Origin: Caldithrix abyssi DSM 13497
GTDB lineage: Bacteria > Calditrichota > Calditrichia > Calditrichales > Calditrichaceae
Length of the DNA: 64,000 bases
Direction: 5' to 3'
NCBI RefSeq assembly: GCF_001886815.1
Contig: NZ_CP018099.1
Span: forward strand, 1,548,501-1,612,500
The position numbers and the translations under genes are program-made. Shown one piece after another: positions 1 through 64,000 of this stretch (position 1 is the first letter of the stretch; each line of letters starts with the position of its first letter). Below the pieces are notes generated by a model. That model did no database searches and was not told the origin of the DNA. It worked only from the letters and a program-made list of their open reading frames with translations.

Positions 1-1692
1 AAGAACTGCATCAGCCTGTTAACTGAGTGCGCCAGTTGCCAGTATGCCACGCCGGTGTATGTGGAGCCAACCGAGTTAAGCGTGTACGGCAAAGGACTGG
101 CCGAGTATAAAAAGAGCATTAACATGAGTCTGCCATGGGAAGGCGGCTGGTGGCGTTTAAGCGACATTGTGCGCTACGAGATCGAATCCACCTTATCCCT
201 CTTAAAAACGGCTTCTTTGCACCGCGCCGAAATTCTAAAAATGCGCAATGATCTGTGTAAAAAAGAGGTGCGCCGGGGAAGGGAAGAGGCGCCGTACTAT
301 TTTCTTTTTCCACGCAAGCAACACGATCTTTCGGAGCTGGTTGGACTGGTGCGCCTGTTGATTGAGCACAACATCCAGGTTTTTCAATTAACAAGGAATG
401 TGGAATTTGGCGAAATTAAGGCCAGGGCCGGAGATATAATCGTGCCTTTAAGTCAGCCGTTCAGGCCTTTTGTTAAGGAGGTGCTGGAAGCGCAAGTTTA
501 TCCCCTGCGCCATTACACACCGGGCGGTGAAATTATTAAACCCTATGATATTACCAGCTGGTCGTTGCCGTTGCACCGCGGTATTGCCTGCAAACAGATC
601 GATGTTTTTGTTCCGCTGGATTCAAATGCGCTAAGCGCGGTTGATTCTTCGTTTTCTCTGTTTTCACAAAGTAGAGAGCCTTTTAAATACGCGCTTTTCA
701 ATGTAAATAACAACGAGAGCTTTAAGGCGGCTTTTCAGGCGCTTAAAAACGGACATCGCGTCTTTCGCCTGAAGCAAAACCTTACATTGAATAATCGAAC
801 CCTACCGGCAGGCAGTTTTGTGCTTGATCGCAAGGCGGAGAAAAGCGTGGAAAACCTGCTGACCGTTGCGCCTCTTTTTACGTCGGGCGAAATCAATCCG
901 CAAATGCTTGCCGAAGTGAAACTGCCGCGCATCGTATTAATGGAAACCTATTTTCATGACATGGATGCCGGCTGGACGCGTTTTGTTCTTGATCAGTACG
1001 GGATCGATTTTGAAGTGATTCGCCCGGGTGAAGTGGAAAAAACAAAATTAAGCGCCAAATTTGATTTGATTATTTTCCCCGATGCCAGTAAAGATATTTT
1101 GATGGAAGGAAAATATAAATCGGGAAAAAATTATTACATGAGCAGTTTGCCGCCGGAATTTGCGCGGGGGATGGGCAAAAAGGGCTTTCAGAAAATTTTA
1201 AAATTTCTGGATAGCGGCGGTAAAATAATCGCCTGGGGAAGATCAACAGAATTATTCATGGGACTATTAACCATTGAAAAAGGCAAAAACAAAAAAGAGT
1301 CCTTTCAATTACCGGTGAAGAATATTGCCGGTGATTTACGAAAAAAGGGATTGTACATTCCCGGCTCTCTTTTGCGGATGAAAGTATTGGCCGACCATCC
1401 GTTAACGTACGGATTGCCCTCTGAGATTGGCGTTTTTTCTCGCGGACGCCCCGTCTTTAAAACGTCCATTCCCCGTTTTGATGTGGACCGTCGCGTAATT
1501 GGCTTTTTTCCTGAACGAAAGATTTTAACGAGTGGATACGCTGAGAATGAAAAGTTGTTAGGCAATAAAGCGGCGGCGGTGTGGATTAAAAAGAATAAAG
1601 GACAGATGTTTTTGTTGAGCTTCCAGCCGCAGTTCAGAGCATCGACGCAGGGCAGTTTTAAATTGCTGTTTAATGCGCTTTTGATGGAATAG
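1..1692 (+). CDS. M14-family zinc carboxypeptidase, C-terminal part (5' end outside window)
   Basis: The reading frame is open from the first base of the window, so this is the C-terminal 563 residues of a longer protein. The GTG at 55 is internal. The stretch LLTECAS near residues 7-13, followed by ATPVYVEPTEL, matches the end of the peptidase domain in large secreted M14 carboxypeptidase-like proteins. The following region (QPFRPFVKEVLEAQVYP, then PYDITSWSLPLHRG) is the conserved linker of that family. Residues around 310-430 (DLIIFPDAS, LDSGGKIIAWG) look like a glutamine-amidotransferase-like fold that often ends these proteins. The zinc-ligand motif would lie upstream and cannot be seen, so activity cannot be judged. 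The family is usually exported and cleaves C-terminal residues of peptides. Two strong hairpins follow the stop codon. Confidence 0.75.
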   Translation, partial: KNCISLLTECASCQYATPVYVEPTELSVYGKGLAEYKKSINMSLPWEGGWWRLSDIVRYEIESTLSLLKTASLHRAEILKMRNDLCKKEVRRGREEAPYYFLFPRKQHDLSELVGLVRLLIEHNIQVFQLTRNVEFGEIKARAGDIIVPLSQPFRPFVKEVLEAQVYPLRHYTPGGEIIKPYDITSWSLPLHRGIACKQIDVFVPLDSNALSAVDSSFSLFSQSREPFKYALFNVNNNESFKAAFQALKNGHRVFRLKQNLTLNNRTLPAGSFVLDRKAEKSVENLLTVAPLFTSGEINPQMLAEVKLPRIVLMETYFHDMDAGWTRFVLDQYGIDFEVIRPGEVEKTKLSAKFDLIIFPDASKDILMEGKYKSGKNYYMSSLPPEFARGMGKKGFQKILKFLDSGGKIIAWGRSTELFMGLLTIEKGKNKKESFQLPVKNIAGDLRKKGLYIPGSLLRMKVLADHPLTYGLPSEIGVFSRGRPVFKTSIPRFDVDRRVIGFFPERKILTSGYAENEKLLGNKAAAVWIKKNKGQMFLLSFQPQFRASTQGSFKLLFNALLME

Positions 1693-1727
1693 TTTTGCGG
1701 TCTGTTTCACTGATGCAGAGAATGTAG

Positions 1728-1748
1728 GCCCGGGGCAGCGCCCCGGGC
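1728..1748 (+). terminator. GC-rich hairpin after the M14 gene
   Basis: Perfect 9-bp inverted repeat GCCCGGGGC / GCCCCGGGC with a 3-nt loop, 36 bp after the stop codon. The tail TGTTTAC is a weak T-tract. It probably acts together with the second hairpin at 1767. Confidence 0.55.
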
Positions 1749-1766
1749 TGTTTACTCCGTGCCGAG

Positions 1767-1796
1767 AAAGGAGCGCTCTGTCAGAGCGCTCCTTTT
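1767..1796 (+). terminator. Rho-independent terminator
   Basis: Perfect 13-bp stem AAAGGAGCGCTCT / AGAGCGCTCCTTT with a 3-nt loop, ending in TTTT. It is the second of two stacked hairpins after the M14 peptidase gene and could also work on the opposite strand. Confidence 0.75.
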
Positions 1797-1880
1797 CAAC
1801 TTTTTATAGACAAAAATGGATCATGGCAGAGATCCCCCAAACGCGACACCGGTGATTTAATTCCCCAAAAAGACAATAAT

Positions 1881-2207
1881 ATCCAGGGCCACACAGCCGC
1901 AACCAAAAACACCCGCAACTCGCGCAAATTAATTTTCTCGCAGATTACGCCAATCATCGCAAAAAATGATTAAACAAAGTATTTTAAGCGACCACAGAGC
2001 GCACAGCGCGCAGAGAAATCACAAAAGGCACAAAGAATGTTTAAAATTAAAAATAATTTCAATTGCCTTCCCCCCTTTCCAAGAAAAAGAGTCTGGGAGA
2101 GTGGGAAGAACTGTTCGTTGGAAATTTTTCTCCAATGATGTTCAATATTTGCGCATTTGTAAATTTCTATTCAACTATTCAACCATTCAACCAATCCAGC
2201 AGCATAC
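1881..2207. repeat. Dispersed intergenic repeat, family A, copy 1
   Basis: This ~330-bp stretch fills the gap between the M14 gene and queC. It has the module order seen in the other family A copies: AGCCGCAACC, then TCTCGCAGATTACGCC, then AATCAT...ATGATTAAACAAA, then GACCACAGAGC..CACAAA, then AATAATTTCAATTGCC, then CTATTCAACCATTCAACC and CAATCCAGCAGC. Related copies lie at 10015, 16701 (split by two insertion sequences), 26365, 39537 and 51988. No open reading frame is conserved between copies, so it is noncoding. Confidence 0.8.
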
Positions 2208-2326
2208 AATTTTTTTTAACGCGCGCAAAATAATCAATCTTTTCATTGTCTGCACCGTTGGCCGCCATAAGCCTTTCATGGTGTTTGTGATTTGCACTCT
2301 GCTTGCTAAGGACGTTCCCCTTGAGT

Positions 2327-3010
2327 TTACAAATAATTTGGTCGTGTTCGGTAAGGAATGGGGTCATCAACCCCGGCCATTTGAAAGCCGCGCAACCGCA
2401 GGGCGCAACTGTCGCAAACGCCGCAGGCCTCATCTTCGGACTGGTAGCACGACCAAGTTTTGTCCAGCGGCGCGCTGAGTTCCAATCCTTTTTTTACGAT
2501 TTGCCATTTTTTTAAATGAATAATCGGTGTTTCTATTACGATATGTGTTTCCGGTCGAGTGCCCAGTTCAATTACTTTATTAAACGCTGCGTAAAATTCT
2601 TCGCGGCAATCGGGATAGCCCGAAGAGTCCTCTTCCACAGCGCCGATGAAAATACGCGTGGCGCCGATGACTTCTGCCCAGCTGGTGGCGATGGCCAGAA
2701 TGTTGGCGTTGCGAAACGGCACGTAGCTAGTAGGAACACCCTGATACTGTAAATCGGCTTTGCTCACCTCGATGCGCTCATCGGTCAGGCTGGAACCGCC
2801 AATCTGCTTTAAATAGCTTACATCAACCACCAGACGTTGCGTAACCGAATAGTAATCTGCGATATCGTTAAAGGCCTTGAGCTCGCGTTTTTCCGTGCGC
2901 TGACCATAGTTAAGGTGCAAAAAAGCAGGTTCGTATTTTTCAGCGGCAATGGCCGCCGTCACGCAACTGTCTAATCCGCCGGAAACCAGAACGACCGCTT
3001 TATCTTTCAT
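2327..3010 (-). CDS. queC: 7-cyano-7-deazaguanine synthase QueC
   Basis: QueC converts 7-carboxy-7-deazaguanine to preQ0 in the cytoplasm using ATP and ammonia, on the path to queuosine in tRNA. The 227-aa length is normal. The PP-loop ATP-binding motif SGGLDS is at residues 10-15. The zinc-binding cysteines C188, C196, C199 and C202 ([15 protein letters not shown]) are intact. The ATG is preceded by GAGGAG at good spacing. The gene follows queD-queE-queF on the same strand but is separated from queF by 245 bp of AT-rich repeat DNA, so it may be transcribed with them or from its own start. Family assignment is firm. Confidence 0.96.
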
Positions 3011-3051
3011 TGCTCAATCTCCTCTTTAAAAGCTGCCAATGATTGGGACGA

Positions 3052-3259
3052 TTAAGAATTACGAATTAAAAATTACGAATTACGTATTATGAATTATGAA
3101 TGCCGAATTATCCTATCGAGGCGGAATGTCTTGCGCCACGAATGACGAATTTCTCCGTACAATCAGATCATCTTTCAGGACAAATTATGAATGACAAAAT
3201 TAAACCTTTGATGCTCCCCATCCTTCATTCGTAATTTTAAATTCTTAATTCGTAATTAT
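3052..3259. repeat. AT-rich inverted repeat between queF and queC
   Basis: The 245-bp gap between queF and queC is bounded by imperfect inverted arms built from AATTACGAATTA units (about 3052-3090 and 3224-3259). The interior has further GAATTATGAAT-type pieces. It looks like a small inserted intergenic repeat that separates queC from the rest of the operon. No gene is seen in it. Confidence 0.5.
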
Positions 3260-3618
3260 TTTTGAAAACCGCCGCGTTTTTGCGGATCGTACACCGCCAC
3301 AACCGTTGTGTGCATGCCGCCCCGCGTGGTAAAATCGCCGCGAACCTCCATAAAACGAGGCTTACAGGCTTCGACCAATTCGTCAAGAATCTGATTGATC
3401 ACCGATTCGTAAAAGATGCCCTTGTTGCGGAAATCCAGAAAATAGTATTTAAGCGATTTCAACTCCAGACACAACTTATCCGGAATGTAATTGATGGTGA
3501 TGGTGCCAAAGTCGGGCAAACCTGTTTTGGGGCATACCGATGTAAATTCTTCGTTGACATGCGTAATGTAGTAATCCCGGTCAGGATATTTATTTTCGAA
3601 AACTTCGATTTGTGCCAT
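3256..3618 (-). CDS. queF: NADPH-dependent 7-cyano-7-deazaguanine reductase QueF (type I)
   Basis: QueF reduces the nitrile of preQ0 to the primary amine of preQ1 with NADPH. The 120-aa length is that of the unimodular type I enzyme. The catalytic cysteine is C29 in TSVCPKTGLPDFG, and the QueF signature ELKSLKYYFLDFRN is at about residues 52-65. The start ATG has an upstream GAGGAG. It lies 19 bp after queE in the same direction, consistent with co-transcription. Having queF together with queC, queD and queE gives a complete route from carboxy-tetrahydropterin to preQ1; GTP cyclohydrolase and the tRNA-modifying enzymes are not in this window. Confidence 0.96.
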   Translation of the reverse strand: MAQIEVFENKYPDRDYYITHVNEEFTSVCPKTGLPDFGTITINYIPDKLCLELKSLKYYFLDFRNKGIFYESVINQILDELVEACKPRFMEVRGDFTTRGGMHTTVVAVYDPQKRGGFQK

Positions 3619-3637
3619 ATCGACTCCTCATTTAAAA

Positions 3638-4291
3638 TTAAACGCCTCGTTGATCCGGCTTCCAGATGTACTTGTGCAACTGAAGCTGCATGCGGATCGG
3701 TTTTTGAGTTGCAAGAATCCATTCTGCCAGCTGCCCATTTTCCAGCCTGCCGAAAACAGGGGAAAAGAGCACGGGACAGCGGTTTAGCAAATTGTATTTT
3801 TCCAGTACTTCAAGTGCGTAATCAAAATCCTTTCGATCGCCAATCACAAACTTGACCTGGTCGTCGTTTTTTAAGAGTTCCATATTGGGCCAGTGCGTCT
3901 TTTCGGCCTCGCCGCTGGAAGGACATTTGACATCCATAATACGTTTTACGCGTTGATCGACTTTGCTAACATCCATGTGCCCGCCCGTTTCTAACAGCAC
4001 TTCAAAACCGTTATCCAGCAATCTTTCCATTAAAGGATAAACCGCCGGCTGGATGAGCGGTTCCCCGCCTGTTATTTCCACCAGGTTACACTGGTACGTT
4101 TTAATCCGGGCGATGATTTCATCCAGGCCCATTTCCTGCCCTTCGTAAAAGGCGTACTCCGTGTCGCAATAGGTGCAGCGCAAATTGCAATAGGTCAGGC
4201 GTACAAAAACACAGGGCAGCCCGGCGTAGGTCGATTCGCCCTGAATGCTGTAAAAAATCTCATTGATCTTAAGAACGTCTTTGCCGGCCAT
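3638..4291 (-). CDS. queE: 7-carboxy-7-deazaguanine synthase QueE
   Basis: A radical SAM enzyme that contracts the ring of 6-carboxy-5,6,7,8-tetrahydropterin to 7-carboxy-7-deazaguanine. The 217-aa protein has the SAM-cluster motif CX3CX2C at C35, C39 and C42 (CNLRCTYC) and the glycine-rich EITGGEPL segment typical of radical SAM folds. The N-terminal NEIFYSIQGES is characteristic of QueE. The gene begins 3 bp after the queD stop codon with only a weak Shine-Dalgarno sequence, so translation is probably coupled to queD. Confidence 0.96.
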   Translation of the reverse strand: MAGKDVLKINEIFYSIQGESTYAGLPCVFVRLTYCNLRCTYCDTEYAFYEGQEMGLDEIIARIKTYQCNLVEITGGEPLIQPAVYPLMERLLDNGFEVLLETGGHMDVSKVDQRVKRIMDVKCPSSGEAEKTHWPNMELLKNDDQVKFVIGDRKDFDYALEVLEKYNLLNRCPVLFSPVFGRLENGQLAEWILATQKPIRMQLQLHKYIWKPDQRGV

Positions 4292-4294
4292 GGT

Positions 4295-4660
4295 TCATTC
4301 CGTGTACTCGATCATGTATTTAGGCGTCTCCCACAGGCGAATGGCCTGCATCTCAACGCCGTCTGGCAAAAGCCTGGCAATCTCTTTAAAAAAGTATCTG
4401 GACAGATTTTCGGCCGTGGGGTTGATCTGATCGAAGGGGGCAATATCGTTTACCATCTGGTGATCAAATTTTCCCACCACCTGCCAGGCCAGATCGCTTA
4501 AATCTTTAAAGTCAATAACCATTCCAATTGAGTCAACCCGTTTGCTTTTGACCACCACCTGCACCTTCCAGTTATGGCCGTGAATGCGTTGACAGGGCCC
4601 TTCGTAACCGCGTAAATGATGCGAAGCCGAAAACATTAAATCTATGGATAATTGGTACAT
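4295..4660 (-). CDS. queD: 6-carboxy-5,6,7,8-tetrahydropterin synthase QueD
   Basis: Member of the 6-pyruvoyl-tetrahydropterin synthase family that makes 6-carboxytetrahydropterin from dihydroneopterin triphosphate. In the 121-aa sequence the zinc-binding histidines appear in SASHH (residues 11-15) and HGHNW (H27, H29), with the catalytic cysteine C23. It is the first gene of the queD-queE-queF group; the start is supported by GAGAGG upstream. No preQ1 riboswitch-like element was recognised in front of it. Confidence 0.95.
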   Translation of the reverse strand: MYQLSIDLMFSASHHLRGYEGPCQRIHGHNWKVQVVVKSKRVDSIGMVIDFKDLSDLAWQVVGKFDHQMVNDIAPFDQINPTAENLSRYFFKEIARLLPDGVEMQAIRLWETPKYMIEYTE

Positions 4661-4995
4661 GTTTACCTCTCATTCTTAAATAAAATCGAGTTAGACTTTT
4701 TACTTTTGTTAAAGTTACAAACACCATTACTTAAACACTGAAATTTAAAGAAAATCATAACAAAGAGCAAAAAGGCCTTTTGGTGTAAAATAAGCAGGCA
4801 GATTTTGCAAAGAAAAGAAAGAGGGATCGTGTGCCCGACCGAAGAGTCCGTTCGTTCTGGTTAATTACCACAAATTTGTTTAAATGACCGTGCTGCGATG
4901 TCCTGCACCTAAAAAATTATCATTGCTTTTTATTGGCAATAAAGCGAAATTATCGACGAATCCGGAAAGGAAATTTCGAAAAAAAGGAGTAAATC
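4661..4995. promoter_or_regulatory. Divergent intergenic region between queD and the tricorn protease gene
   Basis: This 335-bp AT-rich region must hold promoters for the leftward que genes and the rightward protease gene. I could not pick out a convincing -35/-10 pair or a riboswitch fold by eye. The only clear sites are the ribosome-binding sites at its edges (GAGAGG for queD; AAAAAAGGAGT just before 4996). Confidence 0.4.
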
Positions 4996-7900
4996 ATGCG
5001 TCGAGTTGTTTTGTTTTCACTCTTGCTTTTTTTAATCCACTGCAACGTGTTTGCTCAAAAGCAGAAACTAACGCCCATTCTACACTACCCGGATATTTAC
5101 GGAGACTGGGTGGTCTTTGTAGCCGGCGGCGATATCTGGAAGGCGAATATTAACGACGGTCAGGCCATCCGCTTAACCATGCACGATGGCGAGGAAACCT
5201 TCCCCAAATTTTCACCGGATGGTTCCATGATCGCCTTTACGGGCGAGTACGATGGCAATAGCGACGTGTACGTGATGAACGCCGACGGAAGCCAGATTCG
5301 TCGCGTAACCTTCCATCCGGGCGGCGATCTGGTGGTAGGCTGGCATCCCACCAAAAACAAGATTATCTTTCGCTCCAATCGTTTAAGCTACCAGCGCTTT
5401 TCGCGGCTGTTTATGATCAAGCCCGATGGCAGCGGTCTTGAGACGCTGATCATGCACGAAGCCGCCCAGGGCAGTTTTAGCCCCGATGGCCAGAAGATCG
5501 CCTACAATCGGTTGAGTCGTGAATTCCGCACCTGGAAGCGTTATTTCGGCGGTACGGCGCAGGACCTTTACATTTTCGATTTTGAACAGATGAAGGATGA
5601 AAAGATCACCGATTTTCCGGGTACGGATCGTTTGCCCATGTGGATTGGCAACGAAATTTACTTTAGTTCAGATCGAGACGGCGTGCTGAATATTTACGCC
5701 CTCGATGTGGAAACAAAAAAAGTGCGGCAAATTACGCGCCATAAGGATTATGACGTGCGCTTTCCAAGCGCTGGCCCCCAACGCATTGTTTACGAGCTGG
5801 GCGGCTATCTTTATTATGTTGATGTTAAAAATCCTCAACCGAAAAAAATAGACATCGTCATTCATACCGACGCGCCGGAAATTCGCCCTTACCTCAAAAA
5901 GGTGGATGAAGCGGTGACGCAAATTGCCATTGCGCCCAACGGCAAACGCGCTTTGCTGGTGGCGCGCGGGGAAATTTTTACCGTTCCGGCTAAAGAAGGC
6001 CCCACGCGCAACCTGACCAATAGCAGCGGAAGCCGCGAAAAGGATGCCGTTTGGTCGCCCGACGGTAAATGGATCGCCTATTTTTCTGATGCCGACGGCG
6101 AGTACCAGCTTTATGTAATGGACCCGTTTGGCGAATCCACGCCGCAACAATTGACCCATTTTAAAAACGGGTATCGACACACCATCCGCTGGTCGCCGGA
6201 TAGTAAAAAACTGGCATTTACCGATCAAACCTTAACGCTTTACGTCTTTGATCTTCGCAAGAAAAAGCTGATCAAAGTGGACAAAGCAGAATTTGAAAAT
6301 GTGGACGTCAGTCTTGACCTGAAGCCGATCTATGATTTTAACTGGTCGCCGGATGGAAGGTTTATCGCTTATTCCAAAATGGATTCTACCCTGGTGAACA
6401 AGATTTACATCTACGACCTGCAAGAAGGCAAAACGCGTTGCGTAAGCGAGGGATTGTTCAATGATTTTCATCCGGTTTTTTCCAGAGACGGCGAGCATCT
6501 CTTTTTTATTTCCAATCGGCGGTTTGATCCTACCTACTGCGATTTTGAGTGGGAGATGGTTTACAAGAAGCTGGCCGGCATTTACGCTTACACTCTGCGC
6601 AAAGACGGCCCGGCGCTCTTTCCTCTCAAAAGCGACGAGCACCTGGAGCCTGACCGGCAAGGCCAAAAAAAGGAAAAAGGCAGCGTAACGGTGCGCATCG
6701 ATTTTGACGGTCTGCAGCAGCGCATAGAGGCTTTGCCGGTAAAGCGCGGCAATTACCGTTATTTGGCAGTAAATGATGAAGCGCTTTTTTACCTGAATAA
6801 GGAAGAGGGCGATTTCAATCGTTTTGAATTTCGCAAACACTGGCCCATGGATTTGTACGCCTTCGATTTTGAAAAAAATGAAGAACGGCCGGTCGTCAAA
6901 AAAGTGGATGGCTACCAGCTTTCTGCTGACGGATCGACCATTATCTTTAAACAGGGTAAAAAAGTGGGGCTGGTTCCGGCTTCGGCTAAAGAGGCGGAAG
7001 GCGAATGGTTAAATCTCTCCGATCTAAAGATGTGGTACGAGCCGCTGGCCGAGTGGCAGCAGATCTATCGCGAAGCCTGGCGCATGGAACGCGATTTTTA
7101 TTACGAACCCGGTATGAACGGCCTGGACTGGGCGAAGATTTACGACCGGTATTTGCCCATGGTGCGGCGTTCGGTCTGCCGTCAGGACATTCGTTTCGTG
7201 ATCGGCGAAATGATCGGCGAGCTGGGAACATCGCACACCTATGTGTTTGGCGGCGACGTTCAGCGCAAGGCCCAACGCGTCAATGTGGGATTGTTGGGCG
7301 CCGATTACGAAGTGGACGGCAAACACAATCTGTATCGCTTTAAAAAGATCTATCGCGTGCCTGACTGGCGCGGTCAATTTGTTCCGCCGCTTTTCGGGCC
7401 GGGAAAAGAGGTTAAAGAAGGCGACTATTTGTTGAAGGTCAATCAGCAATTGGTCACCGCCGACCGTAATATCTACAGCTATTTCATCGATCTGGCCAAT
7501 AAGCAGGTTACACTGTGGGTCAATGACCAGCCGACTTTAAAAGGCGCCAGAAAAGTGATGGTCAAACCGGTGGGCAACGAGTATGCTTTGCGCTATCTGG
7601 ACTGGGTGGAACATAATCGCCTGCTGGTGGAAAAACTTTCCAACGGACAGATCGGATATTTGCATCTGCCGGATACCTACAATGGATCGGCGCGCATCTT
7701 CCCCAAATATTACTATTCGCAAACGCGTAAAAAAGCGTTAATTATTGACGGCCGTTACAACGGCGGCGGTCTGGATCCGGATATCTTTTTGCAGCGTTTG
7801 AACAAAAAACCGCTGGCCTACTGGACGCGCCGTTATTCGCACGATTATTTTACGCCCTGGATGGGCAACAACGCCCATCTGGCCTGTCTGACCAATCGCC

Positions 7901-8259
7901 AGGCCGGGTCGGGGGGCGATTTATTGCCCTTTTTATTCCGTAAAAAAGGCATGGGGCCGGTAATCGGCACGCGCAGCTGGGGCGGGCTGGTTGGCGTTTC
8001 TATGTGGGCTTCTCTGGTGGATGGCGGAGGTTTGTCCGCTCCGGATTACAGAATTTACGACACCGATGGAAAATGGGTGGTCGAAAATGAAGGCGTTGCG
8101 CCAGACCCGGGGTTTGAAATTGACAATGATCCCGTGCAAATGCACAAAGGTTACGATGCCCAGCTCATGAAAGCGGTTGACTACCTGATGAAAAAAATTA
8201 AAGAAGAACCACGCCCCTGGCCCAAACACGAACCATTTCCCAGACAAAAATTGAATTAA
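4996..8259 (+). CDS. Tricorn protease-like S41-family peptidase, exported
   Basis: Large 1087-aa peptidase that in its family trims oligopeptides. A signal peptide (residues 1-20, ending VFAQ) predicts export. Residues ~25-650 carry repeated WD40/PD40-type beta-propeller blades (FSPDGSMIAFTGEYDGNSD, WSPDGKWIAYFSDADG). A PDZ-like segment follows at ~770-860, then the S41 core. The tricorn residues are recognisable: S746-H747 in GTSHTYV, nucleophile S972 in AGSGGD, and E1030 in VENEGVAPD. The usual tricorn 'SDG' after the nucleophile is SGG here. The ATG has a good GGAG upstream. It is transcribed alone and ends in a clear terminator. Confidence 0.92.
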   Translation: MRRVVLFSLLLFLIHCNVFAQKQKLTPILHYPDIYGDWVVFVAGGDIWKANINDGQAIRLTMHDGEETFPKFSPDGSMIAFTGEYDGNSDVYVMNADGSQIRRVTFHPGGDLVVGWHPTKNKIIFRSNRLSYQRFSRLFMIKPDGSGLETLIMHEAAQGSFSPDGQKIAYNRLSREFRTWKRYFGGTAQDLYIFDFEQMKDEKITDFPGTDRLPMWIGNEIYFSSDRDGVLNIYALDVETKKVRQITRHKDYDVRFPSAGPQRIVYELGGYLYYVDVKNPQPKKIDIVIHTDAPEIRPYLKKVDEAVTQIAIAPNGKRALLVARGEIFTVPAKEGPTRNLTNSSGSREKDAVWSPDGKWIAYFSDADGEYQLYVMDPFGESTPQQLTHFKNGYRHTIRWSPDSKKLAFTDQTLTLYVFDLRKKKLIKVDKAEFENVDVSLDLKPIYDFNWSPDGRFIAYSKMDSTLVNKIYIYDLQEGKTRCVSEGLFNDFHPVFSRDGEHLFFISNRRFDPTYCDFEWEMVYKKLAGIYAYTLRKDGPALFPLKSDEHLEPDRQGQKKEKGSVTVRIDFDGLQQRIEALPVKRGNYRYLAVNDEALFYLNKEEGDFNRFEFRKHWPMDLYAFDFEKNEERPVVKKVDGYQLSADGSTIIFKQGKKVGLVPASAKEAEGEWLNLSDLKMWYEPLAEWQQIYREAWRMERDFYYEPGMNGLDWAKIYDRYLPMVRRSVCRQDIRFVIGEMIGELGTSHTYVFGGDVQRKAQRVNVGLLGADYEVDGKHNLYRFKKIYRVPDWRGQFVPPLFGPGKEVKEGDYLLKVNQQLVTADRNIYSYFIDLANKQVTLWVNDQPTLKGARKVMVKPVGNEYALRYLDWVEHNRLLVEKLSNGQIGYLHLPDTYNGSARIFPKYYYSQTRKKALIIDGRYNGGGLDPDIFLQRLNKKPLAYWTRRYSHDYFTPWMGNNAHLACLTNRQAGSGGDLLPFLFRKKGMGPVIGTRSWGGLVGVSMWASLVDGGGLSAPDYRIYDTDGKWVVENEGVAPDPGFEIDNDPVQMHKGYDAQLMKAVDYLMKKIKEEPRPWPKHEPFPRQKLN

Positions 8260-8263
8260 CTAC

Positions 8264-8291
8264 AAAAGCCCGGCCTGAACCGGGCTTTTTT
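8264..8291 (+). terminator. Rho-independent terminator after the tricorn gene
   Basis: Stem AAAAGCCCGG / CCGGGCTTTT with a 6-nt loop and a run of six T, starting 5 bp after the stop codon. Confidence 0.9.
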
Positions 8292-8630
8292 ACTTTTACT
8301 ACAATCCTTATAATGGCTCTGGTTGAAGGCGGTATTTTTAAATTTTCTAACTTAATGCAGAAATAAAATATTGGCAAAGCAAGTTGGCGTGTGATTTTCT
8401 GACAGAAAGAATCATTTTGTTAACATCTTACCGCTTAATTTTATAAAAAAATCCACCGACAGGGATGTGCTAAGTTTAATGCAGAAAGTAATCTGGGGTT
8501 GTTAACACCTGATCTGAGATTATGATACGCCGAGACAGTTTGAGGCTAAGTTAAAAGTTGAATCTTCGGCTATTTATTAAAGAGTGTCTGTTGTAAAAGA
8601 TATTTTTTATGTGTCAGAATTTTATTATGC
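8292..8630. other. Gene-free stretch, no feature recognised
   Basis: 339 bp of AT-rich DNA between the tricorn terminator and the end of the leftward nuclease-fold gene. No ORF, family A repeat or convincing hairpin was recognised. The base composition resembles the AT-rich gene that follows. Confidence 0.4.
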
Positions 8631-9179
8631 TTATATCTTTTCAATGATTACTTTTGTATTAAAACTTTTTGTCTGATTCTTGTTAATAAATACATCCAGA
8701 ATCATCTCAGCATTTTCAATTTGACATTTTATGATTTCAATAAGTTCAGTTCCACTTGAGTTGATTTTTGGCTCATTTTGAGCAAAAGCAAAGTCAAAAC
8801 CAACGTTGTGAATAAAAAATTTATTTGTGATTTTTTCTGTTCCGCCAACTAATAAACCATATCTTATAAATGGGAATACTTCTTTATGTTTTTGAGCCTT
8901 TGTTGAATAAGTTAAAATATCATGCGTTGTAAATCCTCTATATTTTATTTCAATAACTACCAGAGGTAAATCATTTGTTTGTTGAGTAATTAATATATCT
9001 GTTTGAAAAGAGTAATAGCCGCGTCGTGGGGTAGAAGGGTTACTTGGCTCATACTGAAAATTTTCATTTACAGTTACCTTATAAAGCAGATTTTCATTAG
9101 TTTTTACTTTATATTTCTTAGAATCTAAATTCTTTTCAATTTCTTCCTTTATGATTTTTAGAAATTCTGATTCTGTCAT
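8631..9179 (-). CDS. Hypothetical protein with PD-(D/E)XK nuclease-like (HsdR N-terminal-like) domain
   Basis: 182-aa protein with a plausible PD-(D/E)XK core: an acidic residue in YYSFQTDILI (about residue 80) and the VVIEIKYRG strand (E-x-K, about residues 93-101). This resembles the N-terminal nuclease domain of type I restriction subunits, but no helicase or methylase neighbour exists, so a restriction role is not supported. The gene is markedly AT-rich compared with its neighbours, has a poor Shine-Dalgarno sequence, and lies next to a HicBA pair, which suggests a horizontally acquired patch. DNA cleavage is inference only. Confidence 0.55.
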   Translation of the reverse strand: MTESEFLKIIKEEIEKNLDSKKYKVKTNENLLYKVTVNENFQYEPSNPSTPRRGYYSFQTDILITQQTNDLPLVVIEIKYRGFTTHDILTYSTKAQKHKEVFPFIRYGLLVGGTEKITNKFFIHNVGFDFAFAQNEPKINSSGTELIEIIKCQIENAEMILDVFINKNQTKSFNTKVIIEKI

Positions 9180-9274
9180 CTTAACTTAATAAATTAGTTA
9201 ATTTTCAAATAACGATAAAAGTTCACTTTGAGCTACGGAATGCCAGCAGAATAGCAGACAGGTTGAACACCATT

Positions 9275-9478
9275 TTAGCTGCTTTCATCTTCGATAAGCT
9301 CAAAAAGTGATTTTATGATTTTCGGATGAAGAGTTTTCCCTTTATGGAATGGCAAAACAAATCTTTCTCTACCTTTCTGATATATCCTATGACTGCCTCT
9401 GCTTCTAATATGTTGAAAGCCAGATTTAAGCAGCAGTTTTTCTGCCTCCTCAGACGTTAATCTTGGCAGTTTAGGCAA
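9275..9478 (-). CDS. hicA: HicA-family mRNA interferase toxin
   Basis: 67-aa dsRBD-like toxin of type II toxin-antitoxin systems; HicA proteins cleave mRNA until bound by HicB. The family signature GFQHIRSRGSHRIY contains the catalytic histidine (H30), followed by the conserved FVLPFHKGKTLHP. The start is a TTG inside the last codons of hicB, eight bases overlapping it, with GGAGG six bases upstream; this fixes the start and implies translational coupling. The order hicB then hicA is opposite to the classical E. coli order but common elsewhere. Confidence 0.88.
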   Translation of the reverse strand: MPKLPRLTSEEAEKLLLKSGFQHIRSRGSHRIYQKGRERFVLPFHKGKTLHPKIIKSLFELIEDESS

Positions 9479-9689
9479 TGCTAACCTCCAGAGAAGTCGT
9501 TAGTATTTCTTTGCTTAAATATTCCTCCCTTTCCAGGGGTGATAATGTTTCTAAATAAAGGTGTATGGCCTCTTTTATATTTTTCAGTACCTCCTCTAAA
9601 GAATCTCCTTGACTGTGACAGCCCTTCAATTCCGGGCAATATGCGTAATATCCATATTTATCTTTTTCAATTATTACATTAACTTTCAT
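9471..9689 (-). CDS. hicB: HicB-family antitoxin
   Basis: 72-aa antitoxin starting MKVNVIIEKDKYGYYAYCPELKGCHSQG; the partial RNase-H-like fold motif (YYAYCPELKGC...GDSLEEVLKNIKEAI) is diagnostic. The ATG at 9689 is chosen over an upstream in-frame TTG because AGGAGGT lies just before the ATG and inside the longer reading. No separate C-terminal DNA-binding domain is obvious. It is expected to neutralise the overlapping HicA and may repress its own promoter. Confidence 0.87.
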   Translation of the reverse strand: MKVNVIIEKDKYGYYAYCPELKGCHSQGDSLEEVLKNIKEAIHLYLETLSPLEREEYLSKEILTTSLEVSIA

Positions 9690-10014
9690 GCTGACACCTC
9701 CTGTACTCAATTTTTACGGCTGACAATTAACTCAACCAGCTTTGATCAATTTGCCGTGGTAGCTTATCAGGCAACCATTTCAAAATTTAAACAACCTGCA
9801 AAAATCACGCCGACAGAAAGCCGCTGGTTGAAAAAAAAACATGATATTAAAAACTGACAAACCAGCCCAGCGACGCTTATTTCTTTTCTATTTTACAAAT
9901 GAAAAAGAACAAATCAAAATTTTAAACCGGTCTTTCAAAAGATTATGAAATCAATATTCAAAAATCAAAAAATAATTGAAATTTTGTTTTTTTGTTTATG
10001 ATATTGCTTTGTTC

Positions 10015-10420
10015 AAGGCAGTGTGGCCGCAACCAAAATCAACCGCAACGCGCGCAAAGTAATTTTCTTGCAGATTACGCCAATCATCGCAGAAAATGAT
10101 TAAACAAATTATTTTAAGCGACCACAGATAGCCCAGATAAGTCACAAAGGCGAAAGAACTATTTTGAATTAAAAATAGTTTCAATTGCCCTCACCCCCTT
10201 TCCAAAGAGGCTAGGAGAGTGGGAAGTTGAGCGTTAGGGGTTATTTCCAACGATGTAAGTGATTTATTCGCTGGCTAGTTTCTTGCAAAGGCGAGAAAAA
10301 GAATGGCAGCCCGGCGAACATTCAACCATTCAACTAATCAACTATTCAACCAATCCAGCAGCACAAAAATTTTCAAATCCCGCCCGGGCGGGATTGATCT
10401 TCCAGAGGAAGTATTCTAAT
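10015..10420. repeat. Dispersed intergenic repeat, family A, copy 2
   Basis: About 405 bp and the least interrupted copy. Modules in order: GTGGCCGCAACC, CAGATTACGCCAATCATC with ATGATTAAACAAA, GACCACAGATAGCCCAG, AAAAATAGTTTCAATTGCC, CATTCAACCATTCAAC-type tracts, CAATCCAGCAGCACAAAAA. The tail contains the perfect 20-bp palindrome AATCCCGCCCGGGCGGGATT (10376-10395) and a small CTTCCAGAGGAAG hairpin. This copy is used as the reference for reading the copy split by insertion sequences at 16701-20470. Confidence 0.8.
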
Positions 10421-10716
10421 CAAATCAGTACAGGAGGAATCTTCTCCCAAAACACAGAAATTTGATGGCTTAAAATCATTCAACATTCAAAACTTAACAT
10501 TCTTAATAAAAAAGGCGGAATGGATATTACAAAATTGGTGGATTTCGGCAGGCTTCGGCGGCCCGTTTTTACCCTTTTGGTTCATTTACCGCACAGGGTA
10601 TTGTTACATTGGGCCGCGCGTAACCATGGCTCAATCCGTCATCCGATCACTGTCACACGCCAGACAGGTCTTCCAGCCTGCTCGACAGCCTATTTTTCTA
10701 CTCAACTCTTTTACTG
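10421..10716. other. Noncoding remainder before the Cys/Met enzyme gene
   Basis: About 300 bp between the repeat and the end of the leftward PLP-enzyme gene. Short ORFs here have no recognisable content and I see no firm hairpin. Confidence 0.3.
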
Positions 10717-11901
10717 TCAAATCGTATTCAACGCCTGATCTAAATCCGCAATTAATTCATCCGCGTCTTCCACGCCAACGGAAAGACGAACCAGCCCGTC
10801 GGTAATGTGCGCTTTGAGGCGCGCTTCTCTGGGCATGATGGCGTGCGTCATAGAAGCCGGATGTTGAATCAGCGTTTCAACCCCGCCCAGACTGACCGCC
10901 AGCTGGCACAGTTTTACATTGTTCATCAGCGCCTTGCCGCCTTCGATGCCGCCCTGCACTTCAAAGCTGATCATGCCGCCAAAACCGCTCATCTGTCTTT
11001 TGGCCAGTTCGTGCTGCGGATGCGAGGGCAGACCGGGGTAAACAACCTGTTTGACCTTGGGATGTTTCTCCAGAAATTCGGCAATCTTTTGCGCATTGGC
11101 GCAGTGGCGTTCCATGCGCATGGCCAATGATTTAATGCCGCGATGCACCAGAAAGGCGTTCATCGGCCCGATGACCCCGCCGAGCAGATTGAGTGTTTTG
11201 CGCAACAATTTAAACTGTTCTTCGTTTTTGGTGACAATCATGCCGGCCACCACGTCGGCGTGTCCGTTTAAAAATTTGGTCATGCTGTGAACAACAATGT
11301 CCGCCCCCAATAGAAACGGCTTTTGCAAAACAGGGCTGGAAAAGGTGTTGTCCACCACCAGCAAGGCGCCGTTTTGATGCGCGAGTTCCGCAGCGCCTTT
11401 GATATCGGTAATGCACAAAGTCGGGTTGCCTGGCGTTTCCACGTAAACAATTCTGGTTTGCGGTTTTATGGCCCGCTCGATGGACTGCAAGTTCGAGGTG
11501 TCCACAAAAGTGGTTTCAACGCCAAATTTGGCAAAGATTTGTTCCAGAAGGGTAGTGGTCGGTCCGTAAACCGCTTCGGAACACACCACGTGATCGCCCT
11601 GTTTTAAATAAGCGCTAAACACAGTCTGGATGGCGGCCATGCCGCTGCCGCAGGCCAATCCTTTATGTCCGTTTTCTAACTGGGCCACGGCGTTCTCCAG
11701 CCCCTGAATAGTGGGGTTGCCCATACGCGTGTATATAAAGCCTTCTTCCTGGCCGGCAAATAAAGCCGCGCCGTGGTCGGCATCTCTAAATTTAAACGTT
11801 GATGTTTGGTAAATGGGCGGAACAACAGCAAGGTGTTCGTTTTCCATCATTCCCGCGTGCACACTCTTGGTCGCGTCCGAATAATTTTTATCCATCGACA
11901 T
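10717..11901 (-). CDS. Cys/Met metabolism PLP-dependent enzyme, methionine gamma-lyase-like
   Basis: 394-aa fold-type I PLP enzyme of the cystathionine gamma-synthase / gamma-lyase / methionine gamma-lyase family. The PLP lysine is K209 in HSMTKFLNGHAD; the catalytic tyrosine is Y112 in AVYGPTTT. The C-terminal SLGGVETLIQHPASMTH and RLSVGVEDADELI are typical. Overall similarity is closest to methionine gamma-lyases (HCANAQKIAEFL, YPGLPSHPQHELAKRQMSGFGGM), but the cysteine that follows YG in classical methionine gamma-lyase is proline here (P114). It may therefore be a cystathionine gamma-lyase or -synthase. GGAGG lies 9 bp before the ATG. It is divergent from the acylase gene. Confidence 0.88.
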   Translation of the reverse strand: MSMDKNYSDATKSVHAGMMENEHLAVVPPIYQTSTFKFRDADHGAALFAGQEEGFIYTRMGNPTIQGLENAVAQLENGHKGLACGSGMAAIQTVFSAYLKQGDHVVCSEAVYGPTTTLLEQIFAKFGVETTFVDTSNLQSIERAIKPQTRIVYVETPGNPTLCITDIKGAAELAHQNGALLVVDNTFSSPVLQKPFLLGADIVVHSMTKFLNGHADVVAGMIVTKNEEQFKLLRKTLNLLGGVIGPMNAFLVHRGIKSLAMRMERHCANAQKIAEFLEKHPKVKQVVYPGLPSHPQHELAKRQMSGFGGMISFEVQGGIEGGKALMNNVKLCQLAVSLGGVETLIQHPASMTHAIMPREARLKAHITDGLVRLSVGVEDADELIADLDQALNTI

Positions 11902-12047
11902 CCTTATAAACCTCCAATTTTTTTTTTAACGCTGTAATTTAAGCAATTATTTTTTTTAACAAAATCTAATTGATCAACTATTATCACAAAAAGTGGCTTT
12001 AATAGGCAGATTATTTTTAAATTGCCCAAAACAAAGGAGGCGTTTTG

Positions 12048-14417
12048 ATGAGGCGAAAAATACTTCAACTAATGCTGGTCATTTTTGTGGTTGTGGCGCT
12101 GTTGGTCGTTGTGGCATCTTTTTGGGGCTACGCTACTTTTAAAAGTTCCCTGCCCGTTTTAGAGGGCGAAGTCCAAATTCCGCTGTTAAAAGAATCCGTA
12201 ACCGTTTATCGGGACAGCATGGGAATTCCGCAAGTTGTAGCCCGCAGCGAAACGGACGCCTATTTTGCGCTGGGTTACCTGCATGCCGCAGATCGTCTGT
12301 TTCAGATCGACTTAACGCGCCGCGTGGCCACCGGTCGGCTAAGCGAACTGTTAGGGCCTTCCACTTTGTATATCGATCGGTACCAGCGCATGTTGGGCCA
12401 CTACCGGCTGGCTAAAAAGTTTGTTGCGCAATTGGATTCGCAGGATCGGGAACGCTTGCAGGCTTATTTAAAAGGCATTGCCTACTGGGTTAAACATACC
12501 GACGCCCTGCCTTTTGAGTACCTGCTTTTACGCAAGGAGTTTAAACCCTACACCATGGAAGAACTGATGAGCGTGCTCAGCTTTCAGACCTGGTTTGCCA
12601 ATTATTTGCAATCATCCGATACCCGGTTCTTGCAGATCGCCGAACGCCTGGGAAGGGAAAAAGCGAAAGATTTTGAAAAACCGTATCCCGTGTGGGCGCC
12701 TTTTACGGTGCCGCAGCAAAACCAATTTTCACTGCAAACATGGTTGTTTAAGCGGTATTTTTCTGAAGATTTATTACCTTACCACATGGCGCACTCTTCC
12801 AATTCGTGGGTGGTCGCTCCGCAAAAAAGCGCAAGCGGCTTTGCCATGCTGGCCAGCGATCCGCACCTGGAAACGCGTCGGCTGCCGCAGTTCTGGTATT
12901 TGTGCGGGTTGCATGTAAACGCCGCCAATCTGCATGTGCTGGGCATCAGTACGCCTGGGCTGCCCTTTACCATCATGGGCCACAATGGAAAGGCGGCCTG
13001 GGCGTTTACCGTGGGCGGCATTGACGTCAGCGAAATTTATCAGGAAAAGCGCCATCCGCAGGACAGCACCCTGTACTTTAACGGACATAAGTGGTATCGA
13101 TGTCAGACCCTGGTGGATACCATTTACATCAGCGGAGAAGACGAGCCGTACATTCTGCGCTACAAGCAGACCGAAAACGGTCCCGTTATCTGGACAGCGG
13201 ATTCCATGAAAGCGGATTATGCCTTGCACTGGGCGGGCTTTGATGTAAATCTGGCCAAAAGCGTTCAGGCCGCCTTCCGCCTGGCTAAATTGGATAATTT
13301 TGAAGATTTTCGGCGAGCGGTTACCAGTTTTGGCGCGCTGGACGCCAACTGGACCTATGCCGACATCAGGGGCAATATTGGCTACCAGCTGGGCACGCCC
13401 ATTCCCATTCGTCCTTTTAAATCAACCAAATTACCCGTTCCCGGCTGGATCGATTCTTTAAAATGGCAGGGCTTTCAACCGCTGGAAAAAACGCCGCACA
13501 GCTTAAATCCGCAGCGGGGCTGGCTGGCAACCTGCAACAATAAACAGGACGACGCCAACCTGGATTATCCTTTGATGGGCAAATTTGCCGCGGATCGCAT
13601 TTTACGCATTTCCGAATTATTGTCTCAGAATCGTAAATTCAGTGTTCAAGACATGCAGAACTTTCAAATGGATCGTGTGGATCGTTACCACCAGCGCTGG
13701 CAAAAAATTCTGCTCGGCGTGCTCAGGCAAAATGGACGCTACGCCCTGGCCGATCGCCTGAAAAAGTGGGACGGCTCCATGGAATCCGATTCCCGCGAGG
13801 CGGCGCTGGTCATGCTCTTTTTGCAAAATCTTAAAAAATATATGCTGGAAGACGAGCTGGGAGAGCAGTTGAAGTTTTTATTCGACGACCGCTTCGAGCA
13901 AATTTATTTGCAGGGCCCGGACGATTATTTCGACGATTTACGAACCAAAGATAAGATCGAAAGCAGGGAAGAGATTACCAACCGTGCCTTACAAACAACC
14001 CTTGAGCAGTGGCAGGATCGCCCGTGGGGCGAGTTTTTGACCTTAACCATGGCCCATCCCTTTGCGCGCGTTCCGCTGTTAAGTAATGTGCTGAATCTTA
14101 AATATGGCCCCATACCATGGGGTGGTAGCGAGGCCACGTTGAACGCCGCTTTTTTTTGGGAGGACAAACAAAATCCCGGACATTTTAAAGCGATTGTGGG
14201 GCCAAGCTGGCGCTTTGTCATTGATTTTAGCGATCCGGATCAGGCCAGCTTTGTCCTGCCGGCCGGCATTTCCGGTAATCCGCTTAGCCCCTACTTTTTT
14301 AACTTTTTCGAATACTGGAAAAGCGGCAAACGCTGGATAGTGCCTATTTCACCGGAAAAAATAAAACAACGCGCAAAGCTTACATTAAAACTGACGCCGA
14401 TGACAGACAGGGAGTGA
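12048..14417 (+). CDS. Penicillin acylase (S45) family N-terminal-nucleophile amidohydrolase
   Basis: 789-aa precursor with an N-terminal hydrophobic segment (residues ~5-27) predicting export or membrane anchoring. The alpha-chain signature GYLHAADRLFQIDLTRR is present near residues 75-95. The expected autocleavage site precedes S251 in HSSNSWVV; this serine would become the N-terminal nucleophile of the beta chain. Downstream SDPHLE and GHNGKAAWAFT are conserved family motifs. The family hydrolyses amide bonds in acylated substrates, including acyl-homoserine lactones; the substrate here is unknown. The ATG at 12048 is chosen over the TTG three bases before it because AAAGGAGG lies 7 bp upstream. 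Confidence 0.92.
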   Translation: MRRKILQLMLVIFVVVALLVVVASFWGYATFKSSLPVLEGEVQIPLLKESVTVYRDSMGIPQVVARSETDAYFALGYLHAADRLFQIDLTRRVATGRLSELLGPSTLYIDRYQRMLGHYRLAKKFVAQLDSQDRERLQAYLKGIAYWVKHTDALPFEYLLLRKEFKPYTMEELMSVLSFQTWFANYLQSSDTRFLQIAERLGREKAKDFEKPYPVWAPFTVPQQNQFSLQTWLFKRYFSEDLLPYHMAHSSNSWVVAPQKSASGFAMLASDPHLETRRLPQFWYLCGLHVNAANLHVLGISTPGLPFTIMGHNGKAAWAFTVGGIDVSEIYQEKRHPQDSTLYFNGHKWYRCQTLVDTIYISGEDEPYILRYKQTENGPVIWTADSMKADYALHWAGFDVNLAKSVQAAFRLAKLDNFEDFRRAVTSFGALDANWTYADIRGNIGYQLGTPIPIRPFKSTKLPVPGWIDSLKWQGFQPLEKTPHSLNPQRGWLATCNNKQDDANLDYPLMGKFAADRILRISELLSQNRKFSVQDMQNFQMDRVDRYHQRWQKILLGVLRQNGRYALADRLKKWDGSMESDSREAALVMLFLQNLKKYMLEDELGEQLKFLFDDRFEQIYLQGPDDYFDDLRTKDKIESREEITNRALQTTLEQWQDRPWGEFLTLTMAHPFARVPLLSNVLNLKYGPIPWGGSEATLNAAFFWEDKQNPGHFKAIVGPSWRFVIDFSDPDQASFVLPAGISGNPLSPYFFNFFEYWKSGKRWIVPISPEKIKQRAKLTLKLTPMTDRE

Positions 14418-14604
14418 GCGTTTAGAATACGACCTTTGAAAGATTTACCGCTTTAACAGGCGAAAATTTTGGCGCGGCCGTAGTAGTGGTAGAATAGTTG
14501 GTTAGTTGAATGGTTGAATGGTTGAATGGTCACCGACCTGTCATTCTAAACGGAGCGCCAGCTTCAGTCTCGAGAAATCGGGACGGAGTGAAGAATTCTT
14601 TCCC
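14418..14604. repeat. Repeat debris: GGTTGAATG tract and family B element
   Basis: After the acylase gene come tandem GGTTGAATG units (the reverse complement of the CATTCAACC tracts seen elsewhere). Next is TCATTCTAAACGGAGCGCC, then CTTCAGTCTCGAGAAATCGG and GGACGGAGTGAAGAATTC. The same element, in the other orientation, is present at 18244-18305 and 26834-26890. Confidence 0.65.
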
Positions 14605-15455
14605 TTCAGGGAGCGAGAGTACGGTTGCTGAGCGAAGCCGAAGCAACCGTGATTGTTAAGGAACTTCCCTTCGACTGCGCTCCCTTCGACTCCGCTCAGG
14701 GAGCTGGAGTACGGTTGCTGAGCGAAGCCGAAGCAACCGTTGATTGTTAAGGAACTTCCCTTCGACTGCGCTCCCTTCGACTCCGCTCAGGGAGCGCGTG
14801 AACGGTTGCTGAGCGAAGCCGAAGCAACCGTTGATTGTTAAGGAACTTCCCTTCGACTGCGCTCCCTTCGACTCCGCTCAGGGAGCGAGAGTACGGTTGC
14901 TGAGCGTAGCCGAAGCAACCGTTGATTGTTAAGGAACTTCCCTTCGACTGCGCTCCCTTCGACTTCGCTCAGGGAGCGCGTGAACGGTTGCTGAGCGAAG
15001 CCGAAGCAACCGTTGATTGTTAAGGAACTTCCCTTCGACTGCGCTCCCTTCGACTCCGCTCAGGGAGCGAGAGTACGGTTGCTGAGCGTAGCCGAAGCAA
15101 CCGTTGATTATTAAGGAACTTCCCTTCGACTGCGCTCCCTTCGACTCCGCTCAGGGAGCTGGAGTACGGTTGCTGAGCGTAGCCGAAGCAACCGTGATTG
15201 TTAAGGAACTTCCATTGACTGCGCTCCCTTCGACTCCGCTCAGGGAGCTGGAGTACGGTTGCTGAGCGTAGCCGAAGCAACCGTGATTGTTAAGGAACTT
15301 CCATTGACTGCGTTCCCTTCGACTCCATTCAGGGAGCTGGAGTACGGTTGCTGAGCGAAGCCGAAGCAACCGTTGATTATTAAGGAACTTCCCTTCGACT
15401 GCGCTCCCTTCGGTTCCGCTCAGGGCAAGCCTTCGACTACGATCAGGGAGCGGTT
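14605..15455. repeat. Tandem array, nine ~91-bp units with paired hairpins
   Basis: The unit starts GGTTGCTGAGCG at 14623, 14713, 14804, 14895, 14986, 15077, 15168, 15257 and 15346, giving spacings of 89-91 bp. Each unit holds one hairpin with arms GGTTGCT / AGCAACC around a 12-nt core GAGCGWAGCCGA, then GTTGATTGTTAAGGAACTT, then two CCCTTCGACTSCGCT pieces. The second of these forms a hairpin with arms GCTCCCT / AGGGAGC around the reverse-complement core. The period is not a multiple of three, so ORFs across it are not genes. The region separates the acylase from the ApbE gene. Confidence 0.9.
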
Positions 15456-15605
15456 TCGGTACGTCCCGTCTGGCAGCCGCCGCTGGTTTTTCTTTACGCG
15501 CAGATGAACGGACCATTTATTATTTGTTATTTATTGTTTGTTATTTTAATATCTACGCGAAAAAGGAAAAAAGCCTTGTTATTCATAAATAAGAGGAATG
15601 ATAAG

Positions 15606-16649
15606 ATGAAATTGCGAATTAGAAACTTCTTGTCTGTTAACATTATCGTTTTCTTACTTTTGATATCTGCTTGTCGGCAAAACTCCCTGATTCAGTTAGA
15701 AGGGCGCACCATGGGCACGGTTTACCACATCAAGCTGATCGACGATGTTAACGCCAGCATTTCTGAAAAAGAATTGCAGAGCGCGGTGGATTCTCTGCTA
15801 AATGATATTAATCGGCAGATGTCCACTTACCAGCCGCAAAGCGAAATTTCCCGCTTTAATCGCTGGCGCTCCACCGAACCGTTCAAGGTTTCGCCTGAAT
15901 TTTTGCGTGTGGTGCAAAAGGCATTGAAAATATATCGGGAAACGAACGGCGCCTTTGATATTACGGTTGGCCCGCTGGTCGATTTATGGGGCTTTGGTCG
16001 CAAGGGAGCTCGCTTTGAACCGCCAGATTCCCAACAAATCGCCCGGATTTTACAACGAGTGGGAGCCCATCAATTGAAAGTGTGCGGAGATACGGCATTG
16101 TGTAAATTAAATCCTGATCTTGAAATAGATCTGGGCGCCATTGCCAAAGGATACGGAGTGGATGCGGTTTCCCGTCTTTTAAAAGAAAACGGCTTTACCA
16201 ATTTTATGGTGGAAATCGGCGGCGAAGTTTACGCCAGCGGTAAAAAGGGGGACAGACCCTGGCGTATTGGCGTGGATCAACCGCAGTACAACGCACCACC
16301 GGGGCAAATGGTGGAGGCCGTTTTAAACCTGGAAAACTGCGCGGTGGCCACCAGCGGCGATTATCGAAATTTTTTTGAATACCGGGGTAAAATTTATTCC
16401 CACGAACTGGATCCGCATACCGGCTGGCCTGTTGCCAACGGACTGGCATCGGTTACCGTAATTGCGCCGGATTGCATGACCGCCGATGCCCTGGCCACGG
16501 CCATTATGGTGATGGGCGATGAAAGAGGGCTGCCGTTGATCAACAGTAAAAAGGGAACGGAGGCCTTGATCTTAAAGCGAGAGGGCGAAAAGGGGCTCAA
16601 AGCCCTCTGGTCTAAAGGCATGAAAAACTATCTTTTGCAAGGCAATTGA
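15606..16649 (+). CDS. apbE: FAD:protein FMN transferase ApbE, lipoprotein
   Basis: 347-aa ApbE-family enzyme that covalently attaches FMN from FAD to threonine residues of exported flavoproteins such as NQR/RNF subunits. The start at 15606 (MKLRIRNFLS) is chosen because a lipoprotein signal follows directly, with lipobox LISAC and lipidated C23, and GAGG lies upstream; an in-frame ATG 102 bp earlier gives an unlikely extension. Conserved motifs are EGRTMGTVYHI, DLGAIAKGYGVD and the SGDYRNFFEY region with HELDPHTGWPV, plus the metal-site-like DALATAIMVMG. No NQR or RNF genes lie nearby. It stands alone between two repeat regions. Confidence 0.93.
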   Translation: MKLRIRNFLSVNIIVFLLLISACRQNSLIQLEGRTMGTVYHIKLIDDVNASISEKELQSAVDSLLNDINRQMSTYQPQSEISRFNRWRSTEPFKVSPEFLRVVQKALKIYRETNGAFDITVGPLVDLWGFGRKGARFEPPDSQQIARILQRVGAHQLKVCGDTALCKLNPDLEIDLGAIAKGYGVDAVSRLLKENGFTNFMVEIGGEVYASGKKGDRPWRIGVDQPQYNAPPGQMVEAVLNLENCAVATSGDYRNFFEYRGKIYSHELDPHTGWPVANGLASVTVIAPDCMTADALATAIMVMGDERGLPLINSKKGTEALILKREGEKGLKALWSKGMKNYLLQGN

Positions 16650-16700
16650 ATTTGGTGGGGCATTCCGATTCCAGATAGATGGGCGTCGGAGTGTTCCCTT

Positions 16701-16801
16701 AGATTACGTCAATCATCGCAGAAAATGATTAAACAAACTATTTCAAGCGACCACAGAGAGCTCAGAGAAGTCACAAAGGCGCAAAGACTATTTTAAATTA
16801 A
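16701..16801. repeat. Family A repeat copy 3, first piece (before ISL3)
   Basis: Carries the AGATTACGTCAATCATC..ATGATTAAACAAAC and GACCACAGAGAGCTCAGAG modules and runs to TTTTAAATTAA. It is interrupted at 16802 by an insertion sequence and continues at 18098 (AAAATAGTTTCAATTGC). Comparison with the copy at 10015 shows one element broken by insertion. Confidence 0.8.
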
Positions 16802-18089
16802 GGCTCTACTGGGATTTTTGTGAAAAACAAAAATAATCCTTAGATTGAGTTTATGAAAGATAAAGAATTATTTAAACAGATTTTGGGACTTTCGCATCCC
16901 TGGGAAGTGTCTAAAGTTGACTTAGATATTGCGAATGAGGAAGTAGAAATAGAGATTATCTATAAGTCAAAAAAAGGTTTTTGTCCCGAATGCGAAGTGG
17001 AATATGATATTTATGATCATCGCGAAAAACGTCGTTGGCGGCATTTGGATACATGCCAAATGAAGACCTATATTGTCTGCAAAGTTCCCCGCATTAAATG
17101 CAAGGAACACGGAGTAAAAACGATCAAAGTTCCTTGGGCAGAAAAGTCGAGTCGAACGACTTTATTATTTGAACGTTTTGCTATTGAGTTATTACTGGCC
17201 TCCAAAAACCAGAGCAAAACGGCACAATTTTTACGGATCAGCTTTGATATGCTTCATCATATAATGAGCAAAGCAGTGGAACGCGGGCTATCACGCCGAA
17301 CGGAAGAGGACATTAAATATATCGGGATAGATGAGAAGAGTATGAAAAGAGGTCATACTTATGTAAGCGTATTATCCGATAGTGAAAGAAGACGTGTAAT
17401 AGATGTAAGTGAAGGTCGCACAACAAGCTCTGCCAGTTCCTTAATAAACAAGGGATTAACAGAGAAACAAAAGGAGGGCCTCAAAGCGGTCAGTATGGAT
17501 ATGTGGAAAGCTTTTATTAAAGCTGTTCAAAAGGAGCTTCCCAATGCTTCCATAGTGCATGACAAATTTCATATAATGAAGTATTTAAATGATGGAGTGG
17601 ATAAAACCAGACGAGAGGAAGCCCGTAAATTACAAAAATCTAATGATAAAACCTTAGTGAAAAGTAAATATTTATTTTTAAAGAATCCGGAAAATATGAC
17701 GGACAAGCAATTATCGCGTTTCAGAAAAATTCAAGAACTTAACCTTATCACTTCCCAGGCTTGGGCGGCCAAAGAGAACTTCAAAGAATTCTTTAGGAGT
17801 GAAACAATAAATGATGCGAAATTCTTTTTTGCGGAATGGTATCAGGATATTAAGGGACGTTCTTTAAATAAAATGATTAAAGTAGCAAAAATGCTCATTG
17901 CTCATTCAGATGGCTTATTAAACTATATAAGATATCAGATAGATAATTCAGTAGCCGAATGGTTGAACGGCAAGATACAGGAGATAAAAACAGTTGGTAG
18001 AGGCTTTAGAAAATTTGAAAATTTTAGGATAGCAATACTTTTCTTTCTTGGTAAATTAGACCTTTTTCCACAGGAATCCCAGTAGAGCC
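16802..18089 (+). mobile_element. ISL3-family insertion sequence, complete (1288 bp)
   Basis: Terminal inverted repeats begin GGCTCTACTGGGATT at both ends (16802 onward; reverse-complemented ending at 18089) and agree at 19 of the first 21 positions. The element is flanked by an 8-bp direct repeat TAAATTAA (16794-16801 and 18090-18097), the duplication length usual for ISL3. The single transposase gene ends inside the right repeat. Intact ends and duplication indicate a fairly recent insertion. Confidence 0.93.
16853..18085 (+). CDS. ISL3-family transposase
   Basis: 410-aa DDE transposase. The N-terminus has zinc-ribbon-like cysteines (CPEC at ~46-49, and C..H later), typical of ISL3. Catalytic acidic residues are visible in YIGIDEKS, SMDMWKAF and NSVAEWLNGKI; the DKFHIMK box after the second Asp is characteristic. 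The length is normal and the frame is intact, so the element could be active. Its stop codon TAG lies inside the right terminal repeat. The gene is more AT-rich than its surroundings. Confidence 0.93.
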   Translation: MKDKELFKQILGLSHPWEVSKVDLDIANEEVEIEIIYKSKKGFCPECEVEYDIYDHREKRRWRHLDTCQMKTYIVCKVPRIKCKEHGVKTIKVPWAEKSSRTTLLFERFAIELLLASKNQSKTAQFLRISFDMLHHIMSKAVERGLSRRTEEDIKYIGIDEKSMKRGHTYVSVLSDSERRRVIDVSEGRTTSSASSLINKGLTEKQKEGLKAVSMDMWKAFIKAVQKELPNASIVHDKFHIMKYLNDGVDKTRREEARKLQKSNDKTLVKSKYLFLKNPENMTDKQLSRFRKIQELNLITSQAWAAKENFKEFFRSETINDAKFFFAEWYQDIKGRSLNKMIKVAKMLIAHSDGLLNYIRYQIDNSVAEWLNGKIQEIKTVGRGFRKFENFRIAILFFLGKLDLFPQESQ

Positions 18090-18311
18090 TAAATTAAAAA
18101 TAGTTTCAATTGCACTCCTCCCCTCGATTCCCTTCTATCACAATAAAAATTGGAGAAAAGGGGACTATTTGCTGGTGAGAATTTTCTCCGACGGTGTGCT
18201 GGGCGCCAACGCCGGAGAATTTCTATTTAACCATTCAACGGTATAGATTCTTCACTCCGTCCCGATTTCTCGAGACTGAAGCTGGCGCTCCGTTCAGAAT
18301 GACATGCTAGC
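18090..18311. repeat. Family A copy 3, middle piece, with family B element
   Basis: Continues the interrupted repeat (AAAATAGTTTCAATTGC, CTATTTAACCATTCAAC). It then passes into a family B element (GATTCTTCACTCCGTCCCG, CTCGAGACTGAAGCTGGCGC, CAGAATGACA) up to the GCTAGC target site of the next insertion sequence. Confidence 0.75.
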
Positions 18312-20341
18312 CCATCTTGAACACTAAAACGGTTTAAGTTATTTAAAAACAACATGTCGTTCTTTTTTATTACCACTACAATATTTAAATTCTTATCTTT
18401 TTCATACCTAATGGCTTGGGCTTGATCTTAAATGCCTGCGCCATTAAATAATGGATCGCCTCCGGTTCGGTCGTATCTCTTATAACTAATAAATCTCCTT
18501 TCTGCGTTTTCATCTCCACGCTTACTCGCTGCTGTACGGAAAGTAATTCACGAATGGTTGTCCAGCGATGATAAACGCCTGCATCATGTAATTGTTTTTG
18601 AAGACTTATCAATACATGAAAGGCTAAAATCGAAATGAAAATATGCCCTTCAATGCGTTTATCCTTCTGGTGAAAATTAGGCCTTAAGCCTAATTCACTC
18701 TTCAACGAGCGAAATCCATCCTCCACATCCGTTAAACTGATGTAGAGCTGCCAAATCTCACGATCCGTTAAATCCAGACGACTCGTCCGTAAATAATACG
18801 TGCCGGAAAATCGATCATCCATCTTTTGCTCATCTTTTATCTTCCAGCTGATCTCTGTCACGATACCATTGTGATGCTCAACCGTAATATCATAAAAATA
18901 GGCCACCTTTGCATGACGTTCCTTTATGCGGCCAATGCGTTCTAAAACCTTGGGATATTTCTTCGTGCCTCGTTTCTTGTGCAAACTCTCCGCCGCATAT
19001 TTCAACTCCGCCTCAAAGCGCTGCTGATGAAATTGTCGAATGGCTTCCTCTTTCTTTTGCCTTGAGGCGCTGCGACAGTATAAATAAAGCTCTTTATCCT
19101 TACGGTAAAGATAGGCTTCCACTTTATGGCGTTGATCGTGATTAATCTCTTTAAAAGCATTTTCTTCGATCTCGATTTCCGGTTTACTGCGTGAGACAAC
19201 CAGATAGTCGTGTCCACGCTTTGTGATCAGTTGCAAGTTCTCTTCTGTGGCAATCCCGGCATCTAAAATAATCAATTTCCTGACTTTGCCGCCTATCGTA
19301 TCCAGAATTTTAGACAAAGTCTCTGGTTCGGAAACATTGCCAGAGAAAAGACGACTCTCCTTGGGGAATCCATCCTCATCCAATACCAGGCCTAAAGTAA
19401 CCAGGGGCATATCGTGACGCTTATCTTTACTACGTCCGCGAGCCTTGAGTTCACTGGTACGGCTACTCTCAAAATACGTATTGGTTAAATCGTACAGGAT
19501 GATCTTTTCCTGCAAGGAAAATAACAGACGCTCTTGCTCTACTAAACCATTCTCGATTTTGTCCTTATGTTCTAATAATTGATCCGTAATTCGATAAAGT
19601 TTATTGTGAGAAAGTCTTGAAAGGTCTAACTCTAAAAGCTCATCGATGGCGCTTTGCTTTTTGACCCAGCGTAAGGTCGCCCATTCGCTTGAGGGGTGCA
19701 CCAGGCGCCCAACGATCAACAGTTCGGCCAGTTTAATATCCTTCTCCTTAAAGCCCAGCTTTTTTAAAAGTTCATTGAACTTAAGCTTTCTTAACATCAT
19801 CAAACTGATGTATTCGCCTCCTATACTGCGAGCATCTCTGAATTTGACAGAGCCCGTAAAAATGGTCTCGGTTTCCTGTGGGCTTTCTTTTTTTTCTACC
19901 TTTTCTTGTTTTAGTTTGTTTTGAATTAAAAGCGAGGCATAGCGCTGGGCTAATTGTTCAATTTGCTCATCCACTTCGATCAGTGAAGTTTGTCCGCTTA
20001 TGATCTCTTCGATGCGATTGGCAAGTGTTTTCCATTGGTCTTTAGGAATGGTAAGCTTGCCCAGGTTGAGCAATTTTCTTTGTCTTGGGCCTTTTTCAGT
20101 ACGATAGGATTCGACCAATTGATGGTAAACGAAGGTTTTATCGTACCCTTTATTCTTTTTTGTGACTTCTTTAATAAACATGTTCAAATATAATCATATC
20201 AGCCAATTAAGTCAAGGGGGAAACCAATATAGTATGGGGCACTACAACGACATCTCGAAAACTCGATCCAAAAAAACCAATAACTTACAAAAACCGAAGG
20301 TGGAAATTTGGTGATTTGGGCTTAAATTTTGTTCAAGATGG
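18312..20341 (-). mobile_element. IS1634-type (IS4 superfamily) insertion sequence, complete (~2030 bp)
   Basis: Ends are inverted repeats CCATCTTGAACA (18312) and TGTTCAAGATGG (to 20341). Both sides are bordered by GCTAGC (18306-18311 and 20342-20347). Joining the flanks through one GCTAGC gives a sequence of the same length as the unbroken paralogous site at 26885-26903 (GAATGACA..GCGACTATTC). GCTAGC is therefore most simply a 6-bp target duplication, though it could be counted as part of the repeats because it is itself a palindrome. Confidence 0.85.
18385..20181 (-). CDS. IS1634-family transposase
   Basis: 598-aa DDE transposase in the IS1634 branch of IS4. DDE residues are likely in ILYDLTNTYFE, LIILDAGIAT and the YISLTDVEDGFRSLKSELGLRP block, which holds the Y-(2)-R-(3)-E-(6)-K-like IS4 signature. 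The ATG at 20181 is preferred to a TTG two codons upstream. The frame is intact from end to end. About 160 bp of noncoding element DNA precede the gene. Confidence 0.92.
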   Translation of the reverse strand: MFIKEVTKKNKGYDKTFVYHQLVESYRTEKGPRQRKLLNLGKLTIPKDQWKTLANRIEEIISGQTSLIEVDEQIEQLAQRYASLLIQNKLKQEKVEKKESPQETETIFTGSVKFRDARSIGGEYISLMMLRKLKFNELLKKLGFKEKDIKLAELLIVGRLVHPSSEWATLRWVKKQSAIDELLELDLSRLSHNKLYRITDQLLEHKDKIENGLVEQERLLFSLQEKIILYDLTNTYFESSRTSELKARGRSKDKRHDMPLVTLGLVLDEDGFPKESRLFSGNVSEPETLSKILDTIGGKVRKLIILDAGIATEENLQLITKRGHDYLVVSRSKPEIEIEENAFKEINHDQRHKVEAYLYRKDKELYLYCRSASRQKKEEAIRQFHQQRFEAELKYAAESLHKKRGTKKYPKVLERIGRIKERHAKVAYFYDITVEHHNGIVTEISWKIKDEQKMDDRFSGTYYLRTSRLDLTDREIWQLYISLTDVEDGFRSLKSELGLRPNFHQKDKRIEGHIFISILAFHVLISLQKQLHDAGVYHRWTTIRELLSVQQRVSVEMKTQKGDLLVIRDTTEPEAIHYLMAQAFKIKPKPLGMKKIRI

Positions 20342-20470
20342 GCTAGCGACTATTCAACCAATCAACCAATCAACTATTCAACTAATCAACCATGCAACCA
20401 ATCCAGCAGCACAAAAATTTTCAAATCTCGCCTGGACGGGATTGATCTTTCAGAGGAAGTATCCTAAATA
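20342..20470. repeat. Family A copy 3, last piece
   Basis: After the IS1634 element the repeat resumes with GACTATTCAACC tracts, CAATCCAGCAGCACAAAAA, a CTCGCCTGGACGGGATTGAT palindrome relic and the CTTTCAGAGGAAGTATCC tail, matching the copy at 10015. The remaining ~250 bp before the ACP gene are AT-rich and should hold its promoter; I could not assign it. Confidence 0.75.
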
Positions 20471-20722
20471 GGCGTATATTATTTTTCCGGTAAGGAAAGT
20501 CTTAAAAAAAGATGGTTTTTATTGGAGTTAAAAGATTTTTTTTCTTCGTTCAAAATGAAAAATCCCCCCTTTTCCGGTTGAATTCATTGTTTAAAATTTA
20601 CAAAAAAACTTTAAATTAGTGAATAAAATTATTATCTTACTGCTGAAAGGTTCGTTCGGTAAATTAACTAAGCCGCAGTGCATTTTGGCCGCGGCGTTTT
20701 CACCAAATGAAAGGAGTGTTCT

Positions 20723-20965
20723 ATGGACAAAAACGATGTCAAAGCACGCGTTAAAAAGGTAATCGCCCAGGTGCTTAATCTGGATGAAGCAGAAATTGGA
20801 GACAACGCCAATTTTGTCTTTGATCTGGGCGCGGATTCCCGACAGAGCCTGGAGTTGGTGGCCGCCTTTGAAGAAGAATTCGATATCGAAATGGATGAGG
20901 ATAAGGCGCTTGAAGTGCAAAATGTGGCCGACGCTGTTGAATTTATTGCGCAGTATCTGGATTAA
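20723..20965 (+). CDS. Acyl carrier protein, atypical prosthetic-group motif
   Basis: 80-aa acidic four-helix protein matching acyl carrier proteins along its length (VKKVIAQVLNLDEAEIGDNANFVFDLGADS). Phosphopantetheine would attach to S39. The usual DSLD-x-VEL recognition helix reads DSRQSLEL, so the residues that partner enzymes contact are altered. The gene has AAAGGAG upstream and lies 17 bp before the acyl-CoA synthetase gene rather than in a fatty-acid operon, suggesting a specialised carrier. It could still be the general ACP if no other exists in the genome. Confidence 0.88.
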   Translation: MDKNDVKARVKKVIAQVLNLDEAEIGDNANFVFDLGADSRQSLELVAAFEEEFDIEMDEDKALEVQNVADAVEFIAQYLD

Positions 20966-20982
20966 AATAATGGAGTGTTCAA

Positions 20983-23115
20983 ATGGAGCAACCTTTCCCC
21001 AATAAAGTAGAGCATCTTAACACCATCTTTTATCCCCAATCGGTTGCCGTGGTGGGCGCCAATAAAGTGCCGGGCACGGTTCCTTATGATATGTTGATTA
21101 ACATTTTACATTCAGATTTTCAGGGCGTGGTTTACCCCGTCAATCCCCGAGAAAAAGCCATTGCCGGCGTTAAAGCCTACAAATACGTCATCGATATTCC
21201 CGATCCGGTAGATCTGGCCGTCATTGTTTATCCCAGCACGGTGTGCCACATGGCGCTGGAACAATGCGGTCAAAAGGGCATCAAATCGGCCATCATTATT
21301 TCGGCTGGCTTCAGGGAAATCGGCGGCGTTGGCGTTGAACGGGAACAACAGTTGCTGGAAATCGCCAAAAAGTACGACATTTCGTTCATCGGCCCTAACT
21401 GTCTGGGCGTTATCAACACCGATTCTGCCGTAAACCTGAACGCCTCGTTTGCCCGCCAGATGCCGGACAGCGGAAACATTGGTTTTCTTTCGCAGAGCGG
21501 CGCCCTGTGTACCGCGGTTCTGGATTACGCTCAGGCCCGACACATCGGCTTTTCCAAGTTTGTTAGTTTTGGAAACAAAGCCGACGTCAGTGAAATCGAT
21601 CTGCTGTATTATCTGGGCAATGATCCCAAAACAAAGGTTATTTTGATCTATCTGGAAGAGATCAGCGACGGTCGGGCGTTGATGAAGGCCGCCGAAGAGA
21701 TCATCCGTAAAACCGGTAAGCCTATTTTAGCGATTAAATCCGGACGGACAGAGGCCGGGGCCAGCGCGGCTGCTTCTCACACCGGATCGTTAGCCGGAAG
21801 CGATGAAATATGTGATGCGGCTCTGCGCCAGGCGGGCATTATTCGTTGTCAGAACATCGAGGAGATGTTTAATCTGGCGACCGCTTTTGCCTACCAGGAC
21901 CTCCCCAAAACCAACCGTGTGGCTATCATTACCAACGCCGGCGGTCCGGGCGTTTTGACCACCGACGCCGCCATTCAGGAAGGTCTGGAACTGGCCCGCT
22001 TTTCGGAAGAGACAACCGCCATGTTCAAAAAAACATTGCCTAAAACGGCTAATATTAAAAATCCGGTGGATGTGATTGGCGATGCGCGCGCCGATCGGTA
22101 CAGCATTGCGGTTTCGCAGGCCATGAAAGACCCCAATGTGGACGGCGTTTTCGTCATTTTGACGCCGCAATCCATGACCGATATAGAAGCCATTGCGCGG
22201 GAAATTGTGAATGTGGCCGGGCGTTTCGAAAAGCCGTTGATGGCTTCGTTTATGGGCGAAAAAGACGTGGCTGTGGGCATCGATATTCTGCAGCGCAACC
22301 GCATTCCTCATTACACGCTGCCGGAATCCATGGCCCGCTCCTTTGCCGCTGCTTACCGTTTTTACCAGCAATTGCAACAGGAAAAGGAGGAATTTCGTCC
22401 TTTTGAAGACGTAAACATTCAACTGGTGCAAAAAATTCTGGAAGAGGCTAAAGCCAAGCAACGCCGCCACCTTTCCGAATACGAATCCACACAGGTGCTC
22501 GCGGCCTATGGGCTTCCTGTGGTGGAAAGCCATCTGGCAAAATCAGCCAAAGAGGCGGCAAGTCTGGCGGCCCAAATCGGTTTTCCGCTGGTGATGAAGG
22601 TCATGTCGGAGCAGGTGATTCACAAGTCCGATCTGAAAGCGGTGGCGCTCAATATCGAAACGGAAGAAGAGGTAGCAAGAACGTTCGATCGGTTAATTAA
22701 CAATGTAAAAGAGCGGCTGCCCGATGCGCCCATTGACGGCGTGCTGGTTCGCAAAATGATTCCAGCCGGCGAGGAAGTCATCCTGGGATTGAAGCGCGAC
22801 GTCTCGTTCGACGGGGTGATTATGTTTGGCATGGGCGGCGTGCTGGTCGAAGTTTTAAAAGATATTACCTTCCGCATTGCGCCCGTGGCGCCGTCCGAAG
22901 CAAAGTCGATGATCAGAGAAATTAAAGGTGCTCCCCTGTTGTTTGGCGTGCGCAAAAGAGCGCCAAAGGATGTAGCGGCTCTGGAAGAAAGCATCCAGCG
23001 TCTGTCGCAACTGGCCGTTGAATGTCCGCAAATTAAAGAATTGGATATTAATCCCCTCATCGTCCTGAATGAAGGACAGGGGTGTTTTATCGCCGATGCG
23101 CGTATCATTCTTTAA
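20983..23115 (+). CDS. ADP-forming acetyl/acyl-CoA synthetase, fused alpha-beta
   Basis: 710-aa enzyme interconverting acyl-CoA + ADP + Pi and acid + CoA + ATP, used for energy conservation from acyl-CoA in anaerobes. The N-terminal CoA-binding domain (SVAVVGANKVPGTVPY) and the succinyl-CoA-ligase-like domains carry the catalytic histidine H266 in ASHTGSLAGSD. The C-terminal ATP-grasp domain (from ~residue 490, EYESTQVLAAYGLPV) contains GFPLVMKVMSEQVIHKSD and ELDINPLIV. The order is alpha then beta in one chain. The upstream acp and downstream nagB are close and co-directional, so they probably share a transcript. Confidence 0.93.
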   Translation: MEQPFPNKVEHLNTIFYPQSVAVVGANKVPGTVPYDMLINILHSDFQGVVYPVNPREKAIAGVKAYKYVIDIPDPVDLAVIVYPSTVCHMALEQCGQKGIKSAIIISAGFREIGGVGVEREQQLLEIAKKYDISFIGPNCLGVINTDSAVNLNASFARQMPDSGNIGFLSQSGALCTAVLDYAQARHIGFSKFVSFGNKADVSEIDLLYYLGNDPKTKVILIYLEEISDGRALMKAAEEIIRKTGKPILAIKSGRTEAGASAAASHTGSLAGSDEICDAALRQAGIIRCQNIEEMFNLATAFAYQDLPKTNRVAIITNAGGPGVLTTDAAIQEGLELARFSEETTAMFKKTLPKTANIKNPVDVIGDARADRYSIAVSQAMKDPNVDGVFVILTPQSMTDIEAIAREIVNVAGRFEKPLMASFMGEKDVAVGIDILQRNRIPHYTLPESMARSFAAAYRFYQQLQQEKEEFRPFEDVNIQLVQKILEEAKAKQRRHLSEYESTQVLAAYGLPVVESHLAKSAKEAASLAAQIGFPLVMKVMSEQVIHKSDLKAVALNIETEEEVARTFDRLINNVKERLPDAPIDGVLVRKMIPAGEEVILGLKRDVSFDGVIMFGMGGVLVEVLKDITFRIAPVAPSEAKSMIREIKGAPLLFGVRKRAPKDVAALEESIQRLSQLAVECPQIKELDINPLIVLNEGQGCFIADARIIL

Positions 23116-23136
23116 AAATAGAGAAAGGAGAAAAAC

Positions 23137-23949
23137 ATGCGCATTATCATTCAAGAAAATTATCAGGCTCTGAGCAAATGGGTGGCTTATTACATCGCTC
23201 AAAAAATCAATCGTTTTAACCCCACGCCGGATAAACCCTACGTGTTGGGGCTCCCTACCGGCTCTTCTCCGTTGGGTACGTATCAGGAATTAATTCAGCT
23301 TTACAAGCAGGGCAAGGTTTCTTTCGAAAATGTCATCACCTTTAACATGGATGAATATGTGGGCCTTCCGGAAGATCATCCTCAAAGCTACCATTATTTT
23401 ATGTGGCACAACTTCTTCAGTCACATCGATATTAAAAAGGAAAATGTTCATATTCTGGATGGCAATGCTCCGGATCTGGAAAAAGAATGCGAGGCGTACG
23501 AAGAAAAAATCAAAGAGGTGGGCGGTATCCATCTTTTTCTGGGCGGCATCGGCCCGGACGGTCACATCGCTTTTAATGAGCCCGGTTCGTCGCTTACCTC
23601 GCGTACGCGTATCAAAACTTTAACCTATGATACGCGCCTGGCCAATTCCCGCTTCTTCAATAACGACATCAATCAGGTGCCCAAAACGGCCTTAACGGTG
23701 GGCGTGGGCACGATTATGGACGCCCGCGAAGTGGTCATTATTATCAGCGGTTACAATAAGGCGCGGGCTTTACAAAAAGTGGTGGAAGAGGGCGTAAACC
23801 ACATGTGGACCGTTTCCATGCTGCAATTGCACCGCAAAGCTATGATTGTTTGCGATGACGAATCGACCATGGAGTTGAAAGTCGGTACGGTCAAATATTT
23901 TAAGGATATCGAAGCGCAGGCCTTAAGCCGTTTACCAGAACTCGACTAA
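23137..23949 (+). CDS. nagB: Glucosamine-6-phosphate deaminase NagB
   Basis: 270-aa enzyme converting glucosamine-6-phosphate to fructose-6-phosphate and ammonia. Family motifs are complete: [30 protein letters not shown] with the proton-transfer aspartate, and [18 protein letters not shown] with the Asp/His/Glu catalytic set. AGAAAGGAG precedes the ATG, 21 bp after the synthetase gene. It is followed by a terminator-like hairpin. No nagA or transporter is adjacent, so whether it works in amino-sugar breakdown or balance is unclear. Confidence 0.96.
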
Positions 23950-23967
23950 TAATGGGCTTAGTATTAC

Positions 23968-24006
23968 GCCCCGGGACTCACTGCGGCGGGTTCCGGGGCA
24001 TTTTTC
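23968..24006 (+). terminator. Terminator after nagB
   Basis: Arms GCCCCGG (23968) and CCGGGGC (23993-23999) followed by ATTTTT. The loop of 18 nt can itself fold. It probably ends the acp-acd-nagB transcript. Confidence 0.7.
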
Positions 24007-24063
24007 AGTAATTTACAGCAAAAACTAAACGAGGTCTTTTAAGCCAGAATTCAGGAGCGCTTT

Positions 24064-26037
24064 ATGGAGTTTAAAAGCTTAAGTTCGGCAGAAATAAACC
24101 AACTTAAAGAACAGGGATGCCGTGCAGAAGATTGGTCGGCTGTTTTAATACATCGCGAAACAGACCTGGCCCGTATTCGATTTGTTACGTTTAAGGGAAA
24201 AGTGGCCGTTGGGAAATTAAGCGACTTTATTGAAATCGAGCCCGGGCGCGTGGAAGAATGCAGCTTGCAAAATGTAACGCTGGATTCGACGGTCATTGCC
24301 GATGAGGTTTATTTAAATGATGTCGGATTGATTAAAAATTACGCCATTGGCGACGGCGCGGCCATTGAACAGGTCAAACTTTTGAGCGCTACAGGCAAAA
24401 CGACCTTCGGCAATGGCGTGAGAATTGAAGCGTTGAACGAAGGCGGCGGGCGCGAAATGATCATCTTTGACCAGCTTTCCGCGCAGATCGCTTATTTGCA
24501 AACGTTGTACCGCCATGAACCGCAGCTGATCAACGCCCTGCAAAAGATGATCGACCAATATGTTGAAGAACAAAAGAGCAGCATTGGAGTGATAGGAAAC
24601 CAGGCCAGAGTGTTGCGCTGTAATCAGATCGTCAACGTTAAGATTGGCGCTTGTGCCGTCATTCGTGGCGCGCAGAGTCTGGAAAACGGAACGATTCAAA
24701 GTGAGAAAGCGGCGCCCGTGTTAATTGGCGATGGGGTGATCGCCAGAAACTTTATCGTTTTATCCGGCAGCGAGGTAAAAGACGGCGCCCTGCTGACCGA
24801 TTGTTTTGTGGGACAGGGCGTGCGCATTGGCCGGCAGTTCTCGGCCGAAAATTCCGCTTTTTTTGCCAACTGCGAGGGCTTCCACAGCGAGGCGGTCAGT
24901 GTGTTTGCCGGGCCTTACTCTGTTACACACCACAAATCCACTTTGCTGATTGCCGGTATGTTTTCGTTCTACAATGCCGGCAGCGGCACCAATCAAAGCA
25001 ATCACATGTACAAGCTGGGGCCTGTGCATCAGGGCATTCTGGAACGAGGCGCCAAAACCGGTTCTTTTTCGTACCTGCTATGGCCGGCGCGCGTCGCTCC
25101 GTTTACGGCGGTCATTGGCAAGCACTACGCCAATTTCGACGCCGCCAATCTGCCATTTTCTTACATTGAAGAGGTGGCCGGCCGCACCTTACTGACGCCC
25201 GGCATGAATCTGTTTACCGTGGGCACAAGACGCGACAGCGCAAAGTGGCCAAAGCGTGATCGCCGAAAAGGCGAAAACAAGCTGGATTTGATCCATTTTG
25301 ATCTGTTCAGTCCTTTTGTCATCAATCGCGTGCGCAAGGGGAAGAAAATTCTTGCAGAACTTTACGCGGCCGCCAATCCAAAACAGGAATTCGTAAAGTT
25401 TAAAGGTCTGTATTTAAAAAGATTACTTCTTAAACGGGGAATCAAATACTACCAGATGGCCATGGATATCTTTGTGGGCGAACAACTCCTGCGTCGCCTG
25501 CAACCCATCGATGAATTGAAAGGCTGGACGGACGTTGCAGCAAGGCTAAAGGCTCCCAATACAAAAAAATTGGAAGAATGGTACGACTGGTTCGGAATGT
25601 TTATCCCCCAAAGCGCGGCGGAGGAGCTGCTGGGTAAGATAAAATCCAATCAAATAAAAACCGTGCAAGATTTATTGACGCAGTTGCGCCAGTATTTTGA
25701 ACGGTACGATGAATGGGCCTGGAACTGGACCGCCGCCCTGTTAAAAGAAGAATGGCAGATCGACGTGGAAACGATTGAGAAAGATCAGTTTAAACAGTTG
25801 ATCGCCAACTGGAAAAACCAAAAAATCCGCTTTAACAACCTTATTTTAAGCGACGCCCAGAAGGAATTTGATTCTAACAGCCGCATTGCTTACGGCATCG
25901 ATGGCGATGAACAAATTGCTCTTAAAGATTTTGAAGCCGTGCGCGGCACCCTGGAAGAAAACGGATTTTACAAAGAACTTCTGGCAGAGAACGAACAAAT
26001 GGAAAAAATCGCTGAACGATTAACGGAATTATCTTAA
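24064..26037 (+). CDS. DUF4954-family protein with left-handed beta-helix region
   Basis: 657-aa protein of unknown function that I recognise as the DUF4954 family common in Bacteroidota. The segment ~45-330 has hexapeptide-like turns (FGNGVRIEALNEGGGREM, VIGNQARVL, VLIGDGVIARNFIVLSGSEV) as in acyl- and nucleotidyl-transferases with parallel beta-helices. The family hallmark AGPYSVTHHKSTLLIAGMF and FSFYNAGSGTNQSNHMYKLG lies at ~275-320. The last ~200 residues are helical. Start supported by AGGAG 7 bp upstream. It sits after nagB but beyond a terminator and ahead of its own strong terminator. A link to sugar-phosphate metabolism is only a guess from position and fold. Confidence 0.85.
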   Translation: MEFKSLSSAEINQLKEQGCRAEDWSAVLIHRETDLARIRFVTFKGKVAVGKLSDFIEIEPGRVEECSLQNVTLDSTVIADEVYLNDVGLIKNYAIGDGAAIEQVKLLSATGKTTFGNGVRIEALNEGGGREMIIFDQLSAQIAYLQTLYRHEPQLINALQKMIDQYVEEQKSSIGVIGNQARVLRCNQIVNVKIGACAVIRGAQSLENGTIQSEKAAPVLIGDGVIARNFIVLSGSEVKDGALLTDCFVGQGVRIGRQFSAENSAFFANCEGFHSEAVSVFAGPYSVTHHKSTLLIAGMFSFYNAGSGTNQSNHMYKLGPVHQGILERGAKTGSFSYLLWPARVAPFTAVIGKHYANFDAANLPFSYIEEVAGRTLLTPGMNLFTVGTRRDSAKWPKRDRRKGENKLDLIHFDLFSPFVINRVRKGKKILAELYAAANPKQEFVKFKGLYLKRLLLKRGIKYYQMAMDIFVGEQLLRRLQPIDELKGWTDVAARLKAPNTKKLEEWYDWFGMFIPQSAAEELLGKIKSNQIKTVQDLLTQLRQYFERYDEWAWNWTAALLKEEWQIDVETIEKDQFKQLIANWKNQKIRFNNLILSDAQKEFDSNSRIAYGIDGDEQIALKDFEAVRGTLEENGFYKELLAENEQMEKIAERLTELS

Positions 26038-26135
26038 GTCGTTTTCATTTAATCCAGATTGCGTCATGGATGGTTTGTCTCTACCTGGTGGACAGGGAGG
26101 CTCAGCGGGCAGAGACGATTTCTTTTAATCGGTCG

Positions 26136-26176
26136 GGTTGGCGGGTTGAAAGATCCGCCAACCTTTTTTCTTTTTC
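26136..26176 (+). terminator. Rho-independent terminator after the DUF4954 gene
   Basis: Perfect 9-bp stem GGTTGGCGG / CCGCCAACC, 10-nt loop, followed by TTTTTTCTTTTT. About 100 bp after the stop codon. Confidence 0.9.
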
Positions 26177-26364
26177 ACGCAGATTGCGTAGATACTCGCA
26201 AAAAAACGAATCTGTGTAAATCTTTGCGATTTGTGAAAAACAAATACTTTCTCGTTGAAACAGCCAAAGAATCGCAGGCTGCTCCTTCACATTTTATCAC
26301 AACCCACACTTTACAGGTAGCAGGAAGGCAGGGGATGTTACAAGGTGAGTCCGACTTTCATTCC

Positions 26365-26750
26365 AGGGCAGCTAAGCCGCAACCAAAACCAACCTCCACG
26401 CGCGCAAAGTAATTTTCTCGCAGATTACGCCACTCATCGCAGAAAATGATTAAACAAACTATTCTGAGGATAAGGCTAAGCAATCGGCGCTATTTACGCA
26501 CGGGGCTGTCCCAAAAGTCAAAGAAAATGTATTTTTATAAAGTTTTTCTTTCCCTCACCCCTTTTCCAAAAAAAGAATCTGGGGGATTAGGAAGAACTGT
26601 TCGTTGGAAATTTTTCTCCAATGATGTTCAATATTTGCGCATTTATAAATTTCTATTCAACCATTCAACTAATTAACTATTCAACCAATACAGCAGCACA
26701 AAAACTTTCAAACGCTTTTGAATTAGATCTTCCAGAGGAAGTATCCTAAT
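26365..26750. repeat. Dispersed repeat family A, copy 4
   Basis: Starts GGGCAGCTAAGCCGCAACC and carries CTCGCAGATTACGCCACTC, AGAAAATGATTAAACAAAC, CTCACCCCTTTTCC, GTTCGTTGGAAATTTTTCTC, the ATTCAACC tracts and the CTTCCAGAGGAAGTATCC tail. The GACCACAGAG module is replaced by AAGGCTAAGCAATCGGCGC, a variant shared with the copy at 39537, so there are at least two subtypes. Confidence 0.8.
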
Positions 26751-26760
26751 CCTTCCCTGG

Positions 26761-26962
26761 CGGAGGAGAATCCTTTTCATGAAAACAGGGGATTCTTCGC
26801 TTCGCTCAGAATGACATTCAAGCAAGGAAGGGATTCTTCACTCCGTCCCGATTTCTCGAGACTGAAGCTGGCGCTCTGTTCAGAATGACAGCCTTGCGAC
26901 TATTCAACCAATCAACTATTCAATCATTCAACTAATAAACCATTCAACCAATCCAGCAGCAC
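26761..26962. repeat. Family B elements plus partial family A tail
   Basis: Contains GAATCCTTTTCATGAAAACA (also at 30690), GATTCTTCGCTTCGCTCAG / AATGACA, and a second element GATTCTTCACTCCGTCCCG. It ends with a GACTATTCAACC..CAATCCAGCAGCACA tail. The unbroken junction ATGACAGCCTTGCGACTATT at ~26885 is the reference for the IS1634 target site. The rest of the gap to 27153 shows no gene. Confidence 0.7.
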
Positions 26963-27153
26963 ATCAGCGCAAAGTTGATTACTATTTCGAAAGATTTTGC
27001 CTGAAATCATCGTCTGCCAGAATGCAAATAGCGCTGCCGCTGCCCGGTTCGGTTTCTTATCAAAAGCTTAATTCTATTCAAAACCTAATAAAAGATTAAC
27101 AAACGAGGCTTAGGATTAAGTTCTAAAAACGTTGATAAAAGAGGAATAACAAA

Positions 27154-27684
27154 ATGGTTAGAAGCATCGGACAAAATTTCATTCGCTTCGATATAATTCT
27201 ATTTAACCTGGCCAGCAGCAAGCGTGAAGGGATTTTTTTTAAATCTTTTTACAAAAGCCTTTCGTGGATTGGCAATGGACCGGTTTATGCGATTGTTGCT
27301 CTGCTTGAATTGGTAATCGGAATTGAAGATGGCCGGCGTATGGTCTGGGCGGCGCTCATTGCCTTTGGCCTGGAACTACCTATTTATTATGTTTTAAAAA
27401 CAAAGGTCAAGCGTTTGCGACCGTTTGAACACTTTCCTAAGATTAAAAATTTAATTCAAGCGCCGGATCGCTACAGTTTCCCTTCCGGTCATGCGGCGGC
27501 GGCCTTTCTTTTTGCCCGAATAGTGAGTTTTCAATTACCCGAGTTAGTCTTGCCGCTTTTTTTAATTGCCGGGCTGATTGGCTATTCACGCATCTATTTA
27601 CGCGTACATTTTCCTCTGGATGTTCTGTTCGGAATGCTGCTGGGGCTGACCTGCGCCGAAATCGCAATCACAATGGTTTTTTAA
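27154..27684 (+). CDS. PAP2-superfamily membrane phosphatase
   Basis: 176-aa integral membrane protein with about five hydrophobic segments and all three PAP2 motifs: KTKVKRLRP (about residues 88-96), PSGHAAA (about 110-116) and SRIYLRVHFPLD (about 149-160). Such enzymes dephosphorylate lipid phosphates such as phosphatidate or undecaprenyl pyrophosphate at the outer face of the membrane. AGAGGA precedes the ATG. The next gene, a glycosidase, starts 17 bp later, so they are probably co-transcribed; a lipid-linked sugar substrate is possible but unproven. Confidence 0.9.
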   Translation: MVRSIGQNFIRFDIILFNLASSKREGIFFKSFYKSLSWIGNGPVYAIVALLELVIGIEDGRRMVWAALIAFGLELPIYYVLKTKVKRLRPFEHFPKIKNLIQAPDRYSFPSGHAAAAFLFARIVSFQLPELVLPLFLIAGLIGYSRIYLRVHFPLDVLFGMLLGLTCAEIAITMVF

Positions 27685-27701
27685 GCAGGTTTTGATTGTT
27701 A

Positions 27702-28982
27702 ATGGATCGGTTTTTGTGGGGCGTGGCCACTTCTGCTTTTCAGGTCGAAGGATTTGTTGAAAACGATATGACCGCCTGGGAGAAGCAGGGCGGATTTAAT
27801 CACGACGGTAAACATCCCCTGTACCAGAATGGCTCGGCGCACTGGCTGCGCTGGCGGGATGACTTTGAACTTTTAAAACAACTGAAGGTCAATGCCTACC
27901 GCTTTTCCATGGAATGGGCGCGCATTGAACCGCAGTTTGGAACGTTTGACCGGCAAGCGCTGGATCAGTACGAACGAATGGTGGATCGTTTGTTAGAATT
28001 GAACATCGAACCTTTTTTAACCCTGCACCATTTTACGCATCCGGCCTGGTTCCATAAAAAAACGCCATGGACTTCCAAACAGGCGCAGGATGTCTTTTGC
28101 CGCTTTACGGAGGTTTTGCTGAAGCGTTTCGCCGATCGCATCTCTTATTGGATTACGTTTAATGAACCGCTGGTATGGGCCCTGGCCGCCTACGGAGATG
28201 GCAAGTTCCCTCCCGGAGAATCGGACGCAAAGGCAATGATGCGCGTCCTTTTAAATATTTTAAAGGCCCATCAGTGCGCCTATTCATTAATAAAATCGTA
28301 TCGACCGCAGGCGAAAATTGGAATGGCCAAACATTTTATCACTTTCGAAGCCCATCGTAAATGGTTTGCCGCAGACCGCAGTTTGGCCGACTTGCTTCAT
28401 CATTTTTTCAATGAGATGATTCCGGTAGCCTTTGAGACAAACCGTCTTCAATTTCATTTTCCCTTGTTATTCGATGTGGACGAAGCCATTAACCTGAAGA
28501 ACCAGATCGATTTCTGGGGCGTGAATTATTATTACCGGATGTTTGTAGCTTTTCGTTTGAATATCCGCCGCCCCTTTCAGTTTATTTTCAAAGATAAATT
28601 AGGATTTGGTCTTACCGACATGGGCTGGGAAGTTTACCCCGCTGGGTTGAGTAAAGTCCTGCGCTATATGGGTAAGTTTAACAAAGATATTATCATTACG
28701 GAAAATGGAATTGCAACGCTTGATGAATCGCAACGCATGCGTTTTATTGATGCGCACCTGGAACAAGTTTTTAAAGCGCGGGAAAACGGCCTTCCGGTTA
28801 AAGGCTATTTTTACTGGTCGTTTCTGGATAATTATGAATGGCTGGAGGGGAAAAATAAACGCTTTGGCCTGGTGCAGGTGGACTATGAAAATGATTTTCG
28901 GCGTGCCGGAAAGCAAAGCGCCCGCCATTACGCAAGAATTATTGAGATCGATTTAAATAACCGGCAGGGGAGTCTATCTTGA
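27702..28982 (+). CDS. Glycoside hydrolase family 1 (beta-glucosidase/beta-galactosidase-like)
   Basis: 426-aa cytoplasmic retaining glycosidase. The N-terminus DRFLWGVATSAFQVEG is the GH1 signature. Acid/base glutamate is E155 in TFNEPLVW and the nucleophile is E334 in ITENGIAT; the late motif YFYWSFLDNYEW and KRFGLVQVDY binds the glycone. ATG at 27702 is preferred to a TTG two codons upstream because the signature starts directly after it; the ribosome-binding site is weak, so coupling to the upstream phosphatase gene is likely. Substrate cannot be assigned from sequence. Confidence 0.94.
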   Translation: MDRFLWGVATSAFQVEGFVENDMTAWEKQGGFNHDGKHPLYQNGSAHWLRWRDDFELLKQLKVNAYRFSMEWARIEPQFGTFDRQALDQYERMVDRLLELNIEPFLTLHHFTHPAWFHKKTPWTSKQAQDVFCRFTEVLLKRFADRISYWITFNEPLVWALAAYGDGKFPPGESDAKAMMRVLLNILKAHQCAYSLIKSYRPQAKIGMAKHFITFEAHRKWFAADRSLADLLHHFFNEMIPVAFETNRLQFHFPLLFDVDEAINLKNQIDFWGVNYYYRMFVAFRLNIRRPFQFIFKDKLGFGLTDMGWEVYPAGLSKVLRYMGKFNKDIIITENGIATLDESQRMRFIDAHLEQVFKARENGLPVKGYFYWSFLDNYEWLEGKNKRFGLVQVDYENDFRRAGKQSARHYARIIEIDLNNRQGSLS

Positions 28983-29129
28983 CCGCTGTTGAAAACCTTT
29001 CCGGATCAGGCGGCGGCCGCCGCAGGAGTAAATGACGAAGTCTTTTAAATTGAAACTAATGGTCTTCTAATAATGCACAAATAATCAGGTTTTAAATAGG
29101 TATTAAAAGTTTAAAAGATGGAGCGCTTA

Positions 29130-30284
29130 ATGTTAACCGTTATTGTTTATTTTTATGCTCTGATCCTGGGGATTAGTCTAATTCATCTGGCGGTCTCGGC
29201 CGTGGTGACGGCCAGGCGCATGAAGCAAAAACCGGATTTAAAGATTCTTAACGAATTGAAATCGTTGCCCAGGATATCGATTTTAAAGCCGTTAAAGGGG
29301 ATTGATGATAATCTGGAATTGAATTTACGTTCTTTTTTTGAACTCGATTATCCGGATTACGAGCTGATCTTTGGTTTACAGAATACAGATGATCCGGCGC
29401 TACCAATCGTCAATAAATTGATGATGGCGTATCCAGGAGTCAACGCTCGCATAGTCGTGGAAAATTCTGAAATCGGTCTTAATCCCAAAATTAACAATTT
29501 GCACAATATGGAAAAATACATCCGTGGTCGGTATGTGTTAATCAGTGACAGCAATACGCAGGTCAAGCCGGAATTTTTGAACTACATGCTGGCGGCAATT
29601 TTAAAACCCGACGTGGGGCTGGTAACGGCCACCATTCGGGGAATCGGCGCCAAAAAGCTTGCCGCTATTTTTGAAAATCTGCATATCAATACCTATGTAT
29701 CACCCAATGTTTTTGTGGCCGATGCGCTGTCCGGTATTCCGGTGGTGATTGGCAAATCGATTTTGATTTCCACCCAATTATTAAAGCGCATGGGAGGATT
29801 TAAAGCTTTTAAAAACTTTCTGGCGGAAGATTACCTTTTAGGGTTAAAAACTAAATCACTGGGATTAAAAGTAAGTACAATTCCCATTATGGTCGATAAT
29901 GTAAATATTGAATGGTCTTTAAAGCGTTTTATTAATCGTCACACGCGCTGGGCAAAAATTCGGCGCAATATGCATATTCATCACTATTTCATTGAATCGG
30001 TTTCCAATCCCATTGCATTGGCCGTTATTCTGGCGCTACTGTTGCACAACGCGCTGGGAGCCGGATTATTGCTCCTGGTTACCCTGGTAAAAATGGCGCA
30101 CGATATTTACCTGTCGCGGTTAATGAAAAGCGATTTGAAATGGTATCACTTTTTTCTGACGCCGGTTAAGGACTTATTAATCAGTATTCTCTGGTTTGTG
30201 CCTTTTATTAGTAATACCGTCAACTGGCGCGATAATTATTTTAAAATTGGTAAAAGGTCTGAGTTACGGCCATTATTTAATTAA
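29130..30284 (+). CDS. GT21-type (ceramide glucosyltransferase/HpnI-like) membrane glycosyltransferase
   Basis: 384-aa GT-A glycosyltransferase anchored by an N-terminal membrane helix (residues 1-25) and several C-terminal helices (from ~290). The D,D,D,(Q/R)xxRW pattern of GT21 is visible: D87-D88 after FGLQNT, D140 in ISDSNTQV, D234 in FLAEDYL and RHTRW at 270-274. It would transfer a sugar from a nucleotide donor to a lipid in the cytoplasmic leaflet. The ATG at 29130 is chosen because GGAG lies 6 bp before it; an ATG 12 bp upstream has no such site. The bacterial family includes the hopanoid enzyme HpnI, but no hopanoid genes are here. Confidence 0.87.
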   Translation: MLTVIVYFYALILGISLIHLAVSAVVTARRMKQKPDLKILNELKSLPRISILKPLKGIDDNLELNLRSFFELDYPDYELIFGLQNTDDPALPIVNKLMMAYPGVNARIVVENSEIGLNPKINNLHNMEKYIRGRYVLISDSNTQVKPEFLNYMLAAILKPDVGLVTATIRGIGAKKLAAIFENLHINTYVSPNVFVADALSGIPVVIGKSILISTQLLKRMGGFKAFKNFLAEDYLLGLKTKSLGLKVSTIPIMVDNVNIEWSLKRFINRHTRWAKIRRNMHIHHYFIESVSNPIALAVILALLLHNALGAGLLLLVTLVKMAHDIYLSRLMKSDLKWYHFFLTPVKDLLISILWFVPFISNTVNWRDNYFKIGKRSELRPLFN

Positions 30285-30302
30285 AGAACAGGAGGCATCA
30301 AC

Positions 30303-30482
30303 ATGCTGATGAGATTTTTAAATAACGACTTATTAAACAACAGTCTGGAAAGGTTTTTTAACGCGCGATTTACCCACGCCCAATTGCCGGTCGTTTATCT
30401 GGTGCTTTTCATCGTTTTGAGTGTGTATGCTTTAGAAAAGACCCTTGCAGCCATTGGTTCATTGTGGCCTAAAACGAATTAA
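30303..30482 (+). CDS. Small hypothetical membrane protein (59 aa)
   Basis: Short ORF 18 bp after the glycosyltransferase gene with a strong Shine-Dalgarno sequence (ACAGGAGG, 7 bp before ATG). It starts MLMRFLNNDLLNNSLERFF and has one hydrophobic segment (PVVYLVLFIVLSVYALEK, about residues 29-46) that could span the membrane. I recognise no family. Position and ribosome-binding site suggest a real gene co-translated with the upstream transferase, perhaps an accessory or stability subunit; that role is conjecture. Confidence 0.6.
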   Translation: MLMRFLNNDLLNNSLERFFNARFTHAQLPVVYLVLFIVLSVYALEKTLAAIGSLWPKTN

Positions 30483-30599
30483 TCTTGTTATCAAAAATAT
30501 TCTTCTTACTGTTGCGCAATAGCCATAACTTATCTTCTTCTGGATGATTGTTTACGATTCTTGTTTCAAAATATAGGCTGCGAGAATGCGCGCCCTGAG

Positions 30600-30755
30600 C
30601 GCAGTCCCTTTCAAAGAGATTTGTCATTCTGATCCCGCCTGGCGGGAGAAGAATCCCTTTTTATCGGGAATTTGTCATTCTGAGTCAGGGGGAAAGAATC
30701 CTTTTCATGAAAACAGGAGAGCTTTTGTTCTGCTGCGCTTCACTCAAAATAACAG
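30600..30755. repeat. Family B repeats in the convergent gap
   Basis: Between two convergent genes lie TTGTCATTCTGATCCCGCC, a perfect TCCCGCC-T-GGCGGGA hairpin (30633-30647), AGAAGAATCCC, a second GTCATTCTGAGTCAGG piece and GAATCCTTTTCATGAAAACA shared with 26768. The hairpin may help end transcription from either side. Confidence 0.6.
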
Positions 30756-30766
30756 GCCAGAACCAT

Positions 30767-31930
30767 TCAACTTTTGAAGAAGTATTCGGATTGCTGCGCG
30801 CGGATCGTTGGAATATCACTAATTAACTTCGAATAAATACCAATCAGTTTTTCATTAATCGTTTGCAGAGAAAATTGGCTGGCAAAATGGATGGCTTTTT
30901 GTCGCATCATGGCCTGCAGTCCGGGGTTTTTTAAAATCAGCCGCACAAACGAGGCCATCTCTCTGGCAGAGTGTGGCGTTGCAAGAAAACCGTTTTGACC
31001 ATATTCGATTAAATTTTTTACGCCGCCTTTTTTTACGCCAATTACCGGCAGGCCGGAGGCATTAGCTTCCAGAATGACATTGCCAAATGTTTCGGTGGTA
31101 GAAGGAAAAATAAATAGGTCAGAAGAAGCGTAAACCTGAGAAAGGTCTTTACCTTTCAGATAGCCCAGGAATCTGGCGCGCGGCAATTGATGGGCGAGCT
31201 CAGATCGCATGGGGCCATCTCCCGCAAAAACCATTTGATATTCGAAGTTGTCGGAATCTAAAACTCTGTTCACCTCAACCAGATCGGCCAGATCTTTTTC
31301 CTTTACCAGACGGCCCACAAAAAGCAAAATCGGGTAGCCGGCGGGGCTTAACAGTTTACGCATGGCGTCATTGCGAAAGGCTGGATTAAACAGACGTAAA
31401 TCGATTCCTCTCTGCCACAATTCTAAATTCTTAAATTTTCTTTTGTTAAGTTTTTTTAATAGATCTCTGGATGGCACAAGAACGCGGTCAAATTGGTTGT
31501 AGAATTTTAAAAGGAACTTCCAGCACACATTTTCAAATACGGCAAAACCGTAATATTTAAAATAAGAAGCGAAATCTGTATGAAAGACGGCCAGAGAAGG
31601 AATGTTGTTCTTTTTAGAATATTCTAATCCTGCCTGACCCAGAAAAGTAGGGCTGCTCACATGCACCAGATCGGGCTTAAATTCGTCCAGCATTCTAAAA
31701 ATTTCCTGCTTATCCGGAAGGCCAATTTTGTATTTGGGATAAAGGTAAAAGGGCAGGGAAGGCACTTGATGGACGCTGTTAGCCCAGGTAAATTCTTCAG
31801 GAGGTTTGAACGGTGAAAAAACTTTAAACGGAATCCCTTCCCTTTCAAAATAATTGAAGATATTCAGATAAGTCCTTGAAACGCCATCCAGATTGGGCGG
31901 CAAGCTGTCGGCAAAAATAGCTATCTTCAT
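30767..31930 (-). CDS. GT4-family glycosyltransferase (MgtA/PimB/SqdX-like)
   Basis: 387-aa GT-B transferase. The N-terminal MKIAIFADSLPPNLDGVSRT is the glycine/Asp start of the acceptor domain; the C-terminal donor domain has LFVGRLVKEKD, FAGDGPMRSEL and the E-x7-E motif ETFGNVILEANASGLPVI. The pattern resembles bacterial alpha-mannosyl- or sulfoquinovosyl-diacylglycerol transferases, which glycosylate membrane lipids at the cytoplasmic face. It is convergent with the GT21 gene. The donor and acceptor cannot be fixed from sequence. Confidence 0.88.
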   Translation of the reverse strand: MKIAIFADSLPPNLDGVSRTYLNIFNYFEREGIPFKVFSPFKPPEEFTWANSVHQVPSLPFYLYPKYKIGLPDKQEIFRMLDEFKPDLVHVSSPTFLGQAGLEYSKKNNIPSLAVFHTDFASYFKYYGFAVFENVCWKFLLKFYNQFDRVLVPSRDLLKKLNKRKFKNLELWQRGIDLRLFNPAFRNDAMRKLLSPAGYPILLFVGRLVKEKDLADLVEVNRVLDSDNFEYQMVFAGDGPMRSELAHQLPRARFLGYLKGKDLSQVYASSDLFIFPSTTETFGNVILEANASGLPVIGVKKGGVKNLIEYGQNGFLATPHSAREMASFVRLILKNPGLQAMMRQKAIHFASQFSLQTINEKLIGIYSKLISDIPTIRAQQSEYFFKS

Positions 31931-32377
31931 TCGACTCTTATCCTCATAAGTTTGTCTGGTTGATTATAAAGGGGAAATATTGCCAAACATTTAGAAATGA
32001 AATAGATTTGTGTTAAAGAGTACGGACTATCACGCCCACAAGAACTTTTTATACTACATTATTTTCATTCTTCATCCGCCTGACGCGGAAAGAATCTTTT
32101 AAGTTAAATAAAGATATGTGATTCTCGGTCATTCCGATTCTCACCGCTCCTCATCACGCAAGTAATTCCTATTGGTTGAATGGCGTGACAGGTTAGTGTT
32201 GCAGAAGTCTGAAAATTGTGGAAGACATTTTGTTTTAAGAATGAAACCAGCGATTATTTTTTACGTCTCTATTTGAAATAAAATAAAGATTATCCGGAAT
32301 GAATGCGACGAAATCATTTTTTTTCGGTGTTGCTGTTTTTTTATGAGTGAAAGCAATTCAGGAAAAGGAGATCATGC
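31931..32377. other. Divergent intergenic region, no gene seen
   Basis: 447 bp between the leftward GT4 gene and the rightward protease cluster. It contains a degraded family B piece (CATTCTTCATCCGCCTGACG, 32068) and TTGGTTGAATGG, and should hold both promoters. No ORF or RNA was recognised. AAGGAG before 32378 is the ribosome-binding site of the next gene. Confidence 0.4.
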
Positions 32378-33868
32378 ATGGACAGAAAGCGTCTGATTTT
32401 TCTGATTGTCTGGGGCTTTTTTTGGGTAGGACTGGCGCCGGGGCAGGATCTGGCGAAACGCTACAATCAGATGGACTTTGCAGGAATTGTCCGTGAGCTG
32501 CACGAAGTATCGCCGGACAGTTTGACGCTGGAGCAGCAGCTTTTATTGGCGGAGAGCCAGGCCCGATTGGGAGACGGCGGGAACGCGTTAACAGGGCTTC
32601 AGCGTTTGCTTGCCGAATCTCCAGAAGACGACCGTATTTTGACCAGCGCGGGCATTGTGTATCACTCTATGGGGAAATTTACGCTTTCCGAGACCTGCCT
32701 AACGCGGGCGCTGGAACTGAATCCCCGCAACAGCAAGGCCTTGCTGACCCGTAGCATGTTGCTTCTTTACTTACGCCGCTTTTCGGAAGCGGAAGCGAGT
32801 TTCCGGCAGGCAGATAAGGCAGACCCTGGCTTACGCCAAACCCGTCTCTTTCAGCGCATAGGCAGTGAGCTGTACAGCGCTACCCAGCGTCCTGCCGACA
32901 TGCGCCGCCATTTCGAATATTTGGAGGATTATTACGCTTCTCAAAACGATGCGGAGAAGAGCGCAAAATACCGGCGGAAAATCCGCTTGCTGGCGGCTGC
33001 GAACGATCAACTACTTTACCGCGTTCAAAGCCATGCCGAGCGGGTGGAGTTGCCACTGGTGGACTTTGCCCCCGGTGTATATTACAAATGCTTGCTGCTC
33101 CCGCGGGACGGAAAAACCTACCGAATTTTACTGGACACCGGAAATGCGGTGGGCTGGACCATTCACCATCCCGATTTGCTCACCCTGCTGGAGAACCGCT
33201 TTGGTGGGGAGCAAAACGTCGCCACCGGCTCGCTGGAAAAAAACCTTAAAAGCCGCGAACTTTTGACCGTTTCGCTTGATCTGGGCGATTGTAAGATGAC
33301 CTATTTACTGGGACTCTTTTTCAAAAAGCCACGGGAAAATTATTTCGACGCCAATCTGAATCCAATTTTTATCCGCAACCGGGTGGTAACCCTGGATTTT
33401 GTTCACAATAAGTTCCTGTTACGCAGTAAGGCGCAGTTCGACCGCGACCTGGCCGCCGAGCCGCTTCACAGCCTGGTAAAATTACCGTTCTACGGCTACG
33501 AATGGCCCTTTGTTCCGGTTGAGGTCAACGGCTATGCCCCCGCGCTGGCCATGATCGAAACCGGGGCGGAAGATTTGAGTCTGAAGGAAGCGTTTGCCCG
33601 TTTTATTCACCTGCCTCTGACTCCCGCTACCAGGGTCTGGGGCGATCGGAAGCTGAGCTATTACGAAGCATCGGAGGTGAGCGTTCAGTTTGGCCCACAT
33701 ATTCTCTACCGCCCGCGCGTGGAAATCTGGCCCAGGCGCTTCTATGACCGAATTACCGGATTGTACGATCAGGTAATGATTGGCCCCTATGCCCTGCATG
33801 AGCGCTTTATTATTAGTTTCGATCCGTTTGAAAATGTGGTGGTGATTCAAACTGCAAGGAGGGATTAA
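32378..33868 (+). CDS. Exported TPR protein with tandem retropepsin-like (clan AA) domains
   Basis: 496 aa. A signal peptide (residues 1-22, ending APGQ) is followed by about four TPR-type helical repeats (residues ~25-215; AGIVYHSMGKFTLSETCLTRALELNP is typical). The C-terminal half has two aspartyl-protease-like lobes. The first contains ILLDTGNAVGW with D253. The second contains VEVNGYAPALAMIETGAED, where the catalytic position is E394 instead of Asp. The arrangement suggests a two-lobed pepsin-like fold built from retropepsin-type units, with a changed second site, so activity is uncertain. It starts a co-directional run of four genes that looks more GC-rich than the surroundings. Confidence 0.75.
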   Translation: MDRKRLIFLIVWGFFWVGLAPGQDLAKRYNQMDFAGIVRELHEVSPDSLTLEQQLLLAESQARLGDGGNALTGLQRLLAESPEDDRILTSAGIVYHSMGKFTLSETCLTRALELNPRNSKALLTRSMLLLYLRRFSEAEASFRQADKADPGLRQTRLFQRIGSELYSATQRPADMRRHFEYLEDYYASQNDAEKSAKYRRKIRLLAAANDQLLYRVQSHAERVELPLVDFAPGVYYKCLLLPRDGKTYRILLDTGNAVGWTIHHPDLLTLLENRFGGEQNVATGSLEKNLKSRELLTVSLDLGDCKMTYLLGLFFKKPRENYFDANLNPIFIRNRVVTLDFVHNKFLLRSKAQFDRDLAAEPLHSLVKLPFYGYEWPFVPVEVNGYAPALAMIETGAEDLSLKEAFARFIHLPLTPATRVWGDRKLSYYEASEVSVQFGPHILYRPRVEIWPRRFYDRITGLYDQVMIGPYALHERFIISFDPFENVVVIQTARRD

Positions 33869-33870
33869 AA

Positions 33871-34368
33871 TTGAGCGGAAAAAATCTGCTGCATTATGCT
33901 TCCAACGGTTTTCTTCTGTTGATTCCGGTCTTTTTCTGGAATCTGATCCTGGCGACCCGGCTGCCGGAACCCTACCAGCTAAACAATTTCTGGCACAACA
34001 TTCCGCGTCTGCTCGGAATCACGGAGAACATTCTCCGAGCGGCGGTTTTTCTGGTGCCCCTTTTTCTGAAAATAGGATTTAAAGAGCCCCGGCAAAAACT
34101 GGGCTGGTGTCTGTATGGTCTGGGAGTGGGGCTGTATTTTGCTTCCTGGATGATGCAGATTTATTTTGCCGAATCTTCCTGGAGCCGGAGCGCCGCCGGA
34201 TTTCTGGCGCCCGCTTACACCAGCGTGATCTGGTTGTTCGGCATCGGTTTAATCGGGAAAGAACTTTTCTTCAAAGTACCGTACCACCATTCGGTTTATC
34301 TGGCTCTGGCGGCAGGATTCGGTCTGATCCATTCCCTGCACGCCTATCTAATTTACCTGCGAATTTGA
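33871..34368 (+). CDS. Hypothetical membrane protein (four TM segments)
   Basis: 165-aa protein with four clear hydrophobic stretches (residues ~10-28, ~50-66, ~78-98, ~110-160). I recognise no family. The TTG start at 33871 is supported by AAGGAGG 8 bp upstream, inside the end of the preceding gene, whose stop codon lies only 2 bp before it; this points to translational coupling with the TPR/retropepsin protein. It may be a membrane partner of that exported protein, which is inference from position alone. Confidence 0.7.
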   Translation: MSGKNLLHYASNGFLLLIPVFFWNLILATRLPEPYQLNNFWHNIPRLLGITENILRAAVFLVPLFLKIGFKEPRQKLGWCLYGLGVGLYFASWMMQIYFAESSWSRSAAGFLAPAYTSVIWLFGIGLIGKELFFKVPYHHSVYLALAAGFGLIHSLHAYLIYLRI

Positions 34369-34488
34369 TTTTCCGAAGAACTTTTAGAAATCCTCTTGCT
34401 GTTTTTGTTTCACCAGGGGCATTTTAATTACCAACTAAAAAAATCAGTCAATTAAGGTGAGAAGAGGTCAAAGAGTAGGAGAAAAACT

Positions 34489-35142
34489 ATGTCAAAAGCT
34501 GAGATTTTACTGGTCGTTGCACCGATTTTGATCTTGCTCAGTACGCTATGGAGTTTTTCTTTTTTTGTCCAACTTTTTGGAATTAAAGGCGGTTATTTAG
34601 CCGGTTTTGTTTTTTACTGGCTGGGTTGGGGACTCCTGTTTCCGCTGGCGGTTCTTGGCGGAAAGGGACTGACAAATCTATTTGCCAGTTTAACAGCGCC
34701 TCCTGTCCAGCTCACGCCCTCCGGTCTTTTTCTGCTGGCTGTGCCGCCTATTTTAGCAGGCGTCACCGTGTTTCGAAAGAATCGATCCAGAATAACTGCT
34801 AAAATACTCTGGATTTCGGCAGCCCTGGCTCTGGTAAACGGCGCTCTGGAAGAACTTCTCTGGCGCGGTACCTATCTGACGGTTTTTCCCGATCGCTGGT
34901 TTTGGGGCCTCCTTTACCCAACGGTGGGATTTGCGCTCTGGCATTGGGCCCCACAGAGGGTGCGTCCCAGCAAAATGCCGGGAGGAGTTGGAGCTTTTCT
35001 TATGGGAGCGCTTTTCCTGGGATTGTGTTGGGGAGGCGTGGCCTGGCAAACCCAGTCCATTTTGTTCACCATCCCTTCCCATGTGTTAACCGATTTTTTA
35101 GGATTAGGGGGATTAATTTATGTCGATTCCCGGAATGTTTGA
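34489..35142 (+). CDS. CPBP-family intramembrane protease
   Basis: 217-aa polytopic membrane protein with the three CPBP/Rce1-type motifs: EELLWR (E121, E122, R126), FALWH (F148, H152) and HVLTD (H198). Family members are intramembrane metal- or glutamate-dependent proteases involved in CAAX processing in eukaryotes and in bacteriocin immunity or signalling in bacteria. AGGAG lies 8 bp before the ATG. It is 120 bp after the four-TM gene in the same direction. Substrate unknown. Confidence 0.88.
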   Translation: MSKAEILLVVAPILILLSTLWSFSFFVQLFGIKGGYLAGFVFYWLGWGLLFPLAVLGGKGLTNLFASLTAPPVQLTPSGLFLLAVPPILAGVTVFRKNRSRITAKILWISAALALVNGALEELLWRGTYLTVFPDRWFWGLLYPTVGFALWHWAPQRVRPSKMPGGVGAFLMGALFLGLCWGGVAWQTQSILFTIPSHVLTDFLGLGGLIYVDSRNV

Positions 35143-35312
35143 CCAGGGTGGTTGTTACAAACATTTCACGATTACACATTTCTTTTCTATCCACATGGTA
35201 AAAAACACTGTAGTCGTAACGTGTTTTTAACGGTTAAAATTAAAAAAACGCCCCCCGGAGGGGTCGCATCAAAATAAAAACCGATTGGGAGCGAAACCAG
35301 GAGAACCATCCT

Positions 35313-36854
35313 ATGAAAAAAACCTTTTTCACCGTGCTGATCTGGCTGACCTGCTGGTTGCTATTGCCGGCTCAGAATGGGTTGGGGCAGGTGTTGCCAG
35401 CGAAGGGCGAGCAGCCGCTTCAAACGGATTGGAGCTGGGAGGAATTGCTTGCCCGGGCGCAGCAGAAAGAAACGCTCGCCCGGATTTACGAGTTGCAAAC
35501 CCTGCTTTCTCAGGAAGAGGCCCATTTTCTGTTGACGCAATTGCACCGTCTTTCCGCGCCCCGGGATTTACGCCGGCTCTCGGAACTGGAACGGGAACAA
35601 GCTCAACACGGCGGCGGCTTTTTCGGAATCGTTCCGGATTATTTTGCCGATCCGGACAGCATCCCTCTTCCTGACAATTTTGATCACCTGATCGAGACCG
35701 CCCTTTATCTGGCCCAAATTCGCCAGCAAAACCGTCAGATTGTGTCCGATCCGGCCTTTCAATTTCCCTTAACTTTTCGGGGAGAACCGTTGCCACCCGT
35801 GGAAGGAAAATCCGGGCGGAGCAACCTGCAGCTTTATTTCGATTTTTCGGCCATCGAGGCTGTGCTCCACTTGTTTGCTTTACCGGAAATTTCCTTCCAG
35901 CAAGCCCGTCAGGTCGCCGAGCAGAAAACCTTTCGGGAAATGCTGGCACACCGCCGTAACCTGGGCTACCTGCCGGAGCCTTTACCAGACAGCGACGACC
36001 TGGCACAATTTATTTTCCGGGCGGCCAGCCGGGATCCGGTGGCAGAAATCTGGAAGTGGCTCAATCTCTGGAACAATTTTGGTCTGGCGGATTTGTACTG
36101 CCAGCAAGAAGATTACCATCGTTTAATAAGTTACTGGAAAGCAAATCGCGTGCAATTGGAAACCCTGCTGGTTCGACGTCTGGCGCGTTGCGCCCCGCCA
36201 GAGGTTCAATTCAGCGATACGGTGAGAATTGCCGTGAATTTTGGAATTCGAAGCTGGGCCACCCGCTCCAGTCTGGGCACCAATCTCATTCAATTTAAAG
36301 ACCATTACGCCCTGATGTTGCGCACCATTGCTCACGAAACTTTTCATCGCTTGCAATTAAAAATATGTCCCGTGCCATCTTCTCGAAAAAAGAAACAAAC
36401 GCGGGAATTTGAAGATCTGCTGGCCAGCGATTTTCCGGACAAAGCCGACCGAAAATTCTATCAGGCGTTAAGCTACGTCATGCTGGAAGGCACCGCGACA
36501 TACGTGGGCGGGGTTGATTCAAGCTGGATTTCTCCCGCAAAAATCCGAGCCGGTAAGGCGCTGCTGGAGGAGATGGTGACGGCTCTTTACCAGGGAGAAG
36601 ATGTGGACCGTTACGAAGCGTTGATTAACCAGGGGCTGAAATCCAATGGACCGTTTTATGCCCTTGGTTACGCCATGAGTCAGGCGATTGCCGCCCGTTA
36701 CGGCGCCGAAAAACTGGGACGCCTGTTGCAGCAAGGGAGCCTGGCCTTCTTCAATGAATATCTGCAGGTCCTCTCGGAACAGCAGACGATCCCCGAACTT
36801 CGCTTTTCCAGGGAATTTGTTACTCGTCTTCATTGTCTGCAACGTCAAATGTAG
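35313..36854 (+). CDS. Exported zincin-like peptidase, DUF5700-like
   Basis: 513-aa protein with a signal peptide (residues 1-25). The zinc motif HETFH is at H341-H345 within MLRTIAHETFHRLQ, and a likely third ligand E392 occurs in LEGTATYVGG, 47 residues later, giving a gluzincin-like pattern. The region before it (LYFDFSAIEAVLHLFA) resembles the DUF5700 putative zinc-peptidase family; I am only moderately sure of that name. AGGAG precedes the ATG. It is the fourth co-directional gene in a block that also encodes aspartyl-type and CPBP-type proteases. Confidence 0.75.
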   Translation: MKKTFFTVLIWLTCWLLLPAQNGLGQVLPAKGEQPLQTDWSWEELLARAQQKETLARIYELQTLLSQEEAHFLLTQLHRLSAPRDLRRLSELEREQAQHGGGFFGIVPDYFADPDSIPLPDNFDHLIETALYLAQIRQQNRQIVSDPAFQFPLTFRGEPLPPVEGKSGRSNLQLYFDFSAIEAVLHLFALPEISFQQARQVAEQKTFREMLAHRRNLGYLPEPLPDSDDLAQFIFRAASRDPVAEIWKWLNLWNNFGLADLYCQQEDYHRLISYWKANRVQLETLLVRRLARCAPPEVQFSDTVRIAVNFGIRSWATRSSLGTNLIQFKDHYALMLRTIAHETFHRLQLKICPVPSSRKKKQTREFEDLLASDFPDKADRKFYQALSYVMLEGTATYVGGVDSSWISPAKIRAGKALLEEMVTALYQGEDVDRYEALINQGLKSNGPFYALGYAMSQAIAARYGAEKLGRLLQQGSLAFFNEYLQVLSEQQTIPELRFSREFVTRLHCLQRQM

Positions 36855-37262
36855 CTGAGCATTAAAACGTTAACTTTAAGGCGGAAGAGGAGAAATACTT
36901 TTTTGCACAATGACCAGTTTGAGCGCTAAATCATTCCTTCCTGGAAACGACTCCTGTTCTGACTCCGTCAACAATTTGCCGGGTTGAATAAATAAACTTA
37001 CTTTCAACTCCTTATGTCAAGGGCCTTCGAGAATATATGTCTGGGGAATCGGTAATTTAATCAAAAACTGCAAACGGCTGCGGTAAAAAAAATATTTTTC
37101 AGGCTGTCTTTAAATTACAGGGAATTGGTTTGATTCTGGAAAAAGGGCAGAAGTCACTACCTTCATTCTTATTAAATGGGCGCCGTATTAGCAGTGCGTC
37201 ATTCAATTGATCAAGAGAAAATTGTCTACCCGGTATCCATGGCCCGTCTTTTGCTGTAAAAT

Positions 37263-37294
37263 GGTTGGCCGATTTTTGATCTAATCGGCCAACC
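37263..37294 (-). terminator. Possible terminator of cysE-cysK
   Basis: Perfect 11-bp stem GGTTGGCCGAT / ATCGGCCAACC with a 10-nt loop. Read leftward it lies ~90 bp after cysK and is followed by ATTTTA, so it may end the cys transcript; the T-tract is weak. Confidence 0.5.
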
Positions 37295-37317
37295 GGTGCA
37301 TGATTAACATTTCCTGA

Positions 37318-37375
37318 GTTCGCTCTAAAAAGGGGGATTGGTCATTTCGAACAAAGAGCGAACTTTTAACTTTTT
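37318..37375 (+). terminator. Possible terminator hairpin with long loop
   Basis: Arms GTTCGCTCT (37318-37326) and AGAGCGAAC (37355-37363) with a 28-nt loop, followed rightward by TTTTAACTTTTT. The T-tract favours rightward termination of transcripts from the protease cluster. Confidence 0.45.
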
Positions 37376-37383
37376 CAAAAAAA

Positions 37384-38298
37384 TCAAACAAATAAATCGG
37401 CCACGGATAAATAGCGTTCTCCCGTATCGTAGTTAAAAGTCAATACTTTTTTAGGCTCTTTGCTGGTCTCTAGTTTTTGGGCCACCGCCGCCAGCGAGGC
37501 GCCGGTACTGATGCCCACCAGAATGCCTTCCTGTCGAGCCGCCTGTTGGGCAAAGCGAAAGGCTTCCTCTTTGCTGATTTGAATGACGTCGTCCAGCAGA
37601 TCGGTTTTCATGATGGCCGGGATAAATCCGGCGCCAATGCCCTGGATGGGATGCGAGCCGGGCTGGCCGCCACTGAGCACCGGCGATTGGTCGGGTTCAA
37701 CGGCAAACACTTTTAAATGCGGCCATTCTTTTTTCAAGATTTCAGCCACACCGGTAATGTGGCCGCCCGTGCCAACGCCGGTAATAAGCCAGTCAAGCCC
37801 ATCCGGGAAATCCTGTAAAATTTCCTGCGCCGTAAATTTTTTGTGTGCCTCAACATTTGCCGGATTTTCAAACTGCATGGGCATCCAGGCATTGGGCAGT
37901 TTGGCCGCCAATTCCTTAGCCCGTTCGATGGCTCCTTTCATGCCCTGCTCTTTAGGCGTCAATTCAAATTCGGCGCCGTAAGCGGCCATCAGACTGCGCC
38001 GTTCCATGGACATGGATTCTGGCATCACCAGGATAATGCGGTAGCCCTTTACGGCGGCCACCATGGCCAGCCCCACGCCCGTATTGCCCGATGTAGGTTC
38101 AACAATTACGCTGTCCTTTTTCAAAATCCCTTTCTGTTCGGCGTCTTCAATCATGGAAAGGGCAATGCGATCTTTGATGCTGCCGCCGGGATTGGTGCGT
38201 TCCAGTTTTAGCCACACTTCATGCCGCCGGTCAAACAGCCGGTTGATGCGCACATGGGGGGTATTTCCGATTTGTTCCAGTATATGATTAAGCTTCAT
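37384..38298 (-). CDS. cysK: Cysteine synthase (O-acetylserine sulfhydrylase)
   Basis: 304-aa fold-type II PLP enzyme making cysteine from O-acetylserine and sulfide. The PLP lysine is K42 in NPGGSIKDR; the substrate loop [12 protein letters not shown] and phosphate-binding [10 protein letters not shown] are complete. Length and motifs fit CysK; CysM is less likely but not excluded. It lies 14 bp after cysE, forming the second gene of a cysE-cysK unit that would make the bienzyme pathway from serine to cysteine, and is preceded by the poly-Cys leader. Confidence 0.95.
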
Positions 38299-38312
38299 GA
38301 CGATCTCCTTAT

Positions 38313-39158
38313 TTAAATGTGAAACATGAGCGCCTGTTCTTTTTCCAGTTTAGAACGTACGCGTATTTCTGATGTGTTGTAAACGATTGAAAAGGGCGGA
38401 ACGCTTTTGGTTAACCAGACGTTGCCGCCGATGATGCTGTCGTGCCCGATTACCGTTTCGCCGCCTAAAATGGTAGCGCTGGAATAAATGATGACATTGT
38501 CTTCAATGGTCGGGTGCCGTTTCTTTTGCGCCAGAGCTTTAGACACGCTTAAGGCGCCAATCGTAACGCCCTGATAAATTTTTACATTATTGCCAATCTC
38601 CGTTGTTTCACCGATTACAATTCCGGTGGCGTGATCGATGAAAAAGGAATGGCCGATACGGGCGCCAGGATGGATGTCCACCCCGCTCTTGTAATGCGCA
38701 TATTCCGTAATGAGACGCGGAAAAACGGGCACGCCCGCCTCGTAAAATATGTGCGCGATGCGGTAGGCGTAAATGGCGTAAAAACCGGGATAGGCCGAAA
38801 TAACCTCATCCAGCGTCTCGGCCGCCGGATCGCCTTCATAAATGGCCTGCGCATCGCTCCAGAGCAGTTCGTACACATGGGGCAGTTGCTCAAAAAATAT
38901 TTCCGTCACCCCGCCTGCGCTGTTGTGCATGCGTCCCTCCAGCGAGTGCAAAATATGCGTCAGTTCCCTGCGCAAAACCGACATTTTGCCTTTGATTTCA
39001 TCCACGCTCAAATACTGCGCCTGCTCGCTGAAATGCGGGAAAAGCAAGGCCAGCAATTCATCGATAAAATGGTGAACCGCCTTTTTTGAAGGAAAGCTAT
39101 TTAAATGCTCTACATGTTTTTTTAATAGTAACTGACTAAAATTTTTATATGTATTCAT
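38313..39158 (-). CDS. cysE: Serine O-acetyltransferase
   Basis: 281-aa enzyme acetylating serine with acetyl-CoA, the first committed step of cysteine synthesis. An N-terminal helical domain (residues ~1-150) precedes a left-handed beta-helix with [21 protein letters not shown] and [20 protein letters not shown]. The catalytic histidine in DHATG is intact. The long helical N-terminus resembles the EpsC/SrpH type rather than short CysE. The C-terminus ends in LMFHI; terminal Ile is typical for docking into CysK, which is the next gene. A leader peptide and hairpin lie upstream. Confidence 0.95.
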
Positions 39159-39194
39159 CTTTACATCCTTTGATGCTAATTTTTTTATTGCTCA

Positions 39195-39229
39195 CTAAAA
39201 CAAAACGAATGGGCCTGAATAGACCATTC
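39195..39229 (-). promoter_or_regulatory. Putative attenuator hairpin before cysE
   Basis: Read leftward: GAATGGTC..GGCCCATTC can pair over 8 bp with one bulged C and a 6-nt loop (39229-39207), followed by GTTTTGTTTTAG. It lies between the leader peptide stop codon (39287) and the cysE start (39158), the place expected for a terminator controlled by leader translation. The alternative (antiterminator) pairing was not identified by eye. Confidence 0.5.
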
Positions 39230-39286
39230 TACTAAAATGACTTTTTTAAATATTTATGGGAAAAACAGCTTAAATGAACAAGGAAA

Positions 39287-39418
39287 TTATTTACAACAGC
39301 AACAACAGCAGGAAAAGGTATGGAAGGTAAAACGAGGCAGGATAGAGTAAATGGATTGGGCTTGACCGTTTTCTGAAAGCCCGGGACTCAAATTGAGAAA
39401 AACAGCCGTTGATAACAT
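39287..39418 (-). CDS. Poly-cysteine leader peptide of cysE-cysK (43 aa)
   Basis: Small ORF starting MLSTAVFLNLSPGL and ending FHTFSCCCCCCK-stop: six consecutive Cys codons (TGC TGT TGT TGC TGT TGT) followed by one Lys codon and TAA. The ATG at 39418 has AAGGAG 7 bp upstream; a longer in-frame ATG at 39484 lacks this and overlaps the promoter. It lies 128 bp before cysE on the same strand. The run of codons for the end-product amino acid, the strong ribosome site and the downstream hairpin are those of an amino-acid attenuation leader, where scarce Cys-tRNA would stall the ribosome and raise cysE-cysK expression. The peptide itself probably has no other function. Confidence 0.8.
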   Translation of the reverse strand: MLSTAVFLNLSPGLSENGQAQSIYSILPRFTFHTFSCCCCCCK

Positions 39419-39455
39419 GACACACTCCTTCGTGATTGTTTTAACGTTCGCGTGA

Positions 39456-39484
39456 ATTATAAAGAATAAAAACGCCTGATGCAA
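39456..39484 (-). promoter_or_regulatory. Sigma-70-like promoter of the leader-cysE-cysK unit
   Basis: Read leftward: -35 TTGCAT (39484-39479), 17-bp spacer, perfect -10 TATAAT (39461-39456). It lies ~38 bp before the leader peptide ATG, so the transcript would begin near 39449 and carry the leader ORF and hairpin as a ~290-nt leader. Confidence 0.7.
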
Positions 39485-39536
39485 ATAATTATTCCGTAAA
39501 AGAGGGCAGGGGAGCGAGGAATAGTGGAGAAATTAC

Positions 39537-39780
39537 CAAGGCAGCATAGCCGCAACCAAAATCAACTGCAACGCGCGCGAAGTAATTTTCTCGCAGATTA
39601 CGCCAATAATCGCAGAAAATGTTTAAACAAACTGTACTGAGACTAAAGCTAAGCAAATCGGCGCTATTTACGCCCCTTCTCTTTTTTAAAGAGAAGGGGA
39701 TGGGGGATGAGTTTTTAAAACAGCACAAAAATTTTCAAATCCCGCCAGGGCGAGACTAGATCTTCCAGTGGAAGTATCAT
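39537..39780. repeat. Dispersed repeat family A, copy 5 (short subtype)
   Basis: Begins CAAGGCAGCATAGCCGCAACC, then CTCGCAGATTACGCCAATAA, then AAGCTAAGCAAATCGGCGC as in the 26365 copy. It contains a CCCCTTCTCTTTTTTAAAG / AGAAGGGG hairpin and ends with AATCCCGCCAGGGCGAGACT and CTTCCAGTGGAAGTATC. The GGTTGAATG/CATTCAACC tracts are missing. The following ~370 bp to kaiC are AT-rich; they should hold the kai promoter, which I could not assign. Confidence 0.75.
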
Positions 39781-40154
39781 AAAAAGGTATTATTATTGAA
39801 TTTTATTTAAATGGAACTATTGTTTTTATTTAAATTACATAAAATATATTCGTGTCCATTCGTGAAATTCGTGGTTTTTATGCTGACTCATTCATTTAAT
39901 GTCGCTTTTGAGACACTCCGAATAGGCTAATTTCCAAATGAAATCAAACAGTGTTAAAAATGTTAAAAAACTTTATTAAAATTTGTAATAGAAGTAACTA
40001 TTGATTAAATTACAATAAATATTCTTTAAGGGGCAGGCATTAAGTTCTATTTTTAATCCCCGTCCCTGAATTAAAGATGCACTTAATTTTTTCGATAATA
40101 AATAATCCGCATGTGTTTTAACATTCAATAACCTCAAATTCTGGAGGGGTAAGA

Positions 40155-41831
40155 ATGGAAACCGTTTTACTTCCCAAAGCATCAACAGGAATCACCGGAT
40201 TGGATGAAATAACCCGCGGAGGCCTTCCGGCCGGCCGTCCCACCCTGGTGTACGGTGGGCCAGGCACCGGCAAAACGCTTTTTGGATTACAATTTATTGC
40301 GCATGGGGTTAAACAAAACGAAAAGGGCGTGATTTTGACTTTCGAAGAAACCGCAGAAGATCTGATCACCTACGCCAGGTCCATAGGGATTGACCTGGCA
40401 AAAATGATCAAAGAAAAAAGAGTAATTATTGATTATTTCGATTTATCCGGCAACGACGTGCATGAAGCGGGAACGTACGATCTGGAAGGATTATTTTTAA
40501 GGTTGCAGGCCGCCGTCGAGGAGATTGGGGCAAAACGCGTTCATTTAGATACTCTTGAAGCATTATTTGCCTTCTTTGAAAAAGAAGAGATTATCAGAAA
40601 AGAATTTAGCCGTTTATTTCACTGGCTAAAACGGCGTAAATTAACCACGGTTGTAACGGCGGAAATTTCTCTTACCAGCGAAATACCGGTCACCCGTTAC
40701 GGGCTGGAAGAATATGTTAGCGATTGTGTGATTTTTCTGGATAATCGCGTCGAAAAGCAGGTTGCCACGCGTCGCTTGCGCATTTTGAAATATCGTGGGT
40801 CTTCTCATGGGACCAACGAATACCCTTTTTTAATTGATGACGACGGCATTACCGTTTTCCCCATTACTTCTGTGAAGTTAGAATATCAGGTTTCCACAGA
40901 ACGCATCAGTACGGGCATTCCCGATCTGGATCAGATGCTGGACGGGGGGATTTACCGCGGCAGCACTGTTTTAATCTCAGGAACGGCCGGGACGGGTAAG
41001 AGCACCATGGGGATTTCATTTGCCAATGCGGCTTGCGAGCGTAACGAAAAAGCGCTTTATGTTTCTTTTGAAGAATCTCCGGCGCAAATTGTGCGTAACA
41101 TGGCTTCGGTTGGTTTTGATCTGCAAAAACATATCGATTCAGGACTGCTGGAAATTCATTCCCAGCGTCCCACCATGTATGGCCTGGAACTGCATCTGGC
41201 TAAGATGATCGATTTAATAAATAAAGTTTCGCCGTCGGTTATCGTTATCGATCCGATCAATAGCTTTTTAACCGATTCTGAAGAACGAGACGTGAAACTC
41301 ATGCTCATGCGTTTTACGGATTTGTTAAAAGAAAAAAATATCTCCGCTTTTATGCTTAGCTTAACCGGCGGAGGTGAGCACACCGAGCGCACCAATGTGG
41401 CTATTTCATCGATTGTGGATACCTGGATCATTTTGCGCGATGTGGAACAGGCCGGCGAGCGGAACAGAGCTTTGTTTATTTTGAAATCGCGCGGGCACAA
41501 ACATTCTAATCAGGTGCGGGAATTCTTGATTACTTCGCAGGGTATCAAATTGGTCGAAATATATGAAGGCGCGGAAGGTTTGCTGACGGGTTCGGCGCGT
41601 GTTGCCCAGAAAACCAGAGAGGAGATGGTGCTGGAAAATCTAAACCAGGAGCTAAAGCGTCTGGAGAAGTTAATTAGCAGCCGTAAAAAATTATTCGATA
41701 ATCAGATTGAACTATTAAAAGCAAATTTTGAGAGTGAAATAGAAACACTGGAGTTAAAACATAAACAGGTGCTGCAACAGAAGACGAGGCTGGAAGCTCA
41801 ACGACAAATGATTCAAAAATTGCGTTCCTGA
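40155..41831 (+). CDS. kaiC: KaiC-family double-domain ATPase/kinase
   Basis: 558-aa protein with two RecA-like KaiC domains. CI has Walker A GGPGTGKT (34-41) and FEET catalytic glutamates; CII has GTAGTGKST (276-284) and FEES. In CII, ISSIVDT places S418 and S419 where cyanobacterial KaiC has the phosphorylated S431/T432, so autophosphorylation is plausible. The C-terminal ~70 residues form a charged coiled coil not found in clock KaiC and lack the canonical KaiA-binding tail; no kaiA is seen. GGAGG precedes the ATG. kaiB follows 22 bp later, so this begins a kaiC-kaiB-kaiB-like-kinase operon. Confidence 0.94.
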   Translation: METVLLPKASTGITGLDEITRGGLPAGRPTLVYGGPGTGKTLFGLQFIAHGVKQNEKGVILTFEETAEDLITYARSIGIDLAKMIKEKRVIIDYFDLSGNDVHEAGTYDLEGLFLRLQAAVEEIGAKRVHLDTLEALFAFFEKEEIIRKEFSRLFHWLKRRKLTTVVTAEISLTSEIPVTRYGLEEYVSDCVIFLDNRVEKQVATRRLRILKYRGSSHGTNEYPFLIDDDGITVFPITSVKLEYQVSTERISTGIPDLDQMLDGGIYRGSTVLISGTAGTGKSTMGISFANAACERNEKALYVSFEESPAQIVRNMASVGFDLQKHIDSGLLEIHSQRPTMYGLELHLAKMIDLINKVSPSVIVIDPINSFLTDSEERDVKLMLMRFTDLLKEKNISAFMLSLTGGGEHTERTNVAISSIVDTWIILRDVEQAGERNRALFILKSRGHKHSNQVREFLITSQGIKLVEIYEGAEGLLTGSARVAQKTREEMVLENLNQELKRLEKLISSRKKLFDNQIELLKANFESEIETLELKHKQVLQQKTRLEAQRQMIQKLRS

Positions 41832-41853
41832 AAATAAGAAAGAAAGGAACAAT

Positions 41854-42168
41854 ATGTCTGTAAATAAGCAAAGAGAGGTCCCGGCATCGGTTCAAAAATG
41901 GATTTTTGAGTTGTACATTGCCGGTCAGTCGCCTCGTTCATTACAGGCCATCGCCAATCTTAAATTAATATGCGAAAAAAATTTAAAAGAAAATTACGAG
42001 TTGACAGTTATCGATGTTACGGAAAATCCCTCTCTGGCCAGAGTAAAACAGATCATCGCTCTGCCTACCTTGATCCGGTTGAGTCCCTCGCCGGAACGCA
42101 AGGTTGTGGGCGATTTATCGGAACTTGACAGAGCAGCGGCAATCCTGGAATTGGTCAATGGAAAATAA
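41854..42168 (+). CDS. kaiB: KaiB circadian clock-like protein
   Basis: 104-aa thioredoxin-like KaiB. The N-terminal strand FELYIAGQSPRSLQAIANL, followed by ELTVIDVTENPSLA and the cis-proline region IALPTLIRLSPSPERKVVGDLS, matches KaiB closely. It should bind KaiC in its refolded state. AGAAAGGA precedes the ATG. Its stop codon overlaps the next gene by 11 bp, so the two KaiB-type proteins are translated together. Confidence 0.94.
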   Translation: MSVNKQREVPASVQKWIFELYIAGQSPRSLQAIANLKLICEKNLKENYELTVIDVTENPSLARVKQIIALPTLIRLSPSPERKVVGDLSELDRAAAILELVNGK

Positions 42169-42514
42169 ACTAAAATCGGGAAACGTTTCTATGCTGTTAT
42201 TGGTAAGCGGCATGACCGAGCGCTCATTAAAGGCAATCAAATTGGTGCGTCAGGTTTGTGATCAATTTTTAGCGCATTATAAACTAACGGTTCTTGACGT
42301 TTACCGGGACGCTTCGCCGGAGAGCCAGCGCGTTTTACCCGTTGCCCCTATGTTAATCGGTAATTTGACGGAGGAGCTGGTGGCCAAAATTAAACAACAG
42401 GCCAAAGAACAAAACTTTTTTCTCCCGGTGATAAGAGCCCAATTCATTTCGGTTGATGAATGGAGAGGAAAGCGAGATGAGTCAGGAGCTGGCACAAAAG
42501 ATAAGAATTCTTGA
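42158..42514 (+). CDS. Second, divergent KaiB-like protein
   Basis: 118 aa, starting at ATG 42158 within the end of kaiB (MENKLKSGNVSMLLLVSGMTERS). The thioredoxin-like core aligns with KaiB (LLVSGMTERSLKAIKLVRQVCDQFLAHYKLTVLDV), but the LPTLIR segment is replaced by LPVAPMLIGNL and the C-terminal part differs. A longer in-frame start within kaiB is less likely because it would duplicate kaiB coding sequence. It overlaps the kinase gene by 38 bp. It may be a KaiB paralogue that acts as adaptor between KaiC and the kinase, analogous to KaiB-like domains fused to SasA; this is inference. Confidence 0.8.
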   Translation: MENKLKSGNVSMLLLVSGMTERSLKAIKLVRQVCDQFLAHYKLTVLDVYRDASPESQRVLPVAPMLIGNLTEELVAKIKQQAKEQNFFLPVIRAQFISVDEWRGKRDESGAGTKDKNS

Positions 42515-45032
42515 AGAGCGTCTTAAAGAAGCAGAGGGCACGTTAGAGGCTATCCGCAAGGGTAAGATCGACGCGATTGTCGTTCAGGGCAAAGAACTGC
42601 CGGAGATTTACACTTTAAAAAGCGCTGATTTTACCTACCGTGTTTTAATCGAACGTATGAACGAAGGTGCCGCCATCCTTTCCAAAGAAGGCATTGTACT
42701 TTATTCCAATAATAAACTGACGGAAATCCTGGGCACCAACAAAAAGGAGCTTGTCGGGAATTTTTTAAGCGATTTTTTGCTGGCCTCAGAGAGAAAAAAA
42801 TTGGACATTATTTTAAAAAAGGGAATAAAGCAGGCCATCAATCAAAAGGTCTTTTATGTTCGTCCGCATGACGGTCAATTGAAATCACTATTGTTTTCCG
42901 CCAATCCCATGCCCGCGGAGAGCGGCGCCGATATCGGTTTGATTGTTACCGACTTAAGCGAGGTGGAAGAAAAAGAGAAATTGCAAAAGCTTCAGGTTAA
43001 GCTGGAAGAGATGGTGGTGGATCGAACGCGACGCCTCCAGGAAGCGCACGAAGAACTAAAAGCGATGAATGAACGACTGGCGCACGAAATTGAAGAGCAT
43101 AAAAGAACGGAACAAGAATTAATCCGTAAAGAACAGGAAATTGACGAGATCATCAACTCGGCCGCCGAGGGCATTCTGGGCGTCGATAAAAACGGCGTGT
43201 GTACGTTTGTCAATAACAGCTGCCTGACCTTGCTGGGGTATGATTCGCGCGACGAGGTGGTGGGTAAAAAGGTTCAGAAAATTCTTGCTCCGCGCTGTGA
43301 TATGAACACGCCCTGTCCGGAAAAAGACAGCAAAATATTTAAAGCGATTAAAGACGGTACCGTGCAAAGCGCTACCGATATGTTTTTCAGGAAAAAGGAC
43401 GGCCGTTATTTCCCGGTCGGCTATCTGGTGCATCCGATAAGATCAGATTCCAGAACACGGGGTGCGGTAATTTCGTTCTGGGATTTTTCACAGCAGCGCG
43501 CCCTGGAAGAAAAATTGAAGCAGATGGCCAAGGTTCTGGAACAATCACTGGATTTGATTGTCATTACGGATGTGGATGGCACTATCGAGTATGTCAATCC
43601 AGCTTTTGAAAAAAACACGGGCTATACGCTTGGAGAGTTGAAAGACAAAACGCCAAAAATCTTACTCAGCGAGGATAACAGCCCAGACTTTTGTCAGAAA
43701 CTATTGGAAAATCTTAAAGAGGGTAAAAATTGGCAGGGCACCATTACCTGTAAACGGAAAAACGGTGAAGTGTTTAAGTGTTTGACGGTGTTTTTCCCGA
43801 TTCGAAACGATTCCGGAGAAATTATTAATTATGCTTTTGTACAACGAGATATCTCGGCCGAGGAACAGCTAAGAGAGCAGATGTACCAGGCGCAAAAACT
43901 GGAGAGTCTGGGCAAGTTAACCGGCGGGGTGGCCCACGATTTTAACAATTTATTGACTGTTATTAACGGCTTTTCAAAATTAGGCCTGGAGCTGATCAAT
44001 AAAGATCATCCGCTGCACAGCTATTTGCAGCAAATTTACAGAGCGGGGGAACGAGCTTCCCATTTGACCTCGCAATTGTTAACTTTTAGCCGTAAACAGG
44101 TCATCTCCCCGCAAAAAGTTAATATCAATGAAATTTTTAAAGAAACGCAAAAAATGCTTCAACGATTAATCGGCGAGGACATCAAACTGATTTTTCAGCT
44201 TGATGAAAAGGTTAAACCGATTAAAGCGGACGTAACGCAAATTGACCAGATTTTAATGAACCTGGTGGTCAACGCCCGCGACGCCATTCTGGAAAAAGAA
44301 AACGCCGAAGAAAAGAAAATTGTCGTTTCAACCCGCCAGGTGGAAGTCTCGCAAAAAATGGCCGATAAATATCTTGATTTAAATCCTGGCCCCCATGTTC
44401 TAATCGAAGTCAAAGATACGGGCATCGGAATGACGGATGAAGTTAAAGAACATATTTTCGAACCCTTTTTTACCACTAAAAAAGAAGGGCGGGGAACAGG
44501 GCTTGGGCTTTCTACCGTTTACGGAATTATCAAACAAAATCAGGCATTTATTCAAGTAAAGAGTAAGCCGGGCGTGGGCACTACTTTTTCCATTTATTGG
44601 CCCAACTATCTGCAGGAAGACCAAAATCAACCAGAGCAGAAAGAAGCGCAGTTCGCACAGGGCCGTCAGCAGCTGGTTTTAATCGTGGAAGATGATCCTG
44701 AAGTGCGCAGCCTGCTGGAGGCATCCCTCAAAAAACTGAACTACAGAGTTATGACCGCCGCTAACGGCGCAGAAGCGCTGAAAATCATAAACAGTGCAAA
44801 AGATGAAATTGACGCGATCATTACCGACCTGGTGATGCCTGAAATAGACGGCGTAACCCTGGCGAAAAAAGTCAGGGAAATGGGCATTGCCGTTCCCGTC
44901 CTCTTTGGAACGGGTTACGCCGACGAACATCTTGAAAAGATTGTGGACTCCGATTACAGCCGCTTCATTCTCCAAAAGCCCTACAGGCTGGAAGAGCTGG
45001 CTAAAAAATTAAATGAGGTCCTGGGAAATTAA
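42477..45032 (+). CDS. Kai-operon hybrid sensor histidine kinase (three PAS, HisKA, HATPase, receiver)
   Basis: 851-aa soluble protein. A short N-terminal coiled coil, PAS at ~52-165, coiled coil ~165-215, PAS at ~222-340 and ~345-465, then the HisKA domain with phospho-acceptor H487 in GGVAHDFNN. The HATPase ([20 protein letters not shown]) and a C-terminal receiver with D784 in IITDLVMPEIDG follow. No membrane segment, so it senses an internal signal. Start at 42477 is chosen over ATG 42456 because GGAGAGG lies 8 bp before it. Being the last overlapping gene of the kai operon, it is the probable output kinase; no SasA-type KaiB-like domain is fused. Confidence 0.9.
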   Translation: MSQELAQKIRILEERLKEAEGTLEAIRKGKIDAIVVQGKELPEIYTLKSADFTYRVLIERMNEGAAILSKEGIVLYSNNKLTEILGTNKKELVGNFLSDFLLASERKKLDIILKKGIKQAINQKVFYVRPHDGQLKSLLFSANPMPAESGADIGLIVTDLSEVEEKEKLQKLQVKLEEMVVDRTRRLQEAHEELKAMNERLAHEIEEHKRTEQELIRKEQEIDEIINSAAEGILGVDKNGVCTFVNNSCLTLLGYDSRDEVVGKKVQKILAPRCDMNTPCPEKDSKIFKAIKDGTVQSATDMFFRKKDGRYFPVGYLVHPIRSDSRTRGAVISFWDFSQQRALEEKLKQMAKVLEQSLDLIVITDVDGTIEYVNPAFEKNTGYTLGELKDKTPKILLSEDNSPDFCQKLLENLKEGKNWQGTITCKRKNGEVFKCLTVFFPIRNDSGEIINYAFVQRDISAEEQLREQMYQAQKLESLGKLTGGVAHDFNNLLTVINGFSKLGLELINKDHPLHSYLQQIYRAGERASHLTSQLLTFSRKQVISPQKVNINEIFKETQKMLQRLIGEDIKLIFQLDEKVKPIKADVTQIDQILMNLVVNARDAILEKENAEEKKIVVSTRQVEVSQKMADKYLDLNPGPHVLIEVKDTGIGMTDEVKEHIFEPFFTTKKEGRGTGLGLSTVYGIIKQNQAFIQVKSKPGVGTTFSIYWPNYLQEDQNQPEQKEAQFAQGRQQLVLIVEDDPEVRSLLEASLKKLNYRVMTAANGAEALKIINSAKDEIDAIITDLVMPEIDGVTLAKKVREMGIAVPVLFGTGYADEHLEKIVDSDYSRFILQKPYRLEELAKKLNEVLGN

Positions 45033-45061
45033 CATCGTGGAGGCCGCGCTAAAGTAGGTAC

Positions 45062-45188
45062 CATTCTGAGTCTCGCTTCAGCGGGGCGAAGAATTCCTCG
45101 CTTGTTTGAGAGGGATTCTTCGCTGCGCTCAGAATGTCATTACGGGGGCGCTGCGAGGATCCGCTAACGCCCCATTTAGAATGACGCC
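45062..45188. repeat. Family B repeat between convergent genes
   Basis: Contains CATTCTGAGTCTCGCTTCAG, GAAGAATTCC, GGATTCTTCGCTGCGCTCAG and AATGTCATTACG followed by a degenerate inverted copy (CCCATTTAGAATGACG). It fills the gap between the convergent kinase genes and may serve as a bidirectional transcription stop. Confidence 0.6.
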
Positions 45189-47993
45189 TCACCTGGCGCC
45201 ATTCCTGTCCTTCAACAACTCATTAACTTTTTTAGCTAAATCGATGGGTGAAAAAGGTTTTTGCAGAAAATTAGGCTGATCATTTCTGTTTTCCTCTTTA
45301 AATTCATTTTCACTGTAGCCAGAAATAAACAATACAGGTAGGCCGGGATAGTATTCATGAATCATGGCCGCCAGTTTTTTCCCGCTTAAATTCGGCATTA
45401 CAAGGTCTGTAATCAATAAATCAAATGCCTGGCGGTCCGCTTTTAACTTTCGCAGAGCGTCCTTGCCATCGCGGGCGGGGGTTACTTTATAACCGAAATA
45501 AGAGAGCGCCTTGCCGGTCAGCTTGCGCACGTCGGCATCGTCTTCCACCAGCAGGATGGAGGCGTCTCCCCGCAGGTTTTGCTGTTCTTCTTTATTCTCG
45601 GGCCGGGTTGCTTGTTCCGTCCCCTCCACCTTAGGAAAATATATGTCGAAAATCGTGCCGCTTTGCGGCGCACTGGTCACGTAAATCATACCCTCGTTTT
45701 GTTTAACAATGCCGTAAACCGTGGAAAGGCCGAGGCCCGTTCCCTCGCCCACACCGCGCGTTGTAAAAAAAGGTTCAAAAATGTGCTTTAATGTCTCCTG
45801 ATCCATGCCCACGCCCGTATCGGCCACCGAAAGACGCACAAAATCACCGGCGCGGGCGCCCTCATTGTCGCTGGCAAACTTTTGGTCAATGGCGCAATTC
45901 TGCGTAATGATGGTCAGCTTTCCGCCATCCGGCATGGCCTGTTTGGCGTTTACAATCAGGTTAAGCAGAATTTGCTCCAGCTGATGGGCATCCGATTCAA
46001 TGGGCCACAGGTCGCTGGCCAGCTGGATATCCAGCGTGATATTTTCGCCCAGCAAGCTTTTGAGCATGGGAAGGTAGTTTTCGATTACATCGTTGAGGTT
46101 CAATATGCGGGCTTGCCGCATCTGTTTGCGGCTGAAAGCCAGCAGCTGACTGGTCAAATTTTTGGCTTTTTCGCCGGCCTGAAAGATCTGTTCCACCTTT
46201 TTACGATGGACGTCGTCTTCTTTTAAGGCATACAGCAGCAGCTGGGCATAGCCGTTAATGACTGTGAGCAGGTTGTTAAAATCATGGGCGATGCCTCCGG
46301 CCAGTCGGCCGATGGCTTCCATTTTTTGGGATTGGAGCAGTTGTTGTTGCAGTTTTTTATTTTCTGAGATATCTTCCTGAATGCCCATGAAGTGTGTAAT
46401 TCGATTGTTCGCGTCTTTGATGGGGACGATGAGCAGTTTTGCCCAGTAGAAAGAACCGTCTTTTTTCCGATTGATAATTTCATCGTGCCATGGGGATCCG
46501 CTGGAAATCGTTTTCCACATCAGCCGGTAGAATTCTTCGGGCATTTCGCCTGATTTTAACATGCGGGGCGTTTTCCCTTTTACATCTTTTTCTGAATATC
46601 CGCTTATTTTGGTGAAAGCGGGATTGACGTACTCAATTTTGCCCTCCGGATCCGTGACCATAATACCCACAGGACTTTCCTGAATGCCCGTGGAAAGGAC
46701 GCGGATGATTTCGTCTTTTTCTTTTTTTTCGGTTATATCCAGAATGCTGCCCAGAATGGCTTCCTTCCCCTGAAATTCAATACGCGAGGCTAATAGTTCC
46801 AGCTCCAGTCTCCTGCCGTCTTTATCCATTCCACTAAATTCAATATGCGTTGGGGAACTGTGGCTTTCCAGCATCTCTTTGAATACCGCTTTTATCTTTT
46901 GATGATTGGCCGGATGGCAGAGGTCAAGATAAGATTTTAGTTGTAAGATTTTTTTCGGGCTTTCATATTGGAAAATTTCCGCCATGCGGGGATTCGCATA
47001 TTTGAATTGTTCGTTCTGCACCAGAAAAACGCCAACCAGCGCGTTTTCGCTTAAAATTCGATATTTATACTCGCTCTCTTTCAGCATTTTCTGGGCTTTA
47101 AGTTGCATCTGTTCGATGTCAAATTTATGGATGGCGTAGGCAATATCATTGCCAATTTCCTTGAATAATTCCACAATCTGCTCGTCGGCTTCAAAAGTGG
47201 GCGCAAGATAAGCCGTCAAAACGCCATATTGGGTGTCGCGATATCCTAAACGGTAACTCAGATGAAACTGGCCGGCAACACTTTTGCAAAATTTACATAA
47301 TATACACTGATCCTCAGCGACGCGCGTGATTACCACTTCGTCCGTATCAAACGCATTCTGGATGCATGGAGGCATGTTGTTTTCTAAAATTTTTTGCTTT
47401 AAGATTTTGCCATCCTGTTCATAATCGCGAGAGATAAATATCTCCATTGTTTTATTGTGGGTATCTGTTAACAAAATGGTTGTCGTAAAAACGTCGGTTC
47501 CGGCCAACATCTGACAGATACCATTTAAAAGCTCTTTTTTACTGCGCCTTTCAAGGATGAATTGGTTGATTTGCTGCCGCGTTTTCAGAATGGAATTGAC
47601 CATGTTTAAACGTTGCTGGACCTGATGTTTAAATAGCGCCATTTGAATATTGGTATGTAAGTCGATGCTTCTGACCGGTTTTACCAGATAGGAATAAACA
47701 TTGTCCAGTTGCGCCTGATTGAGGTAGTCCTGATTGGCGTGCGCCGTTAAGAAGATGATGGGAATGTCCTGTTTTTTCGAAATCCGGTGCGCGGCTTCAA
47801 GGCCGTTTATCGGTCCGCGAATGCGAATATCCATTAAAATCAATTGAGGATTTGTTTTCTCAATTTGTTCAATGGCATCCGCTCCCGAGGCGGCGATACC
47901 CGCAATTCCGTAATTAAATTCCTGTAAAATTTGCTGCAAATGCGCAACGATTAACGCGTCATCTTCTACGATGAATATGCGAGGAGCTTCCAT
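45189..47993 (-). CDS. Hybrid histidine kinase: receiver, GAF-like with Cys cluster, two PAS, HisKA, HATPase, receiver
   Basis: 934-aa soluble phosphorelay protein. The N-terminal receiver (D55 in [10 protein letters not shown]) is followed by a GAF-like domain (~140-310) that contains C210 and the CxxCxxC cluster C230, C233, C236. Then come PAS domains at ~318-430 and ~435-550, HisKA with H570 in GGIAHDFNN, HATPase, and a second receiver with D863 in [13 protein letters not shown]. The cysteine cluster could bind a metal or sense redox. It follows the six-PAS kinase by 14 bp, so the two form an operon facing the kai operon; it could accept phosphate from that kinase through its first receiver. 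Confidence 0.9.
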
Positions 47994-48007
47994 GATTCTC
48001 CACTCTT

Positions 48008-51000
48008 TTAAATTTCAAATTCAATAGTGATTTTTGCGCCATTCCGGCCGTCAATCTTTAATTTTCCGCCCAGTTGATGCGTTGCCCATAAATGAACCAG
48101 TTTTAATCCCATCGATTTAAGTCTGGTTAAATCTCGCGGAGGCGAAAAACCGGCCCCGCTGTCGCTGACCGTCAATTGAATACGTCCTTTGTGTTTATTC
48201 AACCGAACGTGAATCTCCTTAGGCCCTGCCGAATCGTTGAAGGCGTATTTAAACGAATTACTGACCAGCTCATTAATAATCAGCCCGCAGGGCAGCGCTT
48301 TATCGACCGCTAAAGTTAAATCGTCAATATTTAAAATCAGTTTAACATCTTCGACGTTTAAAAACGTCTGATGCACATTGGTCATTAAACTTTGCAGGTA
48401 CGTTTTCATGTCAATAGCCGCCAGATTCGTCGAGTGGTAGAGCTGTTCGTAAACCAGGCTCATGGCGCGTAATTGATTTTGCAGGTTGTTAAATATTTCT
48501 CGGCTATTCAGGTCAGAAACTTGATTTTTGTTCATCTGTATGAGATAGAATAAACTTTGCAGATTGTTCTTAACGCGGTGATGAACCTCTTGCAACAGAA
48601 TTTCTTTTTCGCTTAAAGCCTGGCTCAATTTCAGTTCGCTTTCTTTGCGTTCTGTAATATCACGCACTACGGCAACATAACCATGAATCTTCTCTTCGAT
48701 GAGCATGGGCGTCACATTGGCAGAAAACCACTTAATACCGGCGTTTTTTTCTTCCAGGTTAAATTCCAGTTTTACGGTTTGTCCCCTGTTCAGTTTGTGG
48801 ATGGTTGGTTTAAGTTGCAATTTCATGGCGCGGGGCAATAGCCGGAAAATGGGTCGCCCTATGTAACTTTTGAGGTTAAAATTCAATTCTTCTGCTTCTG
48901 GAGCATTATAGAACAGCAGCTTGCCCTGCGGATCAAACAGCAGAACGATATCGACCATGCTGGTTAAAATACTTTTAAAGCGGCCTTCGGATTCTTGCAG
49001 GGCGCGCTGATATTTCAGTTGTTCGGTGATGTCGCGAATGATGGCCAGGTTTACCATTCGTCCCTGATATTCCACGCGCGTTCCGACCACCTCCACATCT
49101 AATTCCGTCCCGTCCAGAGCAATGTGCTTTTCCTGGATTAAGGGTAAAACAGTTCCTTTGCCGTTTGCGGCGGCCTCTAAAAGCCTGCGTTTAACCAGTT
49201 CTCTGGAATCAGGATGGACAAAGCTCATAACCGGCCTGTTGTACATTTGTTCCAACGTTTGGGCTTTGTAAATTTTACGCGCCGCCTGATTGGCAAATAA
49301 AATACGACCGCTTTCATGAACCACAATGGCATCCGGAGATTGTTCCACCAGGCTGCGGTAACGGGCTTCGCTTTCGCGCAGAGCGTTTTCCATTCTTTTT
49401 CTTTCACTGATATCCACCAGCACGCCCCGCAGGCCGGTTACCTCTTCGCGCTTTAAAATGGGAGTGGCAAATATTAAAACCGGAAACAATTGCCCGTCTT
49501 TACGTAAAGCTAAAAATTCATTGGATGGCGGCGTCTTAAAATTTAATACGGCTTCAAAGAATTCCAGCGCTTTTTGCTGTTGCCCCTGTGGAAACCATTC
49601 CAATATTTTCATCCCCTGCAACATCTCTAATTGAGAATATCCGGTAAGTCTTGTAGCAAACGAATTCACATACGTCAAGCGGAGCGATGTATTGCTTTCG
49701 AATACGCATTGAGGCAGCAGATTGGCCATTTCTTTAAAACGTCGTTCGCTTTCAATTAGGCGATCCTGCGCTTTCTTTTGTTCGGTGATATCTTCAAGAA
49801 CGCCTTCGATGAAGAGACCTCCGCTTTCCGGTTCGCGATAGACCTTGGCCGTATCTCGCACCCAGATGACGGTTCCGTCTATTTTGCGCAGGCGCGTTTC
49901 ATGGGTGTGCTGTTTTTCGCTAAATTTTAATAGATTTTTCCATAGGGTGTGCGATGTTTCATCCATGTAAAAAGAAAAAAAGTTGATGCTTTGGGCTTCT
50001 TCAAAGGATTGGCAGCCGATCAGTTTTAATGTCGCCGGATTGGCAGCCAGTAGTTCGCCCTTTTCATTAATGCGGTACAGTCCCACCGGCACATTTTCAA
50101 ATAAGTTGCGATAGCGTTTTTCACTGGCTTCCAGCGCCTGGCGGGCCTCCTGCTCTCTGGTAACGTCGCGCACGCTGCCCAGAATGGCCTGTTTTCCCTG
50201 ATAGGTAATGGTGTTTACATTAAACTCACAAAGTTTAATTTTACCGGATTTGGTGACGATGCGGGCTGTGTATTGATATGGTGCAAAATCTCCCTTTTTA
50301 CGCGCCCGCGCAAATTTGGTCAATCTTGGCCGATCTTCTTCATGAATCAATTGTAAAACATCGATTTCATACAATTCGTCTTTTTGGTATTCGGAAATTT
50401 CCTCTAAGCTGTTGTTGACAAACAAAAATTTATTTTTGCGATAAATAAAAATGGCATCGTGGCTTTGCTCCACAATTTGCCGATACTTTTCTTCGCTTTC
50501 GTTCAGGGCTTTTTCAAATTTCTTTTTATCCGTTACATTATTCGAATACAATACGACGGACTCAGCCTGATCCAATTCATTACGGATAACAATCCCGGAA
50601 CAGTCGATGATAGCCTTAATACGTCCGTTCATTTTGAACTCCAGTTCCGACCGGAATTCAGGATTCTCTTCAATCGTTTCCAGCCATTGGCTGAAAATTC
50701 TTCTCGATTTGGCGTTTAAAAACTGCAGAAAGTTTTTGCCTTCGATTTTTGCGGGACTTAAGCCCGTTTGTTGATAGAAAAACGGGTTGGCCTGAATGAT
50801 GGCGCCGTCTTTCTTTAATAAGTGAATCCAGATATTGGCTGATTCAAATAATGATCGGAACTGCCGCTCGTTCTGCTTTAATTTCAGATGACGTAACACC
50901 AGAATCCACATTAAAAGGGCGATGGCCAGCGTAAAAATCAGGTTTAATATAAAATATTTATTGCGCGTCACGGCCAGTTGACTTTTAATAAAATCAGACG

Positions 51001-51754
51001 AAGGACTGATTTTGATTTTCCAGATTTTGTCTCCGATTTGCGCGCCGGACGCATGTAAAAATGCCGCTGACATCTGACGGTGAGTCGAATGGAAAATGGT
51101 ATCTTCCTCAACCGTTTCAATCAGCAGGTCAAAATGTTCCTGCAAAAAGGGATTATTAAGACAGTAGCGGATAAGCGTATCGGTTTTGAACACGATGTTA
51201 ATGAAGCCTAACAGCTGATCATTGGCAAAAACGGGCTTGTAAGATGCAAAGCCTTTGCCGCCCTGTAAAAGGGGAATGACGCTGGTGCAGGTAAGGTTTT
51301 TGGTTGTCATGGCTGTGGTTATGGCCTGTTTTACCTTTTGCGAGGGGTGAGCATGGAGGTCTTTATTCAGAGCGTCTTCGTTGCCTTTTACCGGGTTGAC
51401 AATGCGAATAATCCAATTGCTGTCGATCCAGTTGATGGCCTGGATGCCGGGATATATCTTAAAGAGATTGTTGACGTCTTTGTTGAATTTCTTGGGTGAT
51501 CGGGCATATTGATCCACCCAATTTAACGCCAGGTAGTCGGCCAGAGAAAGACGCTGATTGATCCAGCTTTCCAGCCGAAAGGTAACCTGATCGGCCATTA
51601 CGCGCGTCAGATCCTCGAGCGCCTGCTGGTGTTGTTCCCGGTCATGAAACCAGAGAAAACTCAGAATAAAGGCCAGTAAAAGAAAAAGGATCAAAGGCGG
51701 AATGACAGACAATCTTTTTCTTTTAAAAATCCATGTTATTTTATTTATCTTCAT
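48008..51754 (-). CDS. CHASE-domain, six-PAS membrane sensor histidine kinase (HisKA_2 type)
   Basis: 1248 aa. A transmembrane helix (~16-36), a periplasmic CHASE-like domain (~40-260; VTFRLESWINQRLSLADYLA, GIQAINWIDSNW) and a second helix (~265-287) are followed by six PAS domains in a row (beginning FRSLFESA, YRQIVEQS, YRNLFENV, FKEMANLL, YRSLVEQS, FKSILTSM). The kinase core has the HisKA_2 motif EVHHRVKNNLQ (H1058/H1059) and an HWE-like HATPase (ALPCGLIINELVSNSFKYAF). It has no receiver, so phosphate probably passes to the receiver-bearing kinase encoded 14 bp downstream. The ligand is unknown; the PAS stack may bind several small molecules or cofactors. Confidence 0.9.
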   Translation of the reverse strand: MKINKITWIFKRKRLSVIPPLILFLLLAFILSFLWFHDREQHQQALEDLTRVMADQVTFRLESWINQRLSLADYLALNWVDQYARSPKKFNKDVNNLFKIYPGIQAINWIDSNWIIRIVNPVKGNEDALNKDLHAHPSQKVKQAITTAMTTKNLTCTSVIPLLQGGKGFASYKPVFANDQLLGFINIVFKTDTLIRYCLNNPFLQEHFDLLIETVEEDTIFHSTHRQMSAAFLHASGAQIGDKIWKIKISPSSDFIKSQLAVTRNKYFILNLIFTLAIALLMWILVLRHLKLKQNERQFRSLFESANIWIHLLKKDGAIIQANPFFYQQTGLSPAKIEGKNFLQFLNAKSRRIFSQWLETIEENPEFRSELEFKMNGRIKAIIDCSGIVIRNELDQAESVVLYSNNVTDKKKFEKALNESEEKYRQIVEQSHDAIFIYRKNKFLFVNNSLEEISEYQKDELYEIDVLQLIHEEDRPRLTKFARARKKGDFAPYQYTARIVTKSGKIKLCEFNVNTITYQGKQAILGSVRDVTREQEARQALEASEKRYRNLFENVPVGLYRINEKGELLAANPATLKLIGCQSFEEAQSINFFSFYMDETSHTLWKNLLKFSEKQHTHETRLRKIDGTVIWVRDTAKVYREPESGGLFIEGVLEDITEQKKAQDRLIESERRFKEMANLLPQCVFESNTSLRLTYVNSFATRLTGYSQLEMLQGMKILEWFPQGQQQKALEFFEAVLNFKTPPSNEFLALRKDGQLFPVLIFATPILKREEVTGLRGVLVDISERKRMENALRESEARYRSLVEQSPDAIVVHESGRILFANQAARKIYKAQTLEQMYNRPVMSFVHPDSRELVKRRLLEAAANGKGTVLPLIQEKHIALDGTELDVEVVGTRVEYQGRMVNLAIIRDITEQLKYQRALQESEGRFKSILTSMVDIVLLFDPQGKLLFYNAPEAEELNFNLKSYIGRPIFRLLPRAMKLQLKPTIHKLNRGQTVKLEFNLEEKNAGIKWFSANVTPMLIEEKIHGYVAVVRDITERKESELKLSQALSEKEILLQEVHHRVKNNLQSLFYLIQMNKNQVSDLNSREIFNNLQNQLRAMSLVYEQLYHSTNLAAIDMKTYLQSLMTNVHQTFLNVEDVKLILNIDDLTLAVDKALPCGLIINELVSNSFKYAFNDSAGPKEIHVRLNKHKGRIQLTVSDSGAGFSPPRDLTRLKSMGLKLVHLWATHQLGGKLKIDGRNGAKITIEFEI

Positions 51755-51987
51755 ACTCCGTATTTAAAGTTGATTCTAATTTGCAAATTTTCGGCAAGTT
51801 GCTGATTTTCTTTATTTAATTGAAATTTTTTTAGCAAAAATTGAAATCGTAAAAAATTAAAATGTAATGTACGATCAAAACGCGCGCCTGAGATCGGGAT
51901 GTTTACTTTTGCCCAACCCCATTACCTGTTGCGCGTTACATGTTACGCATTCAAATCGCATCTCCCATGACCGGATAGAAACTTACT

Positions 51988-52135
51988 AAGGCAGCGAAGC
52001 CGCACGCAAAAACATTTTTGCAGAGATTTTAGCAACCACAAAGCGCACAGCGCACAGCGTGCAGAGAAATCACAAAGGGCGCAATGAATGAAAAAAAATA
52101 AAAATAGTTTCAGTTGCACTCACCCCCTGCACCTT
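51988..52135. repeat. Dispersed repeat family A, copy 6 (partial)
   Basis: Has AAGGCAGCGAAGCCGCACGC, then ACCACAAAGCGCACAGCG, GAGAAATCACAAAGGGCGC, and AAAAATAGTTTCAGTTGCAC. The CGCAGATTACGCC module is decayed to CAGAGATTTTAG. The surrounding gap (51755-52392) otherwise shows no gene; the kinase promoter should lie just right of 51755. Confidence 0.7.
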
Positions 52136-52330
52136 CACTCGCAGACAAAAGATCAGGAATGACCGTACTTGTAAGGGCGAAGGATTTCCAACCTCATTTT
52201 TTCCAGAGCGCTTTTTTATATGACTAAAGATTAATGCTTACCAGCGCTGAATTGTTTTTGGAAATCCTTCGCCCTACATAAACGGTGGTAGGAATTCGCC
52301 ACATTTGCAGAAACAAGTTTGAAATGACAG

Positions 52331-52381
52331 ACTAACTATTCAACCATTCAACCATTCAACCATTCAACCATTCAACCAAAA
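52331..52381. repeat. CATTCAACC 9-bp tandem tract
   Basis: About four and a half head-to-tail CATTCAACC units. The same 9-mer tract occurs in family A copies at 2176, 10318, 18228, 20346 and 26655 and, reversed, at 14502. Confidence 0.8.
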
Positions 52382-52392
52382 AACTGTCCCTG

Positions 52393-52893
52393 TCATTTGT
52401 AAAATAATTCGCGCAGAGGAACGCGTTTCAGGCGACCGGATTTGAATTTTTGCTGTAACTCGGCCAGCTCCTGTTCGGCCGGGCCGATTTCCCAGAAATA
52501 TTTTTCGTCCATCCACTGTAGTTCTGGCCCGACTTCGTTTAAAGGACAGATGTCCCGGTATTCAACCTTAATGCCGCTTTCGTTATATTCAAACCAGCGC
52601 AAAGGCAGGCCCTGCGTACGACACACATAAGGTCGGAAAGCATAAATGCGGCAGCGATCGTCCTCGTCCAGAAAGGCGCATTTGCCTGTGGGATGGGGTT
52701 TCTCTTTCAACACACTTTCGGCTTTGTGCCTGATGTAAGCCGCTTCCGCTTCAAACACGGTAATGCCGTCCAGACAGCAGTCGGCGCAGCCCGCTTTACA
52801 ATGCAAACGAGCACGGTTCAGCTCTTCTAACTTGTGCACGTTTTCATCTACTTTTTGGTAAAAGGCTTCGAGCGCCTGAATTAAGGAATCCAT
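52393..52893 (-). CDS. YkgJ-family cysteine cluster protein
   Basis: 166-aa protein with the CxxxCxxCC-type cluster (CKAGCADCCLDGITVF, about residues 32-47) and later CAFLDEDDRCRIYAFRPYVCR, the pattern of the YkgJ/Fli-B-like cysteine cluster family. Members are presumed to bind zinc or an Fe-S cluster, but no function is established. It is divergent from the FAD/Fe-S dehydrogenase gene, with ~110 bp between. GAGAG lies before the ATG. Confidence 0.85.
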   Translation of the reverse strand: MDSLIQALEAFYQKVDENVHKLEELNRARLHCKAGCADCCLDGITVFEAEAAYIRHKAESVLKEKPHPTGKCAFLDEDDRCRIYAFRPYVCRTQGLPLRWFEYNESGIKVEYRDICPLNEVGPELQWMDEKYFWEIGPAEQELAELQQKFKSGRLKRVPLRELFYK

Positions 52894-53005
52894 GGCTCAC
52901 GTCTCTCATTATTTATGACCTGTTTAAAGTTAAAAAATAATTTGGAAGAAATGGAATTTTTTAGCATTTTTTCGCTTTAAATTTTGAAACAACAGGGGAG
53001 TGAAA

Positions 53006-55834
53006 ATGCTGGCCGGAAAATACGCCGAATTGTACCATCAACTAAAAAAGCAAATTCCTGAAGATCGCTTATTGCATGACGATTTGAACACGTTGGCCTT
53101 TGGGGCGGACGCCAGTTTTTACCGGTTGACTCCAAAACTGGTCGTAAAAATTTACAACGAAGACGAAGCGCTGTTTGCCATCCGAAGCTGCGCCGCATTA
53201 AAAATCCCGTTTACCGTGCGGGCCGCCGGAACCAGTCTTTCCGGCCAGGCCATTAGCGACTCGGTGTTACTGGTTATCGAACCGACGGAGTGGCGGTACT
53301 ATTCCATCAATGAAGACGCCGCGCTGGTTACTGTTCAACCTGCTCTCATCGGCGGAAAGATCAACCAATACCTGCAACCCTACAAAAAAAAGATCGGGCC
53401 CGATCCCGCTTCCATCAATGCCGCATTTATCGGCGGCATTGTGGCCAACAATGCCAGCGGCATGTCCAGCGGCGTGCAAAAAAACAGCTATCACACCCTG
53501 GCCGGCCTGCGCTTGATTTTAAGCGACGGCACGTTGCTCGACACGCGCGATCCGGAAAGCCGCAGAAATTTTTTAGCCAGCAAAAAAGAAATGGTGAATA
53601 AACTATCCGAACTTCGGCAAAAAGTTCTGCAGCATCCCGAATGGGTGGAAAAAATCAAAAAGAAATACCGACTGAAAAACACCACCGGTTACGGGCTTAA
53701 CGCCCTGATCGATTTTGAAGATCCCATCGACATCATTGAGCATCTGATGGTGGGCTCTGAGGGCACGCTGGCTTTTATTTCGGAGATTACCTTAAAGACG
53801 GTGGACGATTTTTCGCAAAAGGCAACCAGCCTGATTATCTTTCCGGATATTGAAACGGCCTGCAAAGCCATCGCGCCCCTGCGCACTTGCAGGGTGGCCG
53901 CCGCAGAGCTGATGGATCGCGCTTCGCTGCGTTCGGTTGAAAATAAACCCTTGATGCCGGCGTATCTTAAAAAGCTGGATGAAAAAGCCACCGCCCTGCT
54001 GGTGGAAACGCGAGCCAACGATGAGCAAACCCTTAACCGACAGATCGCAGAGATAACGGCCGCGTTAAAAGATGTGCCCAAAGTGCGTCCCGTCCAGTTC
54101 ACCACAGACGTAAAAGAAATTACGGCGCTGTGGAGCGTACGAAAGGGGCTGTTCCCCTCGGTTTGCGCCAATCGGCCAAAGGGCACCACGGTGGTCATCG
54201 AAGATATTGCCGTGCCTTACGAAAATTTGGCCCGTGCCATTCTTGATTTGCAGGCGCTGTTCCAAAAATACCGCTACGATGAGGCCATTATCTGGGGACA
54301 CGCCTTTGACGGCAATGTGCATTTTGTGCTCATTCAGGATTTTACGCAGCCGGCTGAGGTCGAACGCTACGCTAACTTTATGGACGAACTGGTTCGGCTG
54401 GTGGTTGAGGAGTACGACGGCTCGTTAAAAGCGGAACACGGCACTGGCCGCAACATGGCGCCCTTTGTTAAGCTGGAATGGGGCGAAGAGCTTTACCAGG
54501 TGATGCGCGAGATCAAACAATTGTTCGATCCGCAAAATATTGTCAATCCCGGTGTTTTGATCAACGACGATCCCCAGTTGCATCTGAAATCGTTAAAACC
54601 CATGCCCCGCGCCCACGATTTAATAGACGACTGTATTGAGTGCGGTTTTTGCGAAAACAGCTGCGTTTCGCGCAGTTTGACGCTTTCGCCGCGGCAGAGG
54701 ATTGTGGTTTACCGCGAAATGCAAAGTTTAAAGCGCAGCGGCGAAGCGCCCCAACGCCTGGCCATCTTAAACGAAAAGTACAACTATCACGGCAACGAAA
54801 CCTGCGCCACCGACGGTTTATGCGCCTTAACCTGTCCGGTGAACATTGACACTGGCAAATTGATCAAGGAGCTGCGTCACGATCAACTTTCGCCGCTTGC
54901 CCGCTGGACGGCCCAAAAGATCGCCAGTCACATGGGGTCGGTAACCGCTCTGGTGCGCTTTGGGTTGGGTGCGTTAAATATCGCCAGAAAGGTCCTGGGC
55001 AACAGGCTGCTGGTCAACGGCTCCCATTTCCTGCGCGCGATCACCTTTAAAAAGTTCCCGAGGATTTCGCCTTACATGCCGCTGCCCGCCCCCAAAATCA
55101 GCCGTTCGTCTCACAACGGCAAAAAAATGCCGCGCCAGGTGGTCTATTTTCCATCCTGCATCACGCGCTCCATGGGCGTATTGCCAGACAGCGAACAAGC
55201 CGAGCCATTGACCCAGGTTACCTTTAAATTGCTGCAAAAGGCAGGCTTTGAAGTGATTTTGCCGGAAAACGTGAATGGGCTTTGTTGCGGAATGGCTTTT
55301 TCCAGTAAAGGATTTTTCGAAGTCGGGCGTCAAAAAGCGATAGAATTGGAAGCGGCTCTTTTAAAAGCCAGCAACAACGGCCAGATTCCGGTGCTGTCGG
55401 ATATGAGTCCCTGTTTATACACCATGAAGGAAAATCTGGACAGCCGCTTAAAACTGTTTGAACCCATCGCCTTTTCCTTAAAATATCTGGCGCCCCATCT
55501 CCGCTTTACGCCGCTTGATGAAACCATTACCGTTTTTCCGGTGTGCAGCGCCAAAAAGATGGAGCTGGAAGACGCGCTTTTACAACTGGCCCGCATGTGC
55601 GCTAAAGAGGTCGTCGTCCCCGAAACAAACTGCTGCGGTTTTGCCGGCGATCGCGGCTTTAACGTGCCGGAATTGAACGCCAGCGGACTGAAGCTTTTAA
55701 AAGAACAACTGCCGCCGGAAGTAACACACGGCTATTCCACCAGCCGCACCTGCGAAATCGGTTTGAGCGAACACGGCGGCCTGACCTTTGAATCGATCCT
55801 TTATCTGGTCGATCGGGTTACGCAGCCGAAATAA
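53006..55834 (+). CDS. FAD-linked D-2-hydroxyacid (D-lactate/glycolate-type) dehydrogenase with Fe-S and CCG domains
   Basis: 942-aa fusion. The N-terminal PCMH-type FAD-binding domain (IPFTVRAAGTSLSGQAI, IVANNASGMSSG) and FAD-oxidase C-terminal domain (EAIIWGHAFDGNVHF, LKAEHGTGRNMAPF) are followed by two 4Fe-4S motifs (CIECGFCENSC at ~542-553; CATDGLCALTCP at ~600-611) and two cysteine-rich CCG repeats (LCCGMAF ~758; NCCGFAGDRG ~874). This layout equals GlcD plus GlcF in one chain, as in YdiJ and other large D-lactate dehydrogenases that pass electrons to quinone or a redox partner. ATG 53006 is preferred over GTG 53000 because GGGGAG sits 5 bp before it. It is a single-gene unit. Confidence 0.92.
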   Translation: MLAGKYAELYHQLKKQIPEDRLLHDDLNTLAFGADASFYRLTPKLVVKIYNEDEALFAIRSCAALKIPFTVRAAGTSLSGQAISDSVLLVIEPTEWRYYSINEDAALVTVQPALIGGKINQYLQPYKKKIGPDPASINAAFIGGIVANNASGMSSGVQKNSYHTLAGLRLILSDGTLLDTRDPESRRNFLASKKEMVNKLSELRQKVLQHPEWVEKIKKKYRLKNTTGYGLNALIDFEDPIDIIEHLMVGSEGTLAFISEITLKTVDDFSQKATSLIIFPDIETACKAIAPLRTCRVAAAELMDRASLRSVENKPLMPAYLKKLDEKATALLVETRANDEQTLNRQIAEITAALKDVPKVRPVQFTTDVKEITALWSVRKGLFPSVCANRPKGTTVVIEDIAVPYENLARAILDLQALFQKYRYDEAIIWGHAFDGNVHFVLIQDFTQPAEVERYANFMDELVRLVVEEYDGSLKAEHGTGRNMAPFVKLEWGEELYQVMREIKQLFDPQNIVNPGVLINDDPQLHLKSLKPMPRAHDLIDDCIECGFCENSCVSRSLTLSPRQRIVVYREMQSLKRSGEAPQRLAILNEKYNYHGNETCATDGLCALTCPVNIDTGKLIKELRHDQLSPLARWTAQKIASHMGSVTALVRFGLGALNIARKVLGNRLLVNGSHFLRAITFKKFPRISPYMPLPAPKISRSSHNGKKMPRQVVYFPSCITRSMGVLPDSEQAEPLTQVTFKLLQKAGFEVILPENVNGLCCGMAFSSKGFFEVGRQKAIELEAALLKASNNGQIPVLSDMSPCLYTMKENLDSRLKLFEPIAFSLKYLAPHLRFTPLDETITVFPVCSAKKMELEDALLQLARMCAKEVVVPETNCCGFAGDRGFNVPELNASGLKLLKEQLPPEVTHGYSTSRTCEIGLSEHGGLTFESILYLVDRVTQPK

Positions 55835-55954
55835 TTTTTCCCAGAGCCGCTCTTTTCAATAGGTTCTGCTAAAGCAGGAAATGTAAAGCGCTAAGTCCTG
55901 CCTTTGGCCTTGAATCATGGAGTTGTGGCAATGCTCGAAGGCGATATTAATCAA

Positions 55955-56470
55955 CGGCTCCCTTCGACTACGCTCAGGGCAAGCCTTCGACTGCGCTCCC
56001 TTCGGCTCCGCTCAGGGAGCGGGAGCACAGTTGCTGAGCGAAGCCGAACCCGGTTGCTGAGCGAAGTCGAACCCGGTTGCTGAGCGAAGCCGAAGCAACC
56101 GTTGATTGTGAAGGGACTCCTTTCGACTGCGCTCAGGGCGAGCCTTCGACTGCGCTCCCTTCGACTGCGCTCAGGGAGCGGGAGCACAGTTGCTGAGCGA
56201 AGCCGAACCCGGTTGCTGAGCGAAGCCGAAGCACCCGTTGATTGTGAAAGGACTCCTTTCGACTGCGCTCAGGGCGAGCCTTCGACTGCGCTCCCTTCGG
56301 CTCCGCTCAGGGAGCGGGAGCACAGTTGCTGAGCGAAGCCGAACCCGGTTGCTGAGCGAAGTCGAACCCGGTTGCTGAGCGAAGCCGAAGCAACCGTTGA
56401 TTGTGAAAGGACTCCTTTCGACTGCGCTCCCTTCGACTGCGCTCCCTTCGACTGCGCTCAGGGAGCGGTA
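55955..56470. repeat. Second hairpin-repeat array
   Basis: Three imperfect large units (GGGAGCACAGTTGCTGAGCG-type starts at 56021, 56180 and 56316; spacings 159 and 136 bp). They are built from the same pieces as the array at 14605: GGTTGCTGAGCGAAGCCGA, CGTTGATTGTGAA, TTTCGACTGCGCTCAGGG and GCTCCCTTCGGCTCCGCTC / AGGGAGC hairpins. In several subunits the left arm GGTTGCT is followed by CCGA-ACCC instead of AGCAACC, so the hairpin is broken there. ORFs across it shift frame and are not genes. It lies between the dehydrogenase and the protease gene. Confidence 0.85.
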
Positions 56471-56496
56471 TGAGTAGTGTTGTGCCCGCCGCCGTT

Positions 56497-58608
56497 TTAT
56501 TTGATCAGAATCAGTTTGCGCGCCTGTTTAAAATCCTTGCCGTGAATGACGCAGAAATAAACGCCCGAACTAACCGCCTGCCCGTTGTCGTCTCTGCCGT
56601 TCCAGATGAATCTCTGCCAGCCGGCGTTGAATTTTCCGCTGGCCAGCAGACGCACCTTTTGCCCCTGCCCGTTAAAAATGGACAGCGTAAAAGCGCCTGA
56701 ACTCAATTGGTCAGGGATGTAAAGGCGAATGGCGGTCTGTTGATTAAAGGGATTGGGAAAGGCGGGCAGTAAGGTGATGCGCCCGGGCATGACAGCGCTC
56801 GGAATAAAGACGGAAACCGGACCGTGCTTTTGCGACTTGCCATTAAAGGCCACGTCTTCCAGTAGGTAAAAATAGGTTCGGCCGCCTTGCAGATCCGAAG
56901 TGTCGGTAAAAAAATAGGTTTTTCCGCTGGACGAGTTGCCCAGCCCCTTAAGCTGGTTATCTTCTTTAAAACTGGCCAGCAGCATAAAGGCCGAATCGGC
57001 GTGTTGCGAACGGTAAATATTAAAACCCAGGTTGTCAATTTCGGAAGCGGTTTGCCAGCTTAATTGTACATTTTCACCCGTCCATTGCGCTTCGAAAGAG
57101 GTTAAGGTAACGGGCAGAGATTGATCGGAAAGCTGCACTGCTGCGGCGGCATTGACCCGTCCGGCGCCCAACAAGCCGGCGTAAGAAGGATTTAAGGCGT
57201 CCAGGTCGTCGGCGCTGTCGAAAAGCATCTGTTCCACTTCGGGTGCGGTTAGCGCCGGATTGTGAGACCAGACAAGCGCGGCCACCGAGGCCGCGATGGG
57301 CGTGGCCATGGAGGTGCCGCTTACGGAGGCATAGACGTCTGTTTCCGGCGAGTTGGCATCGTGGTAGGTGGTGTAGATATTGTTCCCCGGCGCGGAAATA
57401 TCGACCCACGTGCCGTAGCTCGAAAAGCTGGCCTTCTGGTCATTTTCGTCGGTGGCGGCCACGGAAATCACGTCGTCTCTACCGGTCAGGTAATCGGTGG
57501 CCGTGTTGTTATCGTTGCCTGCCGCTTTAAATATCAATCTTACGCGATTCGCAGGCCCAAGATTGACCGTGGTATTGTAAAGGAAGTAATTGACGGCGTC
57601 TTCCAGGCCGCCGACGTTAGAGCTGCCCCAGCTACAGCTGGCGATTTTAGCGCCGTTGTCTGCCGCGTAAATAAAGGCGTTTGCGGCAAAATCCATGCCT
57701 ACGCGTCCGCTGGGCAGGTCGTCCCAGCCGATGCGCAAGGCCATAATCTGCACGCCGTTGCCCCGCGCCTGGGCATCTTCGCCCCAGCCGCCGGCCACGG
57801 AACTAACGCCCAGATTGTTGTTGTTGATGGCGCCTACATTTCCCGCGCAATGCGTGCCGTGACCGTTAAAATCACGTGGATCGTTATCTTCCACATCATA
57901 ATCATCGCCTAAATTAAACAGTTGGGGATTGCCGGTTACAAAATCCCAGCCGATCCAGTCGTCGATCTTTCCGTTGCCGTCGTCATCTACGCCGGCCGTG
58001 CCATATTTTTCCGCCCAGTTAATCCACATATTGCCCCGGCTGTTTTCCGGCGCATTATACGATGCGTTCGCCCCGCCTAAGTCCTGATGAAAATAGCGAA
58101 CGCCCGTGTCCATTACCGCAACGATGATCGCGCTGTCGCCGGTGGCAATATCCCAGGCGGCGTAAGCGTCCACATCGTGATCATTCGTTTGCTCGATATG
58201 CCACTGGGAACCAACGGAAGGATCATTGGGCGTTTTGTACAACGGGATGGTAACCGAAGGATCGGCGTAAAGCACGGTTTTAAGCGCCCTGTAGCTTTGC
58301 ATCAATGCCGGGATGTCCTGATCGCTTTCAAAGACAATCCGCAGCCACTGATCAAGCGTGACCGGCCGCTCCGGCGTTCCTTTGTGCTTGAAGTAGGGAA
58401 AGAGTTTTCGCACGCTTATGGCCCGATATTTTTGATTGAGCGAATCGAGCTCCGCCAGACCGGTTAAACCCTGTTGAAAGAGCTGTTTGTTGAGCGCAGG
58501 TAGGGCGGATCGTTCGATTTTTACCAGTAAAACGTTAGGAAGGTATTCCTGCGCGGCAAGGATGCTGTTCAGGAAGAACAGAAGGATTAAAAGAGTGATT
58601 AAACGCAT
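56497..58608 (-). CDS. Secreted subtilisin-like (S8) serine protease with C-terminal sorting domain
   Basis: 703-aa precursor: signal peptide (1-19, ending ILAA), an inhibitor-like propeptide (~20-120), then the subtilase domain with the triad D167 (VMDTGV), H250 (NGHGTH) and S433 (SGTSMATP) and the oxyanion asparagine N365 (AAGN). A fibronectin-like domain (FEAQWTGENVQLSWQTASEIDN) follows. The last ~80 residues (FPNPFNQQTAIRLYI, IWNGRDDNGQAVSSGVYF, KLILIK) form a type IX secretion-like sorting domain that is probably removed during export to the cell surface. GGGGGAG precedes the ATG. It is divergent from the esterase gene, which carries the same sorting domain. Confidence 0.94.
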   Translation of the reverse strand: MRLITLLILLFFLNSILAAQEYLPNVLLVKIERSALPALNKQLFQQGLTGLAELDSLNQKYRAISVRKLFPYFKHKGTPERPVTLDQWLRIVFESDQDIPALMQSYRALKTVLYADPSVTIPLYKTPNDPSVGSQWHIEQTNDHDVDAYAAWDIATGDSAIIVAVMDTGVRYFHQDLGGANASYNAPENSRGNMWINWAEKYGTAGVDDDGNGKIDDWIGWDFVTGNPQLFNLGDDYDVEDNDPRDFNGHGTHCAGNVGAINNNNLGVSSVAGGWGEDAQARGNGVQIMALRIGWDDLPSGRVGMDFAANAFIYAADNGAKIASCSWGSSNVGGLEDAVNYFLYNTTVNLGPANRVRLIFKAAGNDNNTATDYLTGRDDVISVAATDENDQKASFSSYGTWVDISAPGNNIYTTYHDANSPETDVYASVSGTSMATPIAASVAALVWSHNPALTAPEVEQMLFDSADDLDALNPSYAGLLGAGRVNAAAAVQLSDQSLPVTLTSFEAQWTGENVQLSWQTASEIDNLGFNIYRSQHADSAFMLLASFKEDNQLKGLGNSSSGKTYFFTDTSDLQGGRTYFYLLEDVAFNGKSQKHGPVSVFIPSAVMPGRITLLPAFPNPFNQQTAIRLYIPDQLSSGAFTLSIFNGQGQKVRLLASGKFNAGWQRFIWNGRDDNGQAVSSGVYFCVIHGKDFKQARKLILIK

Positions 58609-58726
58609 TTTTCTCCCCCTCTAAAATTAAACGTTGAAGGTACGCTTGTTTTTTTGCTAAAATTTTCTTAATTAAATAGATAAGACGGATAATAAAATAA
58701 TACGCATTTTTTAAGAGGAGAAAGGC

Positions 58727-60460
58727 ATGCGTCACATTTTTGTGTATTTAAACATTTTGTTTCTCGCTCTTGCCACAAACGCGCAGCAGGTTACTTTCAG
58801 TAAGTTTCCGGCGCGTTTGCAGTTATTCCCACGCGATAATCAGGATTCCGCCGTCGTGCAGGTGGCCGGCAATGTTTTGAGTGCAGGATATCAGAAGATT
58901 GCGCTTAAAATTTACCGTGATGCCGTATTGTGGAAGCAAATGGAGCAGAATTTAGATTACGCAACGGGAGAGGCGCCTTTCTCCTTTAGCCCCAAAATTT
59001 TTGCCGGCCTGTACGAATATCGCTTTGAGGTATGGCTGGATAACCAGAAAGTAGCGGAAGAAGACAGCATCGTTTGCGGCGACGTCTTTTTAATTAACGG
59101 CCAGTCCAATTCACATCCCGGCGCAACCACTTACTCTTTTCAGAGCGAATTTTGCCGCAGCTTTGGTAAACACACCAATTATGACGACTACAATCCCGCC
59201 GATACCACCTGGGGGCTTTCCACTCCGGAGGGCTGGTGCAGCGACTGCGATTACGCGGTGGGCGTCTGGGGGCTTCGCCTGCAGCAAATGATTTTAGAAA
59301 AATACGGCATGCCCACCTGCATTATTAACGGCGGCAGCGGCGGCTCTTCCATCAGTTACAATTTACCGGATTCCAATGATCACATGAATTTGAGCACTAC
59401 CTATGGGCGACTTTTGTACAGAGCCACCAAAGCGCATGTGCAAAACGCCGTCAAAGCCATCTTCTGGCACCAGGGCGAATCCGATTCCAATACGCCCGAT
59501 GCCGACTATTACGCCGCGCGCTTCGATACGCTGTACAACGCCTGGCGGCAGGATTATCAGCCATTAACCAAAGTGTACGTTTTTCAGCTCCATCCGGGCA
59601 CCTGCGGCGGCGATCGGCAATCTGATGTGCGCGAAATTCAGCGTAATTTTAAGAAAACGTACGGCAATGTGCATGTGATGGCTACCTGCGGATTGGTGGG
59701 GCACGATGGCTGCCACTACAACGATGATGGATACCTGCAAATGGCCGAATGGATCTTTCGACTGGTAGAACGCGATTTTTACGGCGCAACCGATACTTTA
59801 AACATTGAAGCGCCCGACATTAGAGAAGTATACTACCAGGATGCGGATCATCGTTCTATTGCCATTGAGTACGATCAGCCAGTGATCTGGCCCGAAGATA
59901 CCTTAAACCATTCCATGAAAGATTATTTTTACCTGGATGATGAATTTGGCTATGTCAAGCAGGGATACACCATTAACAATGGCTACACCGTGGTGCTGGA
60001 TTTAAATACGTCGATGAATGCCGGGCTATTAACCTATTTGCCGAACGCCACTTACAACCGCCTGCCAACCATGGCCTACGAAGGCCCATGGATCCGTAAT
60101 GAAAGAGGCGTTGGCGCCCTTTCGTTTTATCACGTGCCGATTAATGCCGGGCCTTCTGCCATTTCTGAAAGCGAAGCACTGCCAGAGCAAATCTCCATTA
60201 ATACCTATCCCAATCCGGCAAATGCGGGCGTGCGTATTGAATTTGAATTAGTCAAATCTACGCGACTTACCATTGCCATTTTTGATGTAAATGGCAGAAA
60301 GGTAGCCACCCTGGCCTCTCAACATTTTCCGGCAGGAAAACACTACCTGCTATGGAATGCGGGCGCAGAAAACGATCAAATTCTTTCATCCGGAACTTAT
60401 TGGATTCGATTCAAAGCCAATGATTTTGAAAAGGCGCGGAAGATTGTGTTGATTAAGTAA
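58727..60460 (+). CDS. Exported sialate-O-acetylesterase-like SGNH esterase with sorting domain
   Basis: 577 aa: signal peptide (1-20), a small beta domain, then an SGNH/SASA esterase core with nucleophile S127 in GQSNSHPG, the oxyanion block FWHQGESD and the catalytic pair D327/H330 in HDGCHYNDDGY. The C-terminal ~85 residues (NTYPNPANAGVRIEFEL, LWNAGAENDQILSSGTYW, RKIVLIK) are a type IX-like sorting domain. It probably deacetylates surface or dietary polysaccharides outside the cell. AGAGGAG precedes the ATG. Its stop codon overlaps the start of the HAD gene (TAATG). Confidence 0.88.
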   Translation: MRHIFVYLNILFLALATNAQQVTFSKFPARLQLFPRDNQDSAVVQVAGNVLSAGYQKIALKIYRDAVLWKQMEQNLDYATGEAPFSFSPKIFAGLYEYRFEVWLDNQKVAEEDSIVCGDVFLINGQSNSHPGATTYSFQSEFCRSFGKHTNYDDYNPADTTWGLSTPEGWCSDCDYAVGVWGLRLQQMILEKYGMPTCIINGGSGGSSISYNLPDSNDHMNLSTTYGRLLYRATKAHVQNAVKAIFWHQGESDSNTPDADYYAARFDTLYNAWRQDYQPLTKVYVFQLHPGTCGGDRQSDVREIQRNFKKTYGNVHVMATCGLVGHDGCHYNDDGYLQMAEWIFRLVERDFYGATDTLNIEAPDIREVYYQDADHRSIAIEYDQPVIWPEDTLNHSMKDYFYLDDEFGYVKQGYTINNGYTVVLDLNTSMNAGLLTYLPNATYNRLPTMAYEGPWIRNERGVGALSFYHVPINAGPSAISESEALPEQISINTYPNPANAGVRIEFELVKSTRLTIAIFDVNGRKVATLASQHFPAGKHYLLWNAGAENDQILSSGTYWIRFKANDFEKARKIVLIK

Positions 60461-61287
60461 TGTCTGAAGTTATGAAAAAAATGCTGGTTCTTGATTTTGA
60501 CGGCACGCTTTTTCAGCCGGGCAAGTTCATTTCTGATCAGGATCTGAAGCTTCTAAAAGCGCTGGCAAACATGAACGTGGTGCGTGTGATCGCCACCGGC
60601 CGCTCTTTGTTTTCACTAAAAAAAGTGATCGATATGTCATTTCCCATTGATTATTTAATTCTTTCAACGGGCGTGGGCATCCTGGACTGGCGTTCGCAAA
60701 AGTTGATTCGTTCGTACGATATGGAGGGAGGGCTGGTAGATGAAATCATTGCCATTTTGAAACGCAGGCGCCATTCCTTTTTTGTGCATCAACCGGCGCC
60801 GCAAAACCACAAATTTTTTTATTATGATGGCATTGCGCCCCGGCAGGATTTTACCCGTCGTTTTGAATTATATCGCGATTTTGCCAGGCCTTTAAAACAA
60901 CGAAAACGGGGAATGGCCGCCGGTCAAATTCTGGTAATCTCTGAAGAACTGCAGCAAATTAAAGAAGAACTGCAGCCTTTAATGCACAGGATCAACATTA
61001 TTCGAACCACCTCGCCGCTGGACGGCCGTTCCATGTGGGTGGAGATTTTTGACAAACGCGTTAACAAAGCGCTGGCCGCGCAATTTTTAGCAGAGCGCTT
61101 AAACATCTCGGTTCGCAATATCGTGGCGTTAGGAAATGATTACAACGACCTGGATCTGTTGAATTGGGCGGGGAGCGCCTTTGTCGTCCATACCGCGCCG
61201 GAGGAATTAAAAGAAAAATTCCAGATCATCAAAAATGCCGATGACGGCTTACTGATCCATATTATGCCTCTGTTGCAAAGAGGTTAG
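60460..61287 (+). CDS. HAD-superfamily (Cof-type) phosphatase
   Basis: 275-aa cytoplasmic hydrolase. Motif I is LDFDGTLF (about 10-17), motif II ATGRS, and motif IV GNDYNDLDLL near residue 225; the inserted cap domain is of the C2 (Cof) kind. Substrate is probably a sugar phosphate. It overlaps the esterase gene by one base (TAATG), so translation is coupled, although one product is exported and the other is not; this makes a shared sugar-related pathway plausible but not shown. Confidence 0.88.
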   Translation: MSEVMKKMLVLDFDGTLFQPGKFISDQDLKLLKALANMNVVRVIATGRSLFSLKKVIDMSFPIDYLILSTGVGILDWRSQKLIRSYDMEGGLVDEIIAILKRRRHSFFVHQPAPQNHKFFYYDGIAPRQDFTRRFELYRDFARPLKQRKRGMAAGQILVISEELQQIKEELQPLMHRINIIRTTSPLDGRSMWVEIFDKRVNKALAAQFLAERLNISVRNIVALGNDYNDLDLLNWAGSAFVVHTAPEELKEKFQIIKNADDGLLIHIMPLLQRG

Positions 61288-61358
61288 AAGGGAGCCAATC
61301 CTATGTTTGCCAACTGATATTGCGTAAAAAGCGCATGATGCGTCGCCTTACGTTCTAA

Positions 61359-63911
61359 CTATCGCATCAGCAGCAACTTAACCGTTTTCTCTGTTTTTGC
61401 AGAGCGAACTTTCAAAAAATAAAGTCCTGTAGCCAGAAGCGAATAAGCATTATCGCGACCGTCCCACACAAATTGCATCGGGGAGGAGAGCGCCGCGGAG
61501 GGGGAAAACGTTTTTACGCATCGGCCATTTAAATCAAATATTTTCAGTTCGCATAATTGGTCGGTATTGTCATTGAATGTGACTGAAATTCTGGTCTTGC
61601 CGTTAAAAGGATTGGGGTAACAACGCACCATAAGCGGCGACGAAATGATGATTTCGCCCCGTTCCGTACGGACTTCAATCGAATCCAGGCGTTGTATCCG
61701 GCCGTTAAAAGAGACGCTTTCAAGTATGTACCTGTAAGTTCGATGAACAAGAACCTCCGCATCTTGGTAACGGTAGTGGCGGCCGGTTGAGGAGTGGCCG
61801 GCGCCCTTTAATTCGGAAGCGGTTTCAAAGCTGGCTGCCGGGCGGTATTCGGCATCTCCGTTTTCCTTTTTTAAGATCACAAAACCATGGTTATTTACTT
61901 CCGAAGCAGTTTGCCAGGTTAGTTCAACCGCGCTTCCATCATAACGTCCGCTAAACGATAAGAGAACAACCGGCAGCGATTGATCGGCTGCCAGATAGCC
62001 GGGCGTTGCATTGCTTGCCGATGTGCTCACGCTCCAGTTGCCGCTGCTGATTTGATAAGCATACTGACCTGTCCCACCCACATTAGAAGGAGTTTGATCA
62101 ATTACCACCCCGTCGTAACGATTTACATTCCCGCCCTGGATGAGTGCCCAGCGCGTTCCGCTGCCCGTACCCAGTTGTAAATCAGACGTGCCGGGATTGA
62201 AGTGGACATTTTCAGGTAAGGGCCCCCATTCGCTTTCGAAAGTCGTCTGGTCGCTGCCATTAGCCACCAGCAGAAAACCGCCGGCGGGAACCGTGGTAGA
62301 ATAAAGCATAAAAGATTCGTCGCCGCCAAAATCGAAAACATACGCCCCGCTGTTAAATCGACCGTCGGAACCCGGGAGGCAGCGCACGATCTTGGCCTGG
62401 GAAAGATCCACCGTTTTCTGCGAGGCGTTGTAAATTTCTAAGAAAGCATTGGTCGCAATATTGCCGTCGCTAATTTCGCTAATGAAGATTTCCGGAATTG
62501 AACCTCCCGAGTTTTGAACCCGAACACGGGTAAAATCCAGAAAAGGTGCCAGTCCGGGCGCTCTTGTTTTCTGGCCGTTTATATCCTGCAGTTGCAGGTA
62601 ATAATCCAGATATCGCAGATCGGGTGGGAAATTAATCTCGAAAAAGAAAGAATCTTGCCGTCCCTGAGGTTTAATCGACGAATTTTGCCACGAACTTTGA
62701 CCGTTAAAGCGGTAGTAAACGTATGAGCTGGCCGTATCAATCGAACTGCCGTTAATTTGATTGAATTCTCCGCGCAGACGCTGTCCGAGCAAGCGAATGG
62801 AATCCAGTGGATTGGTAAAAATTCCCGGTCCGTCATTCACATAATCGAGTACAATCAAGCCGGTTTGCGGATCGGATACCAGAATGTTTCGCGAAGGAAG
62901 ATAGGGAAAACAGCCCCAGAATCCACGGTACATGGTAGAAGGATTGGGCTGTATGGTGTCGTAAACCGCCACTTCGTTTAAATTGTTCAGGTCGGAGGCA
63001 TCCAGCACGCGCAGGCCATCCAGCCAGTACGACATGTAAATCAGGTCAAAATACCAGCGTGAGTGGTGTAAGCTCGTTTCTCCGATGGTATTAGTGGCCG
63101 TACTGTATTCCGAAATCATGGAAGCAGTGTTCAGGGGATCAATATTCCAAAGCGCCAGATGTCCGCCGATGGTTTCGTGATCTACGCTCAAAATGTCTCC
63201 TCGATCGTTTAACCATCCGCTGTGCGTTTTATCGCCGGTGTTGGTAATGGTGTAAATAAGCTGAATATTAGAAGGATCGGAAACATCCAGAAAGTCAATT
63301 TCTCCTTTCTGAACAAAGCCCACCAGGGTGTCGTTCCTGACAAAAATGTGGTGGTAGGTGCGGTACCAGGTGCCCAGTTCTACAGGATTTAGTGGGTCGG
63401 AAATGTCGAGGGCAATTAAATTCACGTTCGTTCTGTTACTGGTAACATCGGCCATGTAGGCCACAGTATCGGCAATAAATATGACGTACGCCTCGCTAAA
63501 TCCGTTGGCGTATTCGTTTACAACCTGCGCGTTGTACGGATCGTGCGCATCGATGATCTGTAGCGGCCCCGGGCGCATAACGGCATAAATGTAGCCATCG
63601 TAATATTTGGCGTGGTACAATCTATGACCGCCTGCCGGGATGGGCAATGAGCTGGCAATAACAGGATTGGTGGGCGTTGAAACATCGACGATAGCAACGC
63701 CACCTTCGGTCCTGGGTACAATGGCAAATTCGCGTCCCTCGTCTGTGAAGCCCCACGCATCGGCTACGATAAAATCTTCTCCGGCTACAGCGCTGAAAAA
63801 GGTGGTGCTTAAGCGTTGAACATTTTGAATGGTCTGGGCCTTCAGCAGCGCGACAATAAATAGTAAAAGGATCGTTAATAAGTAAAAAAACAAACGTGCT
63901 AACTTAAACAT
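61359..63911 (-). CDS. Large exported LVIVD-repeat / lamin-tail protein with sorting domain
   Basis: 850 aa: signal peptide (1-25), then LVIVD-type propeller repeats in ~40-370 (GGVAIVDVSTPTNPVI, PLQIIDAHDPYNAQVV, DFLDVSDPSNIQLIY) as in the choice-of-anchor B family. A lamin-tail-like domain follows (~480-630; FISEISDGNIATNAFLEIYNAS), then a fibronectin-like module (VVLLSFSGRYDGSAVELTWQ). A type IX-like sorting domain (RCYPNPFNGKTRISVTF to KLLLMR) ends it. No catalytic residues were recognised; it is probably a surface adhesin or scaffold. GGGAG lies before the ATG. Its fibronectin-like/sorting end closely parallels that of the subtilisin-like protease at 56497. Confidence 0.88.
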   Translation of the reverse strand: MFKLARLFFYLLTILLLFIVALLKAQTIQNVQRLSTTFFSAVAGEDFIVADAWGFTDEGREFAIVPRTEGGVAIVDVSTPTNPVIASSLPIPAGGHRLYHAKYYDGYIYAVMRPGPLQIIDAHDPYNAQVVNEYANGFSEAYVIFIADTVAYMADVTSNRTNVNLIALDISDPLNPVELGTWYRTYHHIFVRNDTLVGFVQKGEIDFLDVSDPSNIQLIYTITNTGDKTHSGWLNDRGDILSVDHETIGGHLALWNIDPLNTASMISEYSTATNTIGETSLHHSRWYFDLIYMSYWLDGLRVLDASDLNNLNEVAVYDTIQPNPSTMYRGFWGCFPYLPSRNILVSDPQTGLIVLDYVNDGPGIFTNPLDSIRLLGQRLRGEFNQINGSSIDTASSYVYYRFNGQSSWQNSSIKPQGRQDSFFFEINFPPDLRYLDYYLQLQDINGQKTRAPGLAPFLDFTRVRVQNSGGSIPEIFISEISDGNIATNAFLEIYNASQKTVDLSQAKIVRCLPGSDGRFNSGAYVFDFGGDESFMLYSTTVPAGGFLLVANGSDQTTFESEWGPLPENVHFNPGTSDLQLGTGSGTRWALIQGGNVNRYDGVVIDQTPSNVGGTGQYAYQISSGNWSVSTSASNATPGYLAADQSLPVVLLSFSGRYDGSAVELTWQTASEVNNHGFVILKKENGDAEYRPAASFETASELKGAGHSSTGRHYRYQDAEVLVHRTYRYILESVSFNGRIQRLDSIEVRTERGEIIISSPLMVRCYPNPFNGKTRISVTFNDNTDQLCELKIFDLNGRCVKTFSPSAALSSPMQFVWDGRDNAYSLLATGLYFLKVRSAKTEKTVKLLLMR

Positions 63912-64000
63912 TAATGCTCCCTCAATTAATAAGACAAGGAAATAAAATTCAAGAATAGCTACATTGCGTTAGCGCACAGAATTACTGATAAAAAAAGTAA
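63912..64000. other. Upstream region of the LVIVD gene
   Basis: Only 89 bp before the window edge. It should contain part of the promoter for the leftward gene; no element was assigned. Confidence 0.3.

Follow-up and report, generated by a model that had tools for sequence, protein, structure and literature searches.

A cysteine-rich leader peptide upstream of cysE-cysK in Caldithrix abyssi and its probable role in cysteine-sensing attenuation

A short open reading frame (ORF) ending in six consecutive cysteine codons precedes the cysE-cysK unit of Caldithrix abyssi, and we propose, with a probability of roughly 0.85 for this reading taken as a whole, that it encodes the leader peptide of a cysteine-sensing attenuator controlling both genes. 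The 43-codon ORF runs on the minus strand from 39418 (ATG) to 39287 (TAA) of the window, by which we mean the whole 64,000-nucleotide stretch of DNA that was analysed, and was read from the sequence and the ORF list as MLSTAVFLNLSPGLSENGQAQSIYSILPRFTFHTFSCCCCCCK followed by a stop codon. A Shine-Dalgarno motif, AAGGAG, is found six bases before the ATG (39430..39425, minus), and the peptide ends Cys6-Lys-stop, with the cysteine codons TGC TGT TGT TGC TGT TGT at 39310..39293 (minus) and the stop codon 128 nt from the cysE ATG at 39158; the earlier note's description of the ORF, its length, good ribosome-binding site, terminal residues and distance to cysE, is exact in every respect. Upstream, a promoter-like TTTGCA-18-TATAAT (39485..39456, minus) about 40 nt before the leader ATG matches 10 of 12 consensus positions, in a promoter scan that by itself did not exceed the shuffle expectation. 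A family search gave no Pfam or NCBIfam match for the peptide, and an Rfam scan of 38900..39900 for a T-box or riboswitch returned no match up to E 5.

The first of the two proposed target genes, cysE (38313..39158, minus), encodes a serine O-acetyltransferase that passes the cut-off of NF041874 (serine O-acetyltransferase EpsC), with a TIGR01172 match (E 2.7e-48) that falls under that model's cut-off, and its product is 57-83% identical to those of relatives in the family. The second, cysK (37384..38298, minus), encodes cysteine synthase A (TIGR01139, 411.9 bits, above cut-off) and follows after a gap of 14 nt; leader, cysE and cysK share a strand. We infer that the leader would be transcribed from the promoter just upstream, translated from its own Shine-Dalgarno motif, and regulatory through stalling of the ribosome: when charged tRNA-Cys is scarce the ribosome would stall in the Cys6 tract at the leader's end, and when it is plentiful the ribosome would reach the stop codon and depart.

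The neighbourhood of the locus contains several further features. Divergent from cysE is a KaiC-KaiB-kinase cluster outside the cyanobacteria (40155-45032, plus). It encodes a KaiC ATPase with a double domain, a protein with a KaiB domain (41854-42168) and a PAS histidine kinase that also has a receiver domain, and it includes a further small ORF that matched no Pfam family. The cysE-kaiC intergenic region holds a palindrome, CCCCTTCTCTTTTTTAAAGAGAAGGGG then ATGGGGGATGAG (39673-39711), which looks like another dispersed element, and part of a dispersed repeat, TTCGTGTCCATTCGTG, lies at 39849-39864 (plus), which the genome holds 16 times exactly and 9 times with one mismatch, against 0 for the reversed control. 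Near cysK, on the opposite strand, a DUF5700 putative zinc-dependent peptidase is encoded at 35313-36854 (plus).

Runs of cysteine codons are rare in this genome. Only two places in the 4.98-Mb single-contig genome carry at least five in-frame TGY codons, the leader included, and the second (C1:1511555) is antisense to the poly-Gln tract of a cellular protein. We read 17 other TGYx4 places in C. abyssi, and every one fell within a longer ORF read in a different frame or on the other strand, with no sign among them of a poly-Cys regulon elsewhere in the genome; among the TGYx4 loci examined in several genomes, free-standing poly-Cys short ORFs were found only before cysE (G003, G254). This rarity, together with the location of the other TGYx4 places inside longer ORFs, makes a free-standing, Cys-ended short ORF before cysE hard to obtain by accident. 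The Cys run could instead be a by-product of chance or of a microsatellite, since its antisense reads CAA/CAG as in a poly-Gln tract: the genome's sole other long TGY run is antisense to poly-Gln, and a plus-strand ORF reads QQQQQQ across the leader's Cys tract. We consider this extremely improbable, because in relatives the Cys codons occupy the same strand and place, are interrupted and use other codons, and because the strand bias over 136-140 cysE upstream regions is strong (below). The Cys clusters of the same genus are interrupted differently (CCPCHK, CCCCPVCK), so the run is not a slipping microsatellite, and the conservation in G002, G003 and G005 means that such an origin is already disfavoured.

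Leaders with terminal cysteine clusters were detected before the cysE orthologues of both readable other genomes of the genus. The leader of G002, MFYSKLFLNFSPGTASSVHYFQFSFTLPKALPFSFRCFNFCCPCHK, has the C-terminus CCPCHK and the Shine-Dalgarno motif AGGAG, with a promoter-like AATAATTATTTGCA-18-TAGTAT upstream of it as judged by eye, and that of G003, MSDFLRFSSAEGSLDNPEKGLFQSVFSAHTPNRIPSNLPVRSFLFRCCCCPVCK, has the C-terminus CCCCPVCK and the motif AAGGAG. In another genus of the same family (G005), the ORF before cysE ends RGNCCC at its stop codon. The search of related genomes for Cys-ended short ORFs that the earlier note had put forward as a check thus came out positive in the genus and in a second genus of the same family, and the putative regulatory Cys codons are conserved in the leaders of the orthologous operons of G002, G003 and G005. 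Elsewhere in the family, G010 has a cysE without a Cys leader, and no Cys leader was seen within the short sequence upstream of each cysE in G004 and G013. Two genomes, G001 and G008, stand outside the leader comparison because of contig ends, the cysE contig of G001 starting within the gene. G001 has two candidate poly-Cys places, both rejected as leaders since they fall in other genes.

The peptides of the genus change fast in length and sequence, with N-terminal likeness only in traces and the terminal Cys cluster kept. This pattern bears on whether the ORF might be a functional Cys-rich small protein, with a metal-binding or redox role, and not a regulatory leader. Such a protein would be in keeping with the Shine-Dalgarno motif and with the partly similar N-termini of C. 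abyssi (FLNLSPG) and G002 (FLNFSPG), but length and sequence outside the Cys cluster vary among relatives, the peptide is without a family match, it has no sequence relationship to the Cys-ended leaders that precede cysE in other phyla, and attenuator hardware is present in relatives; we regard it as very unlikely.

Beyond the family, cysE loci were drawn from the species genomes and from a draw of 247 genomes from the phylum of G063, giving 136 deduplicated cysE upstream regions of Bacteroidota and Ignavibacteria, or 140 with C. abyssi, G002, G003 and G005 added. Cysteine codon runs were strongly biased towards the cysE strand: among the 136 regions, TGYx3 runs numbered 23 forward, whereas the controls gave 2 (reverse complement), 9 (reversed sequence) and 3 (complement); for TGYx4 runs the figures were 12 forward and 1, 0 and 0 in the same three controls. 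Short ORFs with at least four Cys in six codons occurred 16 times forward in the 140 regions, against 0 in the reverse complement, 2 in the reversed sequence and 0 in the complement, and at the loosest Cys-cluster setting the reversed-sequence control still yielded 14 against 32 forward. Short ORFs with terminal Cys runs were thus found before cysE in many Ignavibacteria and Bacteroidota, extending the outcome of the same check well past the genus. Example leaders are L208 (MKTFASISHSSFSLQLNCCRSNNCACCCC), L209 (MIALIETYRNFLRTDSARESSSACTALCCCC), L221 (MIATLSSFQTEAQSKSFTLFNGNCCCCLCCCCSFQA) and L074 (MQNSYIHGCCCCPAERKGLTAVLGR), each ending in a stop codon. The L221 leader has two Cys4 blocks (CCCCLCCCC), and in L238 and L250 related short ORFs with the C-termini CCMCFCC and CYMCMCC lie some 155-190 nt upstream of cysE and may form a third leader family. 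Most of the 140 regions have no recognisable Cys leader, so other control of cysE exists.

The leaders fall into two architectures. In many Bacteroidota leaders the peptide continues past the Cys run as a tail, and both an intrinsic terminator and an antiterminator arm are present; leaders of the Caldithrix and Ignavibacteria type end with or near the Cys run. Of the 23 leader regions, 8 had a strict intrinsic terminator downstream of the Cys run and ahead of cysE, against 5 of 117 leaderless ones (Fisher p 1.2e-4); among the 13 leaders with at least four codons after the Cys run the number was 7, against the same 5 of 117 (p 1e-5); leader classes for this test were defined by tail length only, as defining them by terminators would be circular. 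Between the RNA that follows the Cys codons and the 5' side of the terminator, pairing beat shuffles in most of eight Bacteroidota loci (combined p 1.3e-7; L054 p 0.002, L069 p <0.001, L073 p 0.007, L218 p 0.014, L074 p 0.034, L065 p 0.054) and was not significant singly in L050 and L056. In seven of these loci, 9-17 nt separate the last Cys codon from the start of the antiterminator arm; in L074 the distance is 2 nt. As predicted from their sequences, the terminator-bearing Bacteroidota cysE leaders have the textbook geometry of classical attenuation, in which a ribosome stalled at the Cys codons would free the antiterminator arm and one reaching the stop codon would cover it, the arm mostly beginning at what would be about one ribosome footprint past the Cys codons.

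Caldithrix itself is different at this step. From the Cys codons to cysE, terminator-less leaders had structure z-scores of -1.7 to 1.6 against -0.9 to -5.5 for terminator-bearing ones, and the RNA of Caldithrix and the other terminator-less leaders was no more structured than shuffles over that span. The nearest thing to an intrinsic terminator is a weak hairpin, GAATGGTCTATTCAGGCCCATTC then GTTTTGTTTT (39229..39207, minus; -6.8 kcal/mol). Were this hairpin the terminator, Caldithrix too would use classical transcription attenuation, in keeping with the T-rich GTTTTGTTTT that trails it, with a terminator scan that found 3 against 1.3 expected, and with the clear terminators of the Bacteroidota relatives. 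The hairpin reaches only -6.8 kcal/mol, however, no antiterminator arm exceeds what shuffles give (76% and 74% of them do as well), and it has no clear counterpart in G002 or G003; we judge this reading improbable, and for Caldithrix an intrinsic terminator with antiterminator found no support. The earlier note's reading of the ORF as an attenuation leader, by analogy with those for Trp, His and Leu, is supported with a qualification: the Cys leader is conserved and several Bacteroidota have the terminator and antiterminator, but in Caldithrix these are absent or weak, and the step that follows the stall is probably unlike that paradigm.

Control may instead act on translation, with the leader or spacer RNA hiding the cysE ribosome-binding site until a Cys-stalled ribosome exposes it. 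Cys leaders of M. smegmatis have been reported as translation attenuators (PMC13236596), and in L206 and L221 the region of the Cys codons is able to base-pair close to the start of cysE; the L221 duplex (-29.4 against a shuffle mean of -21.1) is better than 99.5% of shuffles. For C. abyssi, however, 79% of shuffles pair as well between the Cys region and the cysE start, most short-tail leaders pair with the cysE start no better than shuffles, and Caldithrix and the short-tail leaders have no excess RNA structure. As a general device against the ribosome-binding site, base-pairing between the Cys codons and the start of cysE was rejected save in L221, a locus that may, by its predicted duplex, use translational control; for Caldithrix we hold translational attenuation to be possible but doubtful.

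The effector step that we favour most for Caldithrix, tentatively and at a little under even odds, is Rho-dependent termination of the tna type, because no strong terminator or antiterminator was found, the leader is C-rich and Rho is encoded in the C. abyssi genome. With enough cysteine, Rho would load onto the leader RNA, which is C-rich and unstructured, and end transcription before cysE; under cysteine shortage, a ribosome waiting at the Cys tract and the stop codon would block Rho, and cysE-cysK would be transcribed. A C-rich, G-poor, YC-rich stretch within the leader ORF (39372..39311, minus) is, by base composition, a candidate rut-like region for Rho loading. By its excess of C over G, 39298-39372 ranks among the top 0.8% of stretches of equal length in the 64-kb window, and the leader ORFs of C. 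abyssi, G002 and G003 have C>G in the top 1-5% of local stretches, a significant though modest enrichment that does not by itself imply Rho. Matches to the Rho RNA-binding domain occur in the C. abyssi genome at G000:C1:796464 (E 2.8e-36) and G000:C1:3027222 (E 1.2e-15), and judging from these two places the genome may encode a second Rho-like protein. The rest of the probability falls to an effector other than Rho, translational control or the weak hairpin.

The earlier note had suggested that a Cys leader on this unit may be undescribed in the lineage, and this suggestion has stood: Cys leaders are known in Actinobacteria and Rhodobacterales, and in the open-licence literature we found none described before cysE in Calditrichota, Ignavibacteria or Bacteroidota. 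The main text of a genome-wide attenuation survey contains no cysE, cysK or "Bacteroid-" (PMC2965389), and a Bacteroides transcriptome paper mentions attenuation-like short ORFs in general terms only (PMC7366714). We suggest, at even odds, that throughout Calditrichota, Ignavibacteria and Bacteroidota sulfur assimilation is under an old and widespread control, so far undescribed, by Cys leaders that precede cysE. The control would take a classical terminator/antiterminator form in Bacteroidota; the form in Calditrichota and Ignavibacteria would lack RNA structure and probably depend on Rho, the ribosome at the terminal Cys tract being itself the switch there. Such a system would extend cysteine attenuation to phyla for which none was found described, explain small ORFs that annotation ignores, and suggest a cysteine reporter for these lineages, and its natural variants with and without terminator hardware would offer material for asking how an effector step changes while the sensor stays.

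Proteobacterial attenuators of the Trp, His and Leu operons have leaders rich in the end-product amino acid. The cysE leaders share this feature, and the Bacteroidota loci share the terminator and antiterminator as well; the amino acid differs, being Cys, and in Caldithrix the terminator and antiterminator are absent or weak. In the E. coli tna operon, a ribosome held at the end of the tnaC leader ORF keeps Rho from terminating transcription ahead of the structural genes, as the held ribosome would in the step proposed for Caldithrix. TnaC senses free Trp by nascent-peptide arrest, whereas the Caldithrix stall would come from missing charged tRNA. Also close are the poly-Cys short ORFs of mycobacteria and other Actinobacteria. 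A comparative prediction (PMC1262725) placed leaders with Cys runs ahead of cys operons in Mycobacterium, Propionibacterium and Bifidobacterium; it saw no clear terminators and suggested Rho. According to PMC9094748 and PMC13236596, Canestrari et al. 2020 reported mycobacterial Cys leaders to be Cys-responsive attenuators. These resemble the Caldithrix leader in having the Cys run near the stop codon, before cysteine-metabolism genes and, in the mycobacterial case, with no obvious terminator, and differ in phylum, in targets (cys operon, cbs) and in their unrelated peptides. The mycobacterial short ORFs are leaderless according to the title of the paper, whereas the Caldithrix leader has a Shine-Dalgarno motif; such motifs, predicted in all three members of the genus, and the promoter-like site about 40 nt upstream argue against a leaderless mRNA start. 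In Rhodobacterales, uORFC-8-2 before cysS likewise has tandem Cys codons, with terminator-based attenuation proposed (PMC8632094), but its target is a cysteinyl-tRNA synthetase, its two Cys codons are usually at positions 14 and 15, and it belongs to the Alphaproteobacteria. The Bacteroidota cysE leaders are nearer to uORFC-8-2 than the Caldithrix leader is, and in Caldithrix we very probably see a real Cys-sensing leader, a known kind of control in a new lineage and arrangement.
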